This document shows positions 1-64,000 of a DNA stretch of 64,000 bases, one piece after another. Each line of letters begins with the position of its first letter. Position 1 is the first letter of the stretch. The position numbers and the translations under genes are program-made. The stretch lies in assembly GCA_029239755.1 (NCBI GenBank), contig JARBUI010000007.1:82040-146039 (forward strand), read 5' to 3'. Source of the DNA: Clostridia bacterium (GTDB lineage Bacteria > Bacillota > Clostridia > Lachnospirales > Cellulosilyticaceae). The notes under the pieces were generated by a model. That model was not told the origin of the DNA. It was given only the letters and a program-made list of their open reading frames with translations, and did not search any database.

Positions 1-800
1 AGCCTATGAAACAAATCAGTACTAACATCTTAAACTATCAAGAGGAACACAGAAAATATAAAAAGACCCCTATTTATGTTCCTGGGGGACAAAGTACACA
101 ACTTATTATCGGTGCTACTCCTGAAAATGACTTGGATATTCTAAGTCTTTCACAAAAACTCTATGATAAATATGATTTAAAACGTGTTTACTACTCTGCT
201 TATATACCTGTGAATACAGCAAGCAACTTGCCGGATATTAAAAACCCACCCACCTTGCGCGAACATAGACTTTACCAAGGTGACTGGCTCCTTAGAAAGT
301 ATGGCTTTAAAGCTCATGAACTTTTAAATGAGCAAAAACCTGATTTTGATATTAATTTTGATCCTAAGACAAATTGGGCACTTAATAACTTGTCGCTTTT
401 CCCAGTTGAAATTAATCAGGCTCCTTACGGGGTTCTCCTTCGGGTGCCTGGCATCGGTGTTAGAAGTGCTCAGAAAATAGCAAGTGCCAGGCGTATAGCT
501 CCGCTTAACTACCTGGATCTTAAAAAGCTAGGGGTTGTTTTAAAAAGAGCGCAGTATTTTATTACATGCAATACTAAATATTATGGATCTGTTGATTTAG
601 ATGAAGAAAAAATACGCACTGTCCTTAAGCCTCAAATTGACTTAAATGAAGCTGATAATCCCTATGAGCAGCTTAACCTTTTTGACAGACTGTCTGATTC
701 TAGTTGGAAACCTAAATTGCTTCTGCCCCTTGCACTTCAAATACCTTCTAAGCTGCTCCTTGCAGAAGATTGCTTGACATCAGTAACAGGGGAACTATAA
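1..800 (+). CDS. Putative DNA modification/repair radical SAM protein, C-terminal part (partial at window edge)
   Basis: This is the C-terminal two thirds of a protein resembling the radical SAM family that is always found with a DUF4130 partner (TIGR03916-type). The frame is still open at the left edge, so the ATG at base 6 is most likely an internal methionine and the Cx3Cx2C iron-sulfur motif lies outside the window. Visible are the post-barrel segment with YYSAYIPV and a C-terminal helix-hairpin-helix, RVPGIGVRSAQKI, around residue 150 of the visible part, which suggests DNA contact. The partner gene starts 15 bases downstream, so the two are co-transcribed. The substrate and reaction are unknown. 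A DNA-related role is inferred from the helix-hairpin-helix and from the partner family. Confidence 0.8.
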   Translation, partial: PMKQISTNILNYQEEHRKYKKTPIYVPGGQSTQLIIGATPENDLDILSLSQKLYDKYDLKRVYYSAYIPVNTASNLPDIKNPPTLREHRLYQGDWLLRKYGFKAHELLNEQKPDFDINFDPKTNWALNNLSLFPVEINQAPYGVLLRVPGIGVRSAQKIASARRIAPLNYLDLKKLGVVLKRAQYFITCNTKYYGSVDLDEEKIRTVLKPQIDLNEADNPYEQLNLFDRLSDSSWKPKLLLPLALQIPSKLLLAEDCLTSVTGEL

Positions 801-815
801 AGGAGGATGACTATT

Positions 816-1553
816 ATGAAGGACTATGTATACGACGGCAGCTTTGATGGCTTGCTGACTGCCATCTTTTACGCCTATCAAGATAAAGATAGAGTTAAAA
901 TAGTAAAGGCAGCAGACTATATCCCTCACTTATTAAATATAAAGATATCTGTCTCAACTGAAACGGATAAAGCTGACAGGGTTTATAACAGTATCTATTC
1001 CAAGCTTTCATATGATACCCTTTCAAACATTTATCATCTTTATTTAAGTGATATCCCAGATGTTGAAAATGTTATTCTTGACTATATTAAACTTTGTTTC
1101 AAATACTCAGATACCATTAACCTTGCAAAAAACAATGATACGATCAGAATGGTGGATAAATATAAAAGAAGAGCTTACGGAGAGGCCCATCTCTTTAAAG
1201 GGCTTGTGCGTTTTAAGGAAATCGCTCCTCTTATATTCTATTCTCAAATTGAACCAGACCACAATATTCTTCCCCTTATTATAGACCACTTTAAACGCAG
1301 ATTCTCTGACCAGCATTTCATTATCCATGATCTTAAGAGGCAGTATGCCATTATTTATAATTTAAAAGAAGCCTATCTCCGCGATTTATCCGTTGAAGAA
1401 GGAAATCAATTATCTCATTCCTCTGAAAGTGACCCTTTTGAATCACTCTTTAAAAGCTTTTATCAGTCTATTACAATTGAAGAAAGGCATAATGAAAGAC
1501 AGCAGCGCTCCTATATGCCAAAAAGATATTGGAAGCATCTTGTTGAAATGTAG
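816..1553 (+). CDS. DUF4130 / TIGR03915-type probable DNA metabolism protein
   Basis: The protein opens with YVYDGSFDGLLTAIFYAY and contains the RRAYGEAHLFKGLVRF and PLIIDHFKRRF segments typical of the DUF4130 family that accompanies the upstream radical SAM protein. Members are usually about 250 residues, so this one (245) looks complete. I chose the ATG at 816 rather than 807, because AGGAGG ends at 806, directly against the 807 codon but nine bases before 816. No enzymatic activity is established for the family to my knowledge. Its constant partnership with a helix-hairpin-helix radical SAM protein is the basis for predicting a DNA modification or repair role. A strong hairpin follows the stop codon. 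Confidence 0.8.
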   Translation: MKDYVYDGSFDGLLTAIFYAYQDKDRVKIVKAADYIPHLLNIKISVSTETDKADRVYNSIYSKLSYDTLSNIYHLYLSDIPDVENVILDYIKLCFKYSDTINLAKNNDTIRMVDKYKRRAYGEAHLFKGLVRFKEIAPLIFYSQIEPDHNILPLIIDHFKRRFSDQHFIIHDLKRQYAIIYNLKEAYLRDLSVEEGNQLSHSSESDPFESLFKSFYQSITIEERHNERQQRSYMPKRYWKHLVEM

Positions 1554-1557
1554 TATT

Positions 1558-1585
1558 AAAAAGGCAGGCCTAAGCCTGCCTTTTT
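1558..1585. terminator. Bidirectional intrinsic terminator
   Basis: A 7-bp GC-rich stem GGCAGGC/GCCTGCC with a 4-base loop is flanked by A5 on the left and T5 on the right. It lies between the convergent DUF4130 gene and the PTS IIC gene and can end transcription from both sides. Confidence 0.85.
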
Positions 1586-1595
1586 AACGGCGCTA

Positions 1596-2963
1596 TTATT
1601 CGGTATCTGCACTTACTGTATGCAGCTTATCACTTTTAACCTTTTTAAATCCCCAGTAAAATGTTCCCACTAGTAAAATAGCCGCACTAGCAATCGCTAT
1701 TACATTTCCATCAAAGCATTTAATAATCCAATATCTTAAAATATTGCCTCCATCCAAAAAGCTGGTAAATATACCATCATAGCCCTTTAAGTGATACTGA
1801 GCAGCTTTAGCCAGTTCTGTATACCGTTCTGCCATAGCTGTAGCTATAAATAATTTCCCTACTATAATAGGTACACTGATAATGAACGCTCTGATGATGT
1901 TTCCTCTTGTTGCAACAACTATCATCGCAACTGCCCCCATAATATTAGGCAAGTCTCCTATCGGTATAAAGCCGACGCCTGGCAAGAGAAAAGCTAGTAT
2001 AAAGGCTACTGGCATAAGTAGTAATCCTGTTACGACAACCGAAGGGGTTCCCATAATAACGGCTATATCAAGACCTATATATTTTCCCTTCATTTCTGGA
2101 TACTTATCACTTAGAGTCTTCTGTATGCTTTCTGAAATAGGAACTAACCCTTTTCCTAAAATACCGCACATCATCGGGAGAATATGCACAACTGCAGCAA
2201 TCTTAAATGAGACTTCTAATGTGTCTTTAAAATCATATCCAGCACCAACCCCTAAAAACACGCCTAGTATAACTCCTATAACAGGGGGCTCTCCCAATAA
2301 TCCTAGTTTTTCTTTAATAGATTCGGGATCGGCGTTTATTTTATTAATAAAAGGAATTTTATCAATTAGCTTATCTCCTAATGCTGCTACCGGGTAATAA
2401 CTTACTGCTGTAAGCGTTGTACAGCAAATCCCTGGAAGCTTGCTAAATTTTTTCATAGCCGGAGCACTCCAATCAGCAAGTTTTGTAACAAGTGCAGCTG
2501 ATAAAAGTGTGGATAAAATGGCTAGTATGATGTTATGACCTGTTTCATAAACAATAGCTCCAATAAGTATGAAATGCCAATAATTCCATATATCTACGTT
2601 AATAGTATCTGTCCATTTTAAAAAGAACATGATAACATTAATCCCTAAAACAATGAGCAGCAGCAGCGGGGTTAATTTGTAAGACCAAGTAATAGCTGCA
2701 AGCGGTGTCCAGCCTACATCTAAAATATTATAATGCAGTCCTGTTCGCGCGACTAAGCTTTCTACAACGGGAGCAATTGTCTGCACAAAAAAATCAAAAA
2801 AAGTAAAAACGCCTATAAATCCAATACCTATTGTAAGCGCTGAACTTATTCCCTTCTTGATAGGCATACGAAATCCAATAGAAAAAAGCAGCATTAAGAG
2901 CGGCAAAAGCACATACGGTTTAAAGCTTAATATATAGGTAATGACTTCTTTTACGTGGTTCAT
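1596..2963 (-). CDS. PTS galactitol-type transporter subunit IIC (orphan)
   Basis: This 455-residue polytopic membrane protein resembles the EIIC-GAT family (GatC). Recognisable stretches are the N-terminal GFRMPIKKGISSALTIGIGFIG, WNYWHFILIGAIVYETGHN, and the conserved LGEPPVIGVILGVFLGVGAGYD loop. About ten hydrophobic segments can be read. GatC-type proteins translocate galactitol or related polyols and need cytoplasmic IIA and IIB partners for phosphorylation, but none is encoded beside it. It must use components made elsewhere or transport another substrate. GGAGGGAACACC precedes the ATG. It converges on the DUF4130 gene. Family assignment is confident; the substrate is not known. Confidence 0.85.
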   Translation of the reverse strand: MNHVKEVITYILSFKPYVLLPLLMLLFSIGFRMPIKKGISSALTIGIGFIGVFTFFDFFVQTIAPVVESLVARTGLHYNILDVGWTPLAAITWSYKLTPLLLLIVLGINVIMFFLKWTDTINVDIWNYWHFILIGAIVYETGHNIILAILSTLLSAALVTKLADWSAPAMKKFSKLPGICCTTLTAVSYYPVAALGDKLIDKIPFINKINADPESIKEKLGLLGEPPVIGVILGVFLGVGAGYDFKDTLEVSFKIAAVVHILPMMCGILGKGLVPISESIQKTLSDKYPEMKGKYIGLDIAVIMGTPSVVVTGLLLMPVAFILAFLLPGVGFIPIGDLPNIMGAVAMIVVATRGNIIRAFIISVPIIVGKLFIATAMAERYTELAKAAQYHLKGYDGIFTSFLDGGNILRYWIIKCFDGNVIAIASAAILLVGTFYWGFKKVKSDKLHTVSADTE

Positions 2964-3099
2964 GGTGTTCCCTCCAATTTCTTGTTTGCAGCTTTACACA
3001 TCAGTCTCTATTTTACTGTATGCCTCATAGAATGTAAACTTAAGTAAATTGCAGAATATAGGATAATAGTGAACTCCTCTTTATCCTGCAGAAATGAGT

Positions 3100-3136
3100 A
3101 AGGGGTACACGAAAAGCTGTTTCGTGTACCCCTTTT
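3100..3136 (-). terminator. Intrinsic terminator after the arabinan operon
   Basis: A 14-bp perfect inverted repeat, AAGGGGTACACGAA/TTCGTGTACCCCTT, lies about 30 bases beyond the stop of the last operon gene. The U-tract is better on the plus strand, so termination on the minus strand is likely but not certain. Confidence 0.65.
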
Positions 3137-3166
3137 GATATAAATATGACTATAAAAACTCTGCTA

Positions 3167-4642
3167 TCATTCTTCTAAATTAATTTTACTTCCCCATACA
3201 GATATCCCCTCTTTAGAAACAGCAGTAAAACTCATAACATAAACTCCTGCATCTTCATCCCAAGAGTAAATAAAGTAACCCTTATAAATAGTACCGTCTA
3301 GTGTGAGTTCAATTTTATTATCATTTATTTTTTTCCACTTACCGCCTACTGCTCCTGTAACCTTTCCTTTTTTATCCAGCACAATGTCTTTAGATTGTTT
3401 CATATTAGGATCAATATCTTTTCCATGATTAATCATTTTGTAGGTCCCTATGATGTCTTTGTTTTTATATGTGCCAATTTCCTCTCCTGCATAGCGATGC
3501 GGAACGACAACTGGCCATCCTTCATCGTTAAAGAGCATTTGGTGTACACGGACTTCATAGGCTCCGCCTCTGCCTTCAAATCGTGTATGAAAGAAAAGAA
3601 AATATTTATTACTTTCCTCATCATAATATGCTGAATTATGACCTGGTGAGCGGTAGCCTGTTGTCTTTTTATCCGGTTCTCCATCGCTTTTAACAAATTC
3701 ATAGCTGCCCATAAGTTTTACCCCATAAGGCTCAATCGATTGATCATCAAAGAAAGACCCGTCCGCTCCTTTACATGCCATCATATCCTTATCTTCCGAA
3801 TCAAAATAAGGTCCATCTGGTGACTTTGAGCGTACAACTCTTATATTATAGCCATCTTGGGCTCCCAGCCCCCCAAAGGATAAAAACATATAATAATAAT
3901 CAGTTTCCTTATTATAAAGGATATAAGCTCCTTCTATCCGGCTATGATTACCCCCAAGGAGTTTTTTTCCATAACCCTGACCTTCATACGGAAATCCTGT
4001 CTCTGGATTCATTTTCAAGATAAAAATACCACCGGAATAAGAGCCATAGACCATCCATAGATTTCCTTCTTTATCAAAAAAGGTATCCGGATCTACTGCA
4101 TTGGGGTGCATTGTCGCATCATATGGCGATCCATCATTACTTAATTCATCTTCCATGCCTGATTTTAAAATTTCTCCTAAATCCTTATAGGGTCCTTCTA
4201 TGTTATCCGCTGCTGCAAGGCCTAAATAAGATCTTGGTGAATCCCCTTTACATGCACAATAATACATATAGAATTTGCCATCTGGAAGCTCTATAATATC
4301 TCCTGCCCAAAAGGTTGATGTCTTTGACCATTTTAACGCCTCTCCTAACTCTTCACGGGCATTAGGAACCAATTTATTTCCTCTTTGAGGAGCTGTAGAA
4401 ATTTGAGTCCATTGCATTAAGTCCTTGGTCTTTGCGGACTGCAGATGTGAGCCAATGACATAATAAGTATCTTTAACTTTTATGACAGAAGGGTCATGTA
4501 CGGATACGTCAGCAAATATTGGAGGGACTAATTTCTTCTCACTGCTTACTTCGTTGCTTCTCATGCAGCCTGATACAAATACTAGACTGACTATTATCAT
4601 AGCAACAATTTTTTCAACTCTTACTATTCCTTTTATTCTCAT
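3167..4642 (-). CDS. Extracellular GH43 arabinanase lipoprotein
   Basis: This is a surface enzyme likely to cleave alpha-1,5-arabinan. The N-terminus has a lipoprotein signal with lipobox VSGC (Cys26), so it should be tethered to the outer face of the membrane. The five-bladed GH43 fold is recognisable from HDPSVIKVKDTYYVIGSH (catalytic base Asp near residue 50), AVDPDTFFDKEGNLWMVYGS (pKa-modulating Asp) and SRIEGAYIL (acid Glu). A C-terminal beta domain of roughly 110 residues (from GTYKNKDIIG) matches the accessory domain of B. subtilis Abn2-like enzymes. It starts 35 bases after the GH51 gene and is the last gene of the operon. Endo- rather than exo-action is suggested by overall similarity but not shown. 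Confidence 0.85.
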   Translation of the reverse strand: MRIKGIVRVEKIVAMIIVSLVFVSGCMRSNEVSSEKKLVPPIFADVSVHDPSVIKVKDTYYVIGSHLQSAKTKDLMQWTQISTAPQRGNKLVPNAREELGEALKWSKTSTFWAGDIIELPDGKFYMYYCACKGDSPRSYLGLAAADNIEGPYKDLGEILKSGMEDELSNDGSPYDATMHPNAVDPDTFFDKEGNLWMVYGSYSGGIFILKMNPETGFPYEGQGYGKKLLGGNHSRIEGAYILYNKETDYYYMFLSFGGLGAQDGYNIRVVRSKSPDGPYFDSEDKDMMACKGADGSFFDDQSIEPYGVKLMGSYEFVKSDGEPDKKTTGYRSPGHNSAYYDEESNKYFLFFHTRFEGRGGAYEVRVHQMLFNDEGWPVVVPHRYAGEEIGTYKNKDIIGTYKMINHGKDIDPNMKQSKDIVLDKKGKVTGAVGGKWKKINDNKIELTLDGTIYKGYFIYSWDEDAGVYVMSFTAVSKEGISVWGSKINLEE

Positions 4643-4677
4643 TTACTGACCCCCATTTTGCTTTTTAGTTTTCCTTT

Positions 4678-6714
4678 TTAGTTTGTCTTTAAACGTAGTA
4701 TAACAAAGGATTGTGCTGGCATTTCATATGAAAACTCAGGAGCTGCATCTTCAAAAACTGATACTTGTTCAATTACTTTTCTCGGTTCTTCTAATGTATT
4801 CTTATCCATTTTGTTTTCTGATGTCAGAGAGGTAACGCAGGCTTTACTATTTATATATTCAGCATTTTGAAGCTGGATATTAACAGCATGAGACTTCTCA
4901 TCTATATTAACCATTTTGATGATAATATCCCCTGTTTTTTCATCTTTACTTGCAATACTATAAATAGGTAATCTCTTATGCTGTGGCAATGCAGATAAAC
5001 TTGCAATGTCTGTTTTCAATGTATAGGTCCCCATGTTATTGCCAAACATCTTTTGTACATAGTAGCTTACCGAGCCATAAACTCTTGTATTATCAAACCA
5101 AATAAGATCTGGCTGCCACTGAATATTAGTTGTCTTTGCAAATAGCGGCGCATAGGCAGTCATTCCTACAACATCTGAGTTCCTTTCAAGCCCTGTCATA
5201 AATGCTGCTTCGCAAAGTGCTGAATATAGATTATTTTCTCCCTGTTTTGAAGGACCTCCGTTTGTATGACAGGCATATTCTCCTGCAAAAACTTTACTGC
5301 TTATGCCATCTTCATATCTTGGATAATTATCATAACGACTATCATTGTCTAAAAACCAATCTGGAGACATGTAATAATGTTCATCTACTAATTCTGCATA
5401 AACCTTACCCTGACCAATATACTCTTTTGTTTTTTCTGTAATAATATCCCATGCAATATCAAATTCCTTACCATTCGGGAAGGGCCCGCTGGTTGTAATC
5501 AGCTGAATGTCAGGATACTTTTCTTTAATGCGGTTTCTAAAAACTTCATAGGTCTCGAAATATTTATCTTGATTTGGCGTATCATAATCTATCCACTGTT
5601 CATTGCCTATGCCTAAGTAAACAAGATTAAAAGGTTCCGTGTGCCCATCTGCAATTCTTTTTGCTCCCCATTCGGTTGTCTCATCACCATTTGCATACTC
5701 GATAAGATCCAGTGCATCCTGCACAAAAGGCTCAATATTATCGGCAACTTCCTTGCCTTGGAACTGACAGCTCATGCCACAGTTTATAATTGGCAGAGGC
5801 GCTGCCCCTATATCTTCTGAAAGCTGGAAGTACTCATAGAAACCTAGCCCATAGGTTTGGTTATAGGGCGCGTCTTGCCACTCCTCCCATCTATTCCAGT
5901 TGGTTTTTCTGTGCTCTACAGGTCCTATAGTATCCTTCCAATTATAGGCATTTGCTAAATATTTTCCCTCTACTATACATCCCCCTGGAAAACGCATAAA
6001 CTTAGGCTGAAGATCCTTGAGTATTTGAACAAGATCCTCTCTTAAACCATTTTTTCTGTTTGCCCAAGTATTTCCCGGGAATAAAGATACCATATCTAAA
6101 CTTAAAGTTCCTTCATTATCGAATCTTATGCTTAGCTTAGCATTTGCATCGCTTCTCTTGCTGATTAATACGGCTTCATATTTATGCCATGTATGACTTA
6201 GTTCATGATTACTTATCGTATGTTCAGCATAGAGTTCGCCTGTTTTGCTCTCTAATAAAACATGTATATTCCCTTTGTAATCATTATTTTTAAGAAACAC
6301 TGAAAGGTTATAGCTCTGGCTTTCATTAAGTGCAATTCCCCCAAAGCCTGTATTGCTTATGCCTACTCCTTCTCCAGTTTCTTCTATGGTTACTTCTAGG
6401 TAATGAGGATTGTTTTGATGAATAGGCTCCTCATTTTCTCTAGCTATTTTAAACTTACCGTTTCCTTTTATGAATTTTTCCCATGCATAGAAATAGTCAT
6501 CAAATTTAGAGAACCTGTCCTTAAAGACTCCAAATTCAAATGATCTATTTTGAATAAGTTCTGCGTATAGCCCTCCGTCTGCGCCGTAGTTAATATCTTC
6601 AAAGAAAACCCCTATGAAAGTAGGACTAATGTCCACTCCTTTTGAGCCTGCATCTATCTTTATGCTATAATTTTCTTGTGGATGTAAAAAGTCTAGCTTG
6701 TGTGTTTTTATCAT
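4678..6714 (-). CDS. GH51 alpha-L-arabinofuranosidase with carbohydrate-binding insert
   Basis: This is a 678-residue GH51 enzyme of the longer type. After a short N-terminal segment (IGVFFEDINYGADGGLYAELIQNRSFEF) comes a CBM4/9-like beta-sandwich at about residues 75-215. The (beta/alpha)8 domain follows with MRFPGGCIVEG, the acid/base Glu in GIGNEQW (near 372) and the nucleophile Glu in FAGEYACHT (near 485), and then the C-terminal beta domain. No signal peptide is visible, so it probably acts on imported oligosaccharides in the cytoplasm. Some relatives of this architecture are exported, however. It sits between a chemoreceptor gene and the GH43 lipoprotein gene in the arabinan operon and is paralogous to the shorter AbfA encoded at the operon start. 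Confidence 0.9.
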   Translation of the reverse strand: MIKTHKLDFLHPQENYSIKIDAGSKGVDISPTFIGVFFEDINYGADGGLYAELIQNRSFEFGVFKDRFSKFDDYFYAWEKFIKGNGKFKIARENEEPIHQNNPHYLEVTIEETGEGVGISNTGFGGIALNESQSYNLSVFLKNNDYKGNIHVLLESKTGELYAEHTISNHELSHTWHKYEAVLISKRSDANAKLSIRFDNEGTLSLDMVSLFPGNTWANRKNGLREDLVQILKDLQPKFMRFPGGCIVEGKYLANAYNWKDTIGPVEHRKTNWNRWEEWQDAPYNQTYGLGFYEYFQLSEDIGAAPLPIINCGMSCQFQGKEVADNIEPFVQDALDLIEYANGDETTEWGAKRIADGHTEPFNLVYLGIGNEQWIDYDTPNQDKYFETYEVFRNRIKEKYPDIQLITTSGPFPNGKEFDIAWDIITEKTKEYIGQGKVYAELVDEHYYMSPDWFLDNDSRYDNYPRYEDGISSKVFAGEYACHTNGGPSKQGENNLYSALCEAAFMTGLERNSDVVGMTAYAPLFAKTTNIQWQPDLIWFDNTRVYGSVSYYVQKMFGNNMGTYTLKTDIASLSALPQHKRLPIYSIASKDEKTGDIIIKMVNIDEKSHAVNIQLQNAEYINSKACVTSLTSENKMDKNTLEEPRKVIEQVSVFEDAAPEFSYEMPAQSFVILRLKTN

Positions 6715-6782
6715 TTTCTATTCTCCATTCTAAGTGTCGTTTATTTTTATGCTGTTATGATTGGTGCTTCTACACTCTTCAT

Positions 6783-8903
6783 TTATTTAAACTTAGAGTA
6801 GGTAACTTTTAAAGCGTTCATACTCTCTAATAACTTATTCGCCATAGTACTTATTTTTTGCGCATAGTGTGTTTGCTGCACACTTTCTGCTGTTACCTCT
6901 TCACTTGCGCTTGCCGATTGATTAACGATCTGAGATACCTCAGCCATTTTTGTAACCACTTCTTCTTTCCGCCGTGCCACTTCTTTAAGAATATAATTTA
7001 CATGATCAACTTGCCTATTAATAGTTCCCATTTGCTCGTCTATATGAGAGAAGGTGTCCGCTGCAGAATTTACTATTGGAACCTGATTATAAAATACACA
7101 AGTAGCTTTTTGAAGTTCTTCAAGCGTAGATTCTTTTTTGTCATGAATAGTCCTTATCGTTTGATCTATAGTGGATATAGCTGCTTGTGTTTGGTAAGAC
7201 AGCTTTCTAACTTCATCAGCCACCACCGCAAAGCCTCGCCCCGCTTCCCCTGCTCTTGCAGCTTCAATAGCTGCATTAAGAGACAAAAGATTAGTCTGAT
7301 CATTAACTCCTTTTATAAGACTAAGAATATGACTAATTTTACTTACCTCATTTCCAAGCTCTTCAACTTTAACGCGTACAGCTCCGCTTATAGCAATAGT
7401 ATCTTTTGTTTGATCTGATAACTGCCCTAACTGACTCTTTGCTCTTAGGCTCATCCCCATTGTTTTTTTCGAAGAGTGCTGAACTTCGCTTATCGTATCC
7501 GTTAACCTATTGATATGCGAAGACAGTTCCTCAACGATTACAAGTGAACTATCTATTTCCTTACTTTGACTTTGGGCTCCCTCGGCAATGCTTTCAATAG
7601 CCGCCTCAACATCTTTAGCAGATACAGAAGTATCCATAGCTAGCTGCAAAAGCAGAGCAGTATTTTCTTCAACTGTTCCTGTGACCTCTTTAGCATTTGC
7701 AATAAGCATTTTAAGGGAAGCAATCATATCAGTAAAACCTATTATAAGAAGCTTTATTTCTAAACTTGTTACATGAACATCTTTTTTAAGGGCTTCCTCT
7801 ATGTCTAAGTTACCCTCCTGTATTTGACTCATAAACATTGTCAGTTTTGAAAGAGGTATAGCAATTCTGCGTCCTATCCCTATACTGACGATAACTATAA
7901 TGATAAGACATATGATAATAATGCCTGTAACCTGCCCCCAAACATTAGATAAATCTTTCATGAGTATATGACTTGGTGCCTGGCTAACGACTCTCCAGCC
8001 ATTTGTAAGCTTAGAAAAACTGAGCAATCCACCTGGCAGCATAACCGTATCAGATTCTTTTTGAGAAGAGTTTATCGTATCCAACCATTTTGCATTTGCC
8101 TGGCTGACCTGTTTTCCTATTAAGTCTGCATTGTTAGCTAATATAATAGTGTTATCTCTGTCCAGCACCATAATCGGTATACTTTTATTAACACTGGCTA
8201 AATCTAAGAAGTTTTGATAATAACTGGCATTTAAGTTAAATATTCCTATGGTATTATTATTATCCGAAATTTTACGAGCTACATAAATGCCATTGGCACT
8301 CACTTTTTCATTTGTATCCTTATCGATATTTAGTGAGAACCAAGTACTTGCCGCAGATTCACCTTTCATCACACGCTTGTATGTATCTGAACTTCTGAAT
8401 GCGTCACTTTCTAAATAGGTAATGAGTTTACTTGAATGAAACTCTGTCCCTATAAGTTTTCTTTTGAATATTACCTTATCATCACTGAGAATATATAGCC
8501 CTTCTATTGAATTATCTTTAGAGGTTATCCCTGCAAGCAAAGCAGGAAGTGTATCTTTTTCAAATACCTTCTTTTCAATTCCCTTTATTTCATTAAACCT
8601 TACTGTATAGTTCTGAAATTCATTATGATTCGTTAAGCTTGCAATCGATAGACTTGTTACATCTAAGTAATAATTCATATTATATGTAAGCTGATCTATA
8701 ATTTTTTGAGAATAGCCTGTTAAAGATGCTTCAACAGAAGAATTAGCTTTGGACTTAGTAAGTGACGTTACTATAAGACAGGGAGTCATGCTTAGAATAA
8801 GAAATAGTCCTATTAACTGATAAAGCAGCCTGCTATTTGCGAGTACTCTCTTTATTTTTATTCCTTCAACCTTGCGAGATCGTCTATAAATATTTTTTTT
8901 CAT
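6783..8903 (-). CDS. Methyl-accepting chemotaxis protein inside the arabinan operon
   Basis: This is a transmembrane chemoreceptor of 706 residues. TM1 is at about residues 30-50, a periplasmic dCache-like sensor spans about 50-320, TM2 is near 325-345 ([20 protein letters not shown]), followed by HAMP and a signalling domain with the conserved tip [35 protein letters not shown]. The gene lies between two arabinan-hydrolase genes with intergenic gaps of 52 and 68 bases, so it is probably co-expressed with them. That makes arabinose or arabino-oligosaccharides plausible ligands, possibly through the binding protein encoded in the same operon. The sensor domain itself does not reveal the ligand. 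GGGAGG lies seven bases before the ATG. It is clearly paralogous to the receptor at 53157. Confidence 0.92.
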
Positions 8904-8955
8904 CTGAATACCTCCCTATCTAATGAGTTTCTCACTTTATACTAACAGTACCTTC

Positions 8956-10005
8956 CTATTTGATTTCATTTAGCTCTCTGCTGCTCTTCATTTTTAGATT
9001 AGGCGTGCCATCTTCATTCCAATAAATAGGTTTAATTCTTGTATGCCTATTCGGATCTGCGAGTGCGTCATTTCCAATGAGTTCTTTATAAGGACGTGCA
9101 TGATAAACTAATAAGTCCTCACCCTTTTCTGATACTGTAAAAGAATTATGCCCTGGGCCAAACTCACCTTCTAGATCTGAAGTTGTCAGAATAGGAACTG
9201 CTGACTTTTGCCACGATGACTTATTTAATAGATCACTTGTATCATCTGCTGTTAATAGACCAATACAGTATTCTTCTCCCGTACCTGCAGCTGAGTAGGT
9301 TAAAAATATTTTATTATTCTTCTTAATGACAGCAGGCCCTTCGTTGACAGCATATCTTACTTTTTCCCAGTCGTATTCAGGCTTTGAAAGCATAACTGGA
9401 GTGCCTTCTATCGTCCATGGATTTTTAAGCTTTGCAATATAAAGATTGGAGTTAGCCCGGCCTGACTTTTGTGCCCAAACCAGATAATTTACGCCTTGAT
9501 GTTCAAATGTCGTAGCATCCAGCGAAAAACTATCCAGTCCAAAATCTATTTTCCCCTTTTCAATCCATTTTCCTTCTAATGGGTTTGCTTCATCGCATTC
9601 TAATACATACTGGCGTATAGCCCAAATATCCTCTGCCGCTCCAGCTGCAAAATAGATATACCATTTATTATCTATAAAGTGAATTTCTGGTGCCCATATA
9701 TGTGCGCCCATTTCTCCAACTGCGTGTTTTTTCCATATTACCTTTTCTTCTGCAGCTGCAAGCCCCTCTATTGTCTTTGACCTTCTTAGAACAATCTGAT
9801 CGAAGGCTGGCACAGAAGCGGTAAAATAGTAGTATCCATCCGTATGTTTATAAATTTGAGGGTCTGCACGCTGCTCTATAAAAGGATTTGGATACGCACT
9901 TAGTTCTTTATGTTTTGTTTTGTTTTTTATAAATATAATACTTATCACTCCAATCATGATTACCCCTGTAATCAAAAAAATCTTGTTTATTCTTTTTATT
10001 TTCAT
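8956..10005 (-). CDS. GH43 family enzyme, membrane-anchored, probable alpha-L-arabinofuranosidase
   Basis: The ORF track begins at 10074, but AAAGGAAG precedes the ATG at 10005, giving MKIKRINKIFLITGV and a 349-residue protein. An N-terminal hydrophobic segment (about residues 8-27) has no cysteine lipobox, so it is an uncleaved anchor or a signal peptide. The GH43 propeller shows ADPQIYKHTDGYYYFTAS (base Asp), LDATTFEHQGVNYLVWAQ and NEGPAVIKKN (acid Glu). FGPGHNSFTVSEKGEDLLVYHAR is typical of GH43 subfamily 26-like exo-acting arabinofuranosidases. Together with the GH43 lipoprotein it would trim arabinan outside the cell. Subfamily and linkage specificity are inferred from motif resemblance only. 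Confidence 0.82.
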   Translation of the reverse strand: MKIKRINKIFLITGVIMIGVISIIFIKNKTKHKELSAYPNPFIEQRADPQIYKHTDGYYYFTASVPAFDQIVLRRSKTIEGLAAAEEKVIWKKHAVGEMGAHIWAPEIHFIDNKWYIYFAAGAAEDIWAIRQYVLECDEANPLEGKWIEKGKIDFGLDSFSLDATTFEHQGVNYLVWAQKSGRANSNLYIAKLKNPWTIEGTPVMLSKPEYDWEKVRYAVNEGPAVIKKNNKIFLTYSAAGTGEEYCIGLLTADDTSDLLNKSSWQKSAVPILTTSDLEGEFGPGHNSFTVSEKGEDLLVYHARPYKELIGNDALADPNRHTRIKPIYWNEDGTPNLKMKSSRELNEIK

Positions 10006-10087
10006 AACTATAACTTCCTTTTCTAAGCTAAATAAATAAAGATTTATAAGCTTTATTACTATATATACAGTCATTTTTATCGCACGA

Positions 10088-10124
10088 AAGGCACCCTATA
10101 AAGCGCTGCCTTATAAGATGCCTT
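10088..10124 (-). other. Intercistronic hairpin between permease and GH43 genes
   Basis: AAGGCA and TGCCTT arms enclose a partly self-complementary interior. It lies between the permease and GH43 genes and has no convincing U-tract, so it may be an mRNA processing or stability element, or a weak attenuator. Confidence 0.35.
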
Positions 10125-10155
10125 ATTTTTGTACCAATCCCTTTAATTGTTTTAA

Positions 10156-11028
10156 CTACCCTTTTACTCCACCTGCTGTCATACCCTCAATAAAGTATTG
10201 TTGGAAGAATAAAAACACAATAAGTATAGGAAGAATTGCCATAACTGAACCAGCAATAAGTACGTCGTAGTTATTACCATATGGTGTAATAAGAGTAGCA
10301 AGACCTATAGGTAATGTAAATTTCTCCTGAGATCTTAGTACGATTAACGGCCATAAAAATCCATTCCAGCTGTTCATCCCTACAAATATACCCATTGCAG
10401 CAAAAGATGGTGCCATAAGTGGCAGGATAATCCTACCAAAGATCCCATATTCTGAACATCCATCAATTCTGCCTGCTTCCATAAGCTCTCTAGGGATACC
10501 GCTTAAATACTGCCTAAAGAAGAAAATTGGAGCCGGTGCGGCCACAAATGGAAGAATAATTCCCCACATAGAGTCAATAAGCTTCATCCCTACTATTTGT
10601 TTATATAAAGGCAGCATAATGATTTCCATAGGTATCATCATAATCAAAATAACACACATAAAGATTTGGTTTTTATATTTAAAGTCATACATAGCAAAAC
10701 CATAGCCAACGATCGCACTTACTATAAGTGTGAGTGCAGCTTGAATAAATGTGATAAAGATGCTATTTTTAAACCACATAAAATAATTGTTTTCCCCTGT
10801 AAATAAGAAAATAAAATTCTTTAATGACATATTCGGGAAGTCAAGTCTAATATTAAGTCCGTATCTTAATAACTCTTTAGACGGCCTAAACGCTGCTAGT
10901 GTAATACAAAAGATCGGAAAGAGCACAATGAGCGCTAAGGCTATGAAAAAGAGAAACATAAGTATTGCTGATGGTGTTATCTGTGTTTTTTCTTTAAATT
11001 CTTTTTGTTTTTTCTTTTTGCTCATCAT
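10156..11028 (-). CDS. ABC sugar importer permease (MalG/AraQ-like)
   Basis: This is a 290-residue inner-membrane permease of the carbohydrate uptake 1 family with six predicted segments. The EAA loop is ELMEAGRIDGCSEYGIFGRIILPLMAP at about residues 190-215, the site that contacts the ATPase. It ends in GMTAGGVKG, the usual C-terminus of MalG-like permeases. GGGAGG lies upstream, and the start codon abuts the stop codon of the MalF-like gene, so the pair is translationally coupled. With its neighbours it would import arabinose-containing oligosaccharides. No ATPase gene is present, so a shared MsmX-type ATPase is expected. Confidence 0.9.
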   Translation of the reverse strand: MMSKKKKQKEFKEKTQITPSAILMFLFFIALALIVLFPIFCITLAAFRPSKELLRYGLNIRLDFPNMSLKNFIFLFTGENNYFMWFKNSIFITFIQAALTLIVSAIVGYGFAMYDFKYKNQIFMCVILIMMIPMEIIMLPLYKQIVGMKLIDSMWGIILPFVAAPAPIFFFRQYLSGIPRELMEAGRIDGCSEYGIFGRIILPLMAPSFAAMGIFVGMNSWNGFLWPLIVLRSQEKFTLPIGLATLITPYGNNYDVLIAGSVMAILPILIVFLFFQQYFIEGMTAGGVKG

Positions 11029-11958
11029 CTAATCCTCCCTCTTGAATAATCCAAATATATTGAGCTGTGCGAAATTAAGGATTAAGGCAAATAAGAGCAG
11101 TACAATACCAATTGCACATCCAAATCCTATGTTATTTTGTTCCCAGCCCTGTCTGTATAAATAACCTATGATAGTGAGTCCCATATCTTTAGGTGATTTA
11201 TTATTAGTAAAGATAATATAGCTTTCAGTAAACATTGCCATACCGCCATAAATACTAATTGTTAAAACATAGATTGTAATAGGTTTAAGCATTGGCATCG
11301 TTATGTGAAAGAACCTTTGCAGCGCAGTTGCCCCGTCTAGCGAAGCTGATTCATTGACTTCCTCAGGAATGTTCTGAAGACCTGATAAGAAATATAGGAT
11401 ATTTACTCCAGTCCATCTCCAGCAAGCTAAGAATAATAGTGCTGCAAAAGAAGTCTCTTGGATTCTAAGCCATTTAATTGGATGAAATCCAAACACTCCT
11501 ATCAATTGATTCATTAAAGAACCTGGTAACTCACCAAATATAAGCCTAAAAACCGTACCTGCAACAACAACAGAAGTTAATGCAGGAATGAATAATGTCG
11601 ATCTAAAGAAGTTTCTTCCTATCATTTTTTTGCTGTTTAGGAGACAGGCCAAAATCATTGGTCCTGGAATAAGTAATGCAAGTGTTAATATTGTATAAAC
11701 CACACTGTTCTTAATAGCTTTAAAAAAAGTGGGGTTAAGTAAGTTTTTATAATTCTCAAATCCTATAAATTCTATCTTTCCAGGTAAAACCGTCTGAAAA
11801 CTCATTACTCCTATAGAGATAACGGGATAAATAAAGAACACTATGAAAATAATAATAAATGGTGATATAAATACATATGGCGCTATTGTAGGTGAATATA
11901 GAAAGTCCCTTAGTCCCTTATGTTTACCTGCAGCTTTATTAGTATCACTATTCATCAT
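11029..11958 (-). CDS. ABC sugar importer permease (MalF/AraP-like)
   Basis: This 309-residue permease forms the heterodimer partner of the MalG-like protein encoded immediately downstream. After a cytoplasmic N-terminus come six hydrophobic segments. The EAA loop is EEVNESASLDGATALQRFFHITMPMLKP at about residues 205-230. GGAGGGAG precedes the paired ATG codons. It is separated from the binding-protein gene by a strong hairpin, so its transcript level is probably lower. The substrate is inferred from the operon, which encodes arabinan hydrolases on both sides. Confidence 0.9.
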   Translation of the reverse strand: MMNSDTNKAAGKHKGLRDFLYSPTIAPYVFISPFIIIFIVFFIYPVISIGVMSFQTVLPGKIEFIGFENYKNLLNPTFFKAIKNSVVYTILTLALLIPGPMILACLLNSKKMIGRNFFRSTLFIPALTSVVVAGTVFRLIFGELPGSLMNQLIGVFGFHPIKWLRIQETSFAALLFLACWRWTGVNILYFLSGLQNIPEEVNESASLDGATALQRFFHITMPMLKPITIYVLTISIYGGMAMFTESYIIFTNNKSPKDMGLTIIGYLYRQGWEQNNIGFGCAIGIVLLLFALILNFAQLNIFGLFKRED

Positions 11959-11997
11959 ATCACTCCCTCCTGCTACGCTAGTTACGCATCATATTAT

Positions 11998-12050
11998 GTA
12001 GTAATATAGCACCTTCGCAGCGTTTGCTGCCCTGGTGCTATATCTACTAC
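11998..12050 (-). other. Hairpin between binding-protein and permease genes
   Basis: The arms ATATAGCACC and GGTGCTATAT, extended by GTAGT/ACTAC, surround a second small stem GCAG/CTGC. There is no U-tract. Structures like this downstream of binding-protein genes commonly stabilise the upstream mRNA, which would raise binding protein over permease. Confidence 0.6.
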
Positions 12051-12065
12051 TTTGTTACCATTTAA

Positions 12066-13412
12066 CTATTTAAGCTTACTTTGTTCATCAGCTACAAGTG
12101 CAGCAGGATCTTCTAAATCTTCAAATGCTCTAAAGAGTGTAGTCGTTTTAAGTGCATCCATAACCTTTGGAAGGTTTTCACCTGCAGTAATCGCTGGTAT
12201 TTCCTCTTTAATTTCATTAAGAACATCAAATGGGCTGTTTAAGAAAAAGTCTGTAAATTTGTTTGGTTCTTTGAGAGCTGGGTCACTCCATACTTCTGTT
12301 CTAATTGGATCAAAGCCTAGTGTTTTCCAGATTTCAATATTTCCTTCTTTTGATAACTTAGCAAATGCTAAGAAATCTTTTGCAAGCTGTGGATCTTTTG
12401 CTTGGTTTGTAACAGCTGTACCTGTTCCGCCAAGACCTACAGAACGAGGCTGACCTTTTTCCCATACTGGGTTTGGAGCAATCATCATTTTTTGATTTAG
12501 GTCAGGCATGTAGTCTGTGAATCTTCCCATGTACCAAAGTGGCATACTTACTGAAGCAGCTCCGCCGTTATTCATGAAACCATAATATTCTTCTGCATGA
12601 TGGAATCCGCCTGGAGCCACTACAATAGAACCTTCTTTAATCATATCTTGAACAAGTGTCATGGCTTTAATAAACTCTGGTGAATCAACATTTGGAGAGC
12701 CGTCTGCCTTAAGAAGGTCACCGCCTTGTGAAGAAAGCATTGGCCAGAATGACCATGGGTCTGCTGTTTCACAAGTTGCCATTGGAACTCCTGTTTTCTC
12801 TAAAACAGTTTTTCCTGCTTTTCTAAAGTCATCCCATGTAACGATAGTTGCTGGATCAACCCCTGCCTGATCTAAAATTTCTTTATTATAGTAAGTTACA
12901 GAGGCTCCGATGTGGAAGCAAATACCATAATATTTATCATCTTTACCATAAATCTGTACACGTCCTTTTACGATGTTATCAATTTCTGGATCGACAATAT
13001 CATTTAAAGGAAGTAGTTGTGGGTCACCTTTAAGGTAATTTGCGAATTTACCAAGCTCAATATCCGCTATATCTGGTGCACCTGTGCCTGACTGAAGTGC
13101 AATGAGTAATTTACTGTGCATATCGTCATATGGAAGTACTGTGTAGTTAAGTTTAATCTGTCTGTCTGGATTTTTTTCATTCCAAACACCAGCCATTTTT
13201 TCATAGAAACCTGTATGTATTTCTTGGAATGTCCATAGCTCTAATGTTTTAGCGTCCCCTGATGCTGCTGGTGCTTCTTCAGTTTTTGCCTCTGAAGCTG
13301 TCTCTTTCGTCTCTGCTGGTGCTTCAGTAGTAGGAGCCTGCCCCCCGCCGCATCCTGCTAACATTGTCCCAGCTAACATTACACTTGCTAATTTTGCTGC
13401 AATTTTTTTCAT
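12066..13412 (-). CDS. ABC sugar-binding lipoprotein
   Basis: This 448-residue extracytoplasmic solute-binding protein of family 1 has a lipoprotein signal peptide with lipobox LAGC (Cys at about residue 21) followed by a Gly, Glu and Thr-rich linker. The mature part has the family features LELWTFQEIHTGFYEKM, DIADIELGKFANYL, YYNKEILDQAGVDP and GGTGTAVTNQAKDPQLAKDFLAF. It captures sugar for the two permeases encoded downstream and could also present ligand to the chemoreceptor of the same operon. It starts only 14 bases after abfA, with AGGGAGG well placed. Arabino-oligosaccharides are the likely ligand, inferred from context. Confidence 0.92.
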   Translation of the reverse strand: MKKIAAKLASVMLAGTMLAGCGGGQAPTTEAPAETKETASEAKTEEAPAASGDAKTLELWTFQEIHTGFYEKMAGVWNEKNPDRQIKLNYTVLPYDDMHSKLLIALQSGTGAPDIADIELGKFANYLKGDPQLLPLNDIVDPEIDNIVKGRVQIYGKDDKYYGICFHIGASVTYYNKEILDQAGVDPATIVTWDDFRKAGKTVLEKTGVPMATCETADPWSFWPMLSSQGGDLLKADGSPNVDSPEFIKAMTLVQDMIKEGSIVVAPGGFHHAEEYYGFMNNGGAASVSMPLWYMGRFTDYMPDLNQKMMIAPNPVWEKGQPRSVGLGGTGTAVTNQAKDPQLAKDFLAFAKLSKEGNIEIWKTLGFDPIRTEVWSDPALKEPNKFTDFFLNSPFDVLNEIKEEIPAITAGENLPKVMDALKTTTLFRAFEDLEDPAALVADEQSKLK

Positions 13413-13426
13413 AATTTATACCCTCC

Positions 13427-14947
<1,521 letters not shown>

Positions 14948-15071
14948 TTACCTCTTTTCCAATTGCTTTAGTTATAAGTATAATAATCACTATTCAAGTC
15001 CAAAACCAATACAGCTTTATTTACTTTACTTTTTTCTAAACTATTACATATTTTATTAAACCTTTTATAAT

Positions 15072-15100
15072 ACTTATTATATACCAAACATATAATAAGT
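15072..15100. promoter_or_regulatory. Perfect 11-7-11 palindromic operator candidate over the abfA promoter
   Basis: ACTTATTATAT and ATATAATAAGT are perfect inverted repeats separated by ACCAAAC. The palindrome covers the end of the -35 hexamer, the whole spacer and the -10 box of the operon promoter, so a protein bound here would block RNA polymerase. The adjacent ArsR-like regulator is the obvious candidate ligand, by inference. Confidence 0.7.
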
Positions 15101-15103
15101 CAA
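15076..15103 (-). promoter_or_regulatory. Sigma-A promoter of the arabinan operon
   Basis: On the minus strand the sequence reads TTGACT, a 16-bp spacer, then TATAAT. It is the best promoter in the intergenic region and points at abfA. Confidence 0.75.
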
Positions 15104-15268
15104 CAAGTATTTGTAGCTTTATTAATATTTTTTATCGGTTTTTTCAATAAAAAATTACTCACTTATTTATTTTTATTTTGTATTTACTATAACTTTCTAG
15201 ATTCATTTAGATTCTTTTCACACTTCCAAATCTATATAAAAGGCTTAAATACGCCAAAAATCAACTTT

Positions 15269-15288
15269 ACTTTAGATTTTACTAAAGT
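15269..15288. promoter_or_regulatory. Short palindrome ACTTTAG-N6-CTAAAGT
   Basis: These are perfect 7-bp arms about 170 bp upstream of the operon promoter. It could be a secondary operator or chance in AT-rich DNA. Its arms differ from those of the main palindrome. Confidence 0.3.
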
Positions 15289-15386
15289 ATTTTTTTGTTT
15301 TATTTACCACTACCTCTTCTCTCTTCAGTCTATTACCTCGTTTTATCTCTATATTCTAGGAAAGCGTCCAAAGAACTTAAATAGAA

Positions 15387-15445
15387 AAGCAGAAGGTATT
15401 TAGAATTTAAAGACTATATCTTTAAGTTCTAAATACCTTCTGCTT
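15387..15445 (-). terminator. Terminator of the ArsR-like regulator gene
   Basis: Perfect 19-bp arms (beginning AAGCAGAAGG) are followed by a weak internal extension and a T-rich run on the minus strand. It starts 14 bases after the stop codon. Confidence 0.75.
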
Positions 15446-15458
15446 ACATGTTTCTAAC

Positions 15459-16367
15459 TTACTCGTATATCATTCTAGCATTAATATGCTGATTGTAATT
15501 ACCGAAACCTTTACCAAAAATAGTAAGTCCTCCTACATTTTCAGCATCGATTGGCACCCCTACCTTTAAAGTGATCTCACTCTTATAATTTATCTCCAGT
15601 TCATCAATACACAGATCACCAATTCTCTTCCCATCCATAAATGACCCATCTTTATTAATGGAAAGCAGCTTTAATAATCCGTACTGATTCCAATTAGGTG
15701 TCCACCACGAAGGTGTATAAATGCCCCTAATAACCCCAAAGTCTCCTGGGCTAGTCCAATACCCTAAGTATTCATTATTAAGATGAAAGTGGATATCACT
15801 TGGCCAGTCTTCACAATATCCCGGTGCTTCAGAAGAAATCTCAAATGAAATTTGGATTTCTGTGAGCTTTTGATTAGATTTTAAATAATTTGGAATTCTA
15901 TATTCTACAAATCCTTTACCAAACCATATAATACTCGCATCGCTTCTTTCAGGCGCGTCAAAATACCTTGGATCATCTACTTCTCCAATAATTGAAGTCT
16001 TTGTAGATATACCGCATGTAGGAAAAATATTATAGTTAGTATAACTTCCAACAGGAATTTCAACTATATACATGCTATCTCTAGCCACATCTACAAGAAA
16101 GTCTATCATCAGTCTGTTTTCTTTGAGATGGCATATCTTTTGGGAACCACGTTTTCCAGACATGAGAACAACATCAATAATACCTGCGTCTACAAGTATT
16201 TTCATATGCTGCGTCATAGCACCATTCGTAATATTTAACTGGCTTGCTAATTCATTAAGGTTCATTTGCTTATTTTTAGAAAGAATCTTTATCAGATTCA
16301 TTCGCACGGTTGAGCCTAACGCCTTGCATACTTCTACCGTTTCTTCTGCACTTGATATTTCTCTCAT
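15459..16367 (-). CDS. ArsR-family HTH regulator with large C-terminal beta-rich domain, probable arabinan operon regulator
   Basis: Residues 1-90 form an ArsR-type winged helix: VCKALGSTVRMNLIKILSKNKQMNLNELAS, with recognition helix NITNGAMTQHMKILVDAG. Typical ArsR proteins stop near 100-120 residues, but this one continues for about 210 more. That C-terminal part is rich in aromatic and polar residues (GYCEDWPSDIHFHLNNEYLGYW, TPSWWTPNWNQYGLL) and reads like a beta-sandwich ligand-binding fold. No ArsR metal-site cysteine cluster is seen. It lies directly upstream of the arabinan operon in the same orientation and has its own promoter and terminator. I infer a one-component sugar-responsive regulator. 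Whether it represses or activates is not evident, although the promoter-covering palindrome favours repression. Confidence 0.75.
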   Translation of the reverse strand: MREISSAEETVEVCKALGSTVRMNLIKILSKNKQMNLNELASQLNITNGAMTQHMKILVDAGIIDVVLMSGKRGSQKICHLKENRLMIDFLVDVARDSMYIVEIPVGSYTNYNIFPTCGISTKTSIIGEVDDPRYFDAPERSDASIIWFGKGFVEYRIPNYLKSNQKLTEIQISFEISSEAPGYCEDWPSDIHFHLNNEYLGYWTSPGDFGVIRGIYTPSWWTPNWNQYGLLKLLSINKDGSFMDGKRIGDLCIDELEINYKSEITLKVGVPIDAENVGGLTIFGKGFGNYNQHINARMIYE

Positions 16368-16405
16368 TATTTCTCAACCTTTTCCTTTAGTATTTTCTAA
16401 AATAG

Positions 16406-16434
16406 ATTATAACCTTATTATCCTTCTGTTACAA
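16406..16434 (-). promoter_or_regulatory. Sigma-A promoter of the ArsR-like regulator gene
   Basis: The minus strand reads TTGTAA, 17 bases, then TATAAT, ending about 38 bases before the start codon. An imperfect palindrome TATTTT-CT-AAAATA at 16391-16404 overlaps the expected transcription start and could serve autoregulation. Confidence 0.7.
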
Positions 16435-16510
16435 GTGTTTGACAAAATTTTTAACAGTTGACAACCTAAGTTTTATATTTTTCTAAATCAATTCAACCTT
16501 AAAACCACTT

Positions 16511-18145
16511 CTATTTCCAGAACTTTTGAGGAACAAATCCAAACAGTACAGGTGCTGATGAGCCATTGGGAAGCATATAAACAAACTGGTTAGTCTGATT
16601 AGCTTTAATCATACCTATAAGTGTAGCAATCTTCTTATTTGACAGTACTTCCTCTCTTGGACTATCAAATACTTTAGCAGATCCCCACTTAATAGCTCCT
16701 TGATAACCTCCGCCTCTAGCATTAAGAACAATTCCCATATCTCCATGATTTTTAACTTTAATAAGAACAGATACCCCATAGTTACCCATATTTTTAACCG
16801 ATTCTCCCGTTAAGGCGTCCTTGCCAGTTATCCATTCTTCCTGGCTTTTGCCTAAAACAAGCTTAGCTGGATTATCAATTTGTGCTGCATCTACAGTGTA
16901 ACTGCGTTCAACCACGCAAAAGGTGCCTCTTATGTGCTGATCTCGTTTAAGAATACTCAAATTGACTAGATTATTGAGAGATGAGCTGGTATCTAAAACT
17001 GCAACTGTAAATGTAACATCCGTATTACTTTCAAAATCCAGCAGTCCTGATATGACATCCTCTTTATTCCACGCTTTATAAAGAGAACTATCATAGATGC
17101 AAAGGGGTTTTCCTGGTTTTAAAATATAATCCTTCTTTCCTATTCCTTTGAAATAATCTCTTAAGGCTGCCTGCCCTGTCCCTAATATATCTCTGTCCGG
17201 CCCTTTAACAGCTTGATTTGAGACATATAAACGGCTGTCTTCACTTCCAGCCAAAGTCGCTGTAATCACTAACTTTTTATTTAATCCAACTGCATTTTGA
17301 TGATGTACGAGCAGCCTCCCCTTACCTTTAACTGTATCTCTATAAAGAATACCACTCGTACTAATACGTTCTGGAGAATTGCTGACAATAAGTGTGCCTG
17401 CCTTGTCTTCAATTTGTACATCTGTTACGTCTTCAAAAGTATTATAGTCTTTATCTATGTAGCCTTCTAGTAAGTCTCCTTGCTTTCCCTTCATAAATAA
17501 GTAATAGCCATTTCTTTCGATTATGCTCGTCCCGACTTTTATGCTGCAAGTTTTAGGTACTGACCAATTTCCCCACTCATCCTGCACCTGCATAGTTACC
17601 TCATAATTCCCAGCCTTTTTGAAATATTTAGGCTTTCCAGCAACCTTTATGCCAGTGGCGAGGTTCTTATAAGTCCACTTTTGACTCTTAACCTTGAGTC
17701 CATTAGGATTGTCATAAGGATAAATGAAGTCAATCTTTTCCCCTATTGCGTATAGCTTTTTTTCTGTTTTAAAACCCATTATACTAATAGGCTGGCTTTT
17801 TTTAATCCATATTTTTCTGCTCACCCAGTCACTCCATAAACCGGTCTGATCCTTCACTCGTAAAAATATCTCATACTGTCCTGGTTCTGCACTTTTTAAT
17901 AGGAGCGATAAATTAGAAGATGTTTTTCTCTTTTTGTCAATAATAGTCATCCATTCCCTGCGAGTAATTTTTTCACCTGCTGGGCTGTAACTTGTATCTA
18001 ATACCCCCATAGGTTCTCTTTGCTGATATTCTTTCTTTTCAAATTCAAAACTTGCAGCCGGCTTAATAGGCGCAGCAAGCATGATAGATGTGACTATGAA
18101 GAATGTTATCACTAGCTGCAGTATAAGTTTTATGTATCTTTTCAT
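16511..18145 (-). CDS. Exported protein of unknown function with two PKD/Ig-like repeats
   Basis: I do not recognise this 544-residue protein as a whole. It has a classical signal peptide (residues 1-31, ending near PIKPAASFEF). Two similar beta-sandwich repeats follow, the first ending LWSDWVSRKIWIKK (about 80-115) and the second ending EWGNWSVPKTCSIKV (about 190-205). These resemble the PKD/Ig-like repeats of clostridial surface proteins. The C-terminal 300 residues (from IIERNGYYLFMKG) are unfamiliar and end in PVLFGFVPQKFWK. No anchor motif, SLH domain or catalytic signature is seen. AGAGGGA precedes the ATG. It appears monocistronic, and the neighbours do not indicate a role. Confidence 0.6.
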   Translation of the reverse strand: MKRYIKLILQLVITFFIVTSIMLAAPIKPAASFEFEKKEYQQREPMGVLDTSYSPAGEKITRREWMTIIDKKRKTSSNLSLLLKSAEPGQYEIFLRVKDQTGLWSDWVSRKIWIKKSQPISIMGFKTEKKLYAIGEKIDFIYPYDNPNGLKVKSQKWTYKNLATGIKVAGKPKYFKKAGNYEVTMQVQDEWGNWSVPKTCSIKVGTSIIERNGYYLFMKGKQGDLLEGYIDKDYNTFEDVTDVQIEDKAGTLIVSNSPERISTSGILYRDTVKGKGRLLVHHQNAVGLNKKLVITATLAGSEDSRLYVSNQAVKGPDRDILGTGQAALRDYFKGIGKKDYILKPGKPLCIYDSSLYKAWNKEDVISGLLDFESNTDVTFTVAVLDTSSSLNNLVNLSILKRDQHIRGTFCVVERSYTVDAAQIDNPAKLVLGKSQEEWITGKDALTGESVKNMGNYGVSVLIKVKNHGDMGIVLNARGGGYQGAIKWGSAKVFDSPREEVLSNKKIATLIGMIKANQTNQFVYMLPNGSSAPVLFGFVPQKFWK

Positions 18146-18193
18146 AGTATATCCCTCTGTAAGTTATGATAAAATCAAATGCTTATATAGTTT

Positions 18194-18202
18194 ATTATAC
18201 CA
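18194..18202 (-). promoter_or_regulatory. Extended -10 promoter candidate
   Basis: TGGTATAAT is read on the minus strand about 50 bases before the exported-protein start codon. No good -35 hexamer is visible, so it would act as an extended -10 promoter. Confidence 0.4.
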
Positions 18203-18305
18203 GAATATCTGTCTCATTGATGCTTTTTTATCATCACTGTTTGTACAGAAGAAATATACACACCTCTAAGCATACTCGTTGCAACGTTTGGTAAATATTT
18301 CCTTC

Positions 18306-19274
18306 TCATAAATTAAAAAAATTTGTTTTTTGGATGGGCTTCACCCTATCAAGTGCTGCCTTAAGCCTTTCATCACTATATATTTGTTTTACCCTTTTCA
18401 TTCTTTCTCTTATTTGTACTTTAGTTTCCTTAGCGGATCTATTTGTTTCATTGTAAATTGCACAAAATGCCATACCTATATATCTTAGGTCTAATCTATT
18501 TAGCATATATTCTCCAAGTCCAGCTTGTTCCAGCAGTTCTTCCAGAAGCTGATGCACCTGCACCTCATCTTCCCACATCTGTGGATTATAGGTATGAAGT
18601 GCAGATTTGGGATTACGTCTATAATGATACCAAGTATTGTGATCAATACACACTCCGCTGCATTTCAGCAACGCTTGTACTGTGAAAACAAGATCTTCCA
18701 TGATGGATAACCCGTTTTTAAATCTAAGTTTATACTCATCTATAAAGGTCTTCTTATACAGACACCTCCACACTGAACCCATAATATAAGTGTACTTTGG
18801 CATAATATCATCAATCCCTATCATATTGGCTATAATATCATCTATAACTTCTTGTTTATTCAGGCTATTGCTTTTAACCTTTAATAACTTAGGCGTACTT
18901 CCCAGCCTGTCATCTTTATAATAGTTGCATAAACAAATCTCATATCCTGATCTAGACAGCTTACCATACATACTCTCATACATCTTTGGCTCTATCCAAT
19001 CATCAGGATCGACAAAACCTATATAGTTTCCCTTGGCAATCCCTAGTCCTATGTTTCTGGCTGCGGCAACCCCCTGATTGATTTTATCAACAACTTTTAT
19101 TCTAGCATCTTCTTTTGCATATTGATTACATATTGCAAGACTATTATCCGGTGAACCATCATTGATGAGTATAACTTCAATATCTAACATAGTTTGTGCT
19201 AATATACTTTCTATACACTTAGGCAAATATTTTTCTACATTATATATTGGCACAATAATACTTACTAAGTCCAT
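18306..19274 (-). CDS. Family 2 glycosyltransferase
   Basis: This is a GT-A fold glycosyltransferase. It opens with VSIIVPIYNVEKYLPKCIESILAQT, then VILINDGSPDNS (nucleotide binding), GVAAARNIGLGIAKGNYIGFVDPDDWIEP (DXD-type metal site DPDD near residue 95) and EDLVFTVQALLKC. The type is typical of exopolysaccharide or surface glycan transferases that use UDP-sugars in the cytoplasm. No transmembrane helix is seen. I prefer the ATG at 19274, which has AAAGGA eight bases upstream, over the upstream ATG at 19295, whose Shine-Dalgarno is too close. It stands alone, so the acceptor glycan cannot be inferred. Confidence 0.85.
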   Translation of the reverse strand: MDLVSIIVPIYNVEKYLPKCIESILAQTMLDIEVILINDGSPDNSLAICNQYAKEDARIKVVDKINQGVAAARNIGLGIAKGNYIGFVDPDDWIEPKMYESMYGKLSRSGYEICLCNYYKDDRLGSTPKLLKVKSNSLNKQEVIDDIIANMIGIDDIMPKYTYIMGSVWRCLYKKTFIDEYKLRFKNGLSIMEDLVFTVQALLKCSGVCIDHNTWYHYRRNPKSALHTYNPQMWEDEVQVHQLLEELLEQAGLGEYMLNRLDLRYIGMAFCAIYNETNRSAKETKVQIRERMKRVKQIYSDERLKAALDRVKPIQKTNFFNL

Positions 19275-19368
19275 AGCACACATCCTTTGCTTCATTATCC
19301 TTTTCTTTTAATAATTATAGTATTTAATTGAATCTTATCACTTCACACCTTCCTCAGAAGTGCAAGGC

Positions 19369-19411
19369 AAAAAGATGGCTATACTCTATTTATATAGAGT
19401 TATAGCCATCT
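19369..19411 (-). terminator. Terminator of the sigma/anti-sigma/stalk operon
   Basis: AGATGGCTATA-rich arms pair over about 17 bp with one bulge and are followed by T5 on the minus strand. It lies 36 bases beyond the stalk-protein stop codon. Confidence 0.8.
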
Positions 19412-19446
19412 CATTCGTGTTATATAACTTTTACTTTAAAAAATAA

Positions 19447-20751
19447 TTATTTGTTTTTTGCTTTATTTTTATTTCCATTAACTGTAGTTTCATTTTCATT
19501 AATTGTAGTTGCAGCTTTATTTTGTTTAACCACAACTTTATTTTCTTTAGCTACAGTTTTACTTTCTTTAACAATAATTTCAAGAATTGTAGATTTTCCT
19601 TCTGCCGTTTCAAATTTAATATCTGCTATTTGTCCTGCTTTTAAAGAATTTGCATTAGGCTGTTTTTTAGCCCCTTCATATTTTACTTTTGTTTTATTGC
19701 CAAATGAAATCTTAAGCTGTCCGCCTTCTTGTGCGCCACCTTGTACAACAATATATTTTCCACTGTTATTTACTTCTATTATTTTAGCATCTTTAAGAAG
19801 TGTTTCTTTTTTCTCATCGTCTTTATCTTCTTCTGTCTTTTGCCCAAGCATCTTTATTTCAAATGCAAGTGTTTGAGGCGGTACTGAAGATGATACAACA
19901 GTTGAGTGTTTTACACTAACTTCCATACCAGCTTTAAGATCTGCTAAAGTATATGCTTTTGTATCACTTTCGCTAGTTATTTTTGTAACATCAGAAATAT
20001 TTAAAATAGTGTAGTTTTCAGCTTTATCCTCAGTTCCTTCTTTGTAAATAGTAACTGTCTTACTTTCAACTTTTACTTCTTTGATAATAGCTTTAGCGAT
20101 TTCTACTTTTTGCGCAAGCATCTTTATTTCAAATGCTTCTGTTTGTGGTGGTACTGCAGATGACACAACGGTTGAGTGTTTTACACTAACTTCCATACCA
20201 GCTTTAAGATCTGCTAAAGCATATGCTTTTGTATCACTTTCGCTAGTTATCTTTGTAGCATCAGAAATATTTAAAATAGTGTAGTTTTCAGTCTTATCCT
20301 CAGTTCCTGCTTTGTAAATAGTAACTGTCTTACTTTCAACTTTTACTTCTTTGATAATAGCTTTAGCAATTTCTACTGTGCCTGTAGTTGTTGGTGTTAC
20401 CACAAATGCACCGCTTGTGGTCGTTGGATTCGTCTGAATGGTCCCACTTGTAGTTGTTGATGTTGTTATTTGCTGAGGTGATGTAGTCATAGTAACTGTG
20501 TTGTTATTAAATTGTGTCTGAAGCCCCAAAATTTTTGCTACATCAGCTAATGGTACGTAAGTTTTGTTATCATAAGCAATTGTTTTTGAATCCGCAAGTA
20601 CTTTCTCACCATTTAAAGTATAAGAAATAGCTGGGTTAACATATGCTTTGACTGATTTCATAGCTGGCTTAGCAACAAGCGTAAAACTTAATACACCTAT
20701 TGTGCCAAAAAAGGCTACAGCTTTTAATTTTTTTGCAAAATATTGATTCAT
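19447..20751 (-). CDS. Secreted stalk-domain (copper amine oxidase N-like) protein with duplicated repeat
   Basis: The signal peptide (about residues 1-32) is followed by a copper-amine-oxidase-N-like stalk domain (YTLNGEKVLADSKTIAYDNKTYVPLADVAKILGL, about 43-95) and a Thr-rich linker. Two nearly identical 90-residue repeats follow (about 125-305), each starting VEIAKAIIKEVKVESKTVTIYK and ending FEIKMLAQK or FEIKMLGQK. The C-terminus is Lys/Asn-rich and resembles DUF5666-like segments. The protein is exported and may bind the cell wall. It is encoded 56 bases downstream of the RsgI-like gene, so it is probably part of the same regulon or operon. Its function is unknown. The repeat pair is almost identical at DNA level, pointing to recent duplication. 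Confidence 0.75.
   Translation of the reverse strand: MNQYFAKKLKAVAFFGTIGVLSFTLVAKPAMKSVKAYVNPAISYTLNGEKVLADSKTIAYDNKTYVPLADVAKILGLQTQFNNNTVTMTTSPQQITTSTTTSGTIQTNPTTTSGAFVVTPTTTGTVEIAKAIIKEVKVESKTVTIYKAGTEDKTENYTILNISDATKITSESDTKAYALADLKAGMEVSVKHSTVVSSAVPPQTEAFEIKMLAQKVEIAKAIIKEVKVESKTVTIYKEGTEDKAENYTILNISDVTKITSESDTKAYTLADLKAGMEVSVKHSTVVSSSVPPQTLAFEIKMLGQKTEEDKDDEKKETLLKDAKIIEVNNSGKYIVVQGGAQEGGQLKISFGNKTKVKYEGAKKQPNANSLKAGQIADIKFETAEGKSTILEIIVKESKTVAKENKVVVKQNKAATTINENETTVNGNKNKAKNK
19841..20376 (-). repeat. 270-bp tandem duplication within the stalk-protein gene
   Basis: Segments 19841-20106 and 20111-20376 align without gaps, with a period of 270 bp and only scattered substitutions by eye. 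The period is an exact multiple of three, so each copy encodes one 90-residue domain. Unit number could change by recombination without breaking the frame. Confidence 0.9.
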
Positions 20752-20807
20752 TGTAAATCCTCCCTTATTATTTAATTTTATATGAAGTATGGATCATACT
20801 TACTTCT

Positions 20808-21860
20808 TTATTTTTTAGAGTTATTTTTCTTTATTTTACCGCCTTGTTTGTTGTGTACTTTCTTATTCTGTTTATTGCTAGTTTTATTATCTTGAGTTTG
20901 ATTTATTTTACTATCTTTTTTTTTATCTCCATTAACCTGCTCTTTATTGTTTTGCTGATTAGCTGCTTTATTATCTTTCTTTGTTTCACTCTGATCTTTG
21001 GATAATTGATCTAGTTCAGTTTCATTATCTGTTTCATTTCTATCTTGACTATCAGAAGTTTCTGGAAGTGTGTTATCTTGTTTATCAGCTTTACTATTTT
21101 CCTTCATGTCTTTTTTAAGTTCTTTTATTGATTTCATAATTTCCTTAACAGAAGTATCCTTATATTCCTCTACTACTATTTTGTCATCTAAAGCCTGTAA
21201 CTTTTGTATAAGGTTAAGCTTTCCAGGGGTAATCCCTATTTCTTTTGCCTCAACCCTTCGCTCAAGTGCCACATTTTCTGTTATGACTTCAACCTCAATT
21301 TCTTGCACTGCAATATATTCTTCTGCGGCTTCTTTAGAAGCTTCAGTCAGCTTTTGTGCTTCCTCACTATCATCAGTGACTGAAGTAAGAGCAACTGCTC
21401 CCCCACCTTCTTTATTAAAGAATCCTTCTTTGTCAGCTTCTTCGATAATCTCTTTCACCCCTGCCTCAACCTTCTTATTGAGGACACTGGTGATTTCTAG
21501 AATTTTTTCGCCTTCTCTATTATAACCTTTGGCTTCTACAATCCTATCCCATCTATTAATTCCTAGTTCTATACTAGGATTGATATCAACATCCAGATAG
21601 GCTACTGGTTCTTTATAGTAACTGTGCCCCTTAACAATTCCTGTAAGCAGCAGCATGCACACCACCACAGATGCTACCATTACATTCTTAGAATATACAT
21701 TCCAGAAGTACCTTTTTTTAATTCCTGCTTTATGCAATACGGATGATTTAATTCTAGCTGCCGTTTGAGTATTAACTGCAAAAAGTACATTCGTATCTAA
21801 TAACTGATCAACTTCTTCTAAGCTTAATTCTTCAAGTATATTTGTTAATTCAGTTTCCAC
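20808..21860 (-). CDS. RsgI-like membrane anti-sigma factor
   Basis: This 350-residue single-pass protein has a cytoplasmic N-terminus (residues 1-55, a candidate sigma-binding region), one transmembrane helix (about 56-75, VMVASVVVCMLLLTGIVKG) and then YLDVDINPSIELGINRWDRIVEAKGYN. That segment is the hallmark of the RsgI periplasmic domain, in which characterised clostridial members are cleaved between Asn and Pro of the NPS motif. A helical segment and a very polar Lys/Asn/Gln tail of about 100 residues follow. It starts with GTG (AAGGAG eight bases upstream) and overlaps the sigma gene by 11 bp, so translation is coupled. It likely holds the ECF sigma factor at the membrane. The N-terminal domain does not look like the usual SigI-binding module. 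Confidence 0.8.
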   Translation of the reverse strand: METELTNILEELSLEEVDQLLDTNVLFAVNTQTAARIKSSVLHKAGIKKRYFWNVYSKNVMVASVVVCMLLLTGIVKGHSYYKEPVAYLDVDINPSIELGINRWDRIVEAKGYNREGEKILEITSVLNKKVEAGVKEIIEEADKEGFFNKEGGGAVALTSVTDDSEEAQKLTEASKEAAEEYIAVQEIEVEVITENVALERRVEAKEIGITPGKLNLIQKLQALDDKIVVEEYKDTSVKEIMKSIKELKKDMKENSKADKQDNTLPETSDSQDRNETDNETELDQLSKDQSETKKDNKAANQQNNKEQVNGDKKKDSKINQTQDNKTSNKQNKKVHNKQGGKIKKNNSKK

Positions 21861-22428
21861 TTCTTTTCGCTCCTTCCCAAACCTTTTTTAATTTTATAAG
21901 TGCCCTTGAAACCCTTTTATCTATCGTATTTACTTTTATCCCCATCACTTCACTAATAGCTTTTGAAGGCTGCTGAAAAAAGTATCTGCGTATTAATATT
22001 TCACTGTCTGGTTCACCTAATGCCTTAATTTCCTCAATCAGGATACGTCTTTGCTCTTTATCACTATAGATCTTTTCATTATCCATGTTTAGGTCTGCAA
22101 ACTCTAATTCATTAACCGTTTCCAGTGAAACTACTTTACTATTTTGTTTATAATGTCTGCGATAAATATCAATTGCTTTCCTTTTTGCAATAAGAGCTAA
22201 AAAAGCTTTTAGTGATCCTTTATTAAGATCTATTTTTGTTCTGTTTTTATAAACTTCGTAAAATACATCACTAACACATTCTTCAACGTCTTCCCTACTA
22301 CAAATCGTGGCAATCTTACTATGTACAATGGTATACACAAGACCCATATAAGTATCCATCATAAGTTCCAGTCCTTTATCCTGCGCGCGATGTAAAAGAT
22401 CCAAAATCTCATCATCTGTAGCCACCAT
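21850..22428 (-). CDS. ECF-type RNA polymerase sigma factor
   Basis: This 192-residue sigma-70 family protein contains only regions 2 and 4. Region 2 includes AFLALIAKRKAIDIYRRHYKQ. Region 4 is PDSEILIRRYFFQQPSKAISEVMGIKVNTIDKRVSRALIKLKKVW. The preceding VEECVSDVFYEVYKNR is typical of ECF region 2.2. The gene is the first of a unit with the RsgI-like anti-sigma gene. The promoter region has no obvious sigma-A consensus, which is compatible with autoregulation but not proof of it. Targets probably include the downstream stalk-protein gene, by inference from position. Confidence 0.88.
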   Translation of the reverse strand: MVATDDEILDLLHRAQDKGLELMMDTYMGLVYTIVHSKIATICSREDVEECVSDVFYEVYKNRTKIDLNKGSLKAFLALIAKRKAIDIYRRHYKQNSKVVSLETVNELEFADLNMDNEKIYSDKEQRRILIEEIKALGEPDSEILIRRYFFQQPSKAISEVMGIKVNTIDKRVSRALIKLKKVWEGAKRSGN

Positions 22429-22574
22429 TTCACCCGCCTTCTTGTAACCTTGCCCTATCCTTCTAAATCTATATTCGTAGACTCTTTTAGGAATCTGACA
22501 TACTTTCTTATATTATATATTATTTTTTATTTTTATCTTAACTTACTTGTTTAATTTTAATACATTGACTTAAA

Positions 22575-22614
22575 AGGTGATTATAGTTTTATGAATTCAA
22601 AACTATAATCACCT
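22575..22614 (-). terminator. Terminator of the soluble chemoreceptor gene
   Basis: The arms AGGTGATTATAGTTTT and AAAACTATAATCACCT (16 bp) surround GAATTC-containing loop sequence and are followed by TTTT on the minus strand. Confidence 0.85.
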
Positions 22615-22644
22615 CTATTTTCTTTACTATTTTATTTTGTATGT

Positions 22645-24114
22645 TTATGCTCTTAATATCTCCTCTCCTGCCTTAGACTTTATTTCAATAGCTCTAGTGA
22701 TCTTATCTATATAATCAAATATTTGCTTTGATAGTCCTTCTGCTTGCAAGTAAAGGCTATTAGCCTCTCTAGTGTTCTTCATGTTAATTGCCTTTATTAC
22801 CTTTTCACCCATATTATGTAATGCGTGATGTACTGAATCAATAGCTGACCACTCTTTAGTGATATCAGGGTGAGTTACACTAATAGAATGATAAAAATGT
22901 CCAAAAGCACATCTTTTTGAATTAGTTTGAATAGGATATGTCCTCATTTCATCTACCATTCGTTTTAAGTTTATCATCCAATTACGGTGGGCTTCTTTTG
23001 CCTTTGTAAGGTTACTTAGTAAATCATCATTTGTAATTGCATTCATCCCACCATTTAAAGCCATTATCATATCTCTTACAATGCTACTCAGTTCTTCATC
23101 GACTATAGTTATTTGCTTAGCATTCTCAGCACTTTGAGTCGCATCAGCATGAATACTCTGGGTCATATAGCTTAACTTCTCTGCATCTTGAGCTGAAGAG
23201 TTCATAGCTTCATTGATTTGTTTTGCTGATTCTTTTATGTCTCTCATTGATTCAGATATTTTATCAACATCTTTGATAGTATCTTTTAGCATGGATACAT
23301 TTTCTTTTATTGTCCCTGATATGATGTCAAGTTTTGAATTCATATTAGTAGTAGAGTGCATTGTGTTATTCAGACTCTCTCTCCCCCTATTGGCTGCTTG
23401 ATGAATATTGTTTACAAAGTTTCTCATATCACCTAGGTTAGTTTTAGTCCCATCTGCAAGTTTTCTAATTTCTTCAGCTACAACTGCAAAGCCTCTTCCA
23501 TATTCTCCTGCCCTGGCAGCTTCAATTGAGGCATTGAGCGCGAGCAAATTTGTCTGCTCTGCTATAGCTTCAACGCCACTTACTATTTCATTCACCTTAA
23601 CTGCCATGTCAACTAACTGCTTTATTTGCTCACTCATTAGGGTTGTATCTTTAACAACATTTTCTTTTAATAGGTTAATTTCATTTAATTGAATCATACT
23701 CTTATCATTCTTTTCAACTAAAGCCTTAGAAGACTTCGCAAGCCCATTCATGGTATCAGAGGTGTAATTTATTGTTTCATTGACCTGACTCATACTTGCG
23801 GTAATTTCCTCTACTATAGCTAGGTTAGATTCACTTAAAGTTGACATGTCTTTTGCAAAATCAATCAATTTATAAGAAGAATACTTCATTCTTACATCAA
23901 AGTCACTTAAAGATGATATGATGCCTAGCATTTTTCTAGCACTAACAGACATTTTCTTTTCACTTGCTAAAAGGTTATCAAAATGCCTGAGCAATGTTTT
24001 ATGAATGGGATAATCTACCTTAGGGCTATCAACAACCTTTCCGTTTAACCTATCTTCAACGCTTTTAATGATACAAACAGCTTCATCACAAGGTGCTTTT
24101 TTAAACCATTTCAT
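22645..24114 (-). CDS. Cytoplasmic methyl-accepting chemotaxis protein with CZB zinc-binding domain
   Basis: This is a 489-residue chemoreceptor without transmembrane helices. A short N-terminal region (1-90) precedes the coiled-coil signalling domain, whose tip is [39 protein letters not shown]. The last 120 residues form a CZB-like domain with [10 protein letters not shown] and [18 protein letters not shown], supplying the Cys and His ligands expected for zinc. CZB receptors respond to zinc or to oxidants such as HOCl in other bacteria. Here the ligand is unknown. The gene is monocistronic with its own terminator, and its neighbours give no clue. Confidence 0.88.
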
Positions 24115-24326
24115 TATATCTATACCCCCTACACTATAATATTTTTTTAACTATATAAAAAAGGTTTAAAATAGTCCATTACTGTAACAGCAGGCCAAAG
24201 GGACCGTTTCTTTTAAATATGGCAACCTTGAAGGCTCGCTGCTGCCTAATATTCTACTCAATTATAAATATTACATATGTTTTATTCATATGCTTCATTC
24301 TTGATCACAAAAATTGCAAAATAAAA

Positions 24327-24364
24327 ATGTGTGGATCATACTTCCTATCTTACGATCCACACAT
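24327..24364 (-). terminator. Terminator of the MFS transporter gene
   Basis: The arms ATGTGTGGATC and GATCCACACAT are followed by a T-rich tract on the minus strand, 40 bases after the stop codon. Confidence 0.75.
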
Positions 24365-24403
24365 TAAATACATTTTAAGTTTTTATTTTATTTTTGAATA
24401 TTT

Positions 24404-25663
24404 TCATCCTCCAACAGACTCCGAAATGCCATCTTTAAGTGCAACATTACTCTTAAGAATAATACATAGAGCTGCTAAGAAAAGGCTTATATTTAGTATA
24501 AACGGATAAGCCTTGTTCATATCCGACAGCATGCCTGATATATATCCAAATGGTAATGAAAAAATAAGTATAACCGCATAAATAATAGATGTCATTCTCG
24601 ATCTTTCTTCGGGGCTTGCATTAAGTACAAGCATAGATTCACTTAATGGATCTACGAGTGCCATGGCACATGCCTCCAAAAATGTACTTACAACAAGCAG
24701 CATATACCCCCTCTCTGGGAGTGTTATGAGCAGCAATTGGCTGAATATAAAACATAGAAACCCTGTTATCATGGGTCTCTTCAGATTAAAAGCAGAAATT
24801 CTATGGGCGGTGGCAAAGAAAAATATAAGCATGATACTTGAACGGATAAATGGGAAAAAGGCTATATTTTCTACTGGGATACGTATTTTTTCTGTTACAA
24901 TGATACTCCAAAAAGTACTCGTAGTAGTTCTGCAGATCGTAATGATAAGTAAAACTACTATGGTATAATATAATTTGGGGGATCTTGAAATATGTGCTAA
25001 AACATTCCTATAATCTATAAGTATTTTACAGAGAGAAGTATTTTTAGTTTCTTCCATTCTAATTTTACCACGTTTAGTTTCCTCAGAAAAAATGTACACT
25101 ATAATGAACTTTATGGTCATCATAACAAAACTTAGTACAAATAACATTCTCATTGTTGTAACTAAAGAAAACTTGTTAATGAGAAATCCTGTAATAGGTG
25201 CTATAAAGGCCACTAAAAGACCTGAAATATAAACAAGTGACCACATATTAACAATATCCTTTTGCTCTGCATCTTCAACAAAAAGACATCCCCATGAAAT
25301 CATCGTAACACGCCACATAGCATTAATGACTGCAGCTACAATAAAATAGTAAATATTCTGAGCCGCTGCCCAAATAAGGCAAGGAACACTCCACGAAAGT
25401 ATATCAAAAATAAAGGTGGTAGCCTTTCTGCCTAACTTATCATTAACAGCACCTCCGAGAAGCGAGAAAATAATTTGAAACAACGTACTGATACTTACAA
25501 TCATACCAATCTGTGTGTCTGTTACTCCCAGCGTTATCATATATACAGAAACATAGGGCATATAAAGATTATAAGGAATACCCCATAAGGGTTCTGGATA
25601 TAAACATGCTCTCGGGTTCCCTCGAAGATTTATAAGGGTTGCTATCAGGGGATGATTTTTCAT
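24404..25663 (-). CDS. Major facilitator superfamily transporter
   Basis: This 419-residue membrane protein has about twelve hydrophobic segments and the MFS loop 2-3 motif GGAVNDKLGRKATTFIFD at about residues 75-92. The central cytoplasmic loop (EETKRGKIRMEETKN) separates two six-helix halves. No substrate can be deduced. The N-terminus (RACLYPEPLWGIPYNLYMPYVSVYM) is characteristic of a set of uncharacterised clostridial MFS proteins. AGAGG precedes the ATG. It is flanked by its own terminator and appears monocistronic. Confidence 0.85.
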   Translation of the reverse strand: MKNHPLIATLINLRGNPRACLYPEPLWGIPYNLYMPYVSVYMITLGVTDTQIGMIVSISTLFQIIFSLLGGAVNDKLGRKATTFIFDILSWSVPCLIWAAAQNIYYFIVAAVINAMWRVTMISWGCLFVEDAEQKDIVNMWSLVYISGLLVAFIAPITGFLINKFSLVTTMRMLFVLSFVMMTIKFIIVYIFSEETKRGKIRMEETKNTSLCKILIDYRNVLAHISRSPKLYYTIVVLLIITICRTTTSTFWSIIVTEKIRIPVENIAFFPFIRSSIMLIFFFATAHRISAFNLKRPMITGFLCFIFSQLLLITLPERGYMLLVVSTFLEACAMALVDPLSESMLVLNASPEERSRMTSIIYAVILIFSLPFGYISGMLSDMNKAYPFILNISLFLAALCIILKSNVALKDGISESVGG

Positions 25664-25774
25664 AAAAAACCTCTTCTCTATCTAATCAATAGTTATATTA
25701 TACTTGAGATAAATAGCAAACACAATTTTATTGTTCATATTAATATCTATTTAAAGTTATAACTTTTTGCTTAG

Positions 25775-27220
25775 CTAACGAAGTAATTCTTTGCCAGAAA
25801 TACCAGGTTCCGTCATAGATATAGTATCTAGAATACAAGTCAGCTCTTTTTCATTTAACAATCCTTCTTTTAAAATAAGTTCTCTAATCGATCCCCCTGT
25901 TTTAATGGCATTTTTAGCTAACGTCGCTGCCTTTTGATAGCCTACATGTGGGCATAGTGCCGTGATAATTCCCACACTATTCTCCACAAGATCTCGGCAT
26001 CTCTCTCTATTAGCGGTAATCCCGGTCACACAATTATCTACAAAAGTATTAACAGCATAGGTAAGGGTATCAATAGATTGGAAAAGACAGTAAAAAATGA
26101 TAGGCTCAAAAGCATTAAGTTCTAGTTGTCCAGCCTCTGCTGCCATTGTAATAGTAAGATCATTTCCAATAATATTGAAGGCTACTTGGTTTACTACCTC
26201 AGGTATCACAGGATTCACTTTACCAGGCATGATGGAAGATCCATTTTGCTTGGGTGGCAAATTAATTTCCCCAAAACCAGTTCTAGGCCCCGAAGACATA
26301 AGTCTTAAATCATTTGATATTTTAGATAAGGTTACAGCTGAGGCCTTAACAGCACCGGATACAGCTACAAAAGAATCTACATTTTGTGTAGCATCAATAA
26401 GATCAAAAGCCTGTACGAGTCCCATCCCTGTAATTTTATCTAGGTTAGGAACAACGCGCTTTAAATATTGTTCATCTGCATTAAGTCCTGTACCTACTGC
26501 TGTTCCGCCAAGATTAAGCGAACGCATTTCATCCTTTGCTTTTTCCATGCGATGAATATCTCTGTTAATAGCTGCCGCGTAGGCCTTAAACTCCTGCCCT
26601 AGCCGAATAGGGACAGCATCTTGCATTTGTGTTCTTCCCATCTTGATGACATCATTAAACTCTTCTGCCTTTTCACATAATGCATGATACAATCGTCTAA
26701 GTTCTACTTGAGCGTTTTCTAACAGCTTAAGTGCTGTCATCTTACCCGCTGTTGGGATTACATCGTTAGTAGACTGTCCATAATTGACATGATCATTAGG
26801 ATTGACTATAGAATAGTCCCCTTTTATGCCTCCCAAGAGTTCAATGGCACGATTAGCTATAACTTCATTTGCATTCATGTTAAGTGAAGTCCCAGCCCCC
26901 CCTTGAATGGGGTCAACAATAAAATACTGATGGAGCTTTCCACCTATAATTTCATCGCAAGCTTTTACAATAGCATCTGCAATTTTTTTATCAAGCAGTC
27001 CCACCTCATAATTTGTAATGGCTGCTGCTTTTTTAATCTGCGCTAAGCTATTTATAATTTCACTATGCATTTCAAGTCCAGTAATGCGGAAATTTTCTGC
27101 TGCTCTTAGAGACTGCACGCCATAATAGACATCTTTTAAGACATCCTTCGTACCTATTGAATCCTTCTCTAAACGATAATCTTCTTGTGAATACTCTTTT
27201 TCAAGTTTTTCCTTATTCAT
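25775..27220 (-). CDS. aspA: Aspartate ammonia-lyase (aspartase)
   Basis: This enzyme converts L-aspartate to fumarate and ammonia. The family signature SSIMPGKVNPVIPEVVNQ (catalytic serine loop) is near residue 330, with GAGTSLNMNANEVIANRA, NYGQSTNDVIPTA and GRTQMQDAVPIRLGQEF upstream. These distinguish aspartase/fumarase-type enzymes, and GTSLNMN with the overall pattern favours aspartase. The ORF track uses a TTG at 27241 with no ribosome binding site. I prefer the ATG at 27220 behind GGGAGTGAAGAGG, giving about 481 residues, normal for the family. It follows the M20 peptidase gene by 34 bases, so aspartate released from peptides could be deaminated directly. Confidence 0.92.
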   Translation of the reverse strand: MNKEKLEKEYSQEDYRLEKDSIGTKDVLKDVYYGVQSLRAAENFRITGLEMHSEIINSLAQIKKAAAITNYEVGLLDKKIADAIVKACDEIIGGKLHQYFIVDPIQGGAGTSLNMNANEVIANRAIELLGGIKGDYSIVNPNDHVNYGQSTNDVIPTAGKMTALKLLENAQVELRRLYHALCEKAEEFNDVIKMGRTQMQDAVPIRLGQEFKAYAAAINRDIHRMEKAKDEMRSLNLGGTAVGTGLNADEQYLKRVVPNLDKITGMGLVQAFDLIDATQNVDSFVAVSGAVKASAVTLSKISNDLRLMSSGPRTGFGEINLPPKQNGSSIMPGKVNPVIPEVVNQVAFNIIGNDLTITMAAEAGQLELNAFEPIIFYCLFQSIDTLTYAVNTFVDNCVTGITANRERCRDLVENSVGIITALCPHVGYQKAATLAKNAIKTGGSIRELILKEGLLNEKELTCILDTISMTEPGISGKELLR

Positions 27221-27254
27221 AGCCTCTTCACTCCCGGTCAAATAATTTGTTACG

Positions 27255-28571
27255 CTATTTATGCGTTACACACTTTATAAACGCTGCCCGGTAAACTTCT
27301 GCAGCCTTCATCATATCATCAATTGCTACACGTTCATTAGGCTGATGCTCACTTGTAGGACTAGCAGGTAAGTTTGCGCCAAATGCCACACAGTTATCAA
27401 AAGCTCTTGCATAAGTTGCTCCTGCTGAAATATAAGGTTGTGAGATAATATCCCCTGTTATTTCACGATAAGCATTAAGCAGCTGTGTTACGAGTTCACT
27501 TCCTAACGGTACGTGAATAGGTTTTAGCCAGTCATATTCTTCTACTATGAGATGATATTTTGAGGCAACTTCTCTAATGATATTTAAAACAGTTTCTTTT
27601 TTTTGTCCTACTGGCAGCCTCAGGTCTACACTGAAAACTGTACCATCTTTATTCGCATTCATCTTACTAAGATTAACAGTTACAGGTCCTGAAAAATCCG
27701 AAAGATCCTGAGCCGTAAATCCTTCAAACTTAAATTGGTTATTTAAAATGTCACACGCAAATTGTATGGCATAATCTACATAGCCAGCTTCATAAAGCGC
27801 CTCCAAAAGATGTAGGTTAGCACTTATCCCTTTCCATGGATTTTTAGCATGAGCTGTCAAACCTGTTACTACAATCTCATCATCTTCCACATGATAAGAA
27901 AATCCCCTTTTCACCAGGGCTTCCTCAATCTTCATCTCCCTACGGCACCTTGCAAAAGCGGAAACGGCATTAAAACTATCTCCCCCATAGTAGTGATATG
28001 CTGGCGTACTAGCATCCTTTATCAAAATTTGAAGCAGTCCTTTTTCAGCATATGTAAGAGGGAACGTAGAATCTGGTGTGAATCCACTTTTAGGTGCTTC
28101 CTCTCTTTTTGTATATTCGCTCATACAACGCCATAAAGTTTCTTCATCTGTTCCAAAAATAAAACGCACACGTTTATTCAGGAGGTAGCCATCATCAATA
28201 AGTGACTTGAGTGCATAGGCTGCAAGGACAATAGGTCCCTTGTCATCCTGTACCCCTCTGCCACAAATACATCCCTCTTTAATGATAGGTACAAATGGAT
28301 TATGTTCCCATCCATCTTCTTCTCTGGCACTAACTACATCGATATGTCCAAGCACCCCAAAAAGTTCTCCCTCTCCTAGTTCAGCATAACCATAAGCTCC
28401 ATCTTCTGCCTTATAAGTATGAAATCCAAGCTTATGCATCATCCCTAAGGCCACGTCCAAACATCTGTCTATCGGCTCACCAAAAAGATATGAATTGCTT
28501 TCTTCATAAACAGAAGGAATGGCTACTAGTCTACATATATTTTCAATTATTTCATTACGATATCTCTCCAT
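27255..28571 (-). CDS. M20 family metallo-dipeptidase (PepV/Sapep-like)
   Basis: This 438-residue zinc dipeptidase of the M20 family has the first metal and catalytic segment GVLGHIDVVSAREEDGWEHNPF (His and Asp near residues 76-78). GRGVQDDKGPIVLAAYALK holds the bridging Asp, and FGTDEETLWRCMSEYTK holds the general base Glu pair. A lid domain is inserted at about 190-310, and the C-terminal His lies in SPTSEHQPNERV. PepV-type enzymes hydrolyse diverse dipeptides in the cytoplasm. It lies between a YfcC-type transporter and aspartase, suggesting uptake and breakdown of peptides or Asp-containing compounds. GTGAGG precedes the ATG. Confidence 0.9.
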   Translation of the reverse strand: MERYRNEIIENICRLVAIPSVYEESNSYLFGEPIDRCLDVALGMMHKLGFHTYKAEDGAYGYAELGEGELFGVLGHIDVVSAREEDGWEHNPFVPIIKEGCICGRGVQDDKGPIVLAAYALKSLIDDGYLLNKRVRFIFGTDEETLWRCMSEYTKREEAPKSGFTPDSTFPLTYAEKGLLQILIKDASTPAYHYYGGDSFNAVSAFARCRREMKIEEALVKRGFSYHVEDDEIVVTGLTAHAKNPWKGISANLHLLEALYEAGYVDYAIQFACDILNNQFKFEGFTAQDLSDFSGPVTVNLSKMNANKDGTVFSVDLRLPVGQKKETVLNIIREVASKYHLIVEEYDWLKPIHVPLGSELVTQLLNAYREITGDIISQPYISAGATYARAFDNCVAFGANLPASPTSEHQPNERVAIDDMMKAAEVYRAAFIKCVTHK

Positions 28572-28600
28572 TATTCAGCCTCACTTTAGAAAAATTTAAA

Positions 28601-28630
28601 ATGGCAGGCGGGTCTTAGCACGCCTGCCAT
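28601..28630 (-). terminator. Terminator after the YfcC-type transporter gene
   Basis: Perfect 10-bp arms ATGGCAGGCG/CGCCTGCCAT are followed by a T-rich run on the minus strand. Since the M20 gene follows only about 30 bases later, it may act as an internal attenuator. Confidence 0.8.
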
Positions 28631-28647
28631 CTCATTATTAAGTTATA

Positions 28648-30396
28648 TTAAATTGGAAGAAATACACCTACACTTAATAAAATCATAGTTGCCACAAATA
28701 TAATGAGTAACAACTTGGACATAAACTTCCATAACTGTCCGTAACTTATTCCAGCCAGAGCAATAGCTCCCATTACTGTTCCGCTTGTAGGTGATACTAA
28801 GTTAACTAAACCACTTGCTGATTGATAAGCTGTAATAGCTAAGGCCTGACCATGAGATCCTACCATGTTGGCATTTTCAAAAACGCCGCTGGCGAGTCCG
28901 CCAATAATCGGCATTGTCGCGTTAGCAAGGCCAGATGTAGATGGAATAAGGAAAGAAAGTGGAATATTAAATAAGTAAGCAAGGTTTGTAAAGATAACAG
29001 GACTCGTATTACGCAGTGCTATCTCTCCAGCACGAAGAATAGTGGCATCCATACCGCCTGACTCCATAACAACTTTAATTCCTCTAGATAATCCAACAAT
29101 CAACGCTACAGAAACTAAATCCTTTACACCACCCATAAAAGTTCTAACAAGCTCTTTTTCTTTCATACCAGAAACAAATCCTATTACAACAGACATAAAA
29201 AGGAACCAAACAGATAATTGACCAAAGTACCAGTCTCCGAGTGCCGCACTATGAGTAAGTGCACTGTCATAGTTATTCCAATAAGAACCTGCACCATTAG
29301 GCTGAAGACCAAAGATACGGCTCGCTTTAGCTGTTGCATTATAAATATTATCAAAAATCATAATGTCAAATTTGAAAGCCCAAGGTACAACCCCTATAAT
29401 CATAACAATAAAGGTTATTGCAAATAAAATCATTACAATTTTGCGCCTTGTTGTAAATGGAACTATTTCGTCACCATTTTTTACTAAATTATCTGGAATA
29501 GCTACTCCTCTCATGATAGAAAGATTTGGATTGGCTTTAACCTTTTTGGCATAGCTCATCACATACCATACCCCTATACCGTAGAAAACAAGCCACATAA
29601 TAAAACGGAGTACAATCCCTTCTCCTAACCCAATGCCTACAACGCCACTAGCAACGCCTGTTGCAAAAGGATTAGTTGTAGAGGCTAGAACGCCAAGCCC
29701 AGCCGACACTAATATGACACTAAAGCCGGTCATAAGGTCAAACCCTGCAGCTAAAAATACAGCAATAATAATAGGATAAAAGGCTATTGTCTCTTCACAC
29801 ATACCATAGGTTGTTCCCCCGATAGCAAAGATTGCCATCAAAATAGGAATAAGATAAATTTCTTTCCCCTTCATTCTTCTTATAAGTGCACCAATAGTAG
29901 CATCCAGCGCTCCTGTTTTCATGAGAATGCCTATAAAGCCACCTATGATTAAAATAAATAGGGCTACATCTTTAGCCTGGAAAAAGCCCTCTATAGGTGC
30001 AGCAATGATATTCCACATGCCTTGTTTAGCAGGAATATTTTTACTTGATTTGCTCACACCACTATCGCCTGTTTCAAGATAAGATACCATTCTCTCAGGA
30101 AGTGCCTCTACAAACTCAGGTTTTAAATCAGGATTTTCTGAAAGTACTACCTGGGTAAGTTCATTAGCATAAGCCTGGCGTAATTCACCCGCATTATCGC
30201 CACCCATTTCAATCTCAAACAAACGGTCCCTATCGAGAGGTACATGTACTAATGCGGACACAGCAGCATCCCCTTCACCAACCGTTACCTTAACATACTT
30301 ACTAGCCGGAATAATCCAAGTAAGTACTGCCACGATTACCGTAATCCAAACCAAAATGGTAAACGCTGACGGCATTTTCATTTTACTTTTCATCAT
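28648..30396 (-). CDS. YfcC/DcuC-superfamily anaerobic carrier
   Basis: This is a 582-residue membrane transporter of the C4-dicarboxylate anaerobic carrier (PF03606) superfamily, YfcC branch. It opens with PSAFTILVWITVIVAVLTWIIP, then a polar extracytoplasmic loop of about 100 residues. Further on come GGTTYGMCEETIAFYPIII and, near the C-terminus, the conserved PSTSGLANATMPIIGGLASG and SPTSGTVMGAIALAGISYG hairpins. About twelve membrane helices can be read. YfcC-type proteins are usually annotated as basic amino acid or dicarboxylate carriers, with little direct proof. Beside aspartase and a dipeptidase, an Asp/fumarate or peptide-related substrate is plausible but inferred. Confidence 0.85.
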   Translation of the reverse strand: MMKSKMKMPSAFTILVWITVIVAVLTWIIPASKYVKVTVGEGDAAVSALVHVPLDRDRLFEIEMGGDNAGELRQAYANELTQVVLSENPDLKPEFVEALPERMVSYLETGDSGVSKSSKNIPAKQGMWNIIAAPIEGFFQAKDVALFILIIGGFIGILMKTGALDATIGALIRRMKGKEIYLIPILMAIFAIGGTTYGMCEETIAFYPIIIAVFLAAGFDLMTGFSVILVSAGLGVLASTTNPFATGVASGVVGIGLGEGIVLRFIMWLVFYGIGVWYVMSYAKKVKANPNLSIMRGVAIPDNLVKNGDEIVPFTTRRKIVMILFAITFIVMIIGVVPWAFKFDIMIFDNIYNATAKASRIFGLQPNGAGSYWNNYDSALTHSAALGDWYFGQLSVWFLFMSVVIGFVSGMKEKELVRTFMGGVKDLVSVALIVGLSRGIKVVMESGGMDATILRAGEIALRNTSPVIFTNLAYLFNIPLSFLIPSTSGLANATMPIIGGLASGVFENANMVGSHGQALAITAYQSASGLVNLVSPTSGTVMGAIALAGISYGQLWKFMSKLLLIIFVATMILLSVGVFLPI

Positions 30397-30487
30397 AAAC
30401 TTTCCCCCTTGATTAATTATTTTTTCGTCACTTATATATAATTACATTTTACACTCTGAAGTGGTAAAGAACCGATACTTTCAAACT

Positions 30488-30515
30488 AAAAAAACACCCC
30501 TACAGGTGCTTTTTT
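30488..30515 (-). terminator. Terminator overlapping the response-regulator stop codon
   Basis: A/T-extended arms around CACC/GGTG with a 6-base loop and T-runs on both strands. The stop codon of the regulator lies inside the hairpin. Confidence 0.7.
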
Positions 30516-31297
30516 AAATATTTTTTAATTTTTATAAGTGTATTTTCACCCCAAGAATACTCAAACATGTATTCTCCATGAAATCTTTTAATAAACATCT
30601 CATTGCCTTCTAACAGCTGGTAATAATCACAGATGAATTCTGCTTTATGGACATAACAACTCCCTCTGTTAGATACAAAAAAATGAATATTGTAGGCATT
30701 TAACGTTTTATTTAAATGATTAACAGCTTTACGATAGAGTTGTTTCACATTTTCATCATAGGGACGCTCCGGCCAAAGCAAATCAATAATTGTATCCATT
30801 GATACAATGCTGCCCTGACGATCAATAAGCACAGCTAGTAATTCTTTAGCCTTAGTATTACTAAAATAAATAGGCTTTTCATTTACAAAGACATCAAAAT
30901 GATCAAAGGTCTGGACAAAAACTTTTTGAGTCTCAGGGACTACATATCTTTTAGCTTTTTGCATCGCTTTAATAACTTCAGAAATTTCACTGGGTTTTAA
31001 AATATAGGAAACTGCATCCAAGCGAAATGCGTCCAAAGCATATTGTTCATATCCCGTCACAAAAACAACAGCTGTTTTTATTCCTCTACTTTGAATTTCT
31101 TTTGCAATATCAATACCACTTATTTGTGGCATTTCTACATCCAAAAATACCAAGTCTACTGGATGCTTACAAAGGTATTCTAAAGCAAACTGAGGATTCA
31201 TAAATGTTTCTACTACTTCTATTTCAGGTATTTGTTTGCATAGTCCATGCAAGTAATTCAAAGGTGCTTTTTCATCATCGACTAGAACCGTCCTCAT
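30500..31297 (-). CDS. Response regulator with SARP/BTAD-like output domain
   Basis: This 265-residue regulator has an N-terminal receiver domain (1-118) with the phospho-acceptor Asp in VDLVFLDVEMPQISG (about residue 53), Thr in VFVTGYEQYAL and Lys in YILKPSE. Instead of the LytTR domain usual for partners of this kinase type, the C-terminus is a winged helix (SNTKAKELLAVLIDRQGSIVSMDTIIDLLWPER) followed by a short helical extension resembling the start of a BTAD domain, as in SARP-type regulators. It overlaps the kinase gene by 23 bp. The adjacent transporter, dipeptidase and aspartase genes are the likely targets by position. Confidence 0.85.
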   Translation of the reverse strand: MRTVLVDDEKAPLNYLHGLCKQIPEIEVVETFMNPQFALEYLCKHPVDLVFLDVEMPQISGIDIAKEIQSRGIKTAVVFVTGYEQYALDAFRLDAVSYILKPSEISEVIKAMQKAKRYVVPETQKVFVQTFDHFDVFVNEKPIYFSNTKAKELLAVLIDRQGSIVSMDTIIDLLWPERPYDENVKQLYRKAVNHLNKTLNAYNIHFFVSNRGSCYVHKAEFICDYYQLLEGNEMFIKRFHGEYMFEYSWGENTLIKIKKYLKKHL

Positions 31298-33221
31298 AAT
31301 CCATTCCTTTCTCTCTATATTCCTTTAAGATCTCTACCCTCGCCATAGTTCCAATATCTTTCTCACTGCTTAAATTTACAGAAGCATTCATTACAATAGC
31401 CAGCCGCGCTTTAATGTTTTTAATCCCCATGGAGTCCATGTTTTTTTGATTCAAAATATCCACATCAAAGCCAACCCCATTATCTGAAACCTCAATGATA
31501 AATGCTTCTTCAGTTTCATAAGTTTTAATTACAATCGTTCCGCCTTCAATACGCTTGCAAACCCCATGTTTTATGGCATTCTCCACCAGCGGCTGAATCG
31601 TTAGGGGGGGTACGAGAAAACAATCGGCCTCGATATCATAGCAAACATTAAGCCTTTTTCCAAATCTTAATTTTTCAATGGCTACATAATTTTGTATATG
31701 TTTAAGTTCCTCTTGAAAAGTGATAGGTTCCTTACTTCCGATAGAGCGCATATTAACTCTTAAATATCTAGCGAATTTCAAGATAGCCTCACTTGCCTCT
31801 GCTGAATTTTCGTTGTTTAACTCATAAATAGCAATGAGTGCATTATAAAGAAAGTGTGGTCTGATTTGACTAAGCATAAGTGCCGACTCACTTTCTTTCA
31901 TTTTGAGTTTCATCTGGCTAAGTTCTAGCTCGCTCTTCTGAGACTCTTTTGCAATTCTTTGTGAGTGTGTATTTTTTTTAACATATACATAAAGCAAAAT
32001 GACAAAAAATGCCGCAAAACATGTAGGCAAAAACATGGACATATTAAAAATATATATCCCTAAAAAGCTATATTGTTCAACAAGGATCCCTGATAAAATG
32101 AATAAATAACTAATGCCCAGTGCAAGAGCATAAGAGGTATTTTTACTAATCTCCCTAAATAAAAAAGGAATACTCAAAAGCGCTGGAACAAAACCAGCTG
32201 CAATAAATAATACTTTATAATGATTGAGATCTCCTATATTAGGCGTCACTCTTCCCATGATGCCAATCCCTGTTAAAATAAGTAGCATACCAAACATTTC
32301 CACAGATACTTTTGATTCTAGCAAATCATGTACATATAAGTACATCAATAATGGTAAAAAAGATGAAACAAGAGCAATGCTGTCTATATAGGCTGAGCTA
32401 TTTATATAGGGAATAATAAGGCCTACGGTAGCCCCGATTTCCCCTCTATTAGAAATAATCAGAGACAATATAATACATACCAGCATTAAATAGATTGAAT
32501 ATAAATTCCTTCCTCCCGAAATTAGAACAAGACTATATAAAATAATAAACGTTATAAAAGCTCCTATATACATACTCGCCCAAGTAAACCGTAGGTTAGT
32601 ACGGGTATAATCCGAACCGCTTTCTACTAATAAAGGTGTATAATTGATTACAGGAAAGTATTTTGCAGATACTTCTATACTAATATCTACATTTCGCTCT
32701 CTTGGTAAGGTCAGCCTATTCTTTAACACATTTTGATTTAACTCTACTTTATTTGGCTCTTTAGATAGAGTACCACTTGATGCAATTAAGTTCCCATCCA
32801 TATAAACCCTATAAGCTGCTCTAATGTTGGGAATAAATGTCATAAGTTCAACATCTGTTGGGCAGTTTATTAGTCTTAGCCGATAGGTTCCAAATCCAAA
32901 AGTAACCTTAAAATCTGCTCCCCTTGCCCCAGTATTCCAGGAAGTTGGTATTTGAATCGTTTGTGGCCAATCTCTGCTATCCTTCCCATTAGTAATAATC
33001 CATTGATTAGGGTAAAACTCCCATTCCCCATTTAAGGGAATCTGCTTATTGGTTTTAAAATCTACCCCTTCTAGGTCGAGAACACCTTTTTGAATCCTTG
33101 GAAGTCCCTTGTGCTCCTGATAATTTGTACTGATAATAGGTAATATCATGAGAGGGTAAGCAGCTATTACAATAAAGATAATAAAAATAATTTTATTTCT
33201 TAACACACATCTATTTTTCAT
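31275..33221 (-). CDS. 7TMR-DISM sensor histidine kinase
   Basis: A signal anchor (residues 9-25 of the chosen form) is followed by an extracytoplasmic galactose-binding-like 7TMR-DISM-Ext domain (GVLDLEGVDF, PLNGEWEFYPNQW and RVYMDGNLIASSG, about 45-190). Seven membrane helices (about 205-400), a short coiled coil and a His_kinase/HATPase module complete it. The phospho-acceptor His lies in LSQIRPHFLYNALIAIYEL. The ATP-site motifs are PLTIQPLVENAIKHG and IIEVSDNGVGFD. I chose the ATG at 33221, which has TAGGTG nearby, over the one at 33239, which lacks a spaced Shine-Dalgarno. The external domain likely binds a small molecule. The kinase pairs with the overlapping regulator gene. The ligand is unknown. 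Confidence 0.88.
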   Translation of the reverse strand: MKNRCVLRNKIIFIIFIVIAAYPLMILPIISTNYQEHKGLPRIQKGVLDLEGVDFKTNKQIPLNGEWEFYPNQWIITNGKDSRDWPQTIQIPTSWNTGARGADFKVTFGFGTYRLRLINCPTDVELMTFIPNIRAAYRVYMDGNLIASSGTLSKEPNKVELNQNVLKNRLTLPRERNVDISIEVSAKYFPVINYTPLLVESGSDYTRTNLRFTWASMYIGAFITFIILYSLVLISGGRNLYSIYLMLVCIILSLIISNRGEIGATVGLIIPYINSSAYIDSIALVSSFLPLLMYLYVHDLLESKVSVEMFGMLLILTGIGIMGRVTPNIGDLNHYKVLFIAAGFVPALLSIPFLFREISKNTSYALALGISYLFILSGILVEQYSFLGIYIFNMSMFLPTCFAAFFVILLYVYVKKNTHSQRIAKESQKSELELSQMKLKMKESESALMLSQIRPHFLYNALIAIYELNNENSAEASEAILKFARYLRVNMRSIGSKEPITFQEELKHIQNYVAIEKLRFGKRLNVCYDIEADCFLVPPLTIQPLVENAIKHGVCKRIEGGTIVIKTYETEEAFIIEVSDNGVGFDVDILNQKNMDSMGIKNIKARLAIVMNASVNLSSEKDIGTMARVEILKEYREKGMDYEDGSSR

Positions 33222-33340
33222 TCTGCACCTACTTAGCATAAATACGTGAGTTTACTCCATTATATCACAATTTCTAAAGCAGTGACTTTTAAGCTCTTCC
33301 ACATTTATTTTTGAATGTACCATTGCTGCTTTCTTCATAC

Positions 33341-33384
33341 AAAAAAGCAGCCGCACCCTTATCATAGATAAAGTTACAGCTGCC
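33341..33384 (-). terminator. Terminator of the TauE-type permease gene
   Basis: The long stem GCAGC...GCTGC, with several G-U pairs in RNA, encloses a TATG-type loop and is followed by T6 on the minus strand. Confidence 0.75.
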
Positions 33385-33442
33385 ACCTCTTTTATGATCT
33401 TAATCTAACCTGTTAAGTCTCCACTATTTAACACAAAAAATA

Positions 33443-34177
33443 TTAATGGTTAAAAATATTTTTAAAAAATAATAGAGCCCCACTAATCATTAGTAAACCA
33501 ATGATTACTTTTCTCGTTGTTTCTTCTCCTATATGGGTATCCACCTTTAAGCCTATTTTCATTCCTAGGAAAACTGCTGGCGAGAGAAGAAGTGTTAAAA
33601 AAAGTATTTCTTTATTCAGGAGTCCTGTCACCTGGTAGAGCATAAATCTAAATAAATTATCTACTAAGAAAACACAGCAAATATTGGCACGAAACTGACT
33701 TTTATTATCCGTTGTCCTGCTAATATAGCTTACCAGCAGCGCCCCTATACCATAAAGTCCTGCTAATATACCTGAAACAACTCCGATTATTACTAGAAAA
33801 AAAGGATTATTTTTTTTGTTTATAGCCTCTTTAGCAGGTTTTCTCATCATTTCTATGGCTAACCCAATGACTACAATCCCAAGTCCTGATTTTAGAAGCC
33901 ATTCATTTCCCATCTTCAGTAAAAGTGTACCAGGAATGCTCCCAGCGAGAAGCATGAGCGATAAAGGAATGACCACTCTCAAAGAAATATTTTTCCGTTC
34001 TTTAATAACCATGAATAGGTTAGTTGGAATACTAAAAATAAGATCTATAGGGGTTGTAAGTGTATTCGGTACGATAAATGAGAACAACGACCCCATCACA
34101 AGTGTATTCCCAAATCCTGTTATAGCCTTTACAAAATAAGCTAAAAAAGTAAAAATTAAGAGAAATATGTTTTGCAT
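33443..34177 (-). CDS. TauE/SafE-family (sulfite exporter) membrane permease
   Basis: This 244-residue protein has about eight hydrophobic segments. It shows the family's repeated half-motif near the start (FVKAITGFGNTLVMGSLFSFIVP) and in the middle (VVSGILAGLYGIGALLVSYIS). The family moves small organosulfur or carboxylate anions across the membrane. Members are often generically called sulfite exporters, and this one's substrate is unknown. GAAGGAG precedes the ATG. It is separated from the HPr-like gene by a hairpin with a U-tract and appears to be transcribed alone. Confidence 0.85.
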   Translation of the reverse strand: MQNIFLLIFTFLAYFVKAITGFGNTLVMGSLFSFIVPNTLTTPIDLIFSIPTNLFMVIKERKNISLRVVIPLSLMLLAGSIPGTLLLKMGNEWLLKSGLGIVVIGLAIEMMRKPAKEAINKKNNPFFLVIIGVVSGILAGLYGIGALLVSYISRTTDNKSQFRANICCVFLVDNLFRFMLYQVTGLLNKEILFLTLLLSPAVFLGMKIGLKVDTHIGEETTRKVIIGLLMISGALLFFKNIFNH

Positions 34178-34235
34178 TAGCTTCTCCTTCTGATGCTTAC
34201 ACGATATATCCTTATCAATTCATATCATTTTTCAT

Positions 34236-34272
34236 AAAAAAGTGACTATAACCTTATTTTTCATAAAGTCAC
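34236..34272 (-). terminator. Probable terminator after the HPr-like gene
   Basis: GTGAC and GTCAC outer arms with an imperfect A/T interior are followed by T6 on the minus strand. It lies about 58 bases beyond the stop codon. Confidence 0.55.
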
Positions 34273-34329
34273 AGCCACCTACATTACTTTGAAATAGCTT
34301 AGCTGATAGCAGCATAAGCCTTTTTAAGT

Positions 34330-34566
34330 TTAGTGTTCTATATCAATATAATCTGCTAATTCAGCATATAAGCTATGAGCATCTACCTCATCATCAGTTA
34401 CTAGAAATAACTCCTCATTTAAACTTAATGCAAAAATACCAAGAATTGACTTAGCATCTACCATACCACTCTTGCTATGAATCCAGATATCAAATGGATA
34501 TTTACTAACAACTTGATTAATTTTTTGGATATTTTCAATGTTTTTTACTTTTATAGGTTTTTTCAT
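34330..34566 (-). CDS. HPr-like protein lacking the phosphorylatable histidine
   Basis: This 78-residue protein aligns with HPr over its whole length: IKVKN at strand 1, then FDIWIHSKSGMVDAKSILGIFALSL and a C-terminal helix SLYAELADYI. The GIHARPA loop that carries the catalytic His15 is absent and replaced by a shortened IQKINQVV stretch. The region around the regulatory serine (AKSILGIF, compare KSIMGVMSL in HPr) is retained. It therefore cannot pass phosphate in the PTS, but it could be a Crh-like regulator phosphorylated on serine. AGGAGG is well placed. It is monocistronic. The domain call is good; the function is inferred. Confidence 0.75.
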   Translation of the reverse strand: MKKPIKVKNIENIQKINQVVSKYPFDIWIHSKSGMVDAKSILGIFALSLNEELFLVTDDEVDAHSLYAELADYIDIEH

Positions 34567-34713
34567 TTATTTTTCCTCCTAATTTCCTATTTAATTTAAT
34601 TTCAGTATATTGTAAAAATCTCCTCTTTACAATAGAAAAATCTATGATATATATTAACTTATTAATGATCTGTAATATACCCTAAAATCAAAAAGTACTA
34701 AAATTATAATAAT

Positions 34714-34753
34714 AACTCATAAACTTCTTACAACTGCAAGAAATTCATGAGTT
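34714..34753 (-). terminator. Hairpin downstream of the RemA-like gene
   Basis: AACTCAT and ATGAGTT arms extend inward with G-U pairs through a TTCTTGC/GTAAGAA-type stem. The T-tract is weak and interrupted. Confidence 0.5.
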
Positions 34754-34758
34754 TCTAT

Positions 34759-35136
34759 TCATACCCCGTCAAATTCTATTTCATGTTTAAGTATTTCATC
34801 AATCCTTTTTTCCATTTTATTGATATCAAAACCTGCTTCTTTTTTTATGCTTTTCCTAAGCATTGGACCAATCTGTGACATATCATCCTTGATATCTTTT
34901 AAAAGTTCAAAGGCTGCTGCTGCTTCAAGTTCTTCTCTAGGAACCTCTACCATATTGGCTAGAATTGTATTTTCTGTCCTCGAGGCAATTATTGGCGTTT
35001 TTATATCCTCAACATATACTATTGTCCGTCTTCCTGGCCCTCTTTCATCCTCAATAGGCTCAAGACTTACAATTTTATCCGATCTTACAAATTTCCCATA
35101 TCCTAATGGAATCATGGAATTTTCCCTTACTTGCAT
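34759..35136 (-). CDS. Small RemA/DUF370-like protein with helical tail
   Basis: The ORF track starts at a TTG at 35154. GAGGTG six bases before the ATG at 35136 supports the shorter 125-residue form. Residues about 8-60 (IPLGYGKFVRSDKIVSLEP...RRTIVYVEDIKTPIIASRTENTILANM) resemble the small DUF370/RemA fold (GFGNIVSANRII...IIMDSGHVVLSA), which acts as a DNA-binding regulator of matrix genes in Bacillus. The following 60 residues are charged and helical (ELLKDIKDDMSQIGPMLRKSIKKEAGFD). The resemblance is by eye and modest, so function is open. It lies just outside the guaA-flanked island. Confidence 0.5.
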   Translation of the reverse strand: MQVRENSMIPLGYGKFVRSDKIVSLEPIEDERGPGRRTIVYVEDIKTPIIASRTENTILANMVEVPREELEAAAAFELLKDIKDDMSQIGPMLRKSIKKEAGFDINKMEKRIDEILKHEIEFDGV

Positions 35137-35214
35137 CTCTATCACCTCAATCAATCTGCAGTTTGAAACTTAAAGTTAGTTTCTCCAGTATTAGGACAAA
35201 TATACTTAGTGGCA

Positions 35215-35263
35215 AAAAACAACCCACAATACCTGATATTTCAAGGTCTTGTGGGTTGTTTTT
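35215..35263 (-). terminator. Terminator following the guaA 3' fragment
   Basis: Perfect 15-bp arms AAAAACAACCCACAA/TTGTGGGTTGTTTTT with an inner ACCT/AGGT stem. It begins three bases after the stop codon of the displaced guaA end, as expected if this was the original guaA terminator. It now serves the giant glycanase gene. Confidence 0.85.
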
Positions 35264-35265
35264 GT

Positions 35266-35326
35266 CTACTCAAATTCAATAGTTGCTGGTGGTTTCCCTG
35301 TGCGGTCATACATAACACGGTTAACC
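35266..35326 (-). pseudogene. Displaced 3' end of guaA (distal attachment-site copy)
   Basis: These 61 bp match the last 61 bp of intact guaA (48332-48392) at 57 positions. Read on the minus strand they encode [19 protein letters not shown] and a TAG stop, versus [19 protein letters not shown] in the intact gene. Three of the four differences are silent, and the fourth is Cys to Arg. The fragment starts abruptly at the stop codon of the glycanase gene, whose final TAA lies inside the repeat. This is what remains when an element integrates into a gene's 3' end and restores it with its own copy. Confidence 0.88.
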
Positions 35327-38300
35327 TTTAGGCATATCTATCAACTTATCTAATCTGATTAACACAATCATAAGTTCTGCTCTAGTAAGTGCTTTTTCAG
35401 GGAGCATCTCATCCTTATTGGCCCCATTTAGTAACCCAGTTGCTACGCAATAATCAATAGCTTCTTTATACTTGGTATCTTTAATATCTTTAAAGCGCAT
35501 ATTTTCTCTTACTGTCGGCAGCTTGCCTTCTGTAATATCATACAGAACCTGTGCCAGTATTTCTCTTGATAATGGCTTATTCTCAAGCTTAGCTATAGTA
35601 GCCAAAGTTGTCTCTTGTAACTTAGAACCAACAGATGCTATATTACTAAATGCCCAGTTCTCTTTATCTGTAATGTACTTCTCTACTGTGCTCCTTGGCA
35701 ATTTCATTTCTGTTACATTATTTAATAGCAATACTCTATTTAAGAATGTAAAAGTATCTGCAACTTTTAATGCTTCCTTAGGTTTAAAGGTTCCATCCGG
35801 CATACCCGTTACTAACCCTAGTTCTGCTGCCTTTTTAATTGATTCATTGCCCCAGTGTTGTTCGGGGACATCTTTAAAACTTGCATTTTTAATAGATTTT
35901 AATGTAACTTCTGTAATTATTGTTGAAATATCTATCCCTATTTGTTTTAACAGCTCTGGTTTCTCTAGCATTTCTTGTATCTGTTTATCTGTAAACTTAT
36001 TATTGGTAAGTTCTTTAATTTGTTCTACTTTTAATGTAATCTTAAGACTTGTATATGGTGTGTTTTCCTTAAAGTTATTAGCTATATCTTTTTTATCTGA
36101 ATCACTTAATTTATTAATAACTTGTTCCGTTGGCGGCAACTTTACTGTACTGTTACTGTTACTGTTACCGCTACTTCCACCTGTTGATGGTGTGTGTGAT
36201 TCTATATTGCTGATAACTTTACTTACTTCATTTGATACATGATTTTGACTATCTTTTGCTCTTGCATAGATTGTCATATTTTCAGCAACTTCAAATGCTT
36301 GATGATATGTTTTCCATATACCATTATTCCCCAACTTATACTCTAATGCACTTCCTCCATCTTTCTGTGCTGCCGTAATGGTTACTGTCACTTTATTTGT
36401 TTTGCCTTCTGGAGTTGTGCTTATTTGTGGTCCATTGATTACTACCGGTTCATTTACTTCTATATTACTAATTACTTTACTTACTTCACTTGATGTATTT
36501 CGTTGACTATCTTTTGCTCTTGCATAAATTGTCATATTTTCCGTAACATCAAATGCTGACTCATAAATTCTCCACTCACCATTAACTCCTAGTTTATACT
36601 CTAATAGACTTCCTCCGTTTGCTTGAGCTTTTGTAATTGTAACTGTCACTTTACTGGTCTGGCTTTCTGGCGAGGCACTTATTTGTGGGGCACTTACTGT
36701 CACTGGATTATTTAGCTCTTCTTTAGATACTATTAACCAGCTCAGTTGTACATCTGAGTTGCTGCCTGTATTAACTGGTTTTATGGTTACTTTTAAATCT
36801 TGATCAACTATAATGTTTGCATACTCATAAGTCTTTTCATTTCCATCAATAACAATACCACTTTGTTTTGCAACATCATTAATAAATATATTTGCTTTTC
36901 TATTTCCGTTAGCCCACTGCGCCCATGGATCATAAAGCCCAAGATAGACTGTATATTTCCCAGGTTGAAGCCCTTTAAAGAAATAGTCAATATTGCGATT
37001 TGAACTGTCGCTTTTCACATGACGCAGACTCTGGTAAATACCTTGTCCTGTTCCTGTCGTATCTGTATTACCTGTATAGCCCCAAGTACTCGTACCACTA
37101 ATAAATTCTTGATCATTAACTGTTTTATTAATTAGACTTGAACCCATAAAGTTTTTCATCTGAATATATTCTTCAGACGAGTTATCTCCGCCGTTCACAA
37201 AATAAAGTATATTACTTGGAATCACATACATATTGAATGAAATCTTTTGTCCACTCTCTAATGTCCCATTAACAGTTATTTCACCAACAGTCTTAAACGT
37301 GTTTTGAGTCGTTTGCCATGTCACTTGAGCTGATACTTGTGGAGATCCACCTTTTTGTACTGTTATTTGACTTGGAAGCTGCGGCGTTATTCCATAGGCA
37401 GTCATTTCTGGCATAGGTGTTATTATTTTTAGTTTTCCCATAGTATCGAGTAAGTCCATCGTCCATTCCTCGACCCATTCAATACCTATTCTGCTATCTG
37501 ATTCAAACTTTATAGGTAGCCAGATATATCTAGAATCTGCAAGGTTTGCATCATCTGGATATGTCCAGCGATCTGCCATAAACATAAATTTACCATTTTC
37601 AGCATCTATGGGTAATACATAAGTACTTTGTGACTGGAATGTATTTCCATAACCATCTCCAATACAAGGATCTCCCATATCTGTCCAAGGACCAAACATA
37701 CTATCTGCCATAGCATATTTTGCTTGATTTGGAGCCCAGCCTGTACAGCCTGAAGAAATGAGATAATATTTATCATCGTATTTAAATACTGCTGGTGCCT
37801 CTCTATAATCACCTTGATGCACTCTAATATAGTCTGTACCAATCACACCTTTGTAAGCTGTATCTCTTATTGAATTTCCTTGACTATCTGTCAGATTATC
37901 TTTATGCCATCCTGCCACATCTAAATAATCATCTGTTAGCTTAGAAATATAAAGCGTCCCATTTTCTTCACTTGCATAAATGATATAAGCCGTTCCATCA
38001 TCCTCCACAAAAAGGTTCATATCTCTCGCCATACCTTGATTTGTTCTAGCTGGATCAGGATCTTGGTCTAGTCTGTAGCTTCTAATGTATGTAAAGGGAC
38101 CTGTAGGACTGTCACTTATAGCAACCCCTGCATTTGCTTTCGCATAGTTTGCAGTAGACCACTCTGTAGGTCCATCTGCATGGAACCACATAACCCATTT
38201 ACCTGTGCTTTCATTGTAAATAACTTTAGGTCTTTCCATAACAGCCGTGTTAATATCTAAATCTCTAAATATATCCGTCTTATCTGTTCTTCCTGCATAT

Positions 38301-41038
38301 AAAGTTTGAAGCTGTGCATCACTCTCAAATTGATCCATAGATTCTATAGCTCTTAGGGCAAGTCCTTCGTCTGTCCAGTTATATAAATCTGTAGAAGTGT
38401 AACATCTTACTCCTCTTAACGGCCTGTAACCATTAGTTTTATCTTCACCATACCAATAATACTTGTGGTTTACTTTATCATACCATATCCCACCACCATG
38501 AGCTTGGATGCGTTCTCCTTTTGTGTCTACCCACTTTGTTCCTGGCTGAATACTTGCATTAGACTCTGGTTGTGCCCCTGATTTATATATTTTTGCATAG
38601 TCAAGTGCAATTGCTTCTCCTGATGAAGCATCATTTTTATTTCCTGTTACCTCAATGACAATAGTATGCTGTCCATTTGTAAGTATCCCTGTATCAAAAA
38701 TACTGCTGTCTTCATCTCGAAATGCACTGTAAAGGTCTACTTCAACTGGTGTCCCTCCATCTACTGTAATATTGGCTTTTCCATGATTGTTAGCTTTAAT
38801 GCCATAAATTTGTGCTTGACTACCTGTAAAATGTAAAGTCGCTGTGTCACCTACATTAGATGACCATACATTATCATTTGAGTAAGCTCCTGAATATCCA
38901 TAATAATCCCAAGTGCCATTATACACAAATCGATTAACTTCGGTTTCACCTGTTATTGTTGATTCATTGAGTTTTATTAAGCTATCATCATAAACTACAT
39001 TTTCAAGCACATAAGTTGTAATAGACTGTCTATCAATAACATCTGTTAACACGCCATTTTCAATCGTTACATCTTGTTCTTGTTCACAATTTTGATTGTT
39101 TGATGTCCTGTAAACTTTTGCAGTATTCCCTACACTATTGAATCCTGTTAAGTTAAATGCAACTTGTTTATTCTCTGTATTTGAGTCATTAATAGTAACA
39201 AAAGTTAATTTTCCATTTGCCTTATCATAAAAAGCAACAGTCTTATCATCATTCGTCTCTAACATGACAGAACCTGGTCTAATAAATTTACTATATTGCA
39301 TCATACTATAGTACTTTTTAGTTGTCCTAAACTGTTCTGCCTCTAAGCCTTTTACGCCATCTCCTTCAAAGTTAGCTAAAATAAGTCCCCAGTTACTATT
39401 TTCACCTTGTTTACCATCCATTGTAGGCATCATATTAGGCCAGTTTTCAACTGCTTGCCATATAACCCACGCTGTAGGCTGAATATTCTTTATATCATCT
39501 GTAATACGCCTTGCAAACTCAATACCAGGTACAATATTATCTGGACCATATGGCGCGGATCCACCTAAATCTACTTCCGACATCCATAAATCTTTGCTTT
39601 TCATAGCTGCTGCATTTTTAGTTTCTTTTCTCTGATTTCCACCATAAGTATGAACATTCCACTTATCCATACTATCTTTAGTTTCTTGGCTAAAACTTTT
39701 AAAGTTATTAAGCCCTGTATTTAGAATACTCTCATCCATTGCAGCTACACGTATATTAGCTAAATCTTTGTCTGCTAAGGATTGATGTGTAAGTTGAATC
39801 ATTTGTTCTTGCTTATCGACATCAAAATGACACCCTTCTTGTCCGCCATTAAGCTTCCAATAATTTGTATAAGGCTCATTAAGTGGCTCTAAATAGTCAA
39901 ATTCAATACCTTCATTTTCTTTGAAATGTTTAGCAACTTCTGTCAGATAGTCTGCAAAGTCATCATAATATTGATCTTGTAAGTTATTTGCCCATCCACC
40001 ATCACTTCCTGATGCACAGCCAGATACTGTCATGAAATATGGTGGTGTATTTGAAAAGGCTTCCGTAATATCAGCGCCTCTTGCAATAGCATCTTTAAGT
40101 ACCTGAATTTGATTAGCATCTGCCTCCCAATTATAGTTGAGGGTGCCATCTCCATTGAACCCTGTGGCAAATCCCTCCATTTCGCCGCCTGCTCTCATAT
40201 GGTCATGTCCAGGGGCATCTCCTCCACCAATATTGTATCTTACGATATTAAGACCGAGTCCTTTATCTTTATCAAAAAGCAAATCTGATATAGCTGTCCT
40301 ATTTGCTTCTGACCATCCTCCTATGACATTTGCAAACCAAACAAGGGACGTTCCCCATCCATCAAAAGTTTGATATTGATCTTCTGGTGAAATTGTAATT
40401 GTTCCTTCGCTCACCGTTTCCGCTGGCACTAATTCTATGCTAAAGTTATCTATGTAAGCTTCTGAAGTATTCCCAGGTATATACACATAAATCCTTGCTT
40501 TTCCTGCGACATTTGTTTCAAAATCCACACTTAACTCCTGATAATCTTCTGTAAGTGTTCCATTTTGATAAAACTTACTTGATCCTTCGCATCCCAGTTC
40601 AATACTGTTCCCAGCACTTCCTTTAACCATAGCTTTTAACGTATACCATGTATAGGGTTGAAGGCCTTCCAGTGGTTGTTCTATAGCTTTATTTCCGTCA
40701 GCTAACTTTGCACAAGCACTTACATTTATTCCATTTGTTGAATCAAGACTAAACATAAGGTCTCCTGATGCCCAACCAGGGTTTTCCCATCCTGTTAATC
40801 CTTCTGTAAAATCAGGATTTTTAATTATTCCCGCCTCGCTTGACGCTATTACATAAACTGGTGCTGTTTCGCTTCCTAATAATTCTAATGTCGATGGTGT
40901 AGTTTGCTCTTCTTGGCTGATAAATGTCTCTGGTGTTTCTAGAATGTTCGTTTGCACTTCATTGCCATACGTTAAAAGTGATTGAGTCAATAGTGTTACC
41001 ACACTTAGCAAAGCTACTAGCTTTTTCCTCATAATCAT
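35321..41038 (-). CDS. S-layer-anchored multimodular GH30 + GH43 glycanase, probable arabinogalactan enzyme
   Basis: The track begins at 41215, but AAGGAGG sits eight bases before the ATG at 41038, giving MIMRKKLVALLSVVTLLTQ (signal peptide) and 1905 residues. Domains in order: a CBM-like sandwich (about 75-205); GH30 resembling the endo-beta-1,6-galactanase subfamily (WGTSLVWFANVIGGW, VRYNIGGGDAPGHDHMRAGG, acid/base in EPLNEPYTNYW, nucleophile in LWMSEVDLGG); a CBM35-like domain; GH43 resembling exo-beta-1,3-galactanases (QAHGGGIWYDKVNHKYYWYGEDK); an Ig-like and a malectin-like region (YTVYLGLYDPWAQW); two 80-residue repeats (YKLG...MTIYARAKDSQ); a Ser/Gly linker; and SLH repeats (FKDVPEQHWGNESIKKAAELGLVTGMPDGTFKP, FKDIKDTKYKEAIDYCVATGLLNG). 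It should act on the cell surface. Its last codon lies in the guaA repeat. Confidence 0.87.
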   Translation of the reverse strand: MIMRKKLVALLSVVTLLTQSLLTYGNEVQTNILETPETFISQEEQTTPSTLELLGSETAPVYVIASSEAGIIKNPDFTEGLTGWENPGWASGDLMFSLDSTNGINVSACAKLADGNKAIEQPLEGLQPYTWYTLKAMVKGSAGNSIELGCEGSSKFYQNGTLTEDYQELSVDFETNVAGKARIYVYIPGNTSEAYIDNFSIELVPAETVSEGTITISPEDQYQTFDGWGTSLVWFANVIGGWSEANRTAISDLLFDKDKGLGLNIVRYNIGGGDAPGHDHMRAGGEMEGFATGFNGDGTLNYNWEADANQIQVLKDAIARGADITEAFSNTPPYFMTVSGCASGSDGGWANNLQDQYYDDFADYLTEVAKHFKENEGIEFDYLEPLNEPYTNYWKLNGGQEGCHFDVDKQEQMIQLTHQSLADKDLANIRVAAMDESILNTGLNNFKSFSQETKDSMDKWNVHTYGGNQRKETKNAAAMKSKDLWMSEVDLGGSAPYGPDNIVPGIEFARRITDDIKNIQPTAWVIWQAVENWPNMMPTMDGKQGENSNWGLILANFEGDGVKGLEAEQFRTTKKYYSMMQYSKFIRPGSVMLETNDDKTVAFYDKANGKLTFVTINDSNTENKQVAFNLTGFNSVGNTAKVYRTSNNQNCEQEQDVTIENGVLTDVIDRQSITTYVLENVVYDDSLIKLNESTITGETEVNRFVYNGTWDYYGYSGAYSNDNVWSSNVGDTATLHFTGSQAQIYGIKANNHGKANITVDGGTPVEVDLYSAFRDEDSSIFDTGILTNGQHTIVIEVTGNKNDASSGEAIALDYAKIYKSGAQPESNASIQPGTKWVDTKGERIQAHGGGIWYDKVNHKYYWYGEDKTNGYRPLRGVRCYTSTDLYNWTDEGLALRAIESMDQFESDAQLQTLYAGRTDKTDIFRDLDINTAVMERPKVIYNESTGKWVMWFHADGPTEWSTANYAKANAGVAISDSPTGPFTYIRSYRLDQDPDPARTNQGMARDMNLFVEDDGTAYIIYASEENGTLYISKLTDDYLDVAGWHKDNLTDSQGNSIRDTAYKGVIGTDYIRVHQGDYREAPAVFKYDDKYYLISSGCTGWAPNQAKYAMADSMFGPWTDMGDPCIGDGYGNTFQSQSTYVLPIDAENGKFMFMADRWTYPDDANLADSRYIWLPIKFESDSRIGIEWVEEWTMDLLDTMGKLKIITPMPEMTAYGITPQLPSQITVQKGGSPQVSAQVTWQTTQNTFKTVGEITVNGTLESGQKISFNMYVIPSNILYFVNGGDNSSEEYIQMKNFMGSSLINKTVNDQEFISGTSTWGYTGNTDTTGTGQGIYQSLRHVKSDSSNRNIDYFFKGLQPGKYTVYLGLYDPWAQWANGNRKANIFINDVAKQSGIVIDGNEKTYEYANIIVDQDLKVTIKPVNTGSNSDVQLSWLIVSKEELNNPVTVSAPQISASPESQTSKVTVTITKAQANGGSLLEYKLGVNGEWRIYESAFDVTENMTIYARAKDSQRNTSSEVSKVISNIEVNEPVVINGPQISTTPEGKTNKVTVTITAAQKDGGSALEYKLGNNGIWKTYHQAFEVAENMTIYARAKDSQNHVSNEVSKVISNIESHTPSTGGSSGNSNSNSTVKLPPTEQVINKLSDSDKKDIANNFKENTPYTSLKITLKVEQIKELTNNKFTDKQIQEMLEKPELLKQIGIDISTIITEVTLKSIKNASFKDVPEQHWGNESIKKAAELGLVTGMPDGTFKPKEALKVADTFTFLNRVLLLNNVTEMKLPRSTVEKYITDKENWAFSNIASVGSKLQETTLATIAKLENKPLSREILAQVLYDITEGKLPTVRENMRFKDIKDTKYKEAIDYCVATGLLNGANKDEMLPEKALTRAELMIVLIRLDKLIDMPKG

Positions 41039-41100
41039 TTTGCCAACCTCCTTATTGATGTCATATATAATAAATAAGCAAACCAATAAAAATTTCAAAC

Positions 41101-41982
41101 TCACTCTTTTACTGCACCGGCTACTATGCCTGCAAATATGTACTTTTGAAATACAATGTAAATAAGAATAGTTGGTACCATAACAACTACTATAGCTGCA
41201 CTTAAATATTCCCATGCACTAAATTGCGAACTGCTAAAAGACATTAATGTAGTCGTAACTGTACGCAGTTTTGCAGATGGCATGTACAGATACGGAATAT
41301 ACATATCATTCATAACTTCTACCGCCTTTATAATAGCAAGGGTAGCTGTAGCTGGTTTTAAAAGCGGGAAAATAATTTTATAAAAGATTTGGAAGTATGT
41401 TGCCCCGTCTATCATAGCGCTTTCATCAAGAGATACAGGAATTTTATCTATAAACTGCATATAAATATAAAGCTGCATTAAATCAGCTGCTGCATAAATA
41501 ATAACAGGGGCCCATATTGTGTTGTACACACCTATACGGCTCATGATAGAGAAACGTGCTATTTCACAAATTTGTCCCGGAATGACCATACCTAATGCAA
41601 ATAATGCAATAAGTGTCTTTTTAAATTTAAAGTCAAAGCGGTGCAAGCAATAAGTAGTCATCGTTCCTAATAAAGCATTTACTGCAACACTTATTACAAC
41701 TAAGAAAATGGAATTTTTAAACCCCAGTAATATTTTCCCTTTGGTAAATACAACCATATAGTTTTCTAAATTCAAATTGGTTAAAGAAGGTAATTGAAGC
41801 GGAAAATCATTGCCTATTTGCGGAGCTGTTTTAAAAGATGCAAATAAAACAACTAACATCGGTAAAAATACAATAACCGTAATGCATGCCATAATGCTAT
41901 AAATAAGCCATTGATCCAGCTTTAGTGATGCTGATTTGGATTGTTTTCTGACATCATGGTTAATGCGAAAACTTGTCTGCAT
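41101..41982 (-). CDS. ABC sugar importer permease (MalG-like), island copy
   Basis: This 293-residue permease has six membrane segments and the EAA loop PVSLDESAMIDGATYFQIFYKIIFPLLKPA near residues 195-222. It ends in AGIVAGAVKE as MalG-like proteins do. It starts two bases after its MalF-like partner's stop, so the two are coupled. The giant glycanase gene follows 62 bases downstream, implying uptake of that enzyme's products (galacto- or arabino-oligosaccharides) by inference. No ATPase is encoded here. Confidence 0.9.
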   Translation of the reverse strand: MQTSFRINHDVRKQSKSASLKLDQWLIYSIMACITVIVFLPMLVVLFASFKTAPQIGNDFPLQLPSLTNLNLENYMVVFTKGKILLGFKNSIFLVVISVAVNALLGTMTTYCLHRFDFKFKKTLIALFALGMVIPGQICEIARFSIMSRIGVYNTIWAPVIIYAAADLMQLYIYMQFIDKIPVSLDESAMIDGATYFQIFYKIIFPLLKPATATLAIIKAVEVMNDMYIPYLYMPSAKLRTVTTTLMSFSSSQFSAWEYLSAAIVVVMVPTILIYIVFQKYIFAGIVAGAVKE

Positions 41983-41983
41983 A

Positions 41984-42871
41984 TTATTTCCCCTCCTTTA
42001 AACCAAAAATATTTTTTTGAACCCAGTTAAATACAACTATCATCATAATTAATGAGATCCCCATTGTGGATGCCATTCCAAAGTTTTTATACTTAAAAGC
42101 CATCTGAATTGTACTAAGAGCAAAAGTGCTGCTTGCAGTACCTGGTCCCCCTTGTGTTATAACAAAAGGTATATCAAAAACTTGCAGTGCTCCTCTTAAG
42201 TTGAGGAATAACATAAGTTCTACAACGATTTTGATACTTGGTAAGATAATAAAAATAAGACGTTTAAAAGCATTGGCTCCGTCTACTACTGCCGCTTCAA
42301 TAATATCTTCTGGAATAGATTGCAACGCTGCTAAAAACAGAACGATATGAAATCCCGAATATCTCCAAAGCGAGACACTTACCAGTGAGTAATTAACAAC
42401 ACTAGGATTACTTAACCAGTTTTGTATCCAGCCTTCTAGACTAAGCATCTTTAAAATTTCGTTTAATGCCCCATTTACAGGACTAAAGAAAAAACTAAAA
42501 GCATAGGCTACAGCTACGCCATTAATAATATAGGGCATAAAAACAACCGATTTAAAAAATTTCATTCCTCTTAATTTACTGTTAAGTATAACTGCTGCAA
42601 TAATCTCCAAAGGAATAAAGCCTAAATGGATAATAAAATACAAAAAGTTGTTTTTTAAAGACACCCATATTTCCTTAGAGTTAAAGATAAGATCTTTATA
42701 ATTCTTAAATCCTATTATTTGTTGTACCTCACTAAAACCATCCCAACTTGTAAAGCTTGTTTGTAGAAGTTTTAGAGTTGGATAAACTACAAATACTAAT
42801 AATAATAGTACTGGAATAAACAAAAAAGTGATTAGGAGTACATTTTTTTGTGTCTTCAAACTATTCATCAT
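41984..42871 (-). CDS. ABC sugar importer permease (MalF-like), island copy
   Basis: This 295-residue permease of the carbohydrate uptake 1 family has the EAA loop PEDIIEAAVVDGANAFKRLIFIILPSIK at about residues 190-215. The N-terminal segment FLFIPVLLLLVFVVYPTLKLLQTSF is typical of MalF/UgpA proteins without the large periplasmic loop. It is separated from the binding-protein gene by a terminator-like hairpin and coupled to the MalG-like gene. It is a distant paralogue of the permease in the arabinan operon rather than a recent duplicate. Confidence 0.9.
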   Translation of the reverse strand: MMNSLKTQKNVLLITFLFIPVLLLLVFVVYPTLKLLQTSFTSWDGFSEVQQIIGFKNYKDLIFNSKEIWVSLKNNFLYFIIHLGFIPLEIIAAVILNSKLRGMKFFKSVVFMPYIINGVAVAYAFSFFFSPVNGALNEILKMLSLEGWIQNWLSNPSVVNYSLVSVSLWRYSGFHIVLFLAALQSIPEDIIEAAVVDGANAFKRLIFIILPSIKIVVELMLFLNLRGALQVFDIPFVITQGGPGTASSTFALSTIQMAFKYKNFGMASTMGISLIMMIVVFNWVQKNIFGLKEGK

Positions 42872-42900
42872 TCTTCCTCCTTTTCAAATATATTTATTTC

Positions 42901-42944
42901 AAAAATAAATGAGGTGACCTTTCTAGGCCATCTCATTTATTTTT
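42901..42944 (-). terminator. Partial terminator between binding-protein and permease genes
   Basis: AAAAATAAATGAG and CTCATTTATTTTT arms are followed by T-rich sequence on the minus strand. It lies nine bases past the binding-protein stop. Read-through would supply the permeases at lower level. Confidence 0.75.
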
Positions 42945-42952
42945 AATGGCAT

Positions 42953-44290
42953 TTACTTCGTCGTGCTTTGTGCTTCTTGCCATGATTTATTTAGATTATT
43001 CATTAACTCATCTAGATCTTTACCTGACATCATCTCTTGACCTATTTGTTTTACATCAAATTTAGTTGCTGCTTGTATAGCTTGGAATTTTTTATTGCCT
43101 CCATCATAGATAACTGGATTTACATCGACACCTTCAAATGCTTCTGCAATGCAAGGCTCAACTCCTGCTTCAATAGATTTCATAGTAGAATTAACATTCA
43201 TAGCTTTAGTGAATGCTTGATAATTGGCTGCATCTGTTAAAAACCAGTTAATAAATTCTTTAGCCGCCGCCTCATTTTTACCACCTTGAGCTGTAGATAA
43301 AAATGTATCTGCCATTGTTATTGTATTTAACTTTTCTGAAGCATCTTTTCTTACAGGTAATAAGAAAGTTCCAATTTTATCACTTTTATCGCCCATAGCC
43401 TTCTGAGCATCTGCTAAAAACCATTGTCCTGCACAAAGCATTGCCCCTTTTGTACCAAACATTGCTTTTACTTGATCAAATCCCATACCAAGTGGATCTG
43501 TTCCAAATACCTCTGCGCTATATAGCTGATCAATCATTTGATATGCCTGATAAAATGGTTTATCAGGTGTAAAGGGCTGTGGATCTTCTGCCATTTTATT
43601 CCATAGCGTTCCATCATTAGCAACTAAAGACGGCATAAATTCGTTAAAAGGATAATCTGGCCAAGCATCTTTCCCTCCCATAAGGATTGGTATGTATTTA
43701 CCACCTGCTTTAATCGTTTCTGCAGCTTTTATAAACTCATCCCATGTTTTAGGTACTTCTAGATTGTATTCTGCAAATATTTCTTTGTTGTACCATACAA
43801 ACTCATTAAAAGCTTGAGTAGGAAGTGCTACTATTTTGCCATCTACTTTAAATGTCTCTGCATAAATACTGTCTCTAGCTGCTTCTAAATCAGATAAATC
43901 AGCTGCAATAGTACCAAAATCAGCTAACATATAAGGCTTTAATGCAAAAATATCTGGCATTTGATTGGCTGTCTTTCTGATTTTCATAGCTTGTTCAAAT
44001 TCGCCTGTATCTTTGAGATTCTCAATTTCAATGGTTACGTTAGGCTTCACCTTCTTATACTCGGCTACGACATCATAATTGTTTTTGGTAAAAATATTAT
44101 CCCACTGCAATAAAGTTAAAGTGATTTCTTCTTCCGTTTCAACCTTTGATTCAGCGCCAGCTGCTACTTCTTTAGTATCCGGAGTTGCTTCAGTTGTTTC
44201 TGCATTCTTCCCGCAACCCACAAAGCTAGATATTAACATTGTAATCGAGCAAAAAATTGTTAATCCTTTAAATAATTTTGTTCTTTTCAT
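42953..44290 (-). CDS. ABC sugar-binding lipoprotein, island copy
   Basis: The first ATG of the track (44308) lies upstream of the GGAGGAG site. The ATG at 44290 is correctly spaced and gives MKRTKLFKGLTIFCSITMLISSFVGCG, a lipoprotein signal with lipobox FVGC. The mature part has family-1 binding-protein features: ITLTLLQWDNIFTKNNYDVVAEYKK, MPDIFALKPYMLADFG, VWYNKEIFAEYNLEVPKTWDEF and ANYQAFTKAMNVN. It should capture oligosaccharides for the permeases downstream. Ligand identity is inferred from the glycanase of the same cluster. It is transcribed downstream of the YesMN-type regulators with a terminator between. Confidence 0.9.
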   Translation of the reverse strand: MKRTKLFKGLTIFCSITMLISSFVGCGKNAETTEATPDTKEVAAGAESKVETEEEITLTLLQWDNIFTKNNYDVVAEYKKVKPNVTIEIENLKDTGEFEQAMKIRKTANQMPDIFALKPYMLADFGTIAADLSDLEAARDSIYAETFKVDGKIVALPTQAFNEFVWYNKEIFAEYNLEVPKTWDEFIKAAETIKAGGKYIPILMGGKDAWPDYPFNEFMPSLVANDGTLWNKMAEDPQPFTPDKPFYQAYQMIDQLYSAEVFGTDPLGMGFDQVKAMFGTKGAMLCAGQWFLADAQKAMGDKSDKIGTFLLPVRKDASEKLNTITMADTFLSTAQGGKNEAAAKEFINWFLTDAANYQAFTKAMNVNSTMKSIEAGVEPCIAEAFEGVDVNPVIYDGGNKKFQAIQAATKFDVKQIGQEMMSGKDLDELMNNLNKSWQEAQSTTK

Positions 44291-44463
44291 ACTAACTCCT
44301 CCACTCATAACATGATTGATATGTTAAATATTATTTAATCCCTATGTCATAAGTATACATTTTACACAAACCAAATTTAATGATATTTCTTTTGAGTTAT
44401 TGATATTCCATTAGATTTTTAATCTACAAACCTAAATAATAGACATTTTGTTAACCTCGAAAA

Positions 44464-44489
44464 AGCCCATCCCTTTACGGGGATGGGCT
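44464..44489 (-). terminator. Terminator of the YesMN-type operon
   Basis: Perfect 10-bp GC-rich arms AGCCCATCCC/GGGATGGGCT with a 6-base loop, flanked by A- and T-runs, lie 24 bases after the regulator stop codon. Confidence 0.88.
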
Positions 44490-44512
44490 ACTTTTCTATT
44501 ACCATTTTCAGC

Positions 44513-46120
44513 TTATTTTGATTTAAAACAGTTTGGAGATGTTCCCGTTGCCTTTTTAAACACTCTGCTAAAATGTTCTACATTGGCATACCCTACTTGA
44601 TCACTTATTTCATACATTTTTAGATTTGTCTTACTTATTAGCTCTTTTGCCTTTTCTAATCGTACTCCAGTCAAATAATCTTTAAAGCTCATCTCTACTT
44701 CTTTAGTAAATAGGGTACTTAAATGACTGGCACTTAATTCCACATGCTCACTCACTTTAGCTAGACAAAGTTCCTTATCTGAATAATTTTGATTAATAAA
44801 ATTTATGGCTTTTAAGATAATTCTATTCCTTTTAGTATTCACTGTACTGCTCAACTTCTCAAATAAATTAAATACGATTTGTTTAACGTAGTCATTTATT
44901 TCTTCTAAAGTTTCAAATGTTATTATCCTTTCATAAAAGTCTGATTCATTGATATAACATCTTAGCCTTTCTTCTCCTATTTCATTAATGTATCGCCCTA
45001 AAATAAATACGATTTCCATGTAGAAGGGATAGGATTGATTAATTTGCTCCAGCTTTAAATGATACATGGATTCGAAAATTTGCTCAAGTTCTTGCGACAG
45101 CTTTTCTTTATCCATTACCCTCAATGCTCCTAATATTTTTCCTTCTTTATCTATTTTATCCAAGTTATAATTGTGACTATCAGCTGACGCATCCTCCGGA
45201 AAAATATTTCTTCCCTTGCCAAGTATAAATCTTAAATTTGCATAAGCTTTTGCCTCATCAGCACATAGCTTAGCTTGATTTATGCCTTGTCGAATCTCGC
45301 TAACTCCTATTGTTATAGTAATGTTAATATAATTCTGAATGACATAGCGGATACTCTTTAACAGCTCATTCAATTCACCCTTTATATGAGCTACACTTAC
45401 CCCTTCAAAACATAATATGATTAAGTATTCATCCGGGGACACACTTACTACCTCCCCTTTCCCTCTGTCTTTCAAGACTTCTTCTACCGAATGTACCATA
45501 GAATTCATGAACATTACTAGTGAATAGTCCGTGTATTTTTCAATAATCTTTTTGTAGTCATCTACTAATAGCTGGCAGACAACTATATTACTTTGCTTCA
45601 TCAGCCTGATGCCAAGTGTCTCAAAAGAATACTTGTATTGTTCTACTCCTCCCTTTAGGAGCATATCTTTTAAATAATGATTTTTAGTATCCTTAATCTT
45701 TTGATCTGCTGTCTCTTTTTTCTCATCTAAGTTTATAGTCTTCTGATGTTTACTTAGTACATGGATAAATGTATCCAGAAGACTATCTGGTGTCATTTCT
45801 GACTTTAAGATATAATCCTCTACCCCAAGTTTAAAGGCTTGTCTCAAAAGATTATAGTCATTATACCCACTTAAAGCTATGACTGGTATATTGTATTCCA
45901 TCTTCCTAAGTTCAGCTAAGAACTCTATGCCATCCATAATAGGCATGTTAATATCCGTTACTACAAGATCAATTTCAGGCTTCTCTACTAATAATTTTAA
46001 TGCCTGCTTACCATTAGAGGCTTCGAAGCCTACATCAAAATTGTGTTTTCCCCAATCGACAAGGGATCTTATAGCAATCCTTACTAAGGGTTCATCATCA
46101 ATAATCATTACTCTATACAT
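44513..46120 (-). CDS. YesN-type response regulator with AraC output domain
   Basis: This 535-residue regulator has an N-terminal receiver (1-120) with the phospho-acceptor Asp in IDLVVTDINMPIMDGIEFL (about residue 55) and Lys in DYILKSEMTPDSL. The middle section (about 160-420) is the variable YesN region. The C-terminus carries two AraC helix-turn-helix motifs (ELCLAKVSEHVELSASHLSTLFTKEVEMSFKDYLTGVRLEKAKELI and MYEISDQVGYANVEHFSRVFKKATGTSPNCF). It overlaps the kinase gene by 13 bp. By position it should activate the adjacent binding-protein, permease and glycanase genes. Confidence 0.93.
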   Translation of the reverse strand: MYRVMIIDDEPLVRIAIRSLVDWGKHNFDVGFEASNGKQALKLLVEKPEIDLVVTDINMPIMDGIEFLAELRKMEYNIPVIALSGYNDYNLLRQAFKLGVEDYILKSEMTPDSLLDTFIHVLSKHQKTINLDEKKETADQKIKDTKNHYLKDMLLKGGVEQYKYSFETLGIRLMKQSNIVVCQLLVDDYKKIIEKYTDYSLVMFMNSMVHSVEEVLKDRGKGEVVSVSPDEYLIILCFEGVSVAHIKGELNELLKSIRYVIQNYINITITIGVSEIRQGINQAKLCADEAKAYANLRFILGKGRNIFPEDASADSHNYNLDKIDKEGKILGALRVMDKEKLSQELEQIFESMYHLKLEQINQSYPFYMEIVFILGRYINEIGEERLRCYINESDFYERIITFETLEEINDYVKQIVFNLFEKLSSTVNTKRNRIILKAINFINQNYSDKELCLAKVSEHVELSASHLSTLFTKEVEMSFKDYLTGVRLEKAKELISKTNLKMYEISDQVGYANVEHFSRVFKKATGTSPNCFKSK

Positions 46121-47841
46121 ACTTCATCCTCCCTGTCATTTAGTAATATAGGTAGTCTCAAAGAAACCTTTGTGTATGCATCCAATTCACTTTCTATCGT
46201 TATGCCATATATCTTGCCATGATTAAGCTGAATACGCTTATTTACATTTCCAACCCCCATACTTGTAAAACCCTTCTCATTTTTACAGTTTTCACTTAGT
46301 ACTCTACTGATTTGTTCAGATGACATACCAACACCAATATCTTTTATCTCAAAAATAACATTTTGATTGCACAGATACCCTGTAACACTTATAGATCCTT
46401 TTTCTTCACTATTGCATACACCATGTAGTACTGCGTTTTCAATGATAGGCTGTAATAATAAACGTAAAATATAGAACTCTTCGAGCTGCTCGTCTACCTC
46501 AAAGATTACATCAAATTTATCTGCATACCTAATTTTCATGATATCAATATAGCTTTTTAGATTCTCCAACTCATCTTTGATTTGAATATACTTACCCTTT
46601 TTACCAAATGATGCGTTTAGCAATTTGATAAGCGACTCTGTCATATGCCCTATATTATCTGCTTTAGCAATCATAGCCATAAAACGAATAGCATTTAAAG
46701 TATTGGATAAAAAATGCGGATTAATCTGAGATTGTAATACTTCAATTTCTGCTTTGTTTCTTTCTCTCTCTTTTTTATCTTTTTCATTAATCAGATTATT
46801 GATTTCATACACCATTCTGTTAAAAGCTTTTCCTAAATTATTAATTTCTTTATTAGCATGCAGCACTATAGTTGCTGTAAAATCGCCCTTCTCAACTTCA
46901 CCCATCTTTTCAGTTAATTTTCTAATAGGATTTAAAATATCTTTGAAATAAAATATTGAAAAGGATACAAACAAAAGAATCAAAATTAAAAACATAAAAT
47001 TGAGATAGGTATTAATGATTTTTACATCTTCCGTTATATAACTATGGTCTACTAGACTTACTACCTTCCATTGTACTTTTTCAACTGCTGCAGTTGTAAC
47101 AAGCATATTAGTATTAGTATCTACTTTTTCACTTATCATCGTCTTATCCCTAGCCATTAATATTACATTATCTTCATTAACTATAAATAAATTCCCTTTA
47201 CTTTTAAAGGGCTCCTTAGCGTAGTAAATGTCAGGTATATGACTCTTAAATACAACATAAATAACCTCTATTTTATTTTTTTCAGAAAGTTTCTGTGGAG
47301 TCACTGCCACAGAAATAGTATTCTTATCATTTTTGGTATTTAAAAATGAGGGTGAAAGCTCTGGAATAAATACTTTGTTTGGGTGTTTTTGTATATCACT
47401 GTACCAATCCATATTACGTATTATTTCTTGCCTTACCGATAAAGTATTTTTATAAGTGTAAGTACGTCCATCCTTCAGAAAAAATGCTACCGAAACAACT
47501 TCATTGTTATAATTAAATAGATAATTAAGATTACGATCTATCTGTTTAGAAATTTTAAATTTTAGATTTATAGCTTGTTCATAAGCCCATTCATTAACTA
47601 AGTCATTGATTACATTATCATTGGATAAGGTCGATGCAGCAAGAGAAGCTCGTTTAATATCATTACTTAAGTTATCAGCTACCTGAAGTACAAGTTGATT
47701 TAAATTATACGATGCATTTCTTAATAATGTATCCGTAACAACTGTACTCATTATTAGGTTAATACTGATAATAGGTACAACCAGTATCAATATAAATGCT
47801 CTGAAATACTTAAATCTCATACTGTATATCTTATTTTTCAT
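46108..47841 (-). CDS. YesM-type sensor histidine kinase
   Basis: I use the ATG at 47841 (nine bases after AGGAGG) instead of the upstream TTG at 47883. The 577-residue protein has a transmembrane helix at about residues 14-36, a large extracytoplasmic sensor (about 40-280), a second helix near 285-305, HAMP (PIRKLTEKMGEVEKGDF), then His_kinase with the phospho-acceptor in LQSQINPHFLSNTLNAIRF. ATP-site motifs are LQPIIENAVLHG and FEIKDIGVGMSS. It is the partner of the overlapping YesN-type regulator. YesM-type kinases commonly respond to plant-derived oligosaccharides in Firmicutes, which fits the glycanase and importer next door. Confidence 0.92.
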   Translation of the reverse strand: MKNKIYSMRFKYFRAFILILVVPIISINLIMSTVVTDTLLRNASYNLNQLVLQVADNLSNDIKRASLAASTLSNDNVINDLVNEWAYEQAINLKFKISKQIDRNLNYLFNYNNEVVSVAFFLKDGRTYTYKNTLSVRQEIIRNMDWYSDIQKHPNKVFIPELSPSFLNTKNDKNTISVAVTPQKLSEKNKIEVIYVVFKSHIPDIYYAKEPFKSKGNLFIVNEDNVILMARDKTMISEKVDTNTNMLVTTAAVEKVQWKVVSLVDHSYITEDVKIINTYLNFMFLILILLFVSFSIFYFKDILNPIRKLTEKMGEVEKGDFTATIVLHANKEINNLGKAFNRMVYEINNLINEKDKKERERNKAEIEVLQSQINPHFLSNTLNAIRFMAMIAKADNIGHMTESLIKLLNASFGKKGKYIQIKDELENLKSYIDIMKIRYADKFDVIFEVDEQLEEFYILRLLLQPIIENAVLHGVCNSEEKGSISVTGYLCNQNVIFEIKDIGVGMSSEQISRVLSENCKNEKGFTSMGVGNVNKRIQLNHGKIYGITIESELDAYTKVSLRLPILLNDREDEVCIE

Positions 47842-48060
47842 ACTCTTCATCCTCCTACTTGATCTTTTAAAATCATCCAACAAAAATGTTCAAATCATCT
47901 GAAGGGTTATATATTAGTACCTATTAATTTATTGAAAGTGATTTAAAATTTTGTCGATTATTAGTATAGCATAACAAATTAGGGAATTGTACTATTAAAT
48001 GTAAAGTAATATTATCTTTTCATATGCAAAGATGATCCAATCTCTTCTTATCTTGTGTGT

Positions 48061-48192
48061 CTAATAAACTAAATGCCCAAAAGGTTTTCCATTCTTAATC
48101 GTCTCATCATCTAAGACAAATCCTTTTCGAATATACCCTTTTAGTGTCTTGGCTACCAACTGGTGAAATCTAGCCGCCTTCTTTTCGAACTA
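48061..48192 (-). pseudogene. Decayed RhuM-family gene fragment
   Basis: One minus-strand frame, open for about 43 codons between stops, reads RFHQLVAKTLKGYI followed by RKGFVLDDETIKNGKPFG. RhuM-family proteins carry a closely similar stretch of the form FRxWATKTLKEYIxKGFVLDDERLKxGxxFG, so this is very likely a remnant. Start, N-terminal half and C-terminal half are missing, and the frame ends at a stop soon after PFG. RhuM genes are common cargo of mobile elements, which supports an island boundary here. The match is from memory, not a database search. Confidence 0.6.
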
Positions 48193-48286
48193 TTTCCATT
48201 TGGGAAACGGTTGAACTACGCTAGTTGTAAATGTATTAAACAAACACCCTTATCTTTAAAAACCCTTAGAATCATTCACAAAAAAT

Positions 48287-48323
48287 AACACTACAACCCG
48301 CATAAAAACTGGGCTGTAGTGTT
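48287..48323 (-). terminator. Terminator of guaA
   Basis: AACACTACAACCC and GGGCTGTAGTGTT arms (one mismatch) with an 11-base loop lie nine bases after the guaA stop and are followed by a T-rich tract on the minus strand. Confidence 0.85.
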
Positions 48324-48331
48324 TTCACTAT

Positions 48332-48392
48332 CTATTCAAACTCAATAGTTGCTGGTGGTTTCCCTGTGCAGTCATACATGACACGGTTAACC
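48332..48392 (-). repeat. guaA-proximal copy of the 61-bp direct repeat (putative attachment site)
   Basis: This is the last 61 bp of intact guaA, repeated in the same orientation at 35266-35326 with four substitutions. The similarity stops sharply at the GGTTAACC end and at the stop codon. Confidence 0.88.
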
Positions 48393-49873
48393 CCTTTTAC
48401 TTCATTTACAATTCTAGTTGTTACTTTTCCAAGTACTTCCCATGGAAGCTCTGCTGATTCTGCTGTCATAAAGTCACTTGTAGTTACTGCACGAAGTGCA
48501 ATGGCATAATCATAAGTTCTTTCGTCTCCCATTACGCCTACTGAACGCATATTGGTAAGGGCAGCAAAGTACTGACCAATTTCTTTTGCAATGCCTGCTT
48601 TTGCAATTTCTTCACGATAGATAAAGTCTGCATCCTGTACAATTTTTACTTTTTCTGGGGTAACATCCCCAATAATTCTAATGCCAAGACCTGGTCCTGG
48701 GAAAGGTTGTCTAAATACAAGGTATTCCGGAATACCTAATTCTAAACCTGCCCTGCGTACTTCATCTTTAAATAGCAGGCGTAATGGCTCAATAATTTCT
48801 TTAAAGTCTACACAATCAGGTAATCCCCCTACATTGTGGTGCGACTTAATTACTGCTGATTTACCAAGCCCACTTTCGATCACATCTGGATAAATGGTTC
48901 CTTGAACTAAGAAATCAACAGAACCAATTTTCTTAGCTTCTTCTTCGAATACACGAATAAATTCTTCACCAATAATTTTTCTTTTAGCCTCTGGCTCTTC
49001 AACACCTTTTAATTTTTCATAAAATCTATCTTGTGCATTGACACGGATAAAGTTAAGGTCATAGTGTCCTTCTGGACCAAATACCGCTTCTACTTCATCC
49101 CCTTCATCTTTTCTAAGAAGCCCATGATCTACAAATACACATGTAAGCTGTTTACCAATAGCTTTAGAGAGCATAACAGCTGCTACTGAAGAGTCTACCC
49201 CACCTGATAGAGCACATAATACTTTCCCGTTACCTATTTTCTCACGAAGTGCTTCGATACTTGTTTCTACGAAAGAATCCATTTTCCAGTCACCACTGCA
49301 TTCACAAATGTTGTGAACAAAGTTTGAAATCATCTTCATTCCTTCTTGTGTATGCATAACTTCTGGATGGAACTGAACTGCGTAAAGTCCTTTATCCACA
49401 TTTTCCATTCCAGCTACTGGACATACTGGTGTGTGAGCTGTTACTGCAAAGTTTGCTGGTGCTGTTTCAATATAATCTGTATGACTCATCCAACAAATTG
49501 TTGAAGGCGATATCCCTTCGAATAATGTTGACCCAGTGTTGACATTAACCTCGGTTTTACCATACTCACTTACTGGTGCGGTTACTACTTTTCCACCTAA
49601 AAGGTGTGACATAAGCTGAGAACCATAGCAAATACCTAGTATTGGAATACCTAATTCAAAAATAGCTTTATCACAAAGAGGTGATTCCACGCCATATACA
49701 CTATTAGGCCCTCCAGTAAAAATAATACCTTTTGGATTCATTTCTTTAATTTTATCTAAACCGATATTGTAAGGATGTACTTCACAATATACATTACTTT
49801 CTCTAACACGTCTTGCAATAAGCTGATTGTATTGTCCACCAAAGTCAAGAACTATAACCAGTTCATGTTCCAT
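48332..49873 (-). CDS. guaA: GMP synthase (glutamine-hydrolysing)
   Basis: This 513-residue enzyme makes GMP from XMP, ATP and glutamine in the cytoplasm. The N-terminal glutamine amidotransferase domain has [15 protein letters not shown] (nucleophile Cys near residue 82) and [11 protein letters not shown] (His/Glu of the triad). The ATP-pyrophosphatase domain has the P-loop [14 protein letters not shown]. The dimerisation domain ends in the conserved KPPATIEFE. Length is normal. It follows guaB by 62 bases and shares its promoter, with a weak hairpin between. Its last 61 bp are duplicated 13 kb away. Confidence 0.97.
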
Positions 49874-49904
49874 GCCGATAAGCCTCCTTAATTTTCTACA
49901 AAAT

Positions 49905-49924
49905 GGCAGGTACCAAGACCTGCC
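49905..49924 (-). terminator. Weak hairpin between guaB and guaA
   Basis: The 7-bp arms GGCAGGT/ACCTGCC are followed by only a short T-run on the minus strand, so it would attenuate rather than stop transcription into guaA. Confidence 0.5.
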
Positions 49925-49935
49925 GCTACGTGAAT

Positions 49936-51444
<1,509 letters not shown>

Positions 51445-51471
51445 TTAAAACAATACTATAAGTTTTTGTAC

Positions 51472-51501
51472 ACTTTAACACATCCATTTAGGGGTTGTCA
51501 A
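51472..51501 (-). promoter_or_regulatory. Promoter of guaBA
   Basis: The minus strand reads TTGACA, about 18 bases, then TAAAGT. I looked for a purine riboswitch aptamer in the leader and saw none. Confidence 0.65.
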
Positions 51502-51572
51502 GATATCTGTTAAATCCTTAAAATTATTGTTTATTTTGTATTTTTCTTATAGCTTTTACAATAAAAAGCTGT

Positions 51573-51614
51573 AAAAAAATATAAGCTATAAAAACTTATA
51601 GCTTATATTTTTTT
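51573..51614 (-). terminator. Terminator overlapping the end of the DUF6106-like gene
   Basis: Perfect 18-bp A/T-rich arms with a 6-base loop run into T7 on the minus strand. The stop codon of the gene lies inside the upstream arm. Confidence 0.85.
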
Positions 51615-52112
51615 AAATACTTTATGAGGCGCTTGTTTATACATTTCATTTAAAAAAGCTTCATTGGGCGTAACAAGTATCTTATACATAACACTGTCTT
51701 TAGACACCATAATGACATACGTATTAGCTCCATTTTTCCCATCACTTGCATTAATAACCTTACTGGCTTTTTCTAATAAATGCTTTCTTGTTTCATCTTG
51801 AATACTTGCCATGACTTCTATGGTTTTCATGTTAATTGTAATAACTCTTTTACGCTTAGATCTATTAAAGATTACATCGATATCTAATTCATTATTCGTT
51901 AAGATATATTCATACTCTCTATTAAATTTATTAAAAAAAGTTGCGGCTCCAAATAAAACAGCTAAAATAACAATTGGGCCTATTAATTGCCCTCCTAAAA
52001 AAAGTGCAATAGCTGCTATAAGTATTGCTCCAGCTACAACTCCTGTTTGGGCTAAGTTATCCGAAGCTGATTTTTTTTGCTTAACAAGATATTCTTTAAA
52101 AATTTCTGCCAT
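51603..52112 (-). CDS. DUF6106-like membrane protein
   Basis: This 169-residue protein has a short cytoplasmic N-terminus (EIFKEYLVKQKKSASD), two adjacent membrane helices at about residues 24-62 (GVVAGAILIAAIALFLGG and IGPIVILAVLFGAATFF) and a PH-like cytoplasmic domain (NREYEYILTNNELDIDVIFNRSKRKRVITINMKTIEVMAS...). This architecture is widespread in Clostridia and annotated only as a domain of unknown function. The role is unknown. It is divergent from uppP across a 203-bp spacer. Confidence 0.7.
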   Translation of the reverse strand: MAEIFKEYLVKQKKSASDNLAQTGVVAGAILIAAIALFLGGQLIGPIVILAVLFGAATFFNKFNREYEYILTNNELDIDVIFNRSKRKRVITINMKTIEVMASIQDETRKHLLEKASKVINASDGKNGANTYVIMVSKDSVMYKILVTPNEAFLNEMYKQAPHKVFKKI

Positions 52113-52255
52113 AATCTGTGTCCTCCTTCTCCTTGATTCTATTAAATCATTTATATTAAAAATACTATAAAACTACGTATTTTTCAACATTTATTGAATT
52201 ATATTTTATATTTATCATAGATTTCCATAATAAAGTAATAATTCGATAGCTTGTT

Positions 52256-52285
52256 CTCATAAGATAGTAATAAACTACTTATGAG
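52256..52285. promoter_or_regulatory. Palindrome in the uppP leader
   Basis: CTCATAAG and CTTATGAG arms lie 14 bp apart, just before the uppP ribosome binding site. It could be an operator or an RNA hairpin. There is no further evidence. Confidence 0.35.
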
Positions 52286-52315
52286 TAATACTTATTAGAG
52301 CTAGGGGGAATCAAG

Positions 52316-53170
52316 TTGGATCTATTATTTGCTTTAAAAGCTGCTCTTCTTGGTGTCATCGAGGGCATTACCGAGTTTTTGCCAGTCTCTTCTACGGGAC
52401 ATCTTATTATTTTTGCTAATCTCTTTAAATTTTATAGTAACACAAATAAAGCCTATGTAGATATGTTCAACATGGTTATTCAGCTTGGGGCTATTCTAGC
52501 TGTTGTAGTACTCTATCGCCATAAAATCATTGAAACAGTCATTCATTTATTTCCCAGCAAAAAAACTCCTATTCTAAAAAGCGGCCTTTACTTTTGGTGT
52601 ATGATTCTTATTTCTTGTATTCCAGCAGGAGTCATTGGAATAAAGTACCATAGTATCATTAAAGAAAAGCTTTTTAATCCGCTTACAGTAGCATGTGCAC
52701 TATTTGTCGGCGGCGTATGGATGTTATATGCTGAAAGCAAGCTTCGAACTAAATCTAATGACTCCCTATCTGATCTATCCATTAATCCATGGCAGGCGCT
52801 GATCGTAGGACTTTTTCAGGTTTTGTCTGTAATCCCTGGCATGTCGCGCTCCGCTTCTACTATTATAGGCGGCTGGGTGGCAGGCTTTTCTACAGTAGCT
52901 GCAGCTGAATATTCATTTTTCCTTGCCATTCCTGTTATGCTTGGTGAAAGCCTTCTTAATGTATTAGAAATGAAAGCAAACCTCTCAAACATGGAATGGA
53001 TTTCTCTTGGCATTGGTTTTATGGTTTCTTTTATTGTGGCACTCCTTGTTATTGATTCGTTTATTGCATTTTTAAAGAAGAAACCCATGAAAACTTTTGC
53101 TGCTTATAGAATTATCTTTGCCTTTATAGTACTCACTATGGGTGCATTCGGATTATTTATTCAAACTTAG
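52316..53170 (+). CDS. uppP: Undecaprenyl-diphosphatase (BacA type)
   Basis: This membrane enzyme dephosphorylates undecaprenyl diphosphate to recycle the lipid carrier for peptidoglycan, and it can confer bacitracin resistance. Both signature motifs are present: [19 protein letters not shown] near residue 15-33 and [17 protein letters not shown] near residue 170-186, with about eight membrane helices. The start is TTG behind AGGGGGAATCAAG. It is the only complete plus-strand gene between guaB and the window end, and its last 14 bases overlap the 3' end of the convergent chemoreceptor gene. Confidence 0.95.
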
Positions 53171-55043
53171 AATAAGTCTTTTTGAGCTCAATTACACTAA
53201 CTGATAATTTTGCAGTCATTTCACTAATCTCCAATGCATACTGCGTCTGCTCTTCACTTTCCGCACTAACTTCTTCTACAATACTTACCGCTTGTTCTAC
53301 AATAACAATTAATTCTTTCATCTTTTGCAGGATATTTTCCTTTTGATTAAACACTTCATTAAGTGTATGATGCGCCTCATCAATTTCTCCATCTATATTC
53401 TGCATCTTATTATTAATATCATTAAATATATCTACAATGTCACTAACTACCGGTACTTGTCCATCAAATACTTCTATAGCTTTTTTAACTTGTAATAGAG
53501 TAGATTCTTTTTGAGTATTGATATTTCTTAAGATTCCTTCTATCCCTCCTATAGCTTGTTCTGTTTGAGATGATAACTTCCTTACCTCATCTGCTACAAC
53601 TGCGAAGCCTTTTCCTGATTCTCCTGCTCTTGCAGCCTCAATTGCTGCATTTAGCGCAAGTAAATTAGTTTGGCTATTGATTGCTTTTATCATGCTAACA
53701 ATATTATCGATATGTCCAGCTTCTGTTCCAAGTACCTCAACTTGCTTACTAATCTCATTGCTAATATCTAGTGTAGATTGAGATTGTCTAAAAAGCATAT
53801 CTAGTCTAGACTGACTACTTTTACTAATATTCATCGTAGCTTTAGAGGCTGTTCTAATGCGATTCATTTTATCAATAACATGGTTAACCCCTTCTGATAG
53901 CCCTCCAATAATGGCAACAGAATCTTGGATTTGTTCACTTTGCTCCTGTGCTCCTGCTGCTATAACTTGTATAACCTTTTCTACCTCAGCCGAGGATGTC
54001 GAAGTTTTTCTTGCTGCTTGTTCCAGCTTGCTTGTATTTTGCTCAACTACAAGTGTTACACCTTTTGCATTATTTATGATTCCCTTAAGCGTATTTATCA
54101 TATTAATAAATCCTGAAGAAAGGACTGCAGTTTCTGCATTCGTAATATGTACTTGTTTTTTAAATGAATCTTCTATATTCAGATGCCCTTTTTCTATTTC
54201 TTCTATATGAGAAGCAATTCTCTTAATGGGAGTTGTAATTTTTCTTGCTAATATAATACTTATTAAAACGCTTATAATAGCACACACAACAAGAATAAAC
54301 ATAATATAGTTTATTGTATTATTATAATCTTTCTTTAAAAGACTAAGAGGTGCATTAATAATAACATGCCATCCATTTTTTAAACTGCCAATACTTATTA
54401 ATCCTTTTCGGGTAAATTTAGTATAAGCCATTTCTCCTTTTACACTAAGCTGCTCGATAGATCGTGTGTCATCTTGAGTAATCTGAGTGCCAAGCAGCTG
54501 TTCATTATTAGACAGAATAATGTTTTTACTATGATCTGCTATCGTAAGAGGAATCCCCTTCTCTATTGTAGCTAGATTAATTATTTCTTTAAATACATCA
54601 CTATCTAGCGTACATATAAGCACTGCATCCTGATTATCTCTAAGCTTACTTGCTAAATAAATATGTGTTTCTCCATTTTCAAGGATACATAACCATTTTT
54701 TATCTGAATCAGTGATAGTATTAAGCTCATTATAAAACATTTCATCAGAAAGAGTTTTTTCAAACGTTGTTGCATCTATTAAGGATGTATATTTAATCTC
54801 TTTATTTACAATAATTGTTATATCTTTGATAGTATCATAGGTGGTCTGGACAGATAACGTCTTGTCATTCATAGCCTTCTTAAGCAGCGATTTTTCATCT
54901 TGCGTTAATGAATCATACTCTTTAGTATACTTTGCAAATGACTGGTCTACTGTTAACCCAGCTATGACAATATCAGCATTTCCAATAAAGTAATTCATGT
55001 TATATAGGAGCTGATCCATAATTTTTTGCGAGTATATTCCCAA
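53157..55043 (-). CDS. Methyl-accepting chemotaxis protein with a missing or unconventional start
   Basis: The body is a standard receptor: dCache-like sensor, TM2 ([20 protein letters not shown]), HAMP and a signalling tip [36 protein letters not shown]. The TTG at 55043 used by the track is not a credible start, because the same frame continues upstream and encodes TM1 ([23 protein letters not shown]), matching the paralogue at 6783. That upstream frame then runs through a 9-bp tandem array as repeated Ser-Asn-Lys until a TGA at 55275-55277. No ATG, GTG or TTG and no Shine-Dalgarno is seen before TM1. The gene may be a recent pseudogene, use a CTG/ATT-type start, or contain an assembly artefact. 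Confidence 0.8.
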
Positions 55044-55152
55044 AGTATTCTCTATAGACTTATTAGTCCCTTTAATATTGAAAGCGGTTATAATAATGCA
55101 CGGAATAATACTGATTACAAGAAATATTTGTATCAGTTGATTAAGCAGCTTT

Positions 55153-55266
55153 TTGCTCTTATTACTCTTATTGCTTTTATTGCTTTTATTGCTTTTATTG
55201 CTTTTATTGCTTTTATTGCTTTTATTGCTTTTATTGCTTTTATTGCTTTTATTGCTTTTATTGCTT
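55153..55266 (-). repeat. 9-bp tandem repeat array at the chemoreceptor 5' end
   Basis: There are ten perfect copies of TTGCTTTTA (plus strand, 55171-55260), with two degenerate copies on the left (TTACTCTTA and TTGCTCTTA) and a partial copy on the right. On the minus strand in the receptor frame each unit encodes Lys-Ser-Asn. As the unit is nine bases, changes in copy number would alter length but not frame. Confidence 0.95.
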
Positions 55267-55572
55267 AAACTATATCATAAATTTATTAAATTAAAAATAT
55301 AGTTTTGATTAAATTTAATAAATATTTAATAAAATTTTACTTATTATGACTTTTTTATAAAGTTATAGTTTTAATTGCTGTCAAAAGAAGAAGTTATATC
55401 CTGAAGTTAACAAAAATCAAGGTTTATTACTCTTCCCCCTATAAGATGCACTAAAATATCTATTAAAATATTTATTAAAACTTTAACAAATACTATAAAT
55501 AAAACCTCCTTATTAAAAAATGTGTCTGGAGAGTACATGTTTTTTAATAAGGAGGTTTTTCGCAATTGCCTA
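55267..55572. other. 306-bp AT-rich spacer between chemoreceptor and tetR genes
   Basis: It holds the tetR-operon terminator on the right and a weak minus-strand promoter candidate (TTGACA at 55379-55384, 18 bases, TTATAA at 55355-55360) that could serve the chemoreceptor. No coding sequence and no ribosome binding site for the receptor are seen. Confidence 0.5.
55501..55560 (-). terminator. Terminator of the efflux operon
   Basis: Perfect 20-bp arms starting AAAACCTCCTTATT surround a 20-base loop 12 bases after the tetR stop. They are followed by a T-poor but A/T-rich stretch on the minus strand. Confidence 0.75.
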
Positions 55573-56181
55573 TTATTCCAATAATTTTCGTATTGCTTGA
55601 TATAAATAAGGTTTGTATTCTTCAATAGGCAGGGGCTCATTAAATAAAATAGAATGATAACAAGTTGAGCCAACAAGTTCTATAATCATAAAAAAAGTAA
55701 CTTTGGGATTCTGAAGTCTTAATCCATCTTCAGATGCTCTTTTCATAAACATCTCAAAAATAGCTTTTGATACATTCCCTTTTAATTCCTCTTTTAAATC
55801 TTCTTTAAAGTAATTAGAATTAATCCCTGCTGATAAATTTTTATAGATAAATTTTAAGAGCTGCTGATTTTTAGTCAGTTCATTAATAATATAATCAATT
55901 ATAAATAAAAACTGTTCAATAAAGTTTGTGTAATTCATTTTACGGCTGGCGTTTATGGCATCATTAAACAATTTTACAGTTTTTATCGAAATAATAGCCT
56001 CTACTATTTCAAATCTATCTTTAAAATACAAATAAAAAGTTCCTTTTGCAACACCTGCTTCGTCTACTATGTCTTGTATGGTTGTTTCGTTTATGCCTTT
56101 TGAAATAAATAAATTAAAAGCTGTATCTAAAAGCTTTTGCTCTTTTTCCTGCTTTTTTTTGTTTATTTTACTCATTTGCAT
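55573..56181 (-). CDS. TetR-family transcriptional regulator
   Basis: This is a 202-residue TetR protein. The N-terminal helix-turn-helix is LLDTAFNLFISKGINETTIQDIVDEAGVAKGTFYLYFKDRFEIVEAI (about residues 18-65). The C-terminal ligand and dimer domain is all-helical and unspecific in sequence. It starts ten bases after the second ABC-2 permease gene and is the last gene of the efflux operon, so it is presumably autoregulated. Two perfect 13-bp palindromes of TetR type lie at the operon promoter 5.5 kb upstream. It is most likely a repressor released by the drug or lipid that the pump handles. Confidence 0.9.
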   Translation of the reverse strand: MQMSKINKKKQEKEQKLLDTAFNLFISKGINETTIQDIVDEAGVAKGTFYLYFKDRFEIVEAIISIKTVKLFNDAINASRKMNYTNFIEQFLFIIDYIINELTKNQQLLKFIYKNLSAGINSNYFKEDLKEELKGNVSKAIFEMFMKRASEDGLRLQNPKVTFFMIIELVGSTCYHSILFNEPLPIEEYKPYLYQAIRKLLE

Positions 56182-56191
56182 CAGTTCCTTT

Positions 56192-57382
56192 TTATAAATT
56201 AATTTGACCCTTTGTATAAGCCTTTTGAGATACTATATTATTTGGGCTTTGATTAGTCCCGAATCTCTTTTTAAATACCAATAGAGACAAGGGCATAAAG
56301 ACTATAATATATAATACAAGATTTATAACATTTTGTCTAACCGTTACAAAAGTAAGCCCTTTTATCATAATCTCATCAAAAGGTCTGGCAAAATATATTA
56401 AAGGCCACAGAAGCTTTACCCCTCTCATCAAAAGTTCTGGCATTTGGTCAGCTGGCCAGACATAACCACAGGTTAAAAATGTAGGCAATGAAAGCATATA
56501 AGATACCTGACTAAATTTAGTTTTGTTTTTTGTTATGGCACATAAAAGTATTGCCGCACAGCTTATAGCAATGCTAAATAGAATACTCATAAGAAGAGCT
56601 AATTTTACATTTCCCGAAAAAATAACATTAAATTTTTTATGAATATAGCCTATAACAAGACCTCCTGTTGCCATTAATAGCGTACTTGCCAAAACTACCT
56701 TTGCTGCCAATTTTATAACTGTATGTTCTTTTGCAGTACTTTCTGGATTTCTTAAGATCATGGTTGCTAGTGCTGACAACATGAATTGCTGAAAAAACAC
56801 TGCAATAAATCCATAAATAAGATAATTGATATAAGCAAGTTTTGAATCATACAGCATTCTGTCTGTAAAATTAAATGATAGTGCCATATTACGTGCCGTG
56901 CTTTCTGACAAGGAGCCTTTGCCCGCTATCATTTTCATCTCTATGCCAGCTGATACTGTTTGGATAATTTCAGCTGCTCCTGCGTAAGCATTGTTACCTA
57001 TGATAACATTCGCTCCATTTGTAAGGATTAATATTTGCGATGCATTTCCTGACATGATGTCATCATTTAAATGAGGTGGTATATAAAGTCCCATATAAAC
57101 CTTTCTTTGGTCTATAAGATTTTGAAGCTCTGCTCTGTTTGCAGCATAGTATTTTACATTAAATCGTTCACTGTCATCAAAATATTGGATTACATTTCTG
57201 CTTAGACTGGTATTATCTTCATCTAAAACAGCGATACCAACATCATTAACATACTCATGATAATAAGCTCCTCCAAACCATATGGTTAAAACAGGGATAG
57301 CTAAAAATAGCAAAATAATAAGACCAGGCTTTTTGCACATAAACTCTATTTCTTCCTGAAGGCTTCTAAGGAATAGTTCCAT
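56192..57382 (-). CDS. ABC-2 type permease (second subunit)
   Basis: This 396-residue membrane protein has one N-terminal helix (about 18-38), a large extracytoplasmic domain (DVGIAVLDEDNTSLSRNVIQYFDDSERFNVKYYA...) and five to six C-terminal helices, the pattern of the ABC2_membrane_3 family (YbhS/YbhR-like). Its gene overlaps the preceding permease gene by 37 bp, so both subunits are coupled and probably form a heterodimer. No nucleotide-binding protein is encoded in the operon. The substrate is unknown. Confidence 0.85.
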   Translation of the reverse strand: MELFLRSLQEEIEFMCKKPGLIILLFLAIPVLTIWFGGAYYHEYVNDVGIAVLDEDNTSLSRNVIQYFDDSERFNVKYYAANRAELQNLIDQRKVYMGLYIPPHLNDDIMSGNASQILILTNGANVIIGNNAYAGAAEIIQTVSAGIEMKMIAGKGSLSESTARNMALSFNFTDRMLYDSKLAYINYLIYGFIAVFFQQFMLSALATMILRNPESTAKEHTVIKLAAKVVLASTLLMATGGLVIGYIHKKFNVIFSGNVKLALLMSILFSIAISCAAILLCAITKNKTKFSQVSYMLSLPTFLTCGYVWPADQMPELLMRGVKLLWPLIYFARPFDEIMIKGLTFVTVRQNVINLVLYIIVFMPLSLLVFKKRFGTNQSPNNIVSQKAYTKGQINL

Positions 57383-58539
57383 TTCTTGAATACCTCCCTT
57401 GGCTTAATATTGGGCCCTGCATAGATACCCATAATGGCTATAAACAGCATACTTAGCGTAAATAAAATCAAAAACCCTATATCTCCTCCTAGGTTTGTGA
57501 CATTTCCCTTTAAAAATAAGTTTCTTATGTTATCTCCATAATAATAATAAGGTATCGTTTTGGCATATATTTTATAAAAAGGGACCATTGACATAATGGG
57601 CCATGTATAGCCTATCATCACTGAATTAGGAATAATCATAAGCCCAATAACAGCCATAGCTGTCACTCTATTCTTTATCCACGAAGAAACGGCGATGCTT
57701 AAACTTGAAACGGCAAAAGCAAGTGCTATACTTAAAATAATGGCTATAATAAATGAACCTCTAAAAGGTAACTTAAATAAAACTATTTGAGCAAGAATAT
57801 TGGTTATGATAGCAATACTTCCCATTGTGCCATAAAAAATTATTTTCCCTATAGTATATCCTAGAACATCTCTTTTTTGATTTGTTCCTATGATGAGATT
57901 GATACAAAGAACAGCTGTAAGTGCTATTCCGGTCTGACACACCATTGTTCCATATCCTGGAAGCATGAAATAAGCAAAGTTCCTAGCAGGGTTATATAAT
58001 GTTCTGCTTTCAAAGCTTATTGGCATCCCAGTATGATAGGCTTCCTCTTCAGTCATATTAAGTCTTCCCTCAAGCTGTTTGATAGCTGCCCCAGTTCTTA
58101 TAGTCATAAGAATCTCACTCGCTTTAGCTTTTGCAACACTTGTGATACTCATATGGCTGCCATCATAAAGCATCAGAATTGAAGGAGATTGCAAGCTTGT
58201 TACTTCTTCCGAAAAGCGTTCAGGGATAACCATCCCTACTTTGACTTTACTTTCATCAATAAGACTTTGTAATGCTTCTTGATTATCTGCATAATACGCT
58301 AAATCAAAAGAATCATTGTCTGAAAAATATTGTATGATTTGCCTGCTAAGCTGAGAATCATCATAATCTACAACTGCCATAGGAATATGGTCAATGACAC
58401 CTTTTGAAAGCTCCCAGCTTATTAATAAGTTTATTAAAATAGGCATGATTAGCCCTATAATGATAATCAGTTTATCTATTTTCATCTTCTGAATTTCTTC
58501 TTTTATGCTTTCATATATACTTATACATGACTCATCCAT
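57346..58539 (-). CDS. ABC-2 type permease (first subunit)
   Basis: This 397-residue protein has the same layout as its downstream paralogue: an N-terminal helix (LIIIIGLIMPILINLLISW), an external domain with HIPMAVVDYDDSQLSRQIIQYFSDNDSFDLAYYADNQEAL, and five or six C-terminal helices. The two external domains are clearly related (VVDYDDSQLSRQIIQYF versus VLDEDNTSLSRNVIQYF), suggesting old gene duplication. It follows the HlyD-like gene by 37 bases. By analogy to YbhG-F-S-R systems it would receive substrate passed to the adaptor, but the ATPase counterpart is absent here. Confidence 0.85.
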   Translation of the reverse strand: MDESCISIYESIKEEIQKMKIDKLIIIIGLIMPILINLLISWELSKGVIDHIPMAVVDYDDSQLSRQIIQYFSDNDSFDLAYYADNQEALQSLIDESKVKVGMVIPERFSEEVTSLQSPSILMLYDGSHMSITSVAKAKASEILMTIRTGAAIKQLEGRLNMTEEEAYHTGMPISFESRTLYNPARNFAYFMLPGYGTMVCQTGIALTAVLCINLIIGTNQKRDVLGYTIGKIIFYGTMGSIAIITNILAQIVLFKLPFRGSFIIAIILSIALAFAVSSLSIAVSSWIKNRVTAMAVIGLMIIPNSVMIGYTWPIMSMVPFYKIYAKTIPYYYYGDNIRNLFLKGNVTNLGGDIGFLILFTLSMLFIAIMGIYAGPNIKPREVFKKWNYSLEAFRKK

Positions 58540-58576
58540 TTGATCACTGCCTTTCCTGACTTAAAGCTAAATCACT

Positions 58577-59983
58577 TTACTTTTTATTTTCAAACTGAAT
58601 GAAGGAACTCATGCCTGGCCTTAATACTTCTTCATTATTATCTAATTTTATTTTTACTCCAAAAGACACAATGTCAAATCCCCCGTTATCATTTGTAGCT
58701 CGCTTGACTGCAAAGTTAGGCTGTTTATTGATTGTTTTAACTTCCCCTGTAAACATTTTATCTGGATATGAAGGCACTTTAACCTTTACCTTTTGATTTT
58801 CAGTTATCTTACCTAAATCAGTCTCTTTCACACTAACTTGTGTCCATGCACCTTGCAAGTTACTAACTATTGCAATTTGTGTCCCTGTAGATACCAGTTC
58901 CCCTTCTTCTGAATGAATAGCCGTAACAGTTCCATCCATTGGAGCAGTTAAAATAACGTTATCTAAATAGGCCTGAACTTCTGCAAGTGTCCCTTTAGCC
59001 TGAGCAACCAGCCCTTCTTTGGCCTCAACTCCTGCTTGTGCCTGATACAATAAGGCATTTGAGGATTGCACTGCTGCCATAGCCTGTGTGAGTTGCGCCT
59101 CTGCTGCCTGAATGCCTGCCTCTGCCTGCATAACTCTCGTCTTGCTCGCTTCTACACCTGCCATAGCCTGCTCGCTAACTGCAGCAGCTGCCATTTTATC
59201 TTCTGCTCTAGCACCTTCTTTGGCCATACTGAGTGTTTGTTCTACTAAATCCAGCTGCGCTTTTACCTCATCTAACTTTTGTTTAGAAACCGCTCCTTTT
59301 TCTTCTAGCAAGACCACTCTGTCATAAGATGTTTTCATCACATTATACGCCACTTGTGCTTGAGCTATCTCTTGATCTCTTGCTCCCTTATCAGCCTTAG
59401 CTTTTATTGCTGCTGCAGCCTCCTGCTGCTTCTGTGAAGCTTTTACTCCGGCTCTAGCTTCATTCGCCTTTTCCTTGGCAGCCTTTACCCCAGCTTTAGC
59501 CTGCTCAACAAGTCCATTTGATGCTTTAACGCCCGCCTTAGCCTGTTCAAGTTGTTGTTTTGAAGCCTTTAGAGCAGCTTCTGCCTGAGTAACACCAGCA
59601 GCTGCCTGTGATTTTTTTGCTTGCAGCTCTTCACTTGATATTTCTACCAGCCTATCCCCTTCTTTTACCTTTTGGCCTTCTTGAACATATATTTTTATGA
59701 CTTTCCCTGGAATTTTTGTATTGATGTTGACTTCCTTTGCCTCTATAACCCCTTGTGCTATAAGACCATCCCTTTTATTAAAAAGATCTTTTACCTTTAT
59801 GGCTCCTTCTTTACCACTTAAGTTTTCAGGCACAAGTGCTCCTACTGTTAAGATCATAGCAAGGAGAATACCTCCTCCAATATAATAAGTCTTTTTCTCT
59901 TTAAAAAGTTTTTTAAACTTTTCTTTATGTAAGTTAGATTGGATAGGTTTCTTTTCTAATTTATTTTTTATATATTTAAGCAT
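58577..59983 (-). CDS. HlyD-family membrane fusion (adaptor) protein with long coiled coil
   Basis: The ATG at 59983, behind AAAGGGGA, is preferred to the track start at 60019, giving about 468 residues. A single membrane helix lies near residues 38-56 (YIGGGILLAMILTVGALVP). A lipoyl half-motif follows (INTKIPGKVIKIYVQEGQKVKEGDRLVEI), then a very long Ala/Gln/Lys-rich coiled coil (about 120-330) made of repeats such as QAKAGVKAS and QAQAGVEAK. The second lipoyl half is NVILTAPMDGTVTAIHSEEGELVSTGT, followed by a beta-barrel domain. Adaptors of this kind link a pump to a TolC-type duct. It lies 13 bases after the TolC-like gene. Confidence 0.9.
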   Translation of the reverse strand: MLKYIKNKLEKKPIQSNLHKEKFKKLFKEKKTYYIGGGILLAMILTVGALVPENLSGKEGAIKVKDLFNKRDGLIAQGVIEAKEVNINTKIPGKVIKIYVQEGQKVKEGDRLVEISSEELQAKKSQAAAGVTQAEAALKASKQQLEQAKAGVKASNGLVEQAKAGVKAAKEKANEARAGVKASQKQQEAAAAIKAKADKGARDQEIAQAQVAYNVMKTSYDRVVLLEEKGAVSKQKLDEVKAQLDLVEQTLSMAKEGARAEDKMAAAAVSEQAMAGVEASKTRVMQAEAGIQAAEAQLTQAMAAVQSSNALLYQAQAGVEAKEGLVAQAKGTLAEVQAYLDNVILTAPMDGTVTAIHSEEGELVSTGTQIAIVSNLQGAWTQVSVKETDLGKITENQKVKVKVPSYPDKMFTGEVKTINKQPNFAVKRATNDNGGFDIVSFGVKIKLDNNEEVLRPGMSSFIQFENKK

Positions 59984-59996
59984 GATAATGTCCCCT

Positions 59997-61580
59997 TTAT
60001 TTATATGGTAATACCCCAATATCGTTTAAGTATTTAGCTTTTGCAAGATTATAGCCGTTAGTAGCTTCAATCACTTTCCCTTCAACTACCTGAAGGTTTT
60101 CTTCAGCTGCTATCACCTCTACCATTGTTCCTGATAGATCTTCAAGATTTAGATTTTTAAGTAATGAACTGCTGGCTCCAAATCCTACCTCATACTTTAA
60201 CCTTGCAATTTCAACAGCCTCCTCCGCATTTTTCTTAAGTTCAGCTGATGCCGCAAGTACCTTTTGCATCGTAATCAGTGTTTCATAGGAAGTACGAATA
60301 CTGCTTTCCACTTGCAGCTTTGCATCTGCTGCTTCTATCTCAGCTTTATCAAGAAGTAATTGAGCTTCTTTATACTGATTGTCATCTTCATCATAATAAG
60401 AACCTACTACAGCAGCTCTTAAATCTTTATAAAGCTCAACCTGTGCATCTGCCATCTTCATTTCAAGTCTTGTTCTCATGCCATTGTTAATCCCTTGAAT
60501 TAAATTAAGCGTACTGGTATAGTTTGCTTCCTTTTCCACAAGAATAATTTGCTTATCAAGAGGGATATTCATATTCTTCCTAAGCTCTATTAGTGCATTA
60601 TTATAATCCTTTACTTGAAGCTCGTATGTCATAACTGCTCCATCATAATAAAGCTTTGCAAAGTTCCTATCATCCTTTGATTTTGCTCCAACCTCATAGG
60701 CGAATTGTGCATATTCATACTGCTCTTTTGCTCTTTGCATTGTCTTTTCTTTGGCTGCCAATAGCTTCTGTTGTTTTAATGCTTCGTAGTAACTATTTTG
60801 TATCAAGAGTGCTATTTTATTTTTATAAATACTTACAGAATAGCTTGTAACCCTATCTTGTATATCAGCCATCTGATCAATTAAATCTGCAAGATGTTTT
60901 TCTTCTAAAGATGAAATGGTACTGGTCGAAAGCTTGCTCGCAACATTCGTCATTGCAAACTGCATGGCTAAGTCAAATTTTGACTTGCTTGCAACATATT
61001 CCTCGGTTCCTGCATTAAAGTCTTCCAATCCATCCTCTAGCTTCGCTCTGCTAGCATTAAGCTCATTTTGAATACCTTCTTTTACCGCTGGAGGTAAACC
61101 ACTTAGAGGTGTGTGGGCTGGAATTGCTCCTATTCCCGGAACGACTATCTCTTTAGGTGTATAGCCTCTGTCAAACCATGACTGAGCATCATCAAGTTCA
61201 GTCATAGAACTATAAACAGCTGTTCTGGCAGCACTTATGTCACTTTGTGCAATATCAAGCTTAAGCTGATTATTGTAAATATCATTTTTATTTTTTTCTG
61301 CATTATTATTAATAAGTTTAGCTAGGTCTGACTGATTTTTTACTTTACTCAGTGCAATATTATTCTTAAGCCCTTGTTCTACAGCCTCATCAATCGTTAG
61401 AGTCAGTCCAGCTGGTGTAGTTGTTAAAGTGAGCTCAGCTGGCGCAGTGGATATGATAAGATTCGATGGTGTAGTTGATGCAGTGACTGTGTTAACATTA
61501 TTTCCCACACTTTCCGCATACACATTAAGATTGAATGATATGGCTAATATACACATCCCGGTTATTATTTCTTTCTTCAT
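59997..61580 (-). CDS. TolC-like outer membrane efflux family protein
   Basis: This is a 527-residue protein with a signal peptide (residues 1-22, ending VYAES), a Thr-rich stretch and then a mainly alpha-helical body. The family's repeated start LTIDEAVEQGLKNNIALSKVKNQ is near residue 60. Mid-protein helices (ALLIQNSYYEALKQQKLLAAKEKTMQRAKEQYEYAQFAYEVGAKSKDD) are typical of TolC/OEP repeats, and AVEIARLKYEVGFGASSSLLKNLNLEDL completes the second repeat. TolC proteins are outer-membrane ducts, so one in an apparently monoderm clostridium is notable. It may span or bind the thick wall. It is the first gene of the efflux operon, controlled by a TetR-type operator pair. Confidence 0.85.
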   Translation of the reverse strand: MKKEIITGMCILAISFNLNVYAESVGNNVNTVTASTTPSNLIISTAPAELTLTTTPAGLTLTIDEAVEQGLKNNIALSKVKNQSDLAKLINNNAEKNKNDIYNNQLKLDIAQSDISAARTAVYSSMTELDDAQSWFDRGYTPKEIVVPGIGAIPAHTPLSGLPPAVKEGIQNELNASRAKLEDGLEDFNAGTEEYVASKSKFDLAMQFAMTNVASKLSTSTISSLEEKHLADLIDQMADIQDRVTSYSVSIYKNKIALLIQNSYYEALKQQKLLAAKEKTMQRAKEQYEYAQFAYEVGAKSKDDRNFAKLYYDGAVMTYELQVKDYNNALIELRKNMNIPLDKQIILVEKEANYTSTLNLIQGINNGMRTRLEMKMADAQVELYKDLRAAVVGSYYDEDDNQYKEAQLLLDKAEIEAADAKLQVESSIRTSYETLITMQKVLAASAELKKNAEEAVEIARLKYEVGFGASSSLLKNLNLEDLSGTMVEVIAAEENLQVVEGKVIEATNGYNLAKAKYLNDIGVLPYK

Positions 61581-61645
61581 TTTGAGTCCCCTTCCAGCAC
61601 TTAAAAGAATTTATACTTCACATCACATTTAAGAAAGCAAAATAT

Positions 61646-61658
61646 TGACCATTGGTCA
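61646..61658. promoter_or_regulatory. TetR-type operator, promoter-proximal copy
   Basis: TGACCATTGGTCA is a perfect 6-1-6 palindrome located just downstream of the expected transcription start of the efflux operon. The pattern is typical for TetR/AcrR operators. Confidence 0.8.
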
Positions 61659-61664
61659 TTTATA

Positions 61665-61693
61665 GTTATATATCAAAAATGACTAATAGTCAA
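61665..61693 (-). promoter_or_regulatory. Sigma-A promoter of the efflux operon
   Basis: The minus strand reads TTGACT, exactly 17 bases, then TATAAC. The -35 hexamer lies within the second palindrome, so TetR binding should block polymerase. Confidence 0.8.
61680..61692. promoter_or_regulatory. TetR-type operator overlapping the -35 box
   Basis: TGACTAATAGTCA is a perfect 6-1-6 palindrome with its centre 34 bp from the first operator, close to three helical turns. Confidence 0.75.
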
Positions 61694-61738
61694 TATCTAA
61701 TTTTGAATCTTATTATTTCTCTGTGAAGTTTTTGGGAA

Positions 61739-61785
61739 AAAAAGAATCCCGCCTTTAACTCATACGTTAAGGTGAGATTCTTTTT
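61739..61785 (-). terminator. Terminator of the chemoreceptor gene
   Basis: AAAAAGAATC and GATTCTTTTT arms with an inner GTTAAGGTG-type extension lie 20 bases beyond the stop codon. Confidence 0.8.
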
Positions 61786-61805
61786 ATATAGGCTATACTT
61801 TAAGT

Positions 61806-63536
61806 TTACATTGTAAAGCGTTTTAAGTCTTGATTCATCTTCTCTACTATACTATTTAGATCAACAACCAATTCTCTTATATCCTGCAGAGATTCGTCCT
61901 GATTTTTAATGCTGGCTGCCACTTCTTCAGTAGATGCAGTGTTTTCTTCTGAGATAGCAGCCAGTTTCTCGGTCATGATAATGATTTTATTTTTATTTTC
62001 ATTCATTCGAACTTGATTGTCTCTAACTAGTTCTAAAATATTCTTTGTCGTATCTACCGCTTGTGAAATACCGTTAAACTTATCTTCTGCTATATAAATA
62101 CTTTCAGTTTGTCCCTTCATTATATTAAAGCTGCTTTTGATCATATCTACTGCAGCATTACTTTGCGTGGTAAGTTCATCAATGACTTGTTTGATTTGAT
62201 TTGTAATTTTATTAGACTCTTCTGCCAGCTTAGCTACTTCTTCTGATACAACGGCAAAACCTTTTCCATTTTCTCCAGCTCTTGCAGCCTCTATTGAGGC
62301 ATTTAGCGCAAGCAAATTAGTCTGCCTGGAAATACCTTCTATTAACATACTAGCATCTTTAATATTTTTTACTTTATTATTGGTATCTATTATAATTTCT
62401 TCAATGGATTTCGCAATCTCATTACTTTTATCATTGTGCTTAATAATATCTTCAATAGCACTATATCCAGCTTGTTTAAGTTCAATAATGTCACTGACAG
62501 ATGTGTAGAGATGAGTAACATCTTGCTTACTTGTTTCAATTAAATCTCCTAAACTTGATATCTCAATAGCCCCTTCTCCTAAATTCTGACTCTGCGTTGT
62601 ATCTGCTACGGCTATGCTTTCTATAACATTTGCAATTTGTGAAAATGAATGGCTAAAATTAGCAGTAACCTTACTTAAAAACTCTGAATTTTTTTGGACT
62701 TTCCCAGCTGTTTTTTCACATCCAGTAATATATGTTCTAAGTTCAGTAGATATTTTTTGCAGGGCTTTTCCTAATGTTCCTATTTCGTCTTGCCTCTTTC
62801 GAATGACAGAGGGAACCTCTGAGGTCAAATCTAGTTCTGCAATACTTAAACAATACTTTGTTGCCTTTATGATAGGTTTTACTATATTATGAGCCATTAA
62901 AGAAGCGACTGCTGTCCCTATCGTTAAAAATATAATTCCAAGTAAAATTAACCCATTTCTTTGTCTATCAATGACTTTATTTAAAAACTCAAGATTCTTC
63001 TCTGACTCACCTAAAAACAATATCCCTATAATGTCTCCTTCAGCACTCTTAAACGGCTTATAAATAGATAAATAATCTTTACCTAAAATAGTAGCTACGC
63101 CAGTATAAGTCTCTCCTTTTAAAACTGCCTCATAGGACAAAGAAGCAGTATCGAGCTTAGTTCCAACGGCACTTGTTCCGTCTTCATTTAGGATAGTAGT
63201 AAGCAATCTTGTGAAATCGTTACCATCTTTTACAAATAATGTTACTTCTGCGTTCGTAAATTCATGTAGTTTTTCTACTATACTTGTATTTTCTTCTATT
63301 CTATTATTATTTTGATCATACAAAGTTTGATCCTTATATTCAATTTGACCTAACTCCTTTTGAATATACTGTTCTGCTAAAATGACTTGTGCCTCTAAAG
63401 AATGCCTAACTAAATCTTCCTTAATTATTTTCAAATGATTCACTGATTGATTGTAGGAAAAAAAAGACAAGCTGATTATAGCTGCTGCTAATAAAATAGA
63501 AATACTTAATATAACTCTTAGACTAAGTTTTTTCAT
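61806..63536 (-). CDS. Methyl-accepting chemotaxis protein with single-Cache sensor
   Basis: This 576-residue receptor has TM1 at about residues 8-28 and an extracytoplasmic single-Cache domain (about 35-190) resembling the sCache_3 type ([51 protein letters not shown] and [25 protein letters not shown]). TM2 near 195-215, HAMP and a signalling domain follow, with tip [39 protein letters not shown]. It is from a different sensor class than the two dCache receptors in this window. GTAAGGGAG precedes the ATG. The gene stands alone, so the ligand cannot be inferred. sCache_3 domains often bind small carboxylates. Confidence 0.9.
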
Positions 63537-63902
63537 AGATACTCCCTTACCCCCTCTATTATGCTATGATGTTTCTGATAAGTTCGACTTTCACAGCAAT
63601 TAATACTATTCTAATATAATTTTGTTAAATATAAAACATACTTTTGGTTTATTTTACAGATTTATGCACATTTGTTTCTTTTATTACAATTTTATAGTCA
63701 TATTGCATCTTTAAGCACAAATTGACAAGTATACAAATTTTTATCTATCGTACACTTTTTACACAATCATGCATTTATATGGGGAGGTGTTCAGGCATTC
63801 TCTCTGCATATAAAAAGAGCATTTACTCTTATGGAAGCAAATGCTCTTTTTATAATTTTATTAAATTCTTATTAGTTTGATACAAAAGTAATTGGGATTA
63901 GA
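63537..63902. other. 366-bp spacer between groL and the chemoreceptor gene
   Basis: It contains the groL terminator and an AT-rich upstream region for the chemoreceptor. I looked for a sigma-D (flagellar) promoter and did not find a convincing one. No coding sequence is seen. Confidence 0.5.
63812..63851 (-). terminator. Terminator of groL
   Basis: AAAAAGAGCATTT and AAATGCTCTTTTT arms, 13 bp and perfect, lie about 50 bases after the groL stop codon. Confidence 0.88.
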
Positions 63903-64000
63903 TTACATCATACCCATGCCACCCATGCCGCCCATTCCTCCTGCTGGCATAGCTGGTTCATTTGATTTAATATCTGCTACAATACACTCTGTTGTTAAGA
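63903..64000 (-). CDS. groL: Chaperonin GroEL, C-terminal end (partial at window edge)
   Basis: Only the last 32 codons lie in the window. They read LTTECIVADIKSNEPAMPAGG followed by MGGMGGMGMM and TAA. The TTE(C/A)xVADIPE-like segment and the GGM repeat tail are diagnostic of bacterial GroEL, the ATP-driven folding chamber. The gene continues beyond the right edge on the minus strand. A strong terminator follows it. Confidence 0.95.
   Translation of the reverse strand, partial: LTTECIVADIKSNEPAMPAGGMGGMGGMGMM

Follow-up and report, generated by a model that had tools for sequence, protein, structure and literature searches.

The window, that is, the whole stretch of DNA that was analysed, has a length of 64,000 nucleotides and carries the regulator gene at 15459..16367 on the minus strand. 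The gene is a real open reading frame (ORF) with ATG as start codon and encodes a protein of 302 residues—an ArsR-type helix-turn-helix (HTH) and an undescribed C-terminal domain. The next gene downstream, in tandem on the same strand, is arfA (13427..14944, minus strand), with which the proposed target operon begins. Its product is an ArfA-type GH51 arabinosylfuranosidase (NF051901, 791 bits). The same-strand order continues with a sugar ABC importer, a GH43 enzyme, a chemoreceptor, a second GH51 enzyme, and a secreted GH43 enzyme, all on the minus strand. The importer comprises a substrate-binding protein (SBP; 12066..13412; profile match) and two permeases (11029..11958 and 10156..11028), proposed as operon members on the basis of ORF and context. 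Profile matches identify the arabinanase/arabinofuranosidase-type GH43 enzyme (8956..10074), the second GH51 enzyme of 678 residues (4678..6714), and the secreted, AbnB-like GH43 enzyme featuring a lipocalin-like GH43_C domain (3167..4642). The preliminary description had placed an arabinan operon next to the regulator, and its parts—ArfA-type GH51, second GH51, two GH43 enzymes, and sugar ABC importer—are all real.

The chemoreceptor between the GH43 and GH51 genes of the cluster is a methyl-accepting chemotaxis protein whose sensor region is Cache-like (6783-8903, minus strand). A protein of the same family also occurs near the regulator in a congener locus (L043); the placement in both suggests that chemotaxis is linked to arabinan. 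A few kilobases from the arabinan cluster lies an RsgI-like anti-sigma factor (PF23750, 110 bits; 20808-21860, minus strand), which features a lysine-rich low-complexity tail and no obvious carbohydrate-binding module. In addition, the window carries a surface protein with a copper-amine-oxidase-N domain (19447-20751, minus strand), in which a VEIAKAIIKEVKVESKTVTIYK... unit occurs twice as a long, near-identical internal repeat.

The ArsR-type winged-helix DNA-binding domain spans residues ~11–85 (16113..16337, minus strand) and is found by Pfam and NCBIfam profiles. The Pfam models HTH_20 (34.1 bits) and HTH_5/ArsR (27.6 bits) exceed their cut-offs; the NCBIfam metalloregulator model NF033788 scores 43.4 bits and stays below its cut-off of 55 bits. 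The nearest PDB entries by sequence and by model fold are ArsR/SmtB/NolR/BigR-type proteins, which match the N-terminal part alone. The winged helix is shared with the ArsR/SmtB metalloregulators CzrA, SmtB, and CadC, which among PDB entries match this part best in both sequence and fold; these are metal sensors of ~100–120 residues, whereas the regulator is longer by ~205 residues and lacks a CxC metal motif. Its alpha-3 region reads NELASQL as opposed to the ELCVCDL type of metalloregulators. Among 101 family members, the only HTH columns with more than 10 Cys residues are 61 and 79. C79, in the HTH wing, is conserved in 84/101 and C118, early in the C-terminal domain, in 101/101; a structural, redox, or metal role is possible.

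The C-terminal domain, the proposed sugar sensor, comprises ~205 residues (~95–302; 15462..16085, minus strand). Searches of Pfam, NCBIfam, and PDB sequences gave no match for it, whether it was queried as a single sequence, as a 16-member family, or as a 53-member family. The large second domain behind an ArsR HTH, as had been noticed at the outset, is confirmed. AlphaFold2 models of the full protein and of the C-terminal domain, both built from a two-sequence input, were of low confidence (pLDDT of 45.5 and 40.7, respectively). The C-terminal model is all-β with about 10 strands, and a Foldseek search with it returned no match below 0.001. The nonsignificant top matches are mostly jelly-roll or other β proteins—many of them viral capsids, lectins, and similar sandwiches. 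When the sensor domain was compared at profile level with GH2, GH43, GH51, GH127, SBP, and other neighbor families, nothing significant emerged; the GH2 sugar-binding domain profile reached a nonsignificant E = 0.028 at a probability of 1.8%. The jelly-roll or CBM-like fold of the preliminary description, for which structure prediction and a fold search had been proposed, is hence compatible with the all-β model but, given the low pLDDT and the lack of a significant Foldseek match, not established.

Full-length relatives occur in many lineages, and the architecture is neither a chance fusion nor an annotation artefact. Identity to the regulator is 81 to 85% within the genus and ~50% within the order. 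At ~40% identity, full-length relatives are found on plasmids of Rhizobium, Sinorhizobium, Enterococcus, Deinococcus, Priestia, and Paenibacillus, and the architecture is conserved in Bacillota, rhizobia, and Deinococcus. The length of nearly all these relatives falls between 300 and 330 residues. Genomes of one family (f54) carry two to seven copies. With the C-terminal domain alone as query, 25 of 399 genomes of the phylum gave a match; nearly all matching proteins have 300 to 350 residues, so domain and HTH travel together. One distant genome of the phylum encodes a 710-residue putative lipoprotein (L126 184-2316, minus strand; same gene L132 5110-7242), detected as a C-terminal-domain match, which features an N-terminal signal and a lipobox-like Cys and carries the domain without an HTH. 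A Pfam search of this whole protein found no domain. The domain is therefore able to exist apart from DNA binding.

Two Enterococcus members are encoded on plasmids: In E. faecalis plasmid NZ_CP092577 (L036), an ORF 65% identical to ArfA adjoins the regulator at a position without a gene entry in PLSDB, and in an E. raffinosus megaplasmid (L174), the regulator is flanked by a GH43 gene and a gene for an oligosaccharide MFS transporter. The regulator and the arabinan genes may move together between enterococci. Scans of viral contigs found no relatives, and a scan of genome contigs found only one. Occurrences of the domain in Listeria and other "phage" records were not counted as phage genes; the records are unannotated short contigs.

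The gene neighborhoods of the family are those of arabinan and galactose utilization. Around 103 domain-bearing genes in the loci compared, the typical neighbors are either GH51, GH43, GH127, araA, and an FGGY sugar kinase or galK, galT, and GH2, in addition to importer genes. A survey of the architecture near GH43 and GH51 genes had been suggested beforehand. Of the 36 close, core-type members of the same order, 27 have a GH51 gene within 10 kb, where random placement in these genomes would give 0.38, with the reservation that the family sequences are mutually related and that linkage and site counts are not independent. Alphaproteobacterial members—in Rhizobium, Sinorhizobium, Bosea, and Roseomonas—adjoin annotated alpha-N-arabinofuranosidase genes.

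The two kinds of neighborhood follow the phylogeny. A maximum-likelihood tree of 101 members, rooted at the midpoint, separates two branches with a support of 100/99. The arabinan branch holds 70 rows, 47 with arabinose markers (GH51/GH43/araA) and 2 with galactose markers; the galactose branch holds 31 rows, 26 with galactose markers (galK/galT/GH2) and, at its base, 2 rhizobial rows with GH51. Changes between the arabinose and galactose labels along the tree are fewer than in every shuffle. Exceptions to the context rule are two members of the arabinan branch (L071 and L162) adjoined by GH2, and the basal rhizobial members of the galactose branch adjoined by GH51. The branches differ consistently at eight alignment positions: four are polar swaps in the C-terminal domain, namely 218 T/N, 227 N/T, 282 T/N, and 290 N/D, and one lies in the DNA-recognition region, 52 T/A. 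The pyranose form of L-arabinose has the ring stereochemistry of D-galactose minus C6, which makes a switch of the sensor between both sugars chemically plausible.

Across the 101 members, conservation is highest mainly in the C-terminal domain, at C118, F136, W148, G152, Y156, E176, S179, E180, S190, N197, D209, W221, W222, Q228, G230, G280, G285, and G289, of which G280 and G289 fall in the motifs GG279-280 and FG288-289. Could this domain be a dimerization or oligomerization module only, with effector sensing located elsewhere or left to a partner protein? The poor models, in which no pocket can be demonstrated, would be in line with this, but the large set of invariant residues, polar and aromatic (C118, W148, Y156, E176, S179, E180, S190, D209, W221, W222, and Q228), and the polar branch-specific swaps suggest a ligand site rather than an interface, and the presence of the domain without an HTH in the 710-residue putative lipoprotein likewise speaks against it; we consider a pure oligomerization role unlikely. 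For the ~205-residue domain, we lean slightly toward an undescribed carbohydrate-sensing family that, joined to an ArsR-type winged helix, forms widespread repressors diversified between L-arabinose and D-galactose and was also recruited, without the DNA-binding domain, into an extracytoplasmic lipoprotein.

The regulator has a promoter of sequence TTGTAA-17-TATAAT at 16406..16434 (minus strand; promoter scan). The arfA promoter, TTGACT-16-TATAAT, lies at 15076..15103 (minus strand), matches the consensus at 11/12 positions, and is conserved in congeners. Just past the regulator stop codon, at 15387..15445, lies a 26-bp inverted repeat with a 7-nt loop and 25/26 positions paired by eye. The terminator scan did not list this repeat; from its sequence, it is probably a transcription end.

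A candidate operator of 16 bp, TTTAG-N6-CTAAA, is conserved in the aligned upstream regions of three congeners. An exact copy, TTTAGTATTTTCTAAA, lies at 16386..16401, starts four bases after the −10 box of the regulator, is kept in both congeners, and is the candidate autorepression site; a copy with one mismatch lies upstream of the regulator promoter at 16472..16487 (pattern search). On the arfA side, an exact copy, TTTAGATTTTACTAAA, is located at 15271..15286, ~170 bp upstream of the arfA promoter, and a copy with one mismatch at 15025..15040 in the arfA 5′ leader, ~36 nt past the −10 box. All four sites sit in the two intergenic regions flanking the regulator; over the whole window, the total of one-mismatch matches is not above chance. 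The genome as a whole contains 21 exact sites, and only two of them, both at the regulator/arfA locus, occupy an intergenic position upstream of a gene; all others are inside ORFs except one, which precedes no gene. The predicted regulon is therefore local.

The operator is also recovered from the family. A de novo search for inverted repeats, for which the motif was not used as input, found TTTAG-6-CTAAA in 13 of 46 upstream regions of the core arabinan branch, compared with 0.1 expected in shuffles. With up to one mismatch, 33 of these 46 regulators have it at a spacer of 6, and 0 to 6 at spacers of 2 to 5 and 7 to 10. Sites within one mismatch are likewise overrepresented upstream of GH51, GH43, and SBP genes in regions separate from the regulator (21/88 versus 14/443 for other genes). 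A second sub-branch, rich in f54 members and including the Paenibacillus plasmid member, features ATTAAT-N6-ATTAAT within one mismatch in 8 of 22 cases—another half-site at an equal 6-bp spacer. Upstream of the galactose-branch regulators, TTTAG-N6-CTAAA occurs within one mismatch in 0/31, and a search of these 31 members for a palindromic operator of their own found none.

A repressor role and autorepression are predicted because the sites lie at or after the start, abutting the −10 box of the regulator and inside the arfA leader; repression was likewise argued from site position for ArbR (PMC8579813). From sequence and gene context, we infer that the regulator binds its operator as a dimer, that it represses, and that a sugar is the effector. 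In the proposed mechanism, the ArsR-type winged-helix dimer would bind TTTAG-N6-CTAAA over the regulator start region as well as in and upstream of the arfA leader, and would block transcription of the regulator gene and the arfA operon. L-arabinose or a short arabino-oligosaccharide—presumed as effector because of the function and placement of the system—would enter via the ABC importer and bind the C-terminal domain, whereupon the regulator would leave the DNA. Paralogues of the sister branch would do likewise for galactose or β-galactosides, with another operator sequence.

The geometry at arfA is less clear than at the regulator, as the leader site has one mismatch and the exact site is far upstream. 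This far site at 15271-15286 may aid through looping or form a second control point. An activator or dual regulator of the arabinan operon could also be proposed from it, since the sole exact operator on the arfA side lies ~170 bp upstream of the −35 box; however, the best-conserved sites overlap promoters or come after them, and the upstream and leader sites jointly fit repression with looping too, which leaves activation a little less credible than the oligomerization role above. An ordinary metal- or redox-sensing ArsR/SmtB protein with coincidental neighbors is very improbable: the ArsR-type HTH, the conservation of C79 (84/101) and C118 (101/101), and the existence of redox-sensing ArsR proteins—such as RexT, which senses H2O2 (PMC8960804)—would allow for it, but the score under the NCBI metalloregulator cut-off, the lack of a CxC motif in alpha-3, and the sugar-gene linkage across phyla oppose it, and the metal-sensor reading was rejected on motif and gene context. 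The one-component sugar regulator on an ArsR-type winged helix, as first proposed, receives strong support from the broad arabinan/galactose linkage and the conserved operator in the right promoters. Taken as a whole, the protein is likely a one-component, autorepressing, local repressor of the arfA-led arabinan operon that would be released by arabinose or arabino-oligosaccharides, with sister paralogues acting likewise for galactose.

AraR of Bacillus and Clostridium is a one-component arabinose-responsive repressor of arabinan genes, composed of a GntR-type HTH and a LacI-like sensor. It works like the regulator proposed here, but its DNA-binding and sensor domains are unrelated. AraR is also cited in the report of the closest precedent, ArbA/ArbR, an ArsR-family regulator predicted beside abfA in Caldicellulosiruptor in 2021 (PMC8579813). 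Both systems feature an ArsR-type regulator adjoining an α-L-arabinofuranosidase gene—here the GH51 gene arfA—and a predicted repressor function; several sites are spread over the regulator/abfA intergenic region and the leader there, and sites lie at 16386-16401 and 15025-15040 here. ArbA/ArbR is divergent from abfA, whereas the regulator here is in tandem with arfA. The available part of that account holds no analysis of the C-terminal half and no wider family, and the likeness is drawn from its description. Unnamed "ArsR family" regulators in the arabinan cluster of Geobacillus 56T3 (PMC4428132) and by the ara genes of Lactobacillus rossiae (PMC4855831) share the annotation and the type of neighborhood; they appear in tables and gene maps only, without mechanism or domain, and are likened by annotation. 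Open-access full texts yielded no literature on the C-terminal domain or the galactose branch. The class had been called poorly described, which is fair apart from the one earlier prediction, ArbA/ArbR. This kind of regulator hence has one computational precedent, judged from the available part of PMC8579813; newly described here are the uncatalogued domain and its breadth, along with the arabinose/galactose split and the operator. The sensor domain is probably new.

Proteins of the family carry the label "ArsR family transcriptional regulator," which invites a wrong reading as metal resistance. Extra ArsR regulators in a sugar-utilising Bacillus have been read as metal tolerance (PMC11575207); these may or may not belong to the family described here. 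Treating its proteins instead as candidate arabinose/galactose regulators would supply many polysaccharide loci of gut, soil, and rhizobial bacteria with a regulator and would define a new sensor domain—with the paired paralogues and the 16-bp operator as a test set for the coupling of a winged helix to sugar binding.
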